Below, piece by piece: positions 1 through 35,868 of a stretch of DNA of 35,868 nt. The notes beneath the pieces were generated by a model. The model was not told the DNA's origin. It made no database searches and saw only the letters and a program-made list of their open reading frames with translations. A program made the translations under genes and the position numbers. How positions within the stretch are numbered: position 1 is the first letter of the stretch; every line of letters begins with the position of its first letter. Source of the DNA: Candidatus Kapaibacterium sp. (GTDB taxonomy: Bacteria; Bacteroidota; Ignavibacteria; Kapaibacteriales; WFXC01); NCBI GenBank assembly GCA_026996895.1, contig JALWJX010000117.1:1-35868 (forward strand), in the 5' to 3' direction.

Positions 1-2
1 GT

Positions 3-335
3 ATTGGACCCATTAAGGAAAAGCTCACCTTAGGGGAAATCGATCCGGAGCTGGTAGAAAAGGGGAAGAAGATTTTTGAGTTAAAGTGCAGTGCGTGCCA
101 CGAGTTGGACGATCGGCGAGTGGGCCCACCGCTGCGAGATGTACTGGAACATCGAACACCAGAGTTTGTGATGAATATGATCCTGAATCCGGATGAAATG
201 ATTAAGCGGCATCCAGTGGCCAAGAAGTTGTTAGCAGAATATCTTACAGTGATGACGTTCCAGAATCTGAGCGTTCAGGATGCTCGAGCGGTTCTGGAAT
301 ATTTACGGTGGGAACATCAGCAAGGAAAAAAATAA
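3..335 (+). CDS. c-type cytochrome, 5'-truncated by window edge
   Basis: The reading frame is open from the first bases of the window, so the true start lies upstream. A single CSACH (CxxCH) heme c motif is encoded at 87-101, followed by a short Gly-Pro-Pro segment (VGPPL) and a helical stretch with methionines, one of which (in the VMTFQNLS segment) could be the distal ligand. This is the fold and size of a small mono-heme class I cytochrome c. It lies 57 bp upstream of nosZ on the same strand. In clade II nos clusters such cytochromes (NosC type) are thought to donate electrons to NosZ in the periplasm. The product name is firm at family level; the role as NosZ donor is inferred from position. 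Any signal peptide or other domain would be outside the window. Confidence 0.85.
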   Translation: MGPIKEKLTLGEIDPELVEKGKKIFELKCSACHELDDRRVGPPLRDVLEHRTPEFVMNMILNPDEMIKRHPVAKKLLAEYLTVMTFQNLSVQDARAVLEYLRWEHQQGKK

Positions 336-338
336 AAG

Positions 339-352
339 CCCCGTTTTCGGGG
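339..352. other. short hairpin between cytochrome c and nosZ
   Basis: CCCCG-TTTT-CGGGG is a perfect 5-bp stem with a TTTT loop directly after the cytochrome stop. No T tract follows it on the + strand. A run rich in A precedes it, so it would only resemble a terminator when read from the - strand. On the nos transcript it could be a stability or processing hairpin. Confidence 0.35.
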
Positions 353-392
353 AAATAGATTGTATGTTTAACAAGTTCAGTGGGGTGTCCCA

Positions 393-2369
393 ATGAAACG
401 TTCCTTCCGCATCCTAATGGGTCTTGGCGTTATCGCCGCGCTAATCGGTGGGCTCAGCTATTGCTCCCAGCAGCAGCAGGTGACGAAAAGTTCCAGTGAT
501 GTCGCTTCGCGCGTCTATGTACCGCCTGGTCAGTATGATGAATTTTATGCGTTTATGTCCGGAGGATTTAGTGGACAAGTCACTGTGCATGGCTTGCCAT
601 CCGGTCGTTTGTTCAAGATTATTCCAGTGTTCTCACAGTATCCTGAGAACGGATATGGGTATTCCGAAGAAACCAAGCCAATGTTGATGACCTCCCACGG
701 ATTTGTTCCCTGGGATGATTCGCACCACCCGGAACTTTCTCAGACCGATGGGGTACCAGATGGGCGGTGGCTTTTCATCAATGCTAACAATACGCCGCGG
801 GTTGCGCGAATCGATTTGAGTACCTTTGAGACTGTAGAGATTATCGAGCTACCCAATTCAGCAGGAAATCACGCTTCGCCGTTTGTGACCCAAAACACAG
901 AGTATGTGGTTGCGTCCACCCGTTTTGCCGTTCCGATTCCCCAACGGGACGTTCCAATTTCCGAATACAAAAAGCACTTTGGTGCTACTATTAGCTTTAT
1001 CTCAGTTGATCCTGAAACGGGCGATATGGATTTAGCCTTTCAGATCCGGGTACCGGGCTATGATTACGATCTGGCGCACGCTGGAAAAGGACCATCCCAC
1101 GGGTGGGTCTTCTTCACGTCCTATAACACCGAGCAGGCACACTCCTTGCTGGAGATCAATGCGTCGCGGAAAGACAAGGACTTTATTGCCGCAGTGAACT
1201 GGAAGAAGGCGGAAGAGTACATCAAGCAAGGGAAGTATGTGGAGGAAGAAGTTGTGTACTACAACAACGAGTATGACGACAAGACGCACACGGCAGTAGC
1301 GCATAAGCGGACCAAAGTTAAGGTTCTGTATCCCAAGGACTGCCCGGGATTGATTTATTACCTGCCTACACCGAAGTCGCCGCACGGTGTGGATGTAGAT
1401 CCAAGTGGCGAATATATTGTTGCTGGTGGGAAGTTAGCAACGGTGATTCCTGTTCACTCTTTCTCGAAGATGCTGAAGGCGATTGAGAATAAGGAATTCG
1501 AAGGAGAAATTGATGGTATTCCTGTGTTGAAATATGAGGCAGTTATTGCCGGCGAAGTAGAAAATCCGGGATTAGGACCATTACATACCGAGTTTGATGG
1601 CAAAGGATATGCGTATACAACAGCGTTTATTTCTTCCGAAATTGTGAAGTGGAAGTTGGGGACCTGGGAAGTAGTGGATCGTATTCCGGTCTACTATTCC
1701 GTTGGTCACCTGTGCATCCCCGGTGGTGATAGCCGGAAACCGTGGGGGAAATATGTGATTGCATTAAACAAGATTACGAAAGATCGCTATTTACCGACTG
1801 GACCGGAGCTGTGCCACGCAGCACAGTTGATCGACATTAGTGGGGATAAGATGAAACTGTTGCTGGACTTCCCGACGCTTGGTGAACCCCACTATGCTCA
1901 GGCAATTCCGGCTGAAATCCTAATGAAGCGGTCTGTGAAGATTTTCAAGCTGGAGGAAAATCAACATCCCTATGCGACAAAGAGTGAGAAGGAAGCCCGG
2001 GTTGAGCGGAAAGGGAATGAAGTTCATATCTATATGACCGCTATCCGTAGTCACTTTACTCCTGACAATATTGAGGGAGTGAAAGTGGGTGACAAAGTGT
2101 ACTTCCACGTGACCAATCTGGAACAGGATTGGGATATTCCGCACGGATTTGCAATTATTGGGGCGAACAATGCTGAGATCCTGGTCATGCCGGGGCAGAC
2201 AAAGACGTTGGTGTGGGAACCAAAGAAGCCAGGTGTGTATCCGTTCTACTGCACCGATTTCTGCTCTGCGCTGCACCAGGAAATGCAGGGATATATTCGG
2301 GTCTCGCCGCGGAATGCGAATGTCAAGATTTCGTATGGAACTTATAAGGAAGGCGAATCGGGGCAGTAA
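393..2369 (+). CDS. nosZ: nitrous oxide reductase, clade II (NosZ)
   Basis: Reduces N2O to N2 in the periplasm, the last step of denitrification. The protein has 658 residues with a short N-terminal hydrophobic export segment (about 5-23) that lacks the twin-arginine motif of clade I enzymes, as expected for Sec-exported clade II NosZ. The N-terminal seven-bladed propeller carries the histidines that build the CuZ centre (candidates H111/H112, H160, H331, H398, H439). The C-terminal cupredoxin domain holds the CuA site: H584 and C620-TDF-C624-SAL-H628-QE-M631. The Asp in CTDFC replaces the Trp of Pseudomonas-type enzymes and is typical of clade II. ATG at 393 follows a G-rich ribosome-binding stretch. 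It has its own terminator-like hairpin but lies in a run of nos genes. Identification is essentially certain. Confidence 0.98.
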   Translation: MKRSFRILMGLGVIAALIGGLSYCSQQQQVTKSSSDVASRVYVPPGQYDEFYAFMSGGFSGQVTVHGLPSGRLFKIIPVFSQYPENGYGYSEETKPMLMTSHGFVPWDDSHHPELSQTDGVPDGRWLFINANNTPRVARIDLSTFETVEIIELPNSAGNHASPFVTQNTEYVVASTRFAVPIPQRDVPISEYKKHFGATISFISVDPETGDMDLAFQIRVPGYDYDLAHAGKGPSHGWVFFTSYNTEQAHSLLEINASRKDKDFIAAVNWKKAEEYIKQGKYVEEEVVYYNNEYDDKTHTAVAHKRTKVKVLYPKDCPGLIYYLPTPKSPHGVDVDPSGEYIVAGGKLATVIPVHSFSKMLKAIENKEFEGEIDGIPVLKYEAVIAGEVENPGLGPLHTEFDGKGYAYTTAFISSEIVKWKLGTWEVVDRIPVYYSVGHLCIPGGDSRKPWGKYVIALNKITKDRYLPTGPELCHAAQLIDISGDKMKLLLDFPTLGEPHYAQAIPAEILMKRSVKIFKLEENQHPYATKSEKEARVERKGNEVHIYMTAIRSHFTPDNIEGVKVGDKVYFHVTNLEQDWDIPHGFAIIGANNAEILVMPGQTKTLVWEPKKPGVYPFYCTDFCSALHQEMQGYIRVSPRNANVKISYGTYKEGESGQ

Positions 2370-2382
2370 GCCCGTAAATTCG

Positions 2383-2417
2383 GGGGTGTCGCCTGCAAGC
2401 GGCACCCCTTTGTTTTT
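2383..2417 (+). terminator. intrinsic terminator after nosZ
   Basis: A 10-bp stem (GGGGTGTCGC pairs with GCGGCACCCC, one G-T pair) with a 6-nt loop is followed by TTTGTTTTT. It sits 14 bp past the nosZ stop and before the maturation genes. It may be leaky, giving more nosZ mRNA than accessory-gene mRNA. Confidence 0.75.
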
Positions 2418-2458
2418 GAAAGTATGAATGTGTGTTGATCGAAAGAAAGGACAGAGCG

Positions 2459-3115
2459 ATGGCAGGACAACAAAAAATGGGAATAGTGAGTCGGATTCTG
2501 GTTGCTGTTGGAGCATTGTTATACCTTGGAGTATTCATATTCCCCATCTGGAAAATTAGTCTGGATGCCCCGCAGTATCCTGAAGGGTTGGGAATGTATA
2601 TCTGGATCAATCATATTACGGGAGAAAGACCAAACGATCTGGAAAATATCAACACGCTGAATCACTACATTGGGATGGATGAGATTGATCCCCATGCAAT
2701 CCCGGAATTTGATATTATGCCGTGGATTGTCGTAGCGTTGGTTGTTCTGGGATTAATAGCAGCGATTATTGGTAATCGAAAATTGGTTGTAACCTGGATC
2801 GGTTTAACGCTGGTTGCTGCGATTTTAGGTATCTACGATTTCTGGAAATGGGAGTATGATTACGGGCATAATTTGAATCCGAACGCGCCCATCAAGATTC
2901 CGGGAATGAGTTACCAGCCACCACTGCTTGGCACCAAACAATTACTTAACATTACTGCTACATCGCTGCCATACTGGGGAACCTATCTTATCGTCGCTGG
3001 TATACTCCTTGGAGTGCTCGCATTGCTTATCGATCGAAAGCGTGCAGTGGCAACGGCAGGGGTACCCCGGAATTTTCAAACGCAGCGTTCAGCAGCGACA
3101 GCCAAAGTGGCGTGA
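2459..3115 (+). CDS. nosB: NosB-like membrane protein of clade II nos cluster
   Basis: A 218-residue integral membrane protein with four predicted membrane segments (about 10-32, 87-105, 108-128, 175-192). A large loop (33-86) begins with the motif FPIWKISLDAPQYPEGLG. The position directly downstream of nosZ and the topology match the polytopic protein called NosB in clade II clusters such as that of Wolinella; its biochemical role is not settled. The start at 2459 is preferred over an in-frame GTG at 2432 because AAAGG lies 8 bp before the ATG. The next gene starts one base after its stop, so nosL is probably translationally coupled. The assignment rests on context and topology, not on a catalytic motif. 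Confidence 0.7.
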   Translation: MAGQQKMGIVSRILVAVGALLYLGVFIFPIWKISLDAPQYPEGLGMYIWINHITGERPNDLENINTLNHYIGMDEIDPHAIPEFDIMPWIVVALVVLGLIAAIIGNRKLVVTWIGLTLVAAILGIYDFWKWEYDYGHNLNPNAPIKIPGMSYQPPLLGTKQLLNITATSLPYWGTYLIVAGILLGVLALLIDRKRAVATAGVPRNFQTQRSAATAKVA

Positions 3116-3116
3116 G

Positions 3117-3596
3117 ATGATGATGAGGACATCCAGACTATATGGTTTTAGCTTGGTGATTTTAGCATTGCTTTTCGCTGGCTGTGGTGCTCATAAACCG
3201 CGCCCGCTCCAGTTGGGAAAGGATCAGTGTGCCTATTGTTCAATGGTGGTAAGCGACCCTAAGTTTGGAGCTGAGCTCATTACCACCAAAGGGAAAATAT
3301 ATCCTTTTGATGCCATTGAATGTCTGGCGGCGTTTGTCTATACCAACGAAATTCCAAAAGATCAGATCCAATCAATGTGGGTAGTGGATTTTGAGGACAT
3401 CGAGAAATTTGTCCCAGCAGAGAGTGCATTTTATCTCCATTCGCCGCAGATTCGAAGTCCAATGGGAATGTCGCTCTTAGCGGTATCGACTGAAGCACAG
3501 GCATTGCGACTGCAAAAACAATATGATGGGGAAATTCTCCAGTGGCCCCAGGTCGTTGCATTGGTCGCAGAACAATGGAAGTTGGAACAACGGTGA
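3117..3596 (+). CDS. nosL: NosL copper chaperone lipoprotein
   Basis: A 159-residue lipoprotein that binds Cu(I) in the periplasm and passes it to apo-NosZ for CuZ assembly. The signal peptide ends in the lipobox LFAGC (acylated Cys about 23). The mature part has the NosL signature C38-AY-C41-S-M43, where the Cys and Met residues are the expected copper ligands, and a conserved Met in SPMGMSLLA. Three consecutive ATG codons (3117, 3120, 3123) make the exact start uncertain. The first is used because it lies one base past the nosB stop. The 3' end overlaps the start of nosD. Confidence 0.93.
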   Translation: MMMRTSRLYGFSLVILALLFAGCGAHKPRPLQLGKDQCAYCSMVVSDPKFGAELITTKGKIYPFDAIECLAAFVYTNEIPKDQIQSMWVVDFEDIEKFVPAESAFYLHSPQIRSPMGMSLLAVSTEAQALRLQKQYDGEILQWPQVVALVAEQWKLEQR

Positions 3597-4825
3597 GATG
3601 GCTTTTTTCCATAGCGTTGTTGATCGCCTTAGTACCAGAAAGTGCACAGGCTACCCGGCGAGTGGTGGGTGAAGAGTATTCCAGTATCAAAGCTGCTATC
3701 GCAGCAGCGACAGCCGGGGATACGATTCTTATTACCGCTGGTCATTACACCGAGGGTCCTATCTACGTAAAGAAGCGATTAACCATTCTTGGGCAGGGTA
3801 ATCCTGTAGTCGACGGCGCAGGGCAAACAGAAGTGTTTGTCATTGAGGCCGACTCTGTGGTGATCCGGAAGATTGTGGTGCAGCGTGCTGGAGTGAGTTT
3901 TATGCAGGATAATGCTGGCATTCGGCTGGAGAAGGTACAACATTGTGTTGTGGATTCTTGCATTTTGCTCGATAATTTCTTCGGGATCTATGCCGCAGAG
4001 TCGGCTTTCTGTACTATCCAGAACAATACGCTGATTGCGCATAGCGTGCGAGAAGCGGTTTCTGGCAATGGAATTCACCTGTGGTATTGCAAGGGAATGA
4101 TCATTCGGAATAATCGTATCCGGGGACATCGGGATGGAATTTATTTTGAGTTTGTGGAAAGTTCTCTTATTGAGCACAATCTCAGTGAACAAAACCTGCG
4201 ATATGGATTGCATTTTATGTTTTCAGATTCCTGCCAGTACCGGTGGAATACCTTCCGGCGGAATGGTGCTGGTGTTGCTGTAATGTATACCCGGCGAGTG
4301 TTGATGGAACGGAACGTCTTTGCATATAATTGGGGACCTTCGTCGTATGGATTGCTGTTGAAAGAAATTTCCGATAGTCGCATTCGCTTTAATCGGTTTA
4401 TTCGCAATAGTGAAGGAATTCATAGTGAGGGATCTTCTCGGATTGAAATTGACAGTAATCTCTTTCAGCAAAACGGCTGGGCAATGGTTGTAATGGCGAA
4501 TTCCGAAGATTTGTACATCCATCATAATTCGTTTATTGGCAATAGCTTTGACGTGAGCACAAACAGCCGGCATAATTTCAACCGCTTTGCGTATAACTTC
4601 TGGGATCAGTACAGGGGGTATGACTTAGACCGAGATGGCATTGGCGATGTCCCCTATCATCCGGTTCGCCTGTTTTCGCTACTGGTGCAGCAAAATCCAC
4701 CGCTGCTGATCTTGCTTCGCAGTTTTTTGATTGATCTTCTGGAAATTGCTGAGCAGGTGTTCCCCGTCTTAACCCCTGAGACGCTGGTGGATCAGTATCC
4801 ACTATTGCACGAAGTGGAGTTCTAA
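3593..4825 (+). CDS. nosD: NosD periplasmic copper-site maturation protein
   Basis: A 410-residue secreted protein made of right-handed parallel beta-helix repeats (CASH/NosD type), visible as recurring hydrophobic and Asn-rich turns (for example IRNNRIRG, LIEHNLSE, IHHNSFIG). It works with the NosFY ABC transporter and NosL to deliver copper and sulfur for the CuZ centre. The start chosen is GTG at 3593, which overlaps the nosL stop (GTGA), has GGAA a few bases upstream, and puts the signal peptide (MRWLFSIALLIALVPESAQA) at the N-terminus. ATG at 3575 is the alternative and adds six residues. A typical NosD C-terminal region with a hydrophobic segment (FSLLVQQNPPLLILLRSFL) is present. The stop and the nosF start share one base (TAATG). 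Confidence 0.93.
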   Translation: MRWLFSIALLIALVPESAQATRRVVGEEYSSIKAAIAAATAGDTILITAGHYTEGPIYVKKRLTILGQGNPVVDGAGQTEVFVIEADSVVIRKIVVQRAGVSFMQDNAGIRLEKVQHCVVDSCILLDNFFGIYAAESAFCTIQNNTLIAHSVREAVSGNGIHLWYCKGMIIRNNRIRGHRDGIYFEFVESSLIEHNLSEQNLRYGLHFMFSDSCQYRWNTFRRNGAGVAVMYTRRVLMERNVFAYNWGPSSYGLLLKEISDSRIRFNRFIRNSEGIHSEGSSRIEIDSNLFQQNGWAMVVMANSEDLYIHHNSFIGNSFDVSTNSRHNFNRFAYNFWDQYRGYDLDRDGIGDVPYHPVRLFSLLVQQNPPLLILLRSFLIDLLEIAEQVFPVLTPETLVDQYPLLHEVEF

Positions 4826-5541
4826 TGATTCAATTTCGGAACATAAACAAACGGTATGGGCAGCTACAGGTATTAAAGGATGTTACGGTCTCAATTGAGA
4901 CAGGACGGATTACGGCAATCCTGGGACCCAATGGATCCGGTAAGACAACCCTGTTAAAGTGCTTGCTGGGATTGGTACATCCAGATGGTGGAGAAATTCT
5001 GCTTGTGGATCATCGAATAAACGCTCATCCAGAGTATCGGCAGCAAATAGGATATATGCCACAAATTGCGCAGTTCCCGGAGCATCTTACTGTGGGGGAG
5101 ATCATCCGAATGATGAAAGATATTCGCTCCGATGTGACCCATTACGATGAAGAGTTGTTCGAGCGATTTCACCTGGACCGGGAATTAACAAAAAAGAGCA
5201 AAGAATTGTCCGGGGGAACGCGCCAGAAGCTGAATGCCTATCTGGCGTTCTTATTTCAACCGCAAATTTATGTTCTGGATGAGCCAACGGTGGGGCTGGA
5301 TCCGGTTGCCAGTTTGATTTTGAAAGAGAAAATCCGAAAGGAAAAGCAACAGGGCAAAACAGTTATTTTTACTTCCCATATTCTTCCGGAAATTGCTGCT
5401 TTAGCCGACGATGTGATTTTCTTACTGGATGGGAGATTGTTGTTCAAGGAAGCAAAACAGGTGTTGATCGATCGCACCAAGACGAAGAATCTGGAAGAAG
5501 CTATTGCCGAAGTGTTGCAATATAGTGGCGTAGAGGGATGA
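4825..5541 (+). CDS. nosF: NosF ABC transporter ATP-binding protein
   Basis: A 238-residue cytoplasmic ATPase that pairs with NosY and, through NosD, drives NosZ copper-site maturation. Walker A GPNGSGKT is at 34-41, the ABC signature LSGGTRQ at 128-134 and Walker B VLDEP at about 150-154, followed by a switch His in TSHI. The length and the C-terminal segment (LEEAIAEVLQYSG) fit NosF. The start overlaps the nosD stop and its own stop overlaps the nosY start (ATGA), so translation of D-F-Y is coupled. Confidence 0.94.
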   Translation: MIQFRNINKRYGQLQVLKDVTVSIETGRITAILGPNGSGKTTLLKCLLGLVHPDGGEILLVDHRINAHPEYRQQIGYMPQIAQFPEHLTVGEIIRMMKDIRSDVTHYDEELFERFHLDRELTKKSKELSGGTRQKLNAYLAFLFQPQIYVLDEPTVGLDPVASLILKEKIRKEKQQGKTVIFTSHILPEIAALADDVIFLLDGRLLFKEAKQVLIDRTKTKNLEEAIAEVLQYSGVEG

Positions 5542-6326
5542 GCACTACATTAAAAATTGCCAAATATCAATTTTTCAATGTTGTGCGAACTCGATGGGTG
5601 TTTGTGGTCTTCGCGTTGTTCTTCTTCCTGACTGCTGCATTGTTTTATTTTGGTGAGAGTGAAGCGAAGGTTCTGGTCAGTTTGCTCAATGTCACATTGA
5701 TATTTCTTCCTCTCCTCAGTGTGTTGTTTGGGGTGTTTTATGTGTATAATTCCACTTCCTTCATTGAACTGATGCTGACCCAGCCGATCTATCGATCGGA
5801 ACTGTATGGAGGAATGTGGCTGGGCATTGTAACGCCCTTTGTCGGATCTTTTGTTCTGGGTGTACTTTTACCTTTCCTTGTCTTTGGTAGCTGGGCAGGC
5901 TATGCTGGCGCTTTTGGAACGTTGTTTATCGTTGGAACAGCGCTGATCCTGATCTTTTTGTCGCTGGGGATGATGTTCGCTGTTTTTGCTGAAGAGCGAA
6001 CGGTTGGAATGAGCTTGGCATTGCTGCTGTGGTTGGTGCTAACCGTTGTCTATGATGCGGTGGTGCTTTACTTGGCGACGGTTTTTCGGGATTATCCACT
6101 GGAACAACCACTCATTGCCGCGATGTTCTTGAATCCTGTAGATCTGGGCCGGGTTGCTTTGTTGCTCCAACTGGATGTGTCAGCGTTAATGGGGTATACC
6201 GGCGCAGTATTTCGGGAATTTTTTGGGACTTCGCTGGGCATCAGTCTGGCTTTGGTTGCCTTGTTGCTGTGGATCAGCATTCCTGTTTTTGTAGGACTGA
6301 AGCGGTTTACCCATCGGGATTTTTAA
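5538..6326 (+). CDS. nosY: NosY ABC transporter permease
   Basis: A 262-residue membrane protein with about six hydrophobic segments, of the ABC-2 permease type. It begins with the usual cytoplasmic lead (LKIAKYQFFNVVRTRWVF) and has the family motif around LTQPIYRSELYGGMWLG. It forms the membrane channel of the NosFY transporter. It overlaps nosF by four bases and is followed immediately (TAA-ATG) by a small membrane protein gene. Function follows from family and operon position. Confidence 0.92.
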   Translation: MSTTLKIAKYQFFNVVRTRWVFVVFALFFFLTAALFYFGESEAKVLVSLLNVTLIFLPLLSVLFGVFYVYNSTSFIELMLTQPIYRSELYGGMWLGIVTPFVGSFVLGVLLPFLVFGSWAGYAGAFGTLFIVGTALILIFLSLGMMFAVFAEERTVGMSLALLLWLVLTVVYDAVVLYLATVFRDYPLEQPLIAAMFLNPVDLGRVALLLQLDVSALMGYTGAVFREFFGTSLGISLALVALLLWISIPVFVGLKRFTHRDF

Positions 6327-6704
6327 ATGGGACGCCGCTTGCTCCATAGCGCTATCCTGGTGAATGTGGTGGTGTACTTACTGACCCCATCACTGGGATG
6401 GATTGCCTATTGGGCGTGGGAGGAACAGATTGCCCAAACTTATTGTGTGAATACTGTTAAAGATCCCAGTTGCCACGGCAAATGTTTTGTGCGGAAAATT
6501 ACGCAGCCGCCGGATCCTGTGGATACGCAGTCAAGAACCGTTGTCCATTTCCTCCAGAATCTGGATCAGATCATCGCTATAGTGGAGCGGTTGAAGGCGT
6601 TCCAACCGCTTGAACAGACAGTGGTAGCGATGTTGTTTGCCGAAGTATATGCCCTCCTTGAGGGACACCCCCCGGGAATCGACCATCCTCCAAATTTCTT
6701 CTAA
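6327..6704 (+). CDS. small membrane protein with C-x8-C-H-x2-C motif, nos-linked
   Basis: A 125-residue protein starting on the base after the nosY stop, so it belongs to the nos operon. It has one N-terminal hydrophobic segment (about 8-31). Just after it comes C40-x8-C49-H50-GK-C53, then a soluble helical tail. The CxGKC-like pattern after a single membrane anchor recalls small Bacteroidota proteins encoded near metal-transport and TonB genes; I recall the pattern but cannot confirm a named family. The CH pair is not in a CxxCH heme motif. A copper-handling role in the periplasm is an inference from the Cys/His cluster and the operon. Confidence 0.75.
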   Translation: MGRRLLHSAILVNVVVYLLTPSLGWIAYWAWEEQIAQTYCVNTVKDPSCHGKCFVRKITQPPDPVDTQSRTVVHFLQNLDQIIAIVERLKAFQPLEQTVVAMLFAEVYALLEGHPPGIDHPPNFF

Positions 6705-6970
6705 GACCACACTGTCAGAACAAAATTATCCACTGGTGCTCTCAGTAGCAGTGGGGCATTGCCTTTGTTAGTGCACTGACAGAGTGCAGCAGGAGTGATA
6801 GTGCTCTGAAAGAAGGTGACCTGAAAGCGTGTCTGCAAGACTTCAGGGTGGAGCAGTGTTCTGTTCTGAAGCGCTGGTAGTGTCAGAATTCTTGGCAGTG
6901 AGAATTTTCAAAAATTCTGAATGATTTGAAATGGTAAGAGAAAGTTCCACAAAATCTGGAGAAACCAACA
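6705..6970. other. non-coding gap between nos operon and copper-uptake genes
   Basis: 266 bp without a convincing gene. Besides the hairpin at 6730-6754 it holds the small palindrome GCACT-GACAG-AGTGC near 6772-6786 and a perfect inverted repeat GAATTTT-CA-AAAATTC at 6902-6917, about 54 bp before the next start codon. The latter may be an operator or part of a promoter. Short words such as TGTCAG/CTGACA recur through the gap. I could not assign a promoter. Confidence 0.4.
6730..6754 (+). terminator. hairpin past the end of the nos operon
   Basis: CCACTG pairs with CAGTGG, and after a G-G mismatch TGCT pairs with AGTA, around a 3-nt loop. It lies 26 bp past the last nos gene. No T run follows, so termination would be Rho-assisted or the hairpin would protect the 3' end. 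Confidence 0.35.
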
Positions 6971-7780
6971 ATGAAATATACGATTTTCCTCCTGGCGATT
7001 TTTGCGTTGTTGATCCAGAGTGGGTGTGAGACCTCTAATCCCACAACACCAGATGATCAGAATAACCAGGGACAACCTTTTTCGCTGGTGGTAGCTCGCC
7101 AGCAGACAGCGTGGGGTGAAGTAACCATCTATGCTCACGACACGCTGCGCGCTGGATATGCGGAATTGTTGGTCAAAGTCAAGTATGAAGGGCAATACGT
7201 TCAGGTTTCGAATTTGCAGTTTGAGCCCGAAATGGCGATGCAAGGTGGGATGTCGCATTCCACACCTATTGATACGCTATTCTGGGATGCTCAGCTCCAG
7301 GGGTATCAGGTGCACCTTGTATGGGTAATGGCGACTTACAGTCCGGGTGGAGATAAGCTGGGTGATTGGATGGTCCATCTCGCTGGAACCGTTGAACAGG
7401 ATACGCTGGACCTGACTTTGCCGATAGAAGTGTATTATGCCGAACGGGTCAAAGCTTTTATTTCTGCCCTGGACAGCGCGAAAGTTATCGCTGCATTGCA
7501 TATACCCGGTCCGAAGGTAGGGTTGAATGATTTCGATCTGTTTGTATACCGAAAGGTGATGCACCATTTTGAGCCTATGATGGACCTGTCCATCGAAATT
7601 GAGCCAGAGATGCCTTCGATGGGGCATGGGTCGCCGAACAATCAGAATCCGGTCCATATCCGGAAAGGGCGATATCAGGGCAAGGTCAACTTTACAATGA
7701 CCGGCGATTGGGTGATTCACACGACATTTTATCGGGATAGTATTCGCATTGGCAAAGTCGATTTTCCTGTGACCTTTTAG
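6971..7780 (+). CDS. Met/His-rich YtkA/FixH-like lipoprotein
   Basis: A 269-residue lipoprotein with lipobox IQSGC (Cys about 19) and a Thr/Asn/Pro-rich linker after it. Two Ig-like beta regions follow. The C-terminal one carries a Met/His-rich loop (EMPSMGHGSPNNQNPVH) and then G-x-Y-x-G-x-V-x-F-x-M-x-G-x-W. This layout resembles YtkA-like/FixH-like domains associated with copper delivery. An earlier Met/His patch (EMAMQGGMSHS) looks like a second binding loop. It lies upstream of a copper-type TonB receptor and downstream of the nos operon, so a periplasm-facing copper carrier is likely. ATG at 6971 follows GGAG with good spacing. Copper binding is inferred from residues and context. Confidence 0.82.
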   Translation: MKYTIFLLAIFALLIQSGCETSNPTTPDDQNNQGQPFSLVVARQQTAWGEVTIYAHDTLRAGYAELLVKVKYEGQYVQVSNLQFEPEMAMQGGMSHSTPIDTLFWDAQLQGYQVHLVWVMATYSPGGDKLGDWMVHLAGTVEQDTLDLTLPIEVYYAERVKAFISALDSAKVIAALHIPGPKVGLNDFDLFVYRKVMHHFEPMMDLSIEIEPEMPSMGHGSPNNQNPVHIRKGRYQGKVNFTMTGDWVIHTTFYRDSIRIGKVDFPVTF

Positions 7781-7792
7781 TGGAAAGGTTAA

Positions 7793-7827
7793 GGGCTGCC
7801 CTGTCAGTACCCCTGGCAGGGCAGTTC
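7793..7827 (+). other. strong intercistronic hairpin
   Basis: CTGCCCTGTCAG pairs with CTGGCAGGGCAG (12 bp, one T-G pair) around a 5-nt loop, and G-T/G-C pairs extend the base. It sits between the lipoprotein stop and the TonB receptor gene. No T run follows, so an mRNA processing/stability element or attenuator is as likely as a terminator. Confidence 0.5.
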
Positions 7828-7866
7828 TCGGGAGAAGGCAGATAGTTTCAAATGCGGAGGGAAAGG

Positions 7867-10092
7867 ATGATGCAAAAGGTGGGGATGATAATAACGGTGT
7901 TCAGTGTGGTACTATCAGTTACAACATCGGCTCAGCAAATTTCCATTGTGTGGCAGGTTCAGGACGCTGAGACCCAACGACCGGTTCCCGGCGCCATTTG
8001 TTCCGTTGATTCTATTGCCGTTGGGGTGACGGATAGCCAGGGAAAGCTAATAGTTCGTTACACGCCCCGGCGACCGCAACTCTTGCTTGCTGTGCGGAAA
8101 CTGGGATACCGTTCGTGGCAATCGCAGGTGACGGTCACTGGAGATACGCTTTTGGTGCCGGTGTCTCTGGTGAGTCAACCGCTGTTATTGCAAAAGGTTG
8201 TTATTAGCAGCTACCGATCAGCCCAAGAGCAATACGAGCAAAACCTGCTTCGTTTCGGTCCTCGCTCTATCGATCAATATCTGGCATTTCTGCCACAGAT
8301 TTCCATTCAGCGGCGAGCTGCAATGGCCGGTGAACCGCTGGTTCAGGGAATGGGAATGAAGCGATATGAATTTCGCATTGCAGATGTGCCAGTGTTGCCA
8401 GCCTGTACGGACCATATGGATCCAGCCAATACGTATATCGAGCCAGAGGCACTTCAAAATGTTGCTGTGCAGTTTGCACAGTCTGGAGGAGAATTTGCTA
8501 TGGTCCATTTCATTCCAGATTCTCCACGGATGGGACCGAAGCAGACGATGTGGACAGGACAACTGTCGTATGGGAGTGTGAACCGCGAGGTGCGAGCGTA
8601 CATTCGGTCGCAATATCAGTCGCCGACATTGGGGTTCATTATTGATGGAACCTATCGCAGGGCAGCGAATTATCGCGCTGGTGGGGGCGAACTGATCGAT
8701 CCCTCAGGATTCCGCAAGTGGAATTACCGCATTCACGGTATTGCACAACTGAATCCGCAGTTCAGACTGTCCGGCGTTTTCATCGGAGATGACGGTTATG
8801 ATATTGGATTTGCGGCGTTGCCAATGGATACCCGATACGACCGATTACGATTGGGAAATCTTGCTTTGCAGTACAAGCCTGTCCACCAGACCTGGCTTCG
8901 GGAAGCAGTTTTCCAGGTATTTGGTAGCCGGGTTGATCATTATATGGATGATTGGAAGCGCCCGGTGCCTGTTCATATGGATATGCCGGGGCATACCCAG
9001 GTGCTTGGTGGTAAATTGACCCTTCATTCAGCCATCGCTGGAGTTCCGACAAAGATTGCGACCGAATACCGATCAGAATACGTGCATGCTGAAATGGTAA
9101 TGTATGCTCCAGATGCAACGCCGATGTGGATGCCAACGTGGCCCGAGATGTCGCGTTCTGTCTGGAGTGTGGTGGGACAATCCTACGTGCCCATTGCTGG
9201 CTGGGGAACGTTCATTCCTCACGCAGAAATTTCAGTGGCACAAACCCGGTTGCAACGAGCAGATGAAATCGCAGTGTTGCAGGGATTGGTCGGGGATTTT
9301 TCGCCAGAGCGTTTCCAGTATGCCTGGAGTGGGGGCATTGCTCTGGAGAGTAACATCCTCGAAGCTGTAGAGACTTCATTCCAGTTGCTCTATCAGCAGC
9401 GCTTATTACATCAGAGTGAGTTGTACGGTTTTTATCTGTTTCAATCGCAGGACGGATACGATTATCTGGGGAATCCGCGGCTACAGCCGGAGCGTCGATG
9501 GCATGCAAGTATTCAGGTTTCCTATGGTGACGAATCAGGAACACTGCTTGCTGCTGTCTATGGTAACTGGTTTGAGCGCTATGTGGCTGCTCAATCGGTT
9601 AATCTCCCTCCAATGACCATCGGCTCTCACGGGGTGAAGCAGTATCGGAATGCGGGGGAAGCGTGGAATCTTGGTCTGAACCTTGCTGGCTGGATTGAGA
9701 TGCTGTCGCATTTTACCGCAGGGTTTATTCTGAAAGGAGAAACGGGACGACGCAGCGATGGGATGCCTTTGCCAGGGATGGCGCCGTGGGCATTACAAAT
9801 GATCGCTCGCTATCAGCCGGAGAGTTGGTGGATAGAGGTTCAAGGGGAAATCGTTGCAGCCAATGAGAATGTTGCCCGATGGGCAGGAGAAACCCCGGAT
9901 CCCGGCTATATGGTGTGGAATGCAGAAATTGGCTGGCAGGCATTCTCAGCAGTACGGATAACGCTTGGATGTGAAAATGTTTTTGACCAACAATATCACC
10001 GATTTTCAGACTGGAACGATCTTCCAGCTCCCGGTCGGAACATTTATCTGGGAATTCAGGGACGATTGCAATTTCCAGCGTCGTTACTGTAA
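7867..10092 (+). CDS. OprC/NosA-like TonB-dependent copper receptor
   Basis: A 741-residue outer-membrane receptor. In order: signal peptide, a carboxypeptidase-regulatory-like beta domain (about 25-105) common in Bacteroidota, a short plug domain, and a 22-strand barrel ending in a hydrophobic strand. The plug contains C180-TDH-M184 and an external loop contains DH358-Y-M360-DDW, which match the CxxxM and HxM ligands of Pseudomonas OprC. NosA, a relative, supplies copper for NosZ in Pseudomonas stutzeri. ATG at 7867 is preferred over 7852 because GGAGG ends 6 bp before it. It follows a Met/His-rich lipoprotein and the nos operon. Family is certain; copper as substrate is well supported by the motifs but inferred. 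Confidence 0.9.
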   Translation: MMQKVGMIITVFSVVLSVTTSAQQISIVWQVQDAETQRPVPGAICSVDSIAVGVTDSQGKLIVRYTPRRPQLLLAVRKLGYRSWQSQVTVTGDTLLVPVSLVSQPLLLQKVVISSYRSAQEQYEQNLLRFGPRSIDQYLAFLPQISIQRRAAMAGEPLVQGMGMKRYEFRIADVPVLPACTDHMDPANTYIEPEALQNVAVQFAQSGGEFAMVHFIPDSPRMGPKQTMWTGQLSYGSVNREVRAYIRSQYQSPTLGFIIDGTYRRAANYRAGGGELIDPSGFRKWNYRIHGIAQLNPQFRLSGVFIGDDGYDIGFAALPMDTRYDRLRLGNLALQYKPVHQTWLREAVFQVFGSRVDHYMDDWKRPVPVHMDMPGHTQVLGGKLTLHSAIAGVPTKIATEYRSEYVHAEMVMYAPDATPMWMPTWPEMSRSVWSVVGQSYVPIAGWGTFIPHAEISVAQTRLQRADEIAVLQGLVGDFSPERFQYAWSGGIALESNILEAVETSFQLLYQQRLLHQSELYGFYLFQSQDGYDYLGNPRLQPERRWHASIQVSYGDESGTLLAAVYGNWFERYVAAQSVNLPPMTIGSHGVKQYRNAGEAWNLGLNLAGWIEMLSHFTAGFILKGETGRRSDGMPLPGMAPWALQMIARYQPESWWIEVQGEIVAANENVARWAGETPDPGYMVWNAEIGWQAFSAVRITLGCENVFDQQYHRFSDWNDLPAPGRNIYLGIQGRLQFPASLL

Positions 10093-10112
10093 CCTTCACC
10101 CATTGGGCTTAT

Positions 10113-10144
10113 AAAGCGGTGTGGGGATTCCCACACCGCTTTTC
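10113..10144. terminator. bidirectional intrinsic terminator
   Basis: AAAGCGGTGTGGG pairs with CCCACACCGCTTT, 13 bp around a GATT loop, followed by TTTCT on the + strand and preceded by A residues that give T on the - strand. It lies between two convergent genes and can end both. Confidence 0.85.
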
Positions 10145-10176
10145 TCAAAGTTAGAGGTGGAGTACTCAAGGAGGAA

Positions 10177-11088
10177 TTATTCCGGATGATGGGCAAAGCG
10201 GAATGTTAAAGCTGGCATTCCCTGATCGATCCAGGCTTTGATTTTCAGAATCGAGCAGTTGTCCAATTGTTTTTCAGGAGGCATAGGCTTATATCCTGAT
10301 AGGCGGGCAACACTTCCATAGAGGCGACCACTGCTGGCAACACTTTTGACGCTGTTGTAGTTGTCCAGTATGATACCACCTGATGGTGCACTGGAGGAAT
10401 GGCAACCAACGCAGTTGGTTGCAAGGATCGGTTGAATATCCTGAGCATAACTCATATTCAGTGTGTCGCAGTCACTGCCGCCGCTACCACCGCCAGTAGT
10501 ATCACATTGAGTGTTCTGAGCTCCTTCAGCAATCCACCGATAAATCAGATCAATCTTGTCTTGGGGCAGTGGTGGGTATGGGGGTGGAGGCATTCGATAG
10601 TAGTCATCCTCACCCTCATCATCACTGTCGTCATCGTACTCATCATCGTATTCGTCATCGTCGTCCTCGTCATCGTCATCGCGGCGAAGTGTAAGCCACG
10701 GGGAAATGCCAATAGCGCTTTCCCCTTGACCAATAAGAACTTTGTAAATTTCGCTTCGGTTGGGTTGATATGGAACGATTCCTTTTGCGATGATGGTTTC
10801 GTAGCTGGTTAAGATATATCCTCCTTCGTGGCTTTGGGCATCGTGGCAGCCACTCATTGCGCAGTTAGAGAGGAAGATTGGGAGAATGTCGCGTTCAAAG
10901 CAGATGGTTGTTGAATCACTTCCTCCAGAACCTCCGGATCCACCAGATCCTGTGCTGTCGCGGCGATGATCAATGCTATCAAGAGGATTGAGATCGACAA
11001 CAATAGGAGGGCGAGAGTCACAGGAGGTAGCGAAGATTAAGATGCCAAAGACGCTGAATACAAAGAACCATGATACAAAGCGTTTCAT
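10177..11088 (-). CDS. diheme cytochrome-like lipoprotein with hyperacidic insert
   Basis: A 303-residue lipoprotein (lipobox-like ATSC, Cys 23) with a Ser/Gly linker (46-58) and two copies of a cytochrome-like domain. Domain 1 has C76-AMSG-C81-H82, a CX4CH variant, and ends in RMPPPPYPPL. Domain 2 has a standard C226-VG-C229-H230 and ends in KPMPPE. The Met of each MPP motif is the likely distal ligand. Between heme motif 1 and its MPP lies a run of nearly pure Asp/Glu/Tyr (137-163). A second Gly/Ser linker joins the domains. AGGAAG precedes the ATG. The family is widespread in Bacteroidota as repeated surface cytochrome domains of unknown role; surface electron transfer is a guess. Confidence 0.8.
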   Translation of the reverse strand: MKRFVSWFFVFSVFGILIFATSCDSRPPIVVDLNPLDSIDHRRDSTGSGGSGGSGGSDSTTICFERDILPIFLSNCAMSGCHDAQSHEGGYILTSYETIIAKGIVPYQPNRSEIYKVLIGQGESAIGISPWLTLRRDDDDEDDDDEYDDEYDDDSDDEGEDDYYRMPPPPYPPLPQDKIDLIYRWIAEGAQNTQCDTTGGGSGGSDCDTLNMSYAQDIQPILATNCVGCHSSSAPSGGIILDNYNSVKSVASSGRLYGSVARLSGYKPMPPEKQLDNCSILKIKAWIDQGMPALTFRFAHHPE

Positions 11089-11381
11089 GATTCACTCTTC
11101 CTTTTTAGTGAAACTTCCGTTTGCAAATGCAACTGATAATAATGCAAGCGAAACGAAAGTGTTACAGCTTTGCTGGAAATCGTAACTGGTCGTGAAAATT
11201 GTAAGAACATCAGCGGACGGTTGGAAAGACAAAAAGGAAAAGAAAGATGACTGCGATGACAGAATACGAGAGAAGATAGATCGATTACCACAAAGGCAAT
11301 GTAACATAACCGGACACGGAAAAGCGTTTTTTTAATCCTCAAAATTCCCTCTGTTGATGGACAGAGGATTTCACTTAGGAT
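11089..11381. other. gap with weak terminator hairpin on - strand
   Basis: 293 bp between the stop of the DksA-like gene and the start of the cytochrome gene, both on the - strand. CCTCTGT/ACAGAGG at 11348-11367 forms a 7-bp hairpin followed, in the - direction, by GGAATTTTGAGG; this is a weak terminator candidate for the DksA-like gene. The rest should hold the cytochrome promoter, which I could not place. No coding potential was seen. Confidence 0.4.
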
Positions 11382-12083
11382 TTACTTTTGTTCCTCCAAT
11401 TCCTCTGGCGGGTGGATACGGTCAATACCATCCGGTGGACATTTTTTATGAATTTTGTAGGAAGCCGAGAGCGTTGTGATGGGAACAGCAAGCAGCCGTT
11501 CCTTTGCGATAAGGATGCCGCAGACACGACAAATGCCATACGTTTTATTTTTGATGCGTTCCAGTGCCTCGTCTAATTTTTTCAGGTAATCGCTAAGTCG
11601 TTGAAGTTGTGTAAAAAGCTTTTCTTTCTCTTGGGCGTTTGTACCTTCTTCTGCCATATGAACAGAATAGGCAGCAGTTTCAGGAACCATTTCGTCGCTG
11701 TTCATATCTTCTAATCGTTCCTTCAGCATATGGAATTCTTCCAGCGTCTGGGCTCGAATTTTCTCAATGTGTTTGCGAAACATCTCTAACTCTTTGTCTG
11801 AGTATCGCAGTGGTTTTTGGGTTTTCTTTGTAGCAGTTGTGCTTTTAGAGCTTTTTGTAGCTTTCTTCTGCGTTGCTGTTTTTTTGCTGCTGCTCTTCTG
11901 TGTTGTCTTTGGGGTTTTGCTCGCTTGCTGTTTTTTTGTTGCAGTTGTTTGCTTCTTTTTCTGTGTGCTGGATTTTTTACTTGCTGTTTGCTTGCCTTTC
12001 TTCGTGGTTTTGGTTGCTTTGCTCTTGCTTGCTTTTGTGCTCTTGCTGCTGGAAGCTGTTGTTGTCTTCTTTTTCGTTGCCAT
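11382..12083 (-). CDS. DksA/TraR-like protein with long histone-like N-terminal tail
   Basis: A 233-residue protein. Residues 2-91 are almost only Lys, Thr, Ser, Ala and Gln, like the tails of histone H1-like bacterial proteins. Then a coiled-coil helical pair (about 95-180) leads to a DksA/TraR zinc-finger-like end. C185-RV-C188 is kept, but the second canonical Cys pair is replaced (Ser206, Tyr209) and HKKC (H212, C215) appears six residues later. DksA binds RNA polymerase and tunes stringent-response transcription; the tail would add nonspecific nucleic-acid binding. The start at 12083 (MATKKK) has GGAAGGG 7 bp upstream, inside the last codons of ileS, and begins 4 bp after the ileS stop, so it is cotranscribed with ileS. 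Confidence 0.85.
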   Translation of the reverse strand: MATKKKTTTASSSKSTKASKSKATKTTKKGKQTASKKSSTQKKKQTTATKKQQASKTPKTTQKSSSKKTATQKKATKSSKSTTATKKTQKPLRYSDKELEMFRKHIEKIRAQTLEEFHMLKERLEDMNSDEMVPETAAYSVHMAEEGTNAQEKEKLFTQLQRLSDYLKKLDEALERIKNKTYGICRVCGILIAKERLLAVPITTLSASYKIHKKCPPDGIDRIHPPEELEEQK

Positions 12084-12087
12084 TGCT

Positions 12088-15000
12088 TTACCCTTCCGTT
12101 GTCTCTGATTCTGGCACAATACGTTCAAGTTTTACGGAAAGTGTAAGGTTGTCAATGGTAATCTCAGTTCCATCCGTAATCTGGGGATCGAAAAGGATAT
12201 GGTGTGCTAAGACTTCCTGGGCGATGGTTGAACGTTGCGCTTCGATAATGTTTCGTATGGATTCTGGAGCATTGTAGCGCAGTACAATGCGGTCTGTTAC
12301 GTTGAGCCCTGAGGTTTTGCGAAGGTTCTGGATGCGGTTGATCAATTCACGGGCAAATCCTTCTTGCCGCAGTTGCTCATCAATGGTTGTATCTAATGCG
12401 ACCACTATTCCCTGTTCAGCAGCAACCATCCACCCTTCAATGTCTTTGTAATACACCTGCACATCTTCAGGGTAAATTTCCACGGTGGTTTCATTAACGG
12501 CAAGTTCCAGTTTGCCCTCGTCTTCTAAGGTTCTGAGCTGATCATTACTCAACTGACGAATAGCGTTAGCAACAGCGTTGGTGAGTTTCCGAAAGCGTTT
12601 TCCTAAGGTTGCATAGTTCGGCTTGATTTCACGCTGGACAATCGGGGAATCATCGGAAATGTATTCAATGCGCTTGATGTTCAGCTCTTCCTTGATCAGA
12701 TCTTCAACGTGCTGAATCTGATGTTTTTCTTCCTCTGAGCGCACGGCGACCAGGATGCGACGCAGCGGTTGTCGTACCCGGATTTTGGCTTTTTCGCGCA
12801 ACGCTCTTCCCAGTGAGGCGATGATTTGAGCACGCTGCATCTGCTGCTCCAGGGTTTCATCGATCAGCGAAGAATCTGGAGAAGGGAGCAGGCAGAGATG
12901 GACGGATTCGGGCAGGTCGTCCGTTCGGAGTTTCCGGTACAGGTATTCAGCGAGAAATGGGGCAAAAGGAGCAATCAGCATACTCAGGGTAAGCAGCAGG
13001 GTATGCAGGGTCTGGTACGCCGCCAGTTTATCATCATCTTTGTCCCCTTTCCAGAACCGACGTCGATTCCGCCGTACGTACCAGTTGGAAAGATCGTCGA
13101 TGGTGAAATGCTGGATCATTCGTGCAATTCGAGTAACTTCGTACGCATCCATCAGTTCACCATACGTTTTGAGCAGTGAGTGGAGGCGGGAGAGAATCCA
13201 CCGGTCAATCTCTGGTCGCTGATCTACAGGAAGTGGAGGGGTAGAGGGATCGAAGTCATCAATGTTTGCATAGAGTGCAAAGAAAGCATAGGTATTGGTG
13301 AGTGCACGGAAGAAGTCGGAAAGCACCGTCCGACGGATATCCTCGCTGTTAAACAGTGTCGGTTTCCACGGTGGGTTGTTGACCATAAAGTACCAGCGGA
13401 CAGCGTCAGCGCCGAATTCTTCCATTACCTGAAAGGGATCAACAACGTTACCGCGAGACTTTGACATCTTGACGCCGTGTTTATCCAGGATCAGCTCATT
13501 GACGATTACGCTTTTATAAGCCGGCTGGTCGAAGAGCGCTGTTGCAATGTTGTGAAGTGTGTAAAACCATCCACGAGTCTGGTCCACGCCTTCCGCAATA
13601 AAGTCAGCAGGGAAGTTTTCACGAAAGAGGTCGCGGTTTTCAAAAGGATAGTGGAACTGCGCAAAAGGCATCGCTCCGGAATCAAACCAGACGTCAATAA
13701 TTTCCGGAACCCGACGATAAATTTTCCCGTTACGTTCAAAGATAATGCGGTCGACAAATGGACGGTGAAGATCAATTTCTTCCTTCTTTGCACTCATTGG
13801 AACCCGCGTCCCATCAGGTTCTTCGTACCATCCTTCCATCAATTCTTCAATCGAGCCAATAACGATAATGTCCTCGCCGTCCTCGCTAACCCAGATCGGC
13901 AAGGGAGTTCCCCAGTAGCGAGTGCGCGATAGTGCCCATTCCTTTGCTTCGGCGAGCCAGTTGCCAAAACGACCGGAGCCGATTTCCGGTGGTTGCCATC
14001 GAATGTGCTGATTGAGCTCCACCATCCGGTCCCGGTAGGCGGGGGAGTTAATAAACCACGAGTCCTGGGCATAGTAAATGATGGGGTTTCCAGTGCGCCA
14101 GCAATGGGGGTAGGTGTGGAGGTAGTCAAAGGAGGCTTTGTAAAGTTTCCCCATCCGCTTGAGCATTCGCACCAGGTCTTTATCCGTTCCTTCCTCAATA
14201 TGACCATCGGCGTATTGAAACGTTTTGACCGGTCTGCCGGCAAACTCTGTAACATAATCCTTGAATCGCCCGTTGGGTAGAACCGGCTGTAACAGAGGAA
14301 GGTTGTATTTTTTGCCCAGTTCGAAATCATCGGCGCCAAAAGCAGGGGCAATATGGACCAGCCCGGTTCCTTCTTCTGTTGACACGAAATCTGCTGGAAG
14401 GACGGAAAGAGCATTGGGATGCGCCGCAAGGTCAATTTTCTCATAGGGAAAAATCTGTTCGTAGCGCGTACCGACCACATCGGTTCCTTTGTACCGGTGA
14501 AGAATCTCATAATCACCGTCCAGGACTTCCAGTCGTGCTTCTGCTAACAAGAGATGTTCTTCCACCGTAATGGGATCTTTCCCTTTTTCTTTAATTGTTC
14601 GTCGGTTGCGTACCAGGACATAGTCGATGTCAGGACCGACGGCGATTGCCGCATTGCCGATGAGCGTCCACGGGGTGGTTGTCCACACTAAGAGAAATGC
14701 ATTGTGCAGCTCTTGCTGTGCTGACTCGGTTACAGCGACTTTAATAAACACACTGGGATCCCGTACTTCTTTGTAGCCCAGCGCTAATTCGTGGGAACTG
14801 AGCGGTGTTTCGATTGTTGGGGAAATAGGGACAATTTTGAAATCCTTGTAAATGAGCCCCTTGCTGTAGAACTCTTTAATTGCCCACCACAGTGATTCAA
14901 TGTACTCATTGGAACAGGTGATGTAGGCATTGTCTAAGTCAATCCAATAGCCCATTCGCTGAGTCAGTGCCCGCCATCCCTGGTCGGTTTCAATGTAATA

Positions 15001-15378
15001 TTCTACCAGCTTTTTACATTCCGCGTTAAATCGGTCGATGCCATACTCTTCAATCTGCTTTTTGTAGGTCAGTCCTAATTTTTTTTCCACTGCTATTTCG
15101 ATGGGAAGTCCGTGCGTGTCCCATCCTGCTTTGCGGTAGACATAAAATCCGCGCATCGTTTTGTATCGGCACACCAGATCTTTCAAGGTGCGCGCCATTA
15201 AGTGGTGGATCCCCGGTTGTCCGTTGACGGTTGGCGGACCTTCATAGAAAACAAATCGTGGAGCTCCCTGCCGCTGTTCTAAGGATTTCTGGAAGATTTT
15301 CTGCTCTTTCCACCAGCGGAGAATTTCTTTTTCGATTTCTGGATAGGACAGCCTATCTGGTAACGGCTCAAAGCGCAT
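12088..15378 (-). CDS. ileS: isoleucyl-tRNA synthetase, type 2 (IleRS2)
   Basis: A 1096-residue class I synthetase charging tRNA-Ile. The N-terminus (EKEILRWWKEQKIFQKS) and length match type 2 enzymes, and no C-terminal four-Cys zinc finger is seen. The first signature motif reads PG56-I-H-H59 where most class I synthetases have HxGH, a swap described for a subset of type 2 IleRS and tied to very high mupirocin tolerance. KMSKS is intact at 637-641 (13456-13470). The editing domain is present in the middle (for example LLVWTTTPWTLIGNAAIAV). The gene faces pstS across a 414-bp divergent gap and is followed by the dksA-like gene after 4 bp. Confidence 0.97.
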   Translation of the reverse strand: MRFEPLPDRLSYPEIEKEILRWWKEQKIFQKSLEQRQGAPRFVFYEGPPTVNGQPGIHHLMARTLKDLVCRYKTMRGFYVYRKAGWDTHGLPIEIAVEKKLGLTYKKQIEEYGIDRFNAECKKLVEYYIETDQGWRALTQRMGYWIDLDNAYITCSNEYIESLWWAIKEFYSKGLIYKDFKIVPISPTIETPLSSHELALGYKEVRDPSVFIKVAVTESAQQELHNAFLLVWTTTPWTLIGNAAIAVGPDIDYVLVRNRRTIKEKGKDPITVEEHLLLAEARLEVLDGDYEILHRYKGTDVVGTRYEQIFPYEKIDLAAHPNALSVLPADFVSTEEGTGLVHIAPAFGADDFELGKKYNLPLLQPVLPNGRFKDYVTEFAGRPVKTFQYADGHIEEGTDKDLVRMLKRMGKLYKASFDYLHTYPHCWRTGNPIIYYAQDSWFINSPAYRDRMVELNQHIRWQPPEIGSGRFGNWLAEAKEWALSRTRYWGTPLPIWVSEDGEDIIVIGSIEELMEGWYEEPDGTRVPMSAKKEEIDLHRPFVDRIIFERNGKIYRRVPEIIDVWFDSGAMPFAQFHYPFENRDLFRENFPADFIAEGVDQTRGWFYTLHNIATALFDQPAYKSVIVNELILDKHGVKMSKSRGNVVDPFQVMEEFGADAVRWYFMVNNPPWKPTLFNSEDIRRTVLSDFFRALTNTYAFFALYANIDDFDPSTPPLPVDQRPEIDRWILSRLHSLLKTYGELMDAYEVTRIARMIQHFTIDDLSNWYVRRNRRRFWKGDKDDDKLAAYQTLHTLLLTLSMLIAPFAPFLAEYLYRKLRTDDLPESVHLCLLPSPDSSLIDETLEQQMQRAQIIASLGRALREKAKIRVRQPLRRILVAVRSEEEKHQIQHVEDLIKEELNIKRIEYISDDSPIVQREIKPNYATLGKRFRKLTNAVANAIRQLSNDQLRTLEDEGKLELAVNETTVEIYPEDVQVYYKDIEGWMVAAEQGIVVALDTTIDEQLRQEGFARELINRIQNLRKTSGLNVTDRIVLRYNAPESIRNIIEAQRSTIAQEVLAHHILFDPQITDGTEITIDNLTLSVKLERIVPESETTEG

Positions 15379-15792
15379 CGAGTCTGTACCTACTGTTCTA
15401 CAATTTCTGCCTCGCTGAAAGCTGAAAAATAATAAAGTAACGCATAACTGTCAGGAGAATTGGCTTTGGTGTTTAGGGGCAGAGAGGACTTTGTGAGCGG
15501 AAGCAGAAATACGGATTTCAGTTGAGTTGCACGGTTCTGCATCGCTGTACTGTGCATTGCTCAAAGAGTCAGGAAGTGTCGACCATTCTGCGAAGAGTAC
15601 ACAGAACGGGAGGGGGCGATTGTTGTGTGGGACGTTTTCCCTATCTTTGCAGTCTTTTGAATACACAAGATGCCTGCCAGCGGTATGATGCTGCACTATG
15701 GAGATGGCGATACTCCGGGGCATACTGCGGTACTACCGCAGCACCTTCCCTCTTTGTTCCCAGGCGTTTATGTTCATAAATGGAGCATCGGA
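15379..15792. other. divergent ileS/pstS promoter region
   Basis: 414 bp between divergent start codons. Small open frames here lack ribosome-binding sites and look fortuitous. I searched for repeated CTGTCA-type Pho boxes and saw only one isolated half-like site near 15447, so no Pho box is claimed. The clearest signal is the palindrome listed separately at 15725-15741. Confidence 0.4.
15725..15741. promoter_or_regulatory. 17-bp palindrome upstream of pstS
   Basis: CTGCGGTA-C-TACCGCAG is a perfect inverted repeat around one base, 51 bp before the pstS start codon. The size and symmetry suit a dimeric repressor or activator site. No known regulator motif was recognised. Confidence 0.35.
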
Positions 15793-16818
15793 ATGCGGTA
15801 TGGATTGTTTCTCTTTGGCATTTTTCTGGTGGGATTGCTGAGTAGCTGCGGGAAGCAGTCGCAACAGTCGGCAGAATCTCAGCGTGCGGTGGTTCGTATT
15901 GATGGATCCAGTACGGTCTATCCACTTTCGGAAGCAGTGGCAGAGGAATTTCGCCAGGTCGCACCGGATATCCACGTGCTTATTGGCGTGTCAGGCACCG
16001 GGGGAGGGTTTAAGAAATTTATCAGAGGCGAGACGGATATCAATGATGCTTCTCGCCCTATTCGGGCAATTGAAGATTCCCTATGCCGCACTAATGGCAT
16101 TGCATACATCGAATTGCCGATAGCCTACGATGCAATGTGTGTGCTGGTTAATCCGCAGAATGATTGGGTCGATTACTTGACTGTCGAGGAGCTCCGCACA
16201 ATCTGGGCGCCGGAAGCGCAGGGAAAGATTCTCTACTGGGATCAGATTCGCCCTGAGTGGCCCCACGAAGAGTTGCACCTGTATGGACCGGGGGTGGAAT
16301 CTGGAACGTATGATTATTTCACCAAAGCCATTGTTGGCAAAGAGCACGCCAGCCGAGGAGATTATACTTCCAGCGAGGATGACAATGTAATTATCCAGGG
16401 AGTTGCCAGCGATCGTTATGCCTTAGCGTTTGTTGGATTAGCTTATGCATTGAACAATAAAGACCGGGTTAAGATTGTACCGATCGACGATGGCAATGAT
16501 CAAAATGGCGCCGGTCCTATTTTACCATCGCCGGAGACGGTTCGAAATGGGACTTATCAACCGTTGTCTCGGCCACTATTCATTTATGTCAATCGCCAGT
16601 CGGCAGATCGGCCAGCTGTTGAGCAATTTGTCCATTTCTATATCGAGCATATGCCAGCCTTAGCCCCTGATGTGGGATACGTTCCTTTGTCTGAAAAAGC
16701 CTATCAACTGGTCAAACAGCGCTTTCAGCAGCGAATCACTGGTTCAATCTTTGGCGCACACGGTTCGCAGGTAGGGGTGCAGGTTGAGGCGTTGTTGGAG
16801 CAAGCGGGGCAACCGTAG
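15793..16818 (+). CDS. pstS: phosphate ABC transporter substrate-binding lipoprotein
   Basis: A 341-residue periplasmic phosphate-binding lipoprotein. The lipobox is LLSSC (Cys 19). The mature part begins with the family motif [13 protein letters not shown] and contains [12 protein letters not shown], a phosphate-contacting loop, and [11 protein letters not shown] at 15793 is chosen because GGAG lies 7 bp upstream and the signal peptide starts there; the open frame extends upstream without a site. pstC begins 2 bp after the stop. Likely expressed under phosphate limitation, though no Pho box was found. Confidence 0.93.
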
Positions 16819-16820
16819 CA

Positions 16821-17702
16821 ATGTTTCGACGCTTTATAGAGCGAACTGTTGAGAGTGGACTGCGGCTGTCGGCAGTACTGACCATTGTCACTACGATCGG
16901 CATCGTTGCTGTGTTGATCACAGAGACGGTTCAATTTTTCCGGGAAGTTTCCATCTGGGAATTTTTGACGGATACACAGTGGACTCCGTTATTTGCGCAG
17001 AAACATTTTGGCATCTTGCCGCTTTTGAGCGGGACTTTTCTGACGACTGCCATTGCTATTATCGTTGCGCTACCCATTGGATTGTTAACAGCGATTTTTT
17101 TGAATGAGTATGCCTCGCCGCGGTTTCGGAGTATTGTCAAGCCGATCCTGGAGTTGCTCTCGGCAATCCCAACGGTTGTCTATGGGTATTTTGCGCTGGT
17201 GTTTGTGACTCCTGTTCTCCAGCAGATCATTCCGGGATTAGCAGGCTTTAATGCTTTGTCGCCCGGTATTGTGATGGGCATTATGATCATTCCTTTCATT
17301 TCGTCCCTGAGTGAGGATGCTCTCCACGCAGTTCCGCAGTCACTGCGAGAAGCAGCGTATGGGATGGGAGCGACCAGGGTACAAACACTCTTTCGGGTAC
17401 TCATTCCTGCAGCTTCGTCGGGTATCCTTGCGTCAGTGGTGCTGGCACTGGCACGGGCAATTGGGGAAACGATGATCGTGGCAATTGCTGCTGGGCAGCA
17501 GCCTCGATTAACGCTCAATCCGCTGGTGCCAATTGAAACGGTGACAACGTACATTGTACAGGTGAGCCTGGGTGATATCCCGCACGGATCGCTGGAGTAT
17601 CGAACCATTTTCGCCGCCGGGATGGTTTTATTTCTTTTCACGGTGATGCTGAGCACGATTAGCTTTTTTGTCAACCGGCGCTTTCGGCAGCAATATGAGT
17701 AA
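16821..17702 (+). CDS. pstC: phosphate ABC transporter permease PstC
   Basis: A 293-residue inner-membrane permease with six membrane segments. The EAA-type cytoplasmic loop reads [25 protein letters not shown], and [16 protein letters not shown] follows, both typical of PstC. It forms the phosphate channel with PstA. It starts 2 bp after pstS and overlaps pstA by 8 bp. Confidence 0.94.
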
Positions 17703-18552
17703 GCGGTGGCGGGCATATCTCCTTGACCGGCTGGTGGGAATACTTGGGCTGGCAGCAGCATTCATTGGATTGTTGTTTCTCGTTGTGCTTATTGTGAGTA
17801 TTTTTAAGCTGGGAATTGCTCGACTTTCGTGGGATTTTCTCACTTCTTTTCCATCGCGGTTTCCTGAGAAAGCGGGTATTTATCCAGCGATTGTCGGGAG
17901 CCTCTGGATCTTTGTGGGTACTGCTCTCTTTGCCATTCCGCTGGGCGTGAGTGCCGCCATCTATCTAGAGGAATATGCGAAAAAATCGTGGCTGGCAAAT
18001 GTACTGGAAATTAATATTGCAAACCTGGCTGGCGTTCCTTCTATCATCTATGGGATTCTGGGGTTGGAAATCTTTGTACGGACGCTGCAGATGGGGCAGA
18101 GCATCTTGGCTGGAAGTCTTACGCTGGCACTGCTGGTTTTACCTGTTGTTATTGTGGTCGCTCGTGAGGCGTTGCGTGCTGTTCCACCCTCGATTCGGGA
18201 GGCAGCGTACGCGCTGGGGGCGACAAAGTGGCAGACGATCTGGAAACAAGTGTTGCCGGCCGCTTTTGGCAATATCTTGACGGGTATTATTTTAGCTCTG
18301 GCACGTGCCATCGGGGAAGCTGCACCCCTGATCGTCGTTGGAGCATTAACATATGTTCCGTTTATCCCTCGATCACCAATGGATGAATTTACCGTGCTGC
18401 CGATCCAGATCTTTAACTGGGTATCTCGTCCACAGCACGGCTTTGTGATTAATGCTGCTGCCGCTATTATCGTGCTTCTGGTTCTGGTATTGGGACTGAA
18501 CGGGATTGCGATTTTCTTGCGCTATCGTTCACAACGCAAAGTACGGTGGTGA
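17695..18552 (+). CDS. pstA: phosphate ABC transporter permease PstA
   Basis: A 285-residue permease with six membrane segments, partner of PstC. The EAA loop is [23 protein letters not shown], followed by [16 protein letters not shown]. The start at 17695 ([12 protein letters not shown]) overlaps the pstC stop and is preferred over an in-frame upstream codon at 17668 that would put hydrophilic residues before it. Its stop is directly adjacent to the stop of the convergent response regulator, with no room for a terminator. The expected next gene, pstB, is absent here. Confidence 0.93.
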
Positions 18553-19185
18553 TTATTCCGTTCCCCGGTGTTGCTCTAAGATCTTGCGGATAATTTCCAG
18601 TTGTTCTTCTTCTGGGGGTGCCTCCTCTTCTTTGTACCGTTCGACGACGGTTTGCGAATATGCCGGTGGTTGTTCCGGTGGTGTTTCTGGCACTGGCGAT
18701 TCTGAAGGGGGAGCAAAAGAAGGCGGAGATGCTGCTGTGCGGGCGGTTGCTTCCTGTGCTGGAGGTAGTTTGGTTTGCTTACTAATGAGTTCTAAGGTTT
18801 CGGAGCCAAAGATCGATAGCAATTTGTCGTAGATCGTTGCCCGCGTAAAGGGTTTGCTTACAAAACCAATAGCGCCTTCCTTGATTGCCAGACTCAAATT
18901 TTCCGTATCAGAGAGAGCAGTCACCACCAGAACGGGGATGTCACGCGTTAATTTGATTCGCTTCAGCAGTTTCAGCACCAGGTGCCCTGAGAGTTCTGGC
19001 ATCATAAGATCCAGGAAAATTGCCATCGGTTGATGCTCAATGGCTAAAGCAACGCCATCAAAACCATTGGAAGCGGTCAGCGGAGAGAAACCAAAGTGAC
19101 TCAATACTTTGGACAGAATCCGCTGAATCCAGATATCATCATCCACTACCAAGATGGGAAATTGCTGTTGCACTGTAGATTCCAT
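18553..19185 (-). CDS. response regulator, REC domain plus disordered tail
   Basis: A 210-residue protein. A full receiver domain (about 10-130) has the acidic pair D15-D16, the phospho-acceptor D59 in FLDLMMP, T89 and K111 (SKPF). After it comes a Pro/Glu/Ala-rich stretch (about 138-190) and a short acidic helix (EEEQLEIIRKILEQH). There is no DNA-binding or enzymatic output domain, so it probably acts by protein contact, as CheY-like regulators do. It overlaps the csrA stop by one base (TAATG), placing it in the motB-fliW-csrA operon. No histidine kinase is encoded nearby. Confidence 0.88.
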   Translation of the reverse strand: MESTVQQQFPILVVDDDIWIQRILSKVLSHFGFSPLTASNGFDGVALAIEHQPMAIFLDLMMPELSGHLVLKLLKRIKLTRDIPVLVVTALSDTENLSLAIKEGAIGFVSKPFTRATIYDKLLSIFGSETLELISKQTKLPPAQEATARTAASPPSFAPPSESPVPETPPEQPPAYSQTVVERYKEEEAPPEEEQLEIIRKILEQHRGTE

Positions 19186-19457
19186 TATGTCGATGATTTT
19201 TTTGATCCCTGTTGATTGAGCCGATTTACCGTCAGGGAGTTGCTTTGCAGCACTTCCCGTAACTTCTGTATTTCGATTTGCGCAGCTTTTTTATTGTATT
19301 CCATAATGCGGTCGTAAATCTCCTTGCGGTACACCGGTACGGTTCGGGGTGCCTCAATCCCGATTTTCACATATCCCCGGTCACAGCTCAAAATGGACAC
19401 CCGGATGGAATGTCCAATGATGATTTCTTCGCCAACTTTGCGTGTTAAGACTAACAT
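19185..19457 (-). CDS. csrA: CsrA carbon storage regulator (RNA-binding)
   Basis: A 90-residue protein starting MLVLTRKVGEEIIIG, the classic CsrA/RsmA N-terminus, with VKIGIEAP and the basic segment that contacts GGA motifs in mRNA leaders. It represses translation of target mRNAs, flagellin among them in species with FliW. The C-terminal extension after about residue 60 is longer than in E. coli (61 residues) but common in FliW-containing bacteria. It lies 15 bp downstream of fliW and shares one base with the next gene. Confidence 0.96.
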   Translation of the reverse strand: MLVLTRKVGEEIIIGHSIRVSILSCDRGYVKIGIEAPRTVPVYRKEIYDRIMEYNKKAAQIEIQKLREVLQSNSLTVNRLNQQGSKKSST

Positions 19458-19472
19458 TCGTCCGCTAAGGCT

Positions 19473-19916
19473 TTATTGCTGCAGCACAACGTATTCAAAC
19501 GAAAACTCGTCAGAGGTTAAGACAATCTGCTTCCCCTCTTGTTGTTCAATGTCTAAAATAATCGGCGCCCGCAAGTTTGCTGTTATGTTTTTGTCTTTAC
19601 CCAATGTTAGAATTGTCAATATAACACTTTTTCGGGAATTAAGCTTCCGAACAAGAGGATAATCGGGACGTACCAGCAAAACATTGACGACGGGAAAGCC
19701 GATGGTGGGATCATCAACCGAAAGCAACCATTTGATTGGCTGGGTTTTCTCATCGCTGATTAGGACAAAACGCGTGAGGTGTTCAAAACCAATAATCCCC
19801 TGGGGAAAGTGGAAAATGTGATGGGGGCGAATCTGTAATGTCCCGAATTGGGCGGTCTGAAGAGTGATAACATCCGATGATTGTGATTGCTGTTCCATAA
19901 TTGCTTGCTGCTGCAT
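19473..19916 (-). CDS. fliW: FliW flagellar assembly factor, CsrA antagonist
   Basis: A 147-residue protein with the FliW core motifs (FPQGIIGFEHLTRFVLI, PTIGFPVVNVL, ANLRAPIILD). FliW binds either flagellin or CsrA; when flagellin is exported, free FliW inhibits CsrA so flagellin is made. Adjacent fliW-csrA supports this partner switch. The start at 19916 directly abuts the motB stop and relies on coupling; ATG at 19898 is an alternative that removes six Gln-rich residues. Confidence 0.95.
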   Translation of the reverse strand: MQQQAIMEQQSQSSDVITLQTAQFGTLQIRPHHIFHFPQGIIGFEHLTRFVLISDEKTQPIKWLLSVDDPTIGFPVVNVLLVRPDYPLVRKLNSRKSVILTILTLGKDKNITANLRAPIILDIEQQEGKQIVLTSDEFSFEYVVLQQ

Positions 19917-20699
19917 TTACGAAGCGGGTTTGTTTGTGATACTGCTGCGAATATATCCTTCCGTTGTTGGAATGTTGGCTTCTGGTTCCTCGATCACGAT
20001 TTCAACTCGGCGGTTCCGGGCGCGTCCCTCCGGTGTGGCGTTCGAAGCAATGGGGCGTTGATCCGCATAGCCGCAAACGGTCAGAAAACGCTCTGGTACG
20101 CCCCGCTGCATCAGGTAGTAGGCGACCGTCAGAGCGCGATCGACGGAAAGGTGCCAGTTGGAGGGATACCGAAAGGTGGAAATTGGCACATTATCTGTGT
20201 GTCCTTCCACAATGATCTGTTTGCGCAATCCTGCTAAGATGGTAGCTAAGGAGTCCAATACCGCTGCGGCTGTGACCTGGAGATCAGCTTTGCCGGATTC
20301 AAAGAGAAGTTTATCCCGCAGGCGGAGGCGGACCTGGGAGGGAGTACGTTCCAATTCAATCAGATTGCTCTGGATTTGCTGCTGAAACGTTTTTTCTAAC
20401 TCCTGAGAAATTTGATCCAGCGAACGGCGTTCTGCCGTTGGCAAAATGGGTTGTGGTAGGGTTCGCTTTGCGGCGGGGAGAATAGCACCGCCGCCGATCA
20501 ACGTGCTATCGGGTGTTGCCTTGAAGTATTGACCCAGTGCAGCCGCAAATTCCCGATATTTGCCAACATCGACCTGAGCGGTGGCGTACAGAATCACGAA
20601 CAATCCCAATAGAAGGGTAATCAGATCGGCATAGGTTACCAGGTACCGATCGGGATTGTTCGGATCTCGCATTTCAGAAAATTGCGGTTTATGACTCAT
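19917..20699 (-). CDS. motB: MotB flagellar motor stator protein
   Basis: A 260-residue protein with one membrane helix (about 23-41) that contains the MotB motif YADLITLLLGLFVILYA; D25 is the expected proton- or ion-carrying Asp. A periplasmic linker follows, then an OmpA-like peptidoglycan-binding domain (VEGHTDNVPIS, NWHLSVDRALTVAYYL, NRRVEIVIEE). AGGGG lies about 7 bp before the ATG. No motA is adjacent, which is unusual because motA-motB are normally paired. It is first in a four-gene run with fliW, csrA and a response regulator. A non-flagellar OmpA/MotB protein is the alternative, made less likely by the neighbours. Confidence 0.87.
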   Translation of the reverse strand: MSHKPQFSEMRDPNNPDRYLVTYADLITLLLGLFVILYATAQVDVGKYREFAAALGQYFKATPDSTLIGGGAILPAAKRTLPQPILPTAERRSLDQISQELEKTFQQQIQSNLIELERTPSQVRLRLRDKLLFESGKADLQVTAAAVLDSLATILAGLRKQIIVEGHTDNVPISTFRYPSNWHLSVDRALTVAYYLMQRGVPERFLTVCGYADQRPIASNATPEGRARNRRVEIVIEEPEANIPTTEGYIRSSITNKPAS

Positions 20700-20780
20700 T
20701 TGTATTGCCCCTGCTGCTCATTGTACATCGCTGGTACCCTATTTGACGCCAGCGATCGGACTTTTAGTTTGTTCATTGGT

Positions 20781-20810
20781 GGTATCGGCGGCCGCAAGGT
20801 GAAACTTTAA
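20781..20810 (-). promoter_or_regulatory. candidate sigma-28 (FliA) promoter for motB operon
   Basis: On the - strand TAAAGTTT is followed after 12 bp by GCCGATAC, against the flagellar sigma-28 consensus TAAAGTTT-N11-GCCGATAA. Seven of eight -10 bases and all -35 bases match; the spacer is one base longer than usual. It lies about 80 bp upstream of motB, the right place and direction. Confidence 0.55.
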
Positions 20811-21019
20811 GTCGCCGGGAAAAGTCCAGAGTGTCGAGATGGTGGATGGCGCCGGAGCCGAGAGATGTTTTATAGACCCTTGAGGTTTCTGCAAAGAAGG
20901 CAATGGAGTTGCACCTGTTCCCTATCAGCGCGCTTCCGGAATCCGATCGATAGCACTTGCGCTGATTTCAGCTTTCGACATTCAGGATGCTGTGAACGGA
21001 TGCGTTGCTTTTTACACGT
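20811..21019. other. gap upstream of the motB promoter
   Basis: About 210 bp between the promoter candidate and the stop of the DUF1501 gene (both genes on the - strand). I see no gene, repeat or clear terminator in it. Confidence 0.3.
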
Positions 21020-22588
21020 TTAATGGACAATGTCCAGCCGATGATAGGTCTGGTAACGATCCAGTTGAAGCTGGAGGATATAAGTTCCAGAACGGAGTGG
21101 CGTTGTGTCAAATGTTCGTTGATATTCCCCGGTAGCTGCAAACTGTTGCAGCAGGGTCAGGATATGCTGCCCTTTAAGGTTATAGACAGCAATAGCAAGA
21201 GTGCCGGGTTGCTGCACGCGATACCGCAGGGTGACAGATCCATTGGCGGGCGCGGGAAACATCTGGAGCAACTGCAATGGCGCAGTGGTAGGAGAAGGCG
21301 AGGGTTCATTTGTAAAGCCAGCGATCTTAAAGAGCGGTAGTTCGGTAAAGTCGCGAAACAGGATCTGTTCGATCTGCGTCTCCGGTGCCTGGAACCACTG
21401 TGCAAGGACAGAGCTGTAAACCTGTCGGTAGTCGTACTGCATCAGAAGATCGCCCCGATTGTCCAGATTTTCCAGATCCGGATCTTCTCCGAAAATCATC
21501 CCACCGTTAACACTCCCGCCGAAGACAAAGAGTGGCGCAGCGGTGCCGTGATCAGTTCCCAGACTGCCGTTTTCCTGAACGCGTCGCCCAAATTCAGAAA
21601 AAGTCATTCCGGCGACCTGATCTTCCAGTTCCAGCGATCGAAGATCATCCAGGAAGAGGCGGAGCGCCGATGAAACTTCAGCAAGCAGCGTAGCGTGCTC
21701 GCCCTCAACACCGCCTTGATTGGCGTGCGTATCGAAAGCATTGCCCCGGATGGATACCAGATAAATCGGAGTTTGCAAGCCACCGGCAATCAAGCGGGCA
21801 ACGATTTTCAAGCTCTGGGCTAAGTCATTGTCTTCCGGATACTCAACAGCATTGTATCCTTTGTCCGCTGCTTCCTTGACCCGTTTGCTGTAAATGTTCG
21901 AGGCGGTTGCGATTGTGCGTACAAATTCCAGTTCTTTGCCTGCCGGTGTGTCCGGTGCTGGAGGAAAAGCAGGAGTGGGAGATTCACCGACCAGTTGGTA
22001 GAATTCTTCAGGGTCGCTGAAGGTAACGGCTACATTCCCTTTGGAAGTCTGGAAAATGCGAGAGGAGAATCCGCCGATCTCAATGGCTAACGGATCAGTG
22101 GGCAAAGTGTCGGGATATTCTGGATGCGTCAGCTCCAGGTACCGTCCAACCCAGCCGGTACTCTCAAAGACATTCGCATCGGTTGCTGTAATCCAGATGT
22201 CTGTTCCTCGAAAGTGCGATCGATTCGGGTTGGGATACGTAACTCCCTGGACAATCGCTAAGCGTCCTTCATCGAATAGAATTCGGAGTCCTTCGCAGGA
22301 GGGGTGCCATCCCAGGGTGTCGGTCAGAGGTAAAGTATTTTCCTTGAGAATTGCGATAGTGGGGCGTCGTTCGTAGTACAGCGGATTTTCTTTGGGTACC
22401 AAGGTATTCAGCCCGTCGTTGCCGCCGCGAAGCTGGACCAGCACAAAAATTTTATCCGTTCCGGCTGTTAGTCGCCGCAGGTTGTCAAAGGTCGGTGCAG
22501 AAGATAATGCAGCTAAGGGGCGATTACCGATGATGGGAAGACTGGCAAGGGTTACACCCATTGCTTTGAGAAAGGACCGGCGTTTCAT
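21020..22588 (-). CDS. DUF1501 protein with T9SS C-terminal sorting domain
   Basis: A 522-residue exported protein. The N-terminus MKRRSFLKAMGVTLASLP is a twin-arginine-like signal. The DUF1501 body (about 45-410) shows the family features QLRGGNDGLNTLVP, a RSHFRGTDIW segment and FSEFGRRVQENGSLGTDHGTAAPLFVFGG, which recall alkaline phosphatase/sulfatase-type metal sites. The last 75 residues (PAPANGSVTLRYRVQQPG... YNLKGQHI ... LRSGTYILQLQ) are a type A T9SS sorting domain, so the protein should be moved across the outer membrane. It follows the DUF1800 gene by 28 bp on the - strand. The two families are commonly encoded together; their joint function is unknown. Confidence 0.9.
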   Translation of the reverse strand: MKRRSFLKAMGVTLASLPIIGNRPLAALSSAPTFDNLRRLTAGTDKIFVLVQLRGGNDGLNTLVPKENPLYYERRPTIAILKENTLPLTDTLGWHPSCEGLRILFDEGRLAIVQGVTYPNPNRSHFRGTDIWITATDANVFESTGWVGRYLELTHPEYPDTLPTDPLAIEIGGFSSRIFQTSKGNVAVTFSDPEEFYQLVGESPTPAFPPAPDTPAGKELEFVRTIATASNIYSKRVKEAADKGYNAVEYPEDNDLAQSLKIVARLIAGGLQTPIYLVSIRGNAFDTHANQGGVEGEHATLLAEVSSALRLFLDDLRSLELEDQVAGMTFSEFGRRVQENGSLGTDHGTAAPLFVFGGSVNGGMIFGEDPDLENLDNRGDLLMQYDYRQVYSSVLAQWFQAPETQIEQILFRDFTELPLFKIAGFTNEPSPSPTTAPLQLLQMFPAPANGSVTLRYRVQQPGTLAIAVYNLKGQHILTLLQQFAATGEYQRTFDTTPLRSGTYILQLQLDRYQTYHRLDIVH

Positions 22589-22616
22589 CTGAATCTATCC
22601 TTTTTGTGGAACTTGA

Positions 22617-24299
22617 TTACGTCAGTTGGAATTGCGGTAGTTTCATCGTTGCCTGGAAGAAAGCTCGAAGTCGGGGAATCACTGTTTGGGCATTTTGCGC
22701 AATGTCACTCCATTCGTATTCTGGGGCGCCATCTAAAAGTGTTTCGACCAGGTTGTCAAATTCGCTTTCAAGCGGAGGGAATGCCAGCAGATAGGAAGTT
22801 GCTTCTGAAACAAAGGTGCGGACATTAGTCTGGAAAGAGGGAAATTGCTGAGCAAATTGATAGAGCACCAGCGGAGATTGTTGCAGCAGGGTTTGAATGG
22901 CAAGGTCCGAGACCGCATTGCGGTAAGGATAGGTAAACGTGTTCAGCCAGTCCCGATGTCCGGGCCACCCTGATACATCGGGAGGTTGCAACAACCGGAG
23001 TCCCAGGATCGTGTTGACGCTGGTAACAGAGCGTAAGATGGAATTCCAGGTGCGCTGGTTGTTTCTGTAGAGTTCCACGAAAGGATACATTCGGAGCAAT
23101 CCGACGGTGAAATCCAGAGGGCTTTTGATCTGCGCTCCCCGCAACTGGGGATCAAAGAAATGAGCACTTTGCAGGAGAGTTTTTAACACGGGTTTTAGCT
23201 GGAAGTTGTTTTCAACCAGCAGGTCTGCTAAAGCAGCGACGATCGTGGGGGCTACGATCTCGTATACGAAGGTTCGGTAGAGTTTTGCTGCGAAGAAAAC
23301 GGCTGCGATGGTTTTGCCGTAGTAGGGATGGCTGGCATCATAGCCTCGTGATTCGTCAAACTGCTGACGGAAAATCAGATCGATCAGTTGTGGAACTTCC
23401 GCCATTCCGCGCTCTCGAATTTCCGCAGTGCTCATATCATCATTGACCTGAGGATCGATGATCTCACCGAATATGGATTTCGACAGATAGTCGTGGCGGC
23501 GAAGTCGCGGGTTTTTCGGAAAAGGATCGAAATCGTAGTAGGGTTTGTGGAACGTGTTAAACCATCCGGTGCAGACGCGGGAGACTTCCACAATATCCCA
23601 CTCGGTGTAGTTCCCTTCGCCCATCGTAAACAATTCCAGCAATTCACGGCCGAAGTTTTCATTGGGGCGGCGCAGGGTGTTTACATTGCCGTTCAGATAC
23701 ACCAGCATTGCCGGGTCGTAGACAATTTTCTCCGTCAGCTCTTTGAGGTTCCCGAATGCGTATTCTCGAAAGAGCATATTTTGCGTGAGCATATAATGGG
23801 GCACTTTCACCTGGACAAAGCCGGAGGTGAAATGGTTGTGGAAGAAAAAGACCATTTTTTCTCGCAGTGAAAAATCGGTGGCAATCATCAGATCGTACCA
23901 CCACCGGATTAGCTCAAAGATTTGCTGGAATTGCTGCTGGCGATAGGCGCGCCGTTCTTCTTCCGTGAGTCGGCGGAGCTCGCTGGGAGAGAGGGGATCG
24001 GTATCGTACCACTCAGGGATTGGGGGAGATGGCAAAGGACGGAGTAAATGGTCGACTGCTTCTGCGGGTGTCATTTTCGTCGCCGTTTCCAGTTCTGCTG
24101 GTGTGGGCGCAAAGCAGGTACGCCGCAGAAGGTGTCGGGCATCCTCTGTAGAAAGTTTACTATTCGGCTGGTACGGCTCCAGTCCTGTTGTCAGGTTCAG
24201 CGGTTGCAGAGTCAGCGCTTTGTGCAGCGCAGGATGCTGATCGAAGGGAAGCGATGTGAGCGTTTGGAGAAAAGAACGTCGATGCATTTGCCGTGCCAT
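22617..24299 (-). CDS. DUF1800 family protein
   Basis: A 560-residue protein of the DUF1800 family: an N-terminal helix with HLLRRTCFAPTPAELE, the conserved core WYDLMIATDFSLREKMVFFFHNHF, and NENFGRELLELFTMGEGNYTEWDI followed by SRVCTGW. The start at 24299 (MARQMHRRSFLQTL) has GGGG about 8 bp upstream; the open frame extends 18 codons further with no site. HRRSFL looks like a remnant Tat motif, but the hydrophobic stretch is weak. It precedes the DUF1501 gene, its usual partner. Unlike that partner it lacks a T9SS domain. Confidence 0.88.
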   Translation of the reverse strand: MARQMHRRSFLQTLTSLPFDQHPALHKALTLQPLNLTTGLEPYQPNSKLSTEDARHLLRRTCFAPTPAELETATKMTPAEAVDHLLRPLPSPPIPEWYDTDPLSPSELRRLTEEERRAYRQQQFQQIFELIRWWYDLMIATDFSLREKMVFFFHNHFTSGFVQVKVPHYMLTQNMLFREYAFGNLKELTEKIVYDPAMLVYLNGNVNTLRRPNENFGRELLELFTMGEGNYTEWDIVEVSRVCTGWFNTFHKPYYDFDPFPKNPRLRRHDYLSKSIFGEIIDPQVNDDMSTAEIRERGMAEVPQLIDLIFRQQFDESRGYDASHPYYGKTIAAVFFAAKLYRTFVYEIVAPTIVAALADLLVENNFQLKPVLKTLLQSAHFFDPQLRGAQIKSPLDFTVGLLRMYPFVELYRNNQRTWNSILRSVTSVNTILGLRLLQPPDVSGWPGHRDWLNTFTYPYRNAVSDLAIQTLLQQSPLVLYQFAQQFPSFQTNVRTFVSEATSYLLAFPPLESEFDNLVETLLDGAPEYEWSDIAQNAQTVIPRLRAFFQATMKLPQFQLT

Positions 24300-24351
24300 C
24301 AGAGTGCCCCAATTTCTGCAACAGTGTCTCTTTAGAGCCACTTCTGGGCTC

Positions 24352-24417
24352 AAACGTTTAATGAACGTTTCCGGGAAGGAAGTGAATAGTCGGGGTTCAG
24401 TTCAGCCCGGACTTCCT
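24352..24417. other. paired inverted repeats between phnE and DUF1800 genes
   Basis: AAACGTT-TAATG-AACGTTT (24352-24370) is a perfect 7-bp inverted repeat about 53 bp upstream of the DUF1800 start. AGGAAGT (24377-24383) pairs with ACTTCCT (24411-24417), with an inner CGGG/CCCG stem. The first could be an operator, the second a 3' hairpin of the phn transcript. No T run marks a standard terminator. Confidence 0.35.
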
Positions 24418-24473
24418 GATAAGAATCAGCCGCTACGGTTTTAAGATGCCGATTGATGCACGTGCTTCCCGAT

Positions 24474-25514
24474 TTACACCAGTGCTTCCCGGATTCGAGC
24501 AGAGAGGTAGTCCATAATCCAGACAACGATTGCGATGATAAGCACCAGCAGTCCAACTTCGTGCCACTGCGCCAGCCCCTGATATTGCATCAGGAGCGTT
24601 CCGATTCCACCACCGCCCACCAGTCCGATGATCGTTGCCATCCGAACGTTGATGTCCCATCGATAGATGGTAAAGCTCAGGAAGGGGAGTACAATTTGGG
24701 GGACGACGGCGAACCAGATAACCTGCATTGGATGGGCGCCGGTTGCTTCAATTGCTTCGATGGGTCCAGGATCCACATTTTCAATTTGCTCTGAATATAG
24801 CTTTGTGAGAGAGGCAATGGTGTGAACCATTAGCGCCAGTGTGCCAGCAAAGGGACCAATGCCGACCCATACGGTGAAGATAATTGCCCAGATCAATGGT
24901 TCGATCGATCGGGTAAAATTCACCAGCACTCGCAGGACGGTGTAGATGCCCAGCGTAATAGGACTCTGGCGCATCAGGTTGCGGGCAGTGAAAAAGCTCA
25001 GGATGAAAGCAACCGGGAGGGCAAAGAGTGTTGCCATCAATGCCAGATAAATCGTTTCCACAATTGCCAGCAGTGCCTGGGGCAGAATGGACCATTCGGG
25101 AGATAGCAGAGCGGAAAAGATCCGTTTTGCTCCCGCCAGACCTTCCTGAGAAAAGAAATCGAGAATGGAAACTCTGGTCACAACCCACCCGGTAGCGATC
25201 GTCAGCACCCCGATGATCCACAGAAAATGTTCCGCTACTGCTTTTTTCCACGGAATATCCGGCAACTGTCGGAAAATGAGTTTGCCCGGCGAAGCGTTGA
25301 GGACAAAGAGAGCCAATCCCAGGATAGTGCCAATTCCAATGTAGAGCAGCACAATCTCCACAGTGACCGGTGGTAACTTGCGCAGCGAGAGGAGCACCTG
25401 GTAGTAGAAAACGCGGTGCAGGGTAACGACAAAGTAGATGCCGAAGAAAATGTCCAGGATCAGTGCCTGGAATTTCTGTGCCGTTGTCGTTTGCGATTTT
25501 GTTTCGGTGCCCAT
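24474..25514 (-). CDS. phnE: PhnE-type phosphonate/phosphite ABC permease
   Basis: A 346-residue membrane protein. The permease domain (about 145-346) has the EAA loop EAIEATGAHPMQVIWFAVVPQ and the PhnE signature INVRMATIIGLVGGGGIG. About 80-100 residues before it add membrane segments (residues 18-38, 50-72, 97-115), so it is longer than the usual 260-280 residue PhnE. It is the last gene of a phnD-C-E operon, 9 bp after phnC. Substrate may be phosphonate, phosphite or phosphate; no C-P lyase, phosphonatase or phosphite dehydrogenase gene is in the window. Confidence 0.9.
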   Translation of the reverse strand: MGTETKSQTTTAQKFQALILDIFFGIYFVVTLHRVFYYQVLLSLRKLPPVTVEIVLLYIGIGTILGLALFVLNASPGKLIFRQLPDIPWKKAVAEHFLWIIGVLTIATGWVVTRVSILDFFSQEGLAGAKRIFSALLSPEWSILPQALLAIVETIYLALMATLFALPVAFILSFFTARNLMRQSPITLGIYTVLRVLVNFTRSIEPLIWAIIFTVWVGIGPFAGTLALMVHTIASLTKLYSEQIENVDPGPIEAIEATGAHPMQVIWFAVVPQIVLPFLSFTIYRWDINVRMATIIGLVGGGGIGTLLMQYQGLAQWHEVGLLVLIIAIVVWIMDYLSARIREALV

Positions 25515-25523
25515 TCAGCCGTG

Positions 25524-26288
25524 TTATGCTATTTCCACTTCTTCTGCTTCTTCGCCATAGATTTCCTTGAACCATTCCTGGGTGATTTCTTCCGGCTTGC
25601 CCTGGAAAATCAGTTTGCCCTGTTTCAGGGCTACAACGCGCGTGCCGTAGGTGCGGACCAGACTCAGGAAGTGCAGGTTGCAGATGATGGTCATTCCATA
25701 GTCGGTATTGAGCTGCTTCAGGTATTTCATTACAGAGTGAGAAGTTGCCGGGTCCAGACTGGCAACGGGCTCATCGGCTAAGAGCACTTCGGGGTGTTGC
25801 ATCAGGGAACGGGCGATGGCAACCCGCTGCTGCTGACCGCCGCTGAGGGCATCGACCCGAACGTTCCACTTGTCTTCCAGTCCGACAATGCGCAGCTTTT
25901 CCATCGCTTCCTGTCGCAGGTTGTCCGGAAATCGCTCCAGGATCGACGGGAGTACGGGTAAAGAGCCCAGGGCGCCAGTCAGGACATTGAGGAGCACGGT
26001 CCGGCGCTTGATGAGGTTGAATTGCTGAAAGATCATCCCGATTTTCTTGCGGTACTGTCGAAGATCTTTTCCCTGAATGTGCGTAACGTCCTGCCCACGG
26101 TATAAAATCTGTCCGGAAGTGGGTTCAATCAGGCGGTTGATACACCGCAGCAAGGTGGATTTGCCAGAACCACTCAGGCCGATCACAACAAGGAATTCGC
26201 CTTCCTGCACCGTCAAATCAACGTCGACCAGTGCGTGAACTCCATTCGGGTAGATTTTGTTCAGTTTTCGCAGTTCGATCAGTGCCAT
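25524..26288 (-). CDS. phnC: PhnC-type ABC transporter ATP-binding protein
   Basis: A 254-residue ATPase with Walker A GLSGSGKST (37-45), signature LSGGQQQR (148-155) and Walker B LLADEP (169-174), followed by SLDP and the PhnC-like segment FQQFNLIKRRTVLLNVLTGALG. It energises import by PhnE with PhnD. It starts 2 bp after the phnD stop. With no pstB near pstSCA, this is the only phosphorus-type ATPase in the window. Confidence 0.93.
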   Translation of the reverse strand: MALIELRKLNKIYPNGVHALVDVDLTVQEGEFLVVIGLSGSGKSTLLRCINRLIEPTSGQILYRGQDVTHIQGKDLRQYRKKIGMIFQQFNLIKRRTVLLNVLTGALGSLPVLPSILERFPDNLRQEAMEKLRIVGLEDKWNVRVDALSGGQQQRVAIARSLMQHPEVLLADEPVASLDPATSHSVMKYLKQLNTDYGMTIICNLHFLSLVRTYGTRVVALKQGKLIFQGKPEEITQEWFKEIYGEEAEEVEIA

Positions 26289-26290
26289 CG

Positions 26291-27217
26291 TTATTTCTTC
26301 ACCAATTTCTCCAGCGATATTCCCTGTTTACGAAGAATGTTCCGGAGCACATCGTAGTCTTCATCGGTAGCGGGTGCAAAGCCTTCCACGCTGTAAATCT
26401 CGTACAGTGCCTTCCGCCCTTCCGGCGTTGACTGGAAAGCCAACAAGCCTTCGACAATTTTGCGCACCATTTCTTCTGGTAAATCTTTGCGCACTACCAC
26501 CGGATCGTTTGGAATATCCTGAGTGAACCCGATGATCTTGATTTTCTCAAACACGTCGGGAAATTGCTGTTTCACCCGTGCGCGTGCATCCAGATATTCT
26601 CCGGTTGCGGTATCCGGTGGGGAGTAATAGGTAGCGCCGACATCGACCTGTCCCTGATATACCATTGTAACAACGTTGTCGTGCTTCATTGCAAAAACTT
26701 CTTCGGCTGGTTTGATTCCTAAGGAATCGAGCATTGCTTTGGGGAGCAGATACCCTGAGGTCGAAGCAGGATCAACATAAGCGATGCGTTTGCCAGCAAT
26801 GTCCTGGAGTGAATCGATACCGGAATCAACGCGCGTAATGAATTGCCCTTTATAGGTTGTTTCTCCGTAGCGGCGGACAACTTTCAGAACCGCCCGTGCG
26901 CCGTATTTCTCGTGCGCTAACAAATAGCTGAAGGTGTTCATAATGGCAACATCGGCTTTCCCGCTGCCCAGTGCTTCAACGACGGCGATATAGCTGGCAG
27001 GCACCATATAGGTGAAATGATAACCGGTGTACTGTTCCAGGAAGTTAACCAGTTCGTCAGCACTGAGCGTGATTTTTTGTGCGTCGACCGATGGCGTGAG
27101 CGCAATCTTGATGGGATTGGCAGCAGACCCCAGCTCTTGCGATTCAAACAATGGCTGGAAAGAGAGTTTGAGCAGAATCAACACCAGCAGCGGAATGTAG
27201 AATTTTGCGTATCGCAC
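26291..27217 (-). CDS. phnD: PhnD-type substrate-binding protein
   Basis: A 308-residue periplasmic binding protein with an N-terminal membrane/signal segment (about 5-24) and no lipobox. Family features include IKIALTPSVD at the mature start, GSGKADVAIMNTFSYLLA, and a hinge region GKRIAYVDPASTSGYLLPKAML, whose STSGY contacts the phosphonate/phosphite group in PhnD and PtxB. It leads the phnDCE operon and diverges from sucC across 99 bp. Confidence 0.92.
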   Translation of the reverse strand: MRYAKFYIPLLVLILLKLSFQPLFESQELGSAANPIKIALTPSVDAQKITLSADELVNFLEQYTGYHFTYMVPASYIAVVEALGSGKADVAIMNTFSYLLAHEKYGARAVLKVVRRYGETTYKGQFITRVDSGIDSLQDIAGKRIAYVDPASTSGYLLPKAMLDSLGIKPAEEVFAMKHDNVVTMVYQGQVDVGATYYSPPDTATGEYLDARARVKQQFPDVFEKIKIIGFTQDIPNDPVVVRKDLPEEMVRKIVEGLLAFQSTPEGRKALYEIYSVEGFAPATDEDYDVLRNILRKQGISLEKLVKK

Positions 27218-27316
27218 TTCTTATCGTTCCCGGTAACTCACCATAATTTCGTTAATTTGCAATTCGCTTACAGTATCCGAAACGCAAAGTTACAAAAAAT
27301 TTGAGAGGGAGTGAGA

Positions 27317-28570
27317 ATGAAGATTCACGAGTATCAGGCTAAAGAGCTGCTGTCGCGTTTTCAAATTCCGGTGCCGTTTGGTCGAGTCGTGTTTTCCGCG
27401 GAAGAGGCAGGGGCGATTACCTACCGGGAATTTGTGCTCAATGGGATTGACACAATTGTGCTGAAGGTGCAGGTGCACGCCGGAGGGCGGGGCAAGGGAA
27501 TTGTGGTCGACCGGGAAACGGGGCAGCCGGTTGAATACGAAGGAAAGCAGGTGCGGGGAGTGATGGTTGTATCTGGAGGAAATATCGCCGATAAAGCCTA
27601 CCGACTGGCAAAAGTAATTCTGGGCAACAAGCTGGTGACGGTCCAGACGGGGAAAGAGGGCAAAGTGATCCATAAGTTGCTGATTGAGCAGGGAGTTGCG
27701 CTGGATCGAGAATACTACCTGGGTATTACGCTGGATCGGAAACGCGGGCAAAATGTGATGATGGCATCCTCAGAGGGAGGGGTGGAAATTGAAGAAGTGG
27801 CAAAGGAACATCCGGAGAAAATTTTTAAAGAAGCCATTCATCCTGCTTATGGTCTCTTTCCGTTTCAGGCACGCCGGCTGGGCTTTCGATTGGGATTTTC
27901 TGGCAATCTGCTCAAACAGTTTGTGAAGTTGGCGCTGAATCTGGCAAAAGCCTATGAAGAGCTGGATTGTAGCCTGCTGGAGATCAACCCGCTGGTAACC
28001 ACTCACGATGGACAGTTGCTGGCGTTAGATGCCAAGATGAATTTTGATGATAACGCGCTGTACCGACATCCTGACTATCAGCAGTTGCGAGACATTGCCG
28101 AAGAAGATCCACTGGAAGTAGAAGCCGCGAAATATGGATTGAGCTACATTCGGCTGGATGGGAATGTTGGCTGTATGGTCAATGGCGCTGGACTGGCAAT
28201 GGCAACGATGGATCTGATTAAATTAGCCGGCGGTGAGCCTGCAAACTTTTTAGATGTGGGTGGAGGCGCGAATGTTGAGCGGATCGCCAATGGCTTCCGC
28301 ATTATGATGAGTGATCCCAACGTGAAGGCAGTGCTGATCAACATTTTCGGTGGTATCGTTCGCTGCGATCGCGTTGCCCAGGGCATCGTTCAGGCATTGC
28401 AGCAGGTGGAAGTCACAGTCCCGGTGATTGTGCGGCTGGAAGGCACAAATGCTGAAGAGGGACGGCGCATTCTGGAAAATTCCGGACTCCAGTTCACGGT
28501 AGCAAAGACCTTTAAAGAAGCAGCAGAAAAAGTAACGGAGGCAATTCGACAGGCTGAAGCTGTGGCGTAA
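27317..28570 (+). CDS. sucC: succinyl-CoA synthetase beta subunit (ADP-forming)
   Basis: A 417-residue TCA-cycle enzyme subunit that, with SucD, converts succinyl-CoA, ADP and phosphate to succinate, CoA and ATP. The N-terminus KIHEYQAKELLSRFQIPVP, the ATP-grasp residues QVHAGGRGKG, and LEINPLV, NFDDNALYRH and NIFGGIVRCDRVAQG are diagnostic. ATG at 27317 is preferred over GTG at 27311 because the purine-rich GAGAGGGAG lies at proper distance. sucD is not adjacent. Confidence 0.96.
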   Translation: MKIHEYQAKELLSRFQIPVPFGRVVFSAEEAGAITYREFVLNGIDTIVLKVQVHAGGRGKGIVVDRETGQPVEYEGKQVRGVMVVSGGNIADKAYRLAKVILGNKLVTVQTGKEGKVIHKLLIEQGVALDREYYLGITLDRKRGQNVMMASSEGGVEIEEVAKEHPEKIFKEAIHPAYGLFPFQARRLGFRLGFSGNLLKQFVKLALNLAKAYEELDCSLLEINPLVTTHDGQLLALDAKMNFDDNALYRHPDYQQLRDIAEEDPLEVEAAKYGLSYIRLDGNVGCMVNGAGLAMATMDLIKLAGGEPANFLDVGGGANVERIANGFRIMMSDPNVKAVLINIFGGIVRCDRVAQGIVQALQQVEVTVPVIVRLEGTNAEEGRRILENSGLQFTVAKTFKEAAEKVTEAIRQAEAVA

Positions 28571-28728
28571 GGGATTCCTTTTTAGCACGAGAGAGAAGCA
28601 AAGCGGCATCGAGGTGTGCTGGAGAGGGAAGGCTTTGAGTGAATGTGCGCTGAGGAGTGTCAGGCTCAGTGCCAAGCTGGCAGGAGATTGGTTCTGGAAG
28701 TGGCGAGTCGGAATACAATGAGATCGGA

Positions 28729-30003
28729 ATGCGATCTGTAATCGGGAGCGTAGGGAGTTTCCTCCTGATATTCCTTGTGATCCCACCGTGGCTATATGCG
28801 CAGGGAATGGAGGAACGCCAGGTATTTGGAGGGGAGGAGACGGTTTTGCGATTCGGTCTGGATTCAACCTCAAACTGGTGGATTTTAACCCAGCCCTATG
28901 AGCGGTATATGCGGCTTTACGTGAATGGGTACAAGTCTGCTGAAGCAGAGTATATTATGCGCCCCGTTTTTTCACCCGATGGGTTGCATTGGGGAACGGT
29001 GACCTATTTTCAAAATACGGTATCGGTGCTGCTGGATGGGCAAACGCTGGAGTTGGCGTATACCGTTGCGTATGATCTGCAATTTGCTGACGATGGGCTG
29101 ACTGCCAGCGTCGTTGGGTATATTGGCGGACAGCAGGAGCTGGTCCGGTTTCGATTTGCTGATGGAGAATGGAAGCAGAAGGAAACAGTGCCGCTGCCCC
29201 AGACGTTTGAAGGATCTATCGTCCAGGATCGCTCTCTGACCCGCTTTCTGTGTCGCGTTTCCGAAGGGAATCAATTCTCGGTGTTGATGGGAGATCGCAC
29301 CTTCGGTCCTTTTGATCAGATTCAGCATCTTCGATGGTGGCAGGATTCTCTCCCGCTGTTTGCTGGTCGCAATGGCGACTGGTGGGCAGTGTACCTGGGG
29401 TCGGAGCCGCTGCTCAGCAGTATTGACACGGTGTTTTCCATTCAGCTCAATCGCGATCGGAACGTAGCTGTCATTTTCTACAAGCGGTACCAGCTTTCGT
29501 ACATTGCCAAACTTGCGCCGGATGGGCAGTTGCAGCAAACGCAGGGATGGGATAAAGTGGAAGATGTAAAACTCCACCCATCAGCGACTGCTTATGGTGC
29601 GCTGGTACAGTGGAGGAATCAGCACTATTTTCTGCTGGATGGCACGCGTTATCCCGTGCGTCGGCAGCATACAAAACTGCAAATGCTTTATGATGGCAGC
29701 GGCTACTATTGCCTGGAATGCCGGCAACTGTGCGATTTGATGGTTAATGGCGAGCGATTGTCCTTGCAGCTTCGGGCATCGTCCCAGCTTCAATCGTTTC
29801 TGTTTTTGCCCCAATCGCAGATGTTTGCGTATGTGTATGGACCGAATTTTTATGTGCATTCACTCAAGAGTCGGCAGACAGTGCTCAGTTATCAGTACGA
29901 CCGGTTTTCTTCCATTGTGTACAACTGGTATGCGCAGAGCGTCGAGGTTCTGGCAAAGCGTGGCAATTTGCTCTATTTACTGCGGTATTCTCTGGTCCCA
30001 TAG
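28729..30003 (+). CDS. exported protein of unknown function, beta-propeller-like
   Basis: A 424-residue protein with a clear signal peptide (MRSVIGSVGSFLLIFLVIPPWLYAQ). The rest is rich in short beta-strand pairs with recurring aromatic-Asp/Gly turns (for example SPDGLHWGTVTYF, FADDGLTASVVGYI, LSYIAKLAPDGQ), as in WD40-like or NHL-like propellers, but no family is recognised. It has four Cys residues, two in CLECRQLC. The open frame extends upstream to 28657; the start at 28729 is chosen because the signal peptide begins there. It stands alone between sucC and a glycosyltransferase. Confidence 0.72.
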   Translation: MRSVIGSVGSFLLIFLVIPPWLYAQGMEERQVFGGEETVLRFGLDSTSNWWILTQPYERYMRLYVNGYKSAEAEYIMRPVFSPDGLHWGTVTYFQNTVSVLLDGQTLELAYTVAYDLQFADDGLTASVVGYIGGQQELVRFRFADGEWKQKETVPLPQTFEGSIVQDRSLTRFLCRVSEGNQFSVLMGDRTFGPFDQIQHLRWWQDSLPLFAGRNGDWWAVYLGSEPLLSSIDTVFSIQLNRDRNVAVIFYKRYQLSYIAKLAPDGQLQQTQGWDKVEDVKLHPSATAYGALVQWRNQHYFLLDGTRYPVRRQHTKLQMLYDGSGYYCLECRQLCDLMVNGERLSLQLRASSQLQSFLFLPQSQMFAYVYGPNFYVHSLKSRQTVLSYQYDRFSSIVYNWYAQSVEVLAKRGNLLYLLRYSLVP

Positions 30004-30245
30004 CGGAGTACCAGTTAGCATACGCGGAGCTCCCTTGAGCTTGAACGTCTTACCTGATCTGTGGAAAGGAAGAAACGTCGGCAGGTTCTGCATCGCGGAG
30101 ATTTCTGATAGGCTTGTTGTTTTTTCTCCTCTGACTTTCAGGGCAAAGTGCGACATTGTGAGATTTTGGAAAAAGGGTACAATAAGCAGAACGGGAGATG
30201 GTCACTGCACTGCCTGGTATTTGGTGAGAAGGCAGTGGAAAAACG
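30004..30245. other. intergenic region before glycosyltransferase gene
   Basis: 242 bp with no credible gene. It contains the promoter candidate listed at 30156-30183 and a T-rich stretch at 30117-30126 without a clear stem before it. Nothing else was recognised. Confidence 0.3.
30156..30183 (+). promoter_or_regulatory. sigma-70-like promoter candidate
   Basis: TTGTGA, a 16-bp spacer, then TACAAT (four and five of six consensus bases), 63 bp before the glycosyltransferase start. It is the best promoter-like pair in the 242-bp gap. Confidence 0.35.
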
Positions 30246-31589
30246 GTGAAGCAGGTGTTGATCATAGCGTATTACTTTCCGCCGTCTGGAGGACCGGGGG
30301 TGCAGCGGGTCTTGCACTATGTGAAGTATCTCCCTGACTTCGGCTGGCAGCCAGTGGTGTTGACGGTGGAAAACGGGGATTTTCCGGCGCGGGATGAGAC
30401 GCTGCTCGCAGAAATCCCGGCAGATGTGCCGGTCGTTCGGACCAAAATCATCGAACCCTATCGGCTGTATCGTCGACTGCAGGGATTGCCACCGAATGCC
30501 CCCGTCGATGTGAATGTGTTGCAAAAATCGTCGGAGCGGCAAAGCTGGCGCTCGTGGCTTATTCAGAAGGTGCGAGAAACGCTGTTTATTCCCGATGCCC
30601 GCATTGGCTGGTTTCCCTTTGCCCGGCGAGCAGCATTGCAATTGCTGCGCCGCTATCGCATTGAGGCACTGTACACCTCGGCACCGCCGTACACAACGGC
30701 GGTGATTGGATTGTCGGTCAAACGGCGGAGTAATATTCCGTGGGTCGCCGGATTTCGAGATCCGTGGACCGGCTTTTTGTCCGCAGCGCAGCGATGGGGA
30801 TTGCCAGCGTGGATCGAACGGCGGCTGGAAAAAGCGGTGCTTCAAAATGCCGACGCGGTCGAGTGTGCCTGGAAGGGCATCGTTCGGGATTTTCGGCAGA
30901 AGTACCCGGAAATTCCAGAGGAAAAATTCGTGGTGATTCCCAACGGATTTCATCCAGAGATTTCGCATCCTGTGCCGTATCAACCAAATCCCGTTTTTAC
31001 GTTGCGGTATGCAGGATCGCTCTATGGCAGGCGGGATCCCCAGCCGCTGCTGCGAGCGCTGGAGCAGTTGGTACAGCAGCGGAGAATTGATCCGGAACGG
31101 TTTCAACTCCACATCGTGGGGCGAGTTGGTGAGGATGTGCGTCGAAGACTCCAGCTCGCTCCGGTGCCGGTAGCAATAGAGCCGTACGTTCCGTTCCGTG
31201 AAAGTGTAGAGCGATTGCAATCTGCGGATGCACTTTTGCTCATCGTAGACGATTCCCCTCATTCCCGCGATATTGTGCCCGGCAAGTTGTTCGAATATTT
31301 AGCCGTTCATCGCCCGATCGTTGCCATTGGTCCGCCGGACAGCGAAGTTGGAGCGATTCTGGAGGAAACGCAGGCAGGACAGATCATTGCGCCGGATCAA
31401 ATTGGCTCGTTAGCCGATGCTATTGCGACGCTGTACCACGCGTGGGAAACGGGCAGGATGTCGGAACGGATTGCCCAAATTCGGACAGAGGCGGTGCAGC
31501 GTTACAGCCGCTATCGTCTAACCCACCGGCTCGCTCAGGTGCTGGATACGGTTGTGGCTGCGAACCGTACCGCCCATTCCAGCTCGTAG
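30246..31589 (+). CDS. glycosyltransferase, GT4/GT-B type
   Basis: A 447-residue GT-B glycosyltransferase. The N-terminal acceptor domain opens with VLIIAYYFPPSGGPGVQR, a common start for Bacteroidota GT4 enzymes. The C-terminal donor domain has the TLRYAGSLYGRRDP strand-loop, PYVPFRESVERLQSADALLLI, and GKLFEYLAVHRPIVAIG with the catalytic-region Glu. It probably transfers a sugar to lipopolysaccharide, exopolysaccharide or glycolipid; the substrate cannot be read from sequence. Start is GTG at 30246 after GTGGAA. The last six codons and the stop lie inside a 30-bp repeat, so the extreme C-terminus has been shaped by that element. Confidence 0.9.
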   Translation: MKQVLIIAYYFPPSGGPGVQRVLHYVKYLPDFGWQPVVLTVENGDFPARDETLLAEIPADVPVVRTKIIEPYRLYRRLQGLPPNAPVDVNVLQKSSERQSWRSWLIQKVRETLFIPDARIGWFPFARRAALQLLRRYRIEALYTSAPPYTTAVIGLSVKRRSNIPWVAGFRDPWTGFLSAAQRWGLPAWIERRLEKAVLQNADAVECAWKGIVRDFRQKYPEIPEEKFVVIPNGFHPEISHPVPYQPNPVFTLRYAGSLYGRRDPQPLLRALEQLVQQRRIDPERFQLHIVGRVGEDVRRRLQLAPVPVAIEPYVPFRESVERLQSADALLLIVDDSPHSRDIVPGKLFEYLAVHRPIVAIGPPDSEVGAILEETQAGQIIAPDQIGSLADAIATLYHAWETGRMSERIAQIRTEAVQRYSRYRLTHRLAQVLDTVVAANRTAHSSS

Positions 31590-31599
31590 CAGAGTGCAC
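31570..31599. repeat. 30-bp direct repeat, copy 1
   Basis: Differs from copy 2 (31636-31665) at one base. It runs from CCGCCCATTCCAGC to GAGTGCAC and supplies the last codons and the TAG stop of the glycosyltransferase. Its start-to-start distance to copy 2 is 66 bp, and the sequence between contains the hairpin TGCAC-ACTT-GTGCA. Confidence 0.8.
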
Positions 31600-31635
31600 C
31601 TCTTGATCCTCGCTTGCACACTTGTGCAGGTAAAC

Positions 31636-31665
31636 CCGCCCATTCCAGCCCGTAGCAGAGTGCAC
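31636..31665. repeat. 30-bp direct repeat, copy 2
   Basis: Near-identical to copy 1 (C for T at one position). It lies 42 bp upstream of the CIRCE operator, so it is in the upstream part of the groESL promoter region. It is probably a member of an interspersed family. Confidence 0.8.
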
Positions 31666-31707
31666 ACATACAATATGCTGCGATGTCTGATCGTTAATAG
31701 CTTCCTG

Positions 31708-31734
31708 TTAGCACTCACCAGCAGTGAGTGCTAA
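31708..31734 (+). promoter_or_regulatory. CIRCE operator (HrcA binding site)
   Basis: TTAGCACTC, nine bases, GAGTGCTAA: a perfect match to the CIRCE consensus, 58 bp before the groES start. HrcA represses groESL here at low temperature and releases on heat or unfolded-protein stress. hrcA is not in the window. Confidence 0.96.
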
Positions 31735-31792
31735 CAATCCAGTGGGATGGAAAGTGAGTAGGAGAAGTTGAACCAAAGAAAGGGGTGAATCG

Positions 31793-32095
31793 ATGAAACT
31801 CCAGCCATTGCACGACCGGGTCATTGTGAAGCCATCGGAGCCGGAAGAAGTGACCAAAGGTGGCATTATTCTTCCGGACACAGCGAAGGAGCGTCCTCAG
31901 CAGGGTGAAGTTATTGCTGTCGGGACAGGCAAACTGACTGAAGATGGAAAAGTCATTCCGCTGCAGGTTAAAGTTGGGGACAAGGTGATTTACGGGAAAT
32001 ATTCCGGCACGGAAGTAACCATTGATGGTGAGGAATACCTCATTATGCGCGAAAGTGATATTTTTGCCATTGTGCAAAACGGACAGGAATCCTGA
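31793..32095 (+). CDS. groES: GroES co-chaperonin
   Basis: A 100-residue subunit of the heptameric lid of GroEL. It has [14 protein letters not shown] at the start, the mobile-loop region [20 protein letters not shown], and [14 protein letters not shown] with [13 protein letters not shown] at the end. AAAGGGG precedes the ATG. It is first in a groES-groEL operon with a CIRCE operator. Confidence 0.97.
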
Positions 32096-32134
32096 ACCTG
32101 ATTTTGCAAACTGAGCAAACAAAGAGAATGTTAA

Positions 32135-33787
<1,653 letters not shown>

Positions 33788-33818
33788 GACTCCTGGAATT
33801 GTGAAACGGACGTCGGGG

Positions 33819-33856
33819 AGTCCGGTGGGCAGTCGCCTGCCGGGCTTTTTTATTTT
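33819..33856 (+). terminator. intrinsic terminator after groEL
   Basis: AGTCCGG pairs with CCGGGCT (one T-G pair), an inner CAG/CTG stem stacks above a bulge, and TTTTTTATTTT follows. It is 32 bp past the groEL stop. Confidence 0.8.
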
Positions 33857-33988
33857 CTACCCATCTCGACGCCCACTTCCGGTAGAAAAATGGCAGGTCA
33901 CAGACATCCTTGATAATCCTTCCGATGTCACCATCGTACACTCCCGGTGAACTGGAAACACCGCTTTCGTCAAGCAAGGAATGAAAAC

Positions 33989-34010
33989 GGCACGCTGAGG
34001 CGTGCGCTCC
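33989..34010 (-). repeat. GGGAGCGC-hairpin repeat, copy 1
   Basis: Read on the - strand: GGAGCGC, then stem CACGC/GCGTG around CTCA. Same layout as the other copies, with a different stem sequence that still pairs perfectly. Confidence 0.65.
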
Positions 34011-34025
34011 ACAGTCGCAACCCAT

Positions 34026-34053
34026 TGGGAGCGCCGACTTTAGCTGGCAAAAG
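34026..34053 (+). repeat. GGGAGCGC-hairpin repeat, copy 2
   Basis: TGGGAGCGCCGACTT then TAGCTGGCAAAAG. It is close to copy 3, but its GCCGAC/GCTGGC stem carries a mismatch and a G-T pair. Confidence 0.7.
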
Positions 34054-34079
34054 ATAAAAGGATGCACTGGCGTAAATAT

Positions 34080-34107
34080 GTAGGGGCGACCGGCCGGTCG
34101 CCCCTAC
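34080..34107. repeat. perfect 28-bp GC-rich palindrome
   Basis: The left arm GTAGGGGCGACCGG is followed at once by its exact reverse complement. With no spacer it would be a very stable cruciform or hairpin. Similar GTAGGGGCGACC palindromes are dispersed in several thermophilic and cyanobacterial genomes as far as I recall; not verified. Confidence 0.85.
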
Positions 34108-34145
34108 GGGTGCAGGTGATGGCGACCCGCCGGATTGCGCCGAAC

Positions 34146-34173
34146 TGGGAGCGCCGACTTCAGTCGGCAAAGG
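34146..34173 (+). repeat. GGGAGCGC-hairpin repeat, copy 3
   Basis: TGGGAGCGCCGACTT then CAGTCGGCAAAGG. The stem GCCGAC-TTCA-GTCGGC is perfect. It differs from copy 2 at three positions in the first 25. Confidence 0.75.
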
Positions 34174-34196
34174 CGCACACGGAAGTGTACGCTCCC
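34172..34196 (-). repeat. GGGAGCGC-hairpin repeat, copy 4
   Basis: On the - strand: GGGAGCGT then ACAC-TTCC-GTGT. It abuts copy 3 in opposite orientation. Confidence 0.65.
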
Positions 34197-34198
34197 GG

Positions 34199-34220
34199 AC
34201 ACACGAAGGTGTGCATTCCC
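34199..34220 (-). repeat. GGGAGCGC-hairpin repeat, copy 5
   Basis: On the - strand: GGGAATG then CACAC-CTTC-GTGTG. The leading word is slightly degenerate, the stem is perfect. Confidence 0.6.
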
Positions 34221-34381
34221 GGTGGATGTCCGCGGCAATCTGCACTCCCGCCACACCACCTGAAACTTCCTTCTCACCTCTGCTCATTGTTTGGTTGTTT
34301 CCGGAAGAATTTGTATATTTGGCGCGTGCTGAAACCGGAGCGCTGATGATGCGAGGATACGCAACACGGACGTGCCGGAAC

Positions 34382-34514
34382 GGGGCATGCTGCATTTGGG
34401 GCATGCTGCATTTGGGGCATGCTGCATTTGGGGCATGCTGCATTTGGGGCATGCTGCATTTGGGGCATGCTGCATTTGGGGCATGCTGCATTTGGGGCAT
34501 GCTGCATTTGGGGC
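34382..34514. repeat. 16-bp minisatellite, eight identical copies
   Basis: The unit GGGGCATGCTGCATTT is repeated eight times without a mismatch (34382-34509), plus a partial ninth GGGGC. Each unit contains the palindrome GCATGC. The 16-bp period is not a multiple of three, so the array reads through three frames and contains no stop on the - strand. Confidence 0.97.
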
Positions 34515-34734
34515 GCGAACCCCCACCTACCCTTCCTTCTCTGATTGCTTTCTGCTGCTGATTTCTTCGCTCCGTTTCTCGGTTGTGTGTCGGTAGTAGA
34601 AGGTGGGAAGTGGTCGAAAGGTTTGGAGTAGTGGTGAACCATCACAGATCAACTTTTTCATTCAAACTTTTTTCAACAAACAACAACTTCAACACAACGA
34701 AACTGGAATGAAGAACAAACAAAGGAGAAAGCAA

Positions 34735-35343
34735 ATGAGAACTATCAAGATCTTTTTGAAAGCAGTAGCCGGAATGGCGGCGATCTTGTTGATGTGGAAT
34801 GTTCTGGGTATTCAGCAGAGTCTGGCGCAGTCGGATACGCCGTGTCTTCCGGATTGTTTTAACGATCAGTGGAGCGATCTTGGAAGCATTGAATGTCAGC
34901 TTGACTGTGGAGTTACGGTTCGTGTCTATTACCGCTATCGCATAGCCTGTCCAGGACCTAACGAGTACTACGATTACTATCTGAGCCACATAGAATTTAT
35001 GGGTGGATCACCTGAGCAGTGCTTGCAGTATTACGGAGGGATGAAGAATTTGATACAGGCTGCTACTGTGTGTTTGCTGGAAGTCAATCCAGCAGAATTT
35101 CCTCCAAAGAATGAAGGAGATTGCGAAGTAAACTGGCGGGTAATGAAGGGACCGTGCTGGTATCGGTCGGGGAATACCTTGAAGCCGTGCGCTTATGAAA
35201 AGTGTTGCTTGGAGTGGTACCAAGTGTGTCGGGTACAGGGAGGTAAGCGGGTGGTGACCAAGATGGAAACTATTGACCCCGGAATCTGCGAAGTGGCACC
35301 ACCAGAATGGAACGCACCGTGGTGTCAACCCGTGTGTGATTAA
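34735..35343 (+). CDS. secreted cysteine-rich protein, unknown function
   Basis: A 202-residue protein with a signal peptide (about 1-31, ending SLAQS). The mature part of about 170 residues has 16 Cys, an even number that suits up to eight disulfides, with spacings such as CLPDC, CQLDC and CAYEKCCLEWYQVC. It is rich in Trp and Tyr. No family is recognised and no T9SS sorting domain is seen. AAGGAG lies about 8 bp before the ATG; an upstream in-frame ATG (MKNKQRRKQ) has no such site. The leader is G-poor, as often seen in well-expressed genes. A strong terminator follows. Confidence 0.8.
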   Translation: MRTIKIFLKAVAGMAAILLMWNVLGIQQSLAQSDTPCLPDCFNDQWSDLGSIECQLDCGVTVRVYYRYRIACPGPNEYYDYYLSHIEFMGGSPEQCLQYYGGMKNLIQAATVCLLEVNPAEFPPKNEGDCEVNWRVMKGPCWYRSGNTLKPCAYEKCCLEWYQVCRVQGGKRVVTKMETIDPGICEVAPPEWNAPWCQPVCD

Positions 35344-35362
35344 GATGGAACTGGCATGTCAG

Positions 35363-35405
35363 GCAGTGGTAGGGAAAACATTTTCCCTGCCACTGTTGTC
35401 ATTTG
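35363..35405 (+). terminator. strong intrinsic terminator
   Basis: CAGTGGTAGGGAAAA pairs with TTTTCCCTGCCACTG (15 bp, one T-G pair) around a 2-nt loop, followed by TTGTCATTTGTT. It lies 20 bp past the stop of the Cys-rich protein gene. Confidence 0.8.
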
Positions 35406-35427
35406 TTGAACAAGACAGGACAGTCCG

Positions 35428-35868
35428 ATGCAGCAGTATATAGCAGGGATCAGTGGAATGGTCTGTTTGGTGCTCTCAGCCTACTCGCAATGGACTACCG
35501 ATTGGGAAACGCAGTATGTACCGAATATTATGCCGGAGCAGCGGAAGCATGCCAGCCGGATGTTCGTGGATTCCGTTTATCGATACTACATCCCCGGCAA
35601 GTTTGTCGCAGCTATTGCCTTTGCCGGACAGGATACAGCGTTTCTGGCATTTTCCGATGGGAGGAGCTTTGTTACTATTATACGCACTACTGATTACGGT
35701 CGGAGCTGGGATTCGGTGTTATATGTGGAGCGGCGGCTGCGAGATCCGGAGAAGTTCGTTGCAATGGATTGGGAGCAGCAGAGCCGACGGCTGTATGTGT
35801 TGATCGATCCGGTGTTGTGGTGGACTGGAGATCTGGGACAGACCTGGCAGAAGGTGGATCTGTCGCAA
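35428..35868 (+). CDS. exported protein with Asp-box (BNR) motifs, 3' end outside window
   Basis: The frame from ATG 35428 stays open to the last base (147 codons), so the gene continues beyond the window. The N-terminus (MQQYIAGISGMVCLVLSAYSQ) is a signal peptide. Two Asp-box motifs of form T-x-D-x-G-x-x-W are present: TTDYGRSW and TGDLGQTW. They mark beta-propeller blades of the sialidase/BNR or photosystem-stability-factor (Ycf48-like) type, common in secreted FCB proteins that often end in a T9SS domain. The enzymatic role, if any, cannot be judged from this part. AGGA lies about 8 bp upstream of the ATG. Confidence 0.82.
   Translation, partial: MQQYIAGISGMVCLVLSAYSQWTTDWETQYVPNIMPEQRKHASRMFVDSVYRYYIPGKFVAAIAFAGQDTAFLAFSDGRSFVTIIRTTDYGRSWDSVLYVERRLRDPEKFVAMDWEQQSRRLYVLIDPVLWWTGDLGQTWQKVDLSQ

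Follow-up and report, generated by a model that had tools for sequence, protein, structure and literature searches.

A GGGAGC-foot REPIN population in Candidatus Kapaibacterium that has probably outlived its transposase

Five small hairpins at one end of a window of 35,868 nucleotides (the whole stretch of DNA that was analysed) are members of a REP/REPIN family whose copies number at least 161 in their genome. We think it probable that they represent a GGGAGC-foot REPIN population that was once copied by a RAYT, that has since been left without it, and that survives as decaying intergenic mosaic clusters. The window comes from a 2.73 Mb genome (G000), which we compared with two sister genomes of the same genus, Candidatus Kapaibacterium (G003 and G004). 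All three are draft MAGs, 97–99% complete.

All five hairpins of the original prediction were recovered at their positions and in both orientations, although their leaders and stems needed minor correction. E3 (34147–34168, plus strand) is a class-L hairpin with leader GGGAGC, stem GCCGAC/GTCGGC and loop TTCA, and E4 (34175–34196, minus strand) is a class-R hairpin with leader GGGAGC, stem GTACAC/GTGTGC and loop TTCC. They form the left and right halves of a complete REPIN (34147–34196): an L hairpin, a 6-nt spacer and an inverted R hairpin, with GGGAGC...GCTCCC ends. Further REPIN halves lie beside this unit: E1 (33990–34011, minus strand; class R, leader TGGAGC, stem GCACGC/GCGTGC, loop CTCA), E2 (34027–34048, plus strand; class L, leader GGGAGC, stem GCCGAC/GCTGGC with one mismatch, loop TTTA) and an extra class-R hairpin, E5 (34199–34220, minus strand; leader GGGAAT, stem GCACAC/GTGTGT, loop CTTC). 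A GTAG "double-foot" palindrome of a second REP family (34080–34107) sits between E2 and E3, and the composite block from E2 to E4 that includes it (34026–34198) is found again, complete or in part, in both sister genomes. Upstream of the hairpin cluster is a chaperonin gene of the cpn60/GroEL family (32156–33787, plus strand; PF00118, E = 1.2e-81). An Rfam search of the window gave no match.

Perfect pairing had been claimed for four of the five stems; over the full 6 bp, E4 and E5 each include one G-T pair and E2 has an A-C mismatch. The G003 orthologue of E2 is fully paired (GCCGGC/GCCGGC), and that of E1 reads GCACAC TTTA GTGTGC. The exact octamer GGGAGCGC is confined to E2 and E3. Elsewhere in the window, at 34382–34516, a 16-nt tandem repeat, GGGGCATGCTGCATTT, has 8 exact units versus 3 in the orthologous G004 stretch (L191); this array is a variable-number repeat.

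The basic unit of the family is an inverted pair of 50–56 nt, ACTGGGAGC-hairpin-spacer-hairpin-GCTCCCAGT, with the consensus ACTGGGAGC-GCCGRC-TTTA-GYCGGC-AAAnAA(T)-GCACNC-TNAA-GNGTGC-GCTCCCAGT. The single-hairpin consensus is ACYGGGAGC followed by a 6-bp stem and a tetraloop. Class L comprises the stems GCCGAC/GTCGGC, GCCGGC/GCCGGC and their relatives; class R comprises GCACAC/GTGTGC, GCACGC/GCGTGC, GCACCC/GGGTGC and theirs. The loops differ as well: TTTC is the loop of 56 of 214 L hairpins and of none of 144 R hairpins (Fisher 1e-14, a descriptive value since the copies are related). Head-to-head pairs account for 128 of 291 close neighbours, with a median gap of 8 nt. These 128 pairs, all within 60 nt, are L+R in 118 cases, L+L in one and R+R in none, with an unclassed stem in the other 9, counts that refer to copies with common descent and not to independent events. 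The REPIN unit is thus nearly always a heterodimer of one GCCGRC and one GCACRC hairpin. Homodimers are so rare possibly because cells delete the near-perfect 50-nt palindrome that they would form. Judged by eye, the foot base showed no link to the upstream dinucleotide. Similarity among doublets (L 0.885, R 0.852) exceeded that among isolated hairpins (0.519, 0.485), a comparison on which we do not rely because chance matches are present among the isolated hairpins.

We then asked how large the family is and where it occurs. The leader-and-loop pattern GGGAGCGNNNNNYTTCR matched 46 times in the 2.73 Mb of the window's genome versus 0 times for a reversed control. A covariance-model search of the genome and its relatives, the check proposed with the prediction, confirmed the family: a model built from 42 hairpins found at least 161, 172 and 173 copies in G000, G003 and G004, respectively (E ≤ 1, best 150 candidates scored). 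Nine of 119 genomes, G000 included, had a match at E ≤ 0.1; under stricter filters across the 119, the genus trio had 72–76 matches each and the other six genomes 1–3 each. The exact 23-mer GGGAGCGCCGACTTTCGTCGGCA was found in 25 stretches of a genome-contig collection, all from two Candidatus Kapaibacterium MAGs, which are G003 and G004, with agreeing coordinates. Viral contigs held no match for either hairpin class, and we found no prior report of this family in the open-access literature searched.

The anatomy of the copies was read from about 2.08 Mb of the three genomes, a non-random sample in which many stretches were picked for holding REPs. A stem-blind leader-and-loop pattern gave 410 matches in it versus 2 for the reversed control, and a script counted 566 hairpins with at least 5 pairs. 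Only 21.6% of these 566 lie inside ORFs of at least 150 aa, which take up 81.5% of the bases.

By most tests these hairpins are REPs and REPINs, and they function like them. They are short and numerous (a 22-nt hairpin plus foot, within the 20–40 nt of REPs) and mostly extragenic, and the inverted pair with its short spacer is over-represented, as in REPINs. The foot is conserved and reads CTGG/CCGG-GA-GC; it is neither an unpaired GT[AG]G nor CGTC, and the consensus also lacks the 8–9 bp stem and CCA tail that go with the CGTC foot in the CGTC REP superfamily. Subclass 2.6 and class 3 REPs are likewise described without GT[AG]G in PMC6006769. Because the strict GT[AG]G test failed, the best name is GGGAGC-foot REP. 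The suggestion that the elements are REP-like is thus borne out by high copy number, extragenic position, inverted dimers, a conserved asymmetric foot and, as described below, same-foot hairpins around the RAYT gene of a relative.

The stems had been read as compensatory variation, hence as evidence of selection for structure. Pairing is indeed general: of the 410 stem-blind matches, 299 pair at all 6 positions, 71 at 5 and 40 at 4 or fewer, so that 370 of 410 copies hold 5 or 6 pairs. The six-pair fraction was 73%, versus 27% after right arms were redealt among copies. Stem covariation across copies scored 0.465 versus 0.175 when shuffled (0/500; copies preselected for at least 5 pairs). To see change in place, we used a strict set of 35 orthologous copies, each with at least one copy fully paired, in three-genome comparisons that are not all independent. 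Divergence was 5.7% in the leader, the least changed part, 9.0% in the stem, 14.3% in the loop and 11.1% in the flanks. Among 35 changed pairs, 18 were broken, 14 were kept through a one-sided (G-T) change and 3 had changed on both sides. Pairing was kept in a fraction of 0.49 versus 0.40 in a neutral simulation at flank rates (P = 0.13), and there were 3 double changes with pairing kept versus 1.2 in the simulation (P = 0.12). Selection on pairing in place was therefore not detected at the 35 orthologous copies, where 35 changes give limited power. A looser comparison of 129 pairs, with 14 double changes that kept pairing, was rejected because repeats misalign within clusters, and was replaced by the strict 35 pairs. 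Thus, the covariation across copies is real, but orthologous stems lose pairing within neutral expectation. The existence of two hairpin classes, together with inherited variants, is the main cause of the differences between stems; given the near-neutral orthologous change, most of the variation was inherited from the amplifying pool.

Entire mosaic clusters, made of REPINs, GTAG palindromes and CCCTCTCCC and GGACAACCC hairpin units, distinguish the sister genomes. Some clusters found in G004 are missing from G000 and G003; one such case is window 29993–30172, where G004 holds about 550 bp of mosaic repeats. The two additional hairpin units, CCCTCTCCC..GGGAGAGGGTTAGGGTGAGGG and GGACAACCC..GGGTTGTCC, were seen in clusters at L198, L191, L204 and others. 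The cluster differences, internal indels included, are bounded by repeats or replace whole intergenic regions. Orthologous clusters of the three genomes yielded no clean empty site, no clean single-REPIN insertion and no target duplication. REPIN identity was 0.799 within a genome versus 0.794 between genomes and so gives no sign of a recent burst.

We looked for the transposase in the genus. PF01797 at E ≤ 0.001 had no match in the three genomes, although it matched 67 of the 119 searched. An initial reading that the genus has no Y1 transposase at all was overturned by weaker PF01797 matches, by NF047646 (REP-associated tyrosine transposase) and by a protein search. At E ≤ 10, PF01797 had two weak genus matches, which are relatives of NF047646 below its cut-off. 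NF047646 itself had 3, 3 and 0 matches at E ≤ 0.01 in G000, G003 and G004 (the third in G000 and in G003 given without position). The protein search placed RAYT-like genes at C109 and C23 of G000 and at C44 and C38 of G003, and a broken one at C80 of G004; a PDB search with the protein had no match. The RAYT-like genes of L252 and L270 (G000 C23, G003 C38) and of L251 (G003 C44) adjoin genes that look, by eye, like type I restriction-modification genes (hsdM/hsdS), and the homologues at C23 and C38 have neighbours in common. No GGGARC-led hairpin was present in the genus RAYT-like loci read (L251, L267, L268, L270). These genes are instead linked to the second REP family: an identical 28-nt GTAG palindrome occurs at window 34080–34107 and, in frame, in the RAYT-like C109 gene of the same genome (L267:1752–1779, VGATGRSPLQ). 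This palindrome has GTAG at one end and CTAC at the other, as double-foot GTAG REPs do, and such REPs are described in frame in subclass 2.4 TnpAREP genes in PMC6006769. From its motif and in-frame REP, the genus RAYT-like gene appears to be subclass-2.4-like; the genus genes are of another type than the GGGAGC-flanked RAYT.

That RAYT was found in G007, a relative of the same order. Its gene matched NF047646 at E = 1e-25 and the TnpAREP structure PDB 4er8 at E = 5e-6, and its 3.3-kb locus (L281) holds 8 GGGARC-led hairpins, on both sides of the gene and with the same CTGGGAGC foot, including CTGGGAGCGCCGGCA.., CTGGGAGCGCCGCCT.. and CTGGGAACGCGGGCG... They share the foot and part of one stem with the genus family, not the full sequence. 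Of the 30 RAYT loci read (L278–L307; the best-scoring, not all NF047646 matches), 26 had no GGGARC-led hairpin, L280, L299 and L301 had one to three each, of other composition, and such a cluster occurred only in L281. The search for a RAYT thus had a divided outcome, with a same-foot locus in G007 but without these hairpins at the RAYT-like genes of the genus. Four G007 genes of the genus type sit among GTAGGGGC/GGGGCACG palindromes. We also observed that at G007 C1 141494–142427 (L088, L281) the RAYT and REPs fall within one 1288-aa ORF with DNA-methylase-like sequence (by eye), so these REPs would be translated in a gene.

Taken together, these results suggest a population that predates the split of the three species. 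By analogy with other REPINs, a RAYT (TnpAREP), which we infer once copied these REPINs, would have acted on single-stranded DNA, binding, cutting and rejoining the foot plus hairpin. Today the copies would be evolving at close to the neutral rate, within intergenic mosaic clusters in which units come and go, apparently via recombination between repeats. We found no RAYT locus of the G007 type in the genus. Most likely the cognate RAYT was lost. Less probably, it lies in an unassembled part of the genomes, which are draft MAGs, or has diverged so far that it was overlooked, as the genus RAYT-like genes were by PF01797 at E 0.001. Only tentatively, with somewhat less than even confidence, do we put forward the full description: a REP type with linkage to a RAYT, a foot of CYGG in place of GT[AG]G and an almost obligate heterodimer, decaying neutrally after genus-wide loss of its RAYT.

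The population would not be orphaned if the subclass-2.4-like, GTAG double-foot-linked RAYT-like genes of the genus mobilised it in trans. The NF047646-type genes of G000 and G003 carry the HUH motif and WQ, and both REP families are interleaved within the same clusters, as this idea would have it. We nevertheless consider it unlikely, given that the genus RAYT-like loci read hold no GGGARC hairpins, that G007 keeps genes of the same type amid GTAGGGGC-type palindromes and GGGAGC hairpins at a different RAYT, and that copies within a genome are not more alike than copies between genomes. At the ends of compact REPINs the consensus forms perfect terminal inverted repeats, about 11 nt long, and such units could be taken for MITEs derived from a conventional DDE transposon whose terminal repeats are ACTGGGAGCGC. 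However, each half forms a hairpin by itself and carries a conserved foot, and among 291 close neighbours single hairpins (72), the inverted order (-+; 48) and same-strand neighbours (43) are common. With orthologous indels bounded by repeats and neither target duplication nor clean empty site seen, a MITE origin is very improbable.

Just as improbable is a role at the RNA level, as terminators, mRNA stabilisers or small RNAs whose hairpin structure is maintained by selection. The hairpins do fold well as RNA, the window cluster lies downstream of the chaperonin gene, and REPs are in excess between convergent ORFs (133 of 322 intergenic REPs versus 136 of 676 intergenic gaps). Yet orthologous stems have diverged by 9.0% versus 11.1% for flanks, and the 18 broken pairs out of 35 changed are within neutral expectation, with the limited power of 35 changes.

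A REPIN population without its RAYT bears on a question of REPIN theory, namely whether populations survive without their transposase. The three sister genomes seem to have no cognate RAYT yet keep at least 160 copies each, and would thus be a natural RAYT-less REPIN population. Because orthologous change is near neutral in these seemingly RAYT-less genomes, REPIN decay becomes directly measurable; if this is true, a neutrally decaying population is a clock for REPIN extinction. Our results also call for caution in covariance-based RNA calls: stem covariation in a family can stem from inherited variants and not from selection on each copy.

Among the closest known systems is the Pseudomonas putida GTAG-1 REP, TGTGGGAGCGGGC..GCCCGCGAA (PMC2817692, PMC3733652), which is also a hairpin with an unpaired, asymmetric, GGGAGC-containing foot. 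Pseudomonas GTAG-1 REPs further resemble our family in the unpaired GA beside the foot, inverted dimers, extragenic position, hundreds of copies and linkage to a RAYT. In contrast, the Kapaibacterium foot is CTGG/CCGG where theirs is GTAG/GTGG, the tetraloop is TTTA/TTCA/TTTC, the tail is AA or AT, each dimer combines two hairpin classes, and no cognate RAYT was found in the Kapaibacterium genome. Double-foot GTAG REPs of subclass 2.4 TnpAREP (PMC6006769) fit the palindrome at 34080–34107 and the genus RAYT-like gene, and are a different family from the GGGAGC hairpins. CGTC-tagged REPs are similar in being REPs without a known dedicated transposase, but their stems are 8–9 bp, those of Kapaibacterium 6 bp, and Kapaibacterium has no CGTC foot (PMC3733652). 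E. coli REPs have a GTAG foot and a stem bulge that is required (PMC8266576), whereas the Kapaibacterium stems are perfect 6-mers. Under the guide rule published in PMC8266576, a CTGG foot would be predicted to select CC or CA. The mosaic clusters and the joining of two related REP types in one dimer are like the E. coli REP/BIME (Y with Z1/Z2), and E. coli genomes without a RAYT gene still hold REPINs (PMC8049555).
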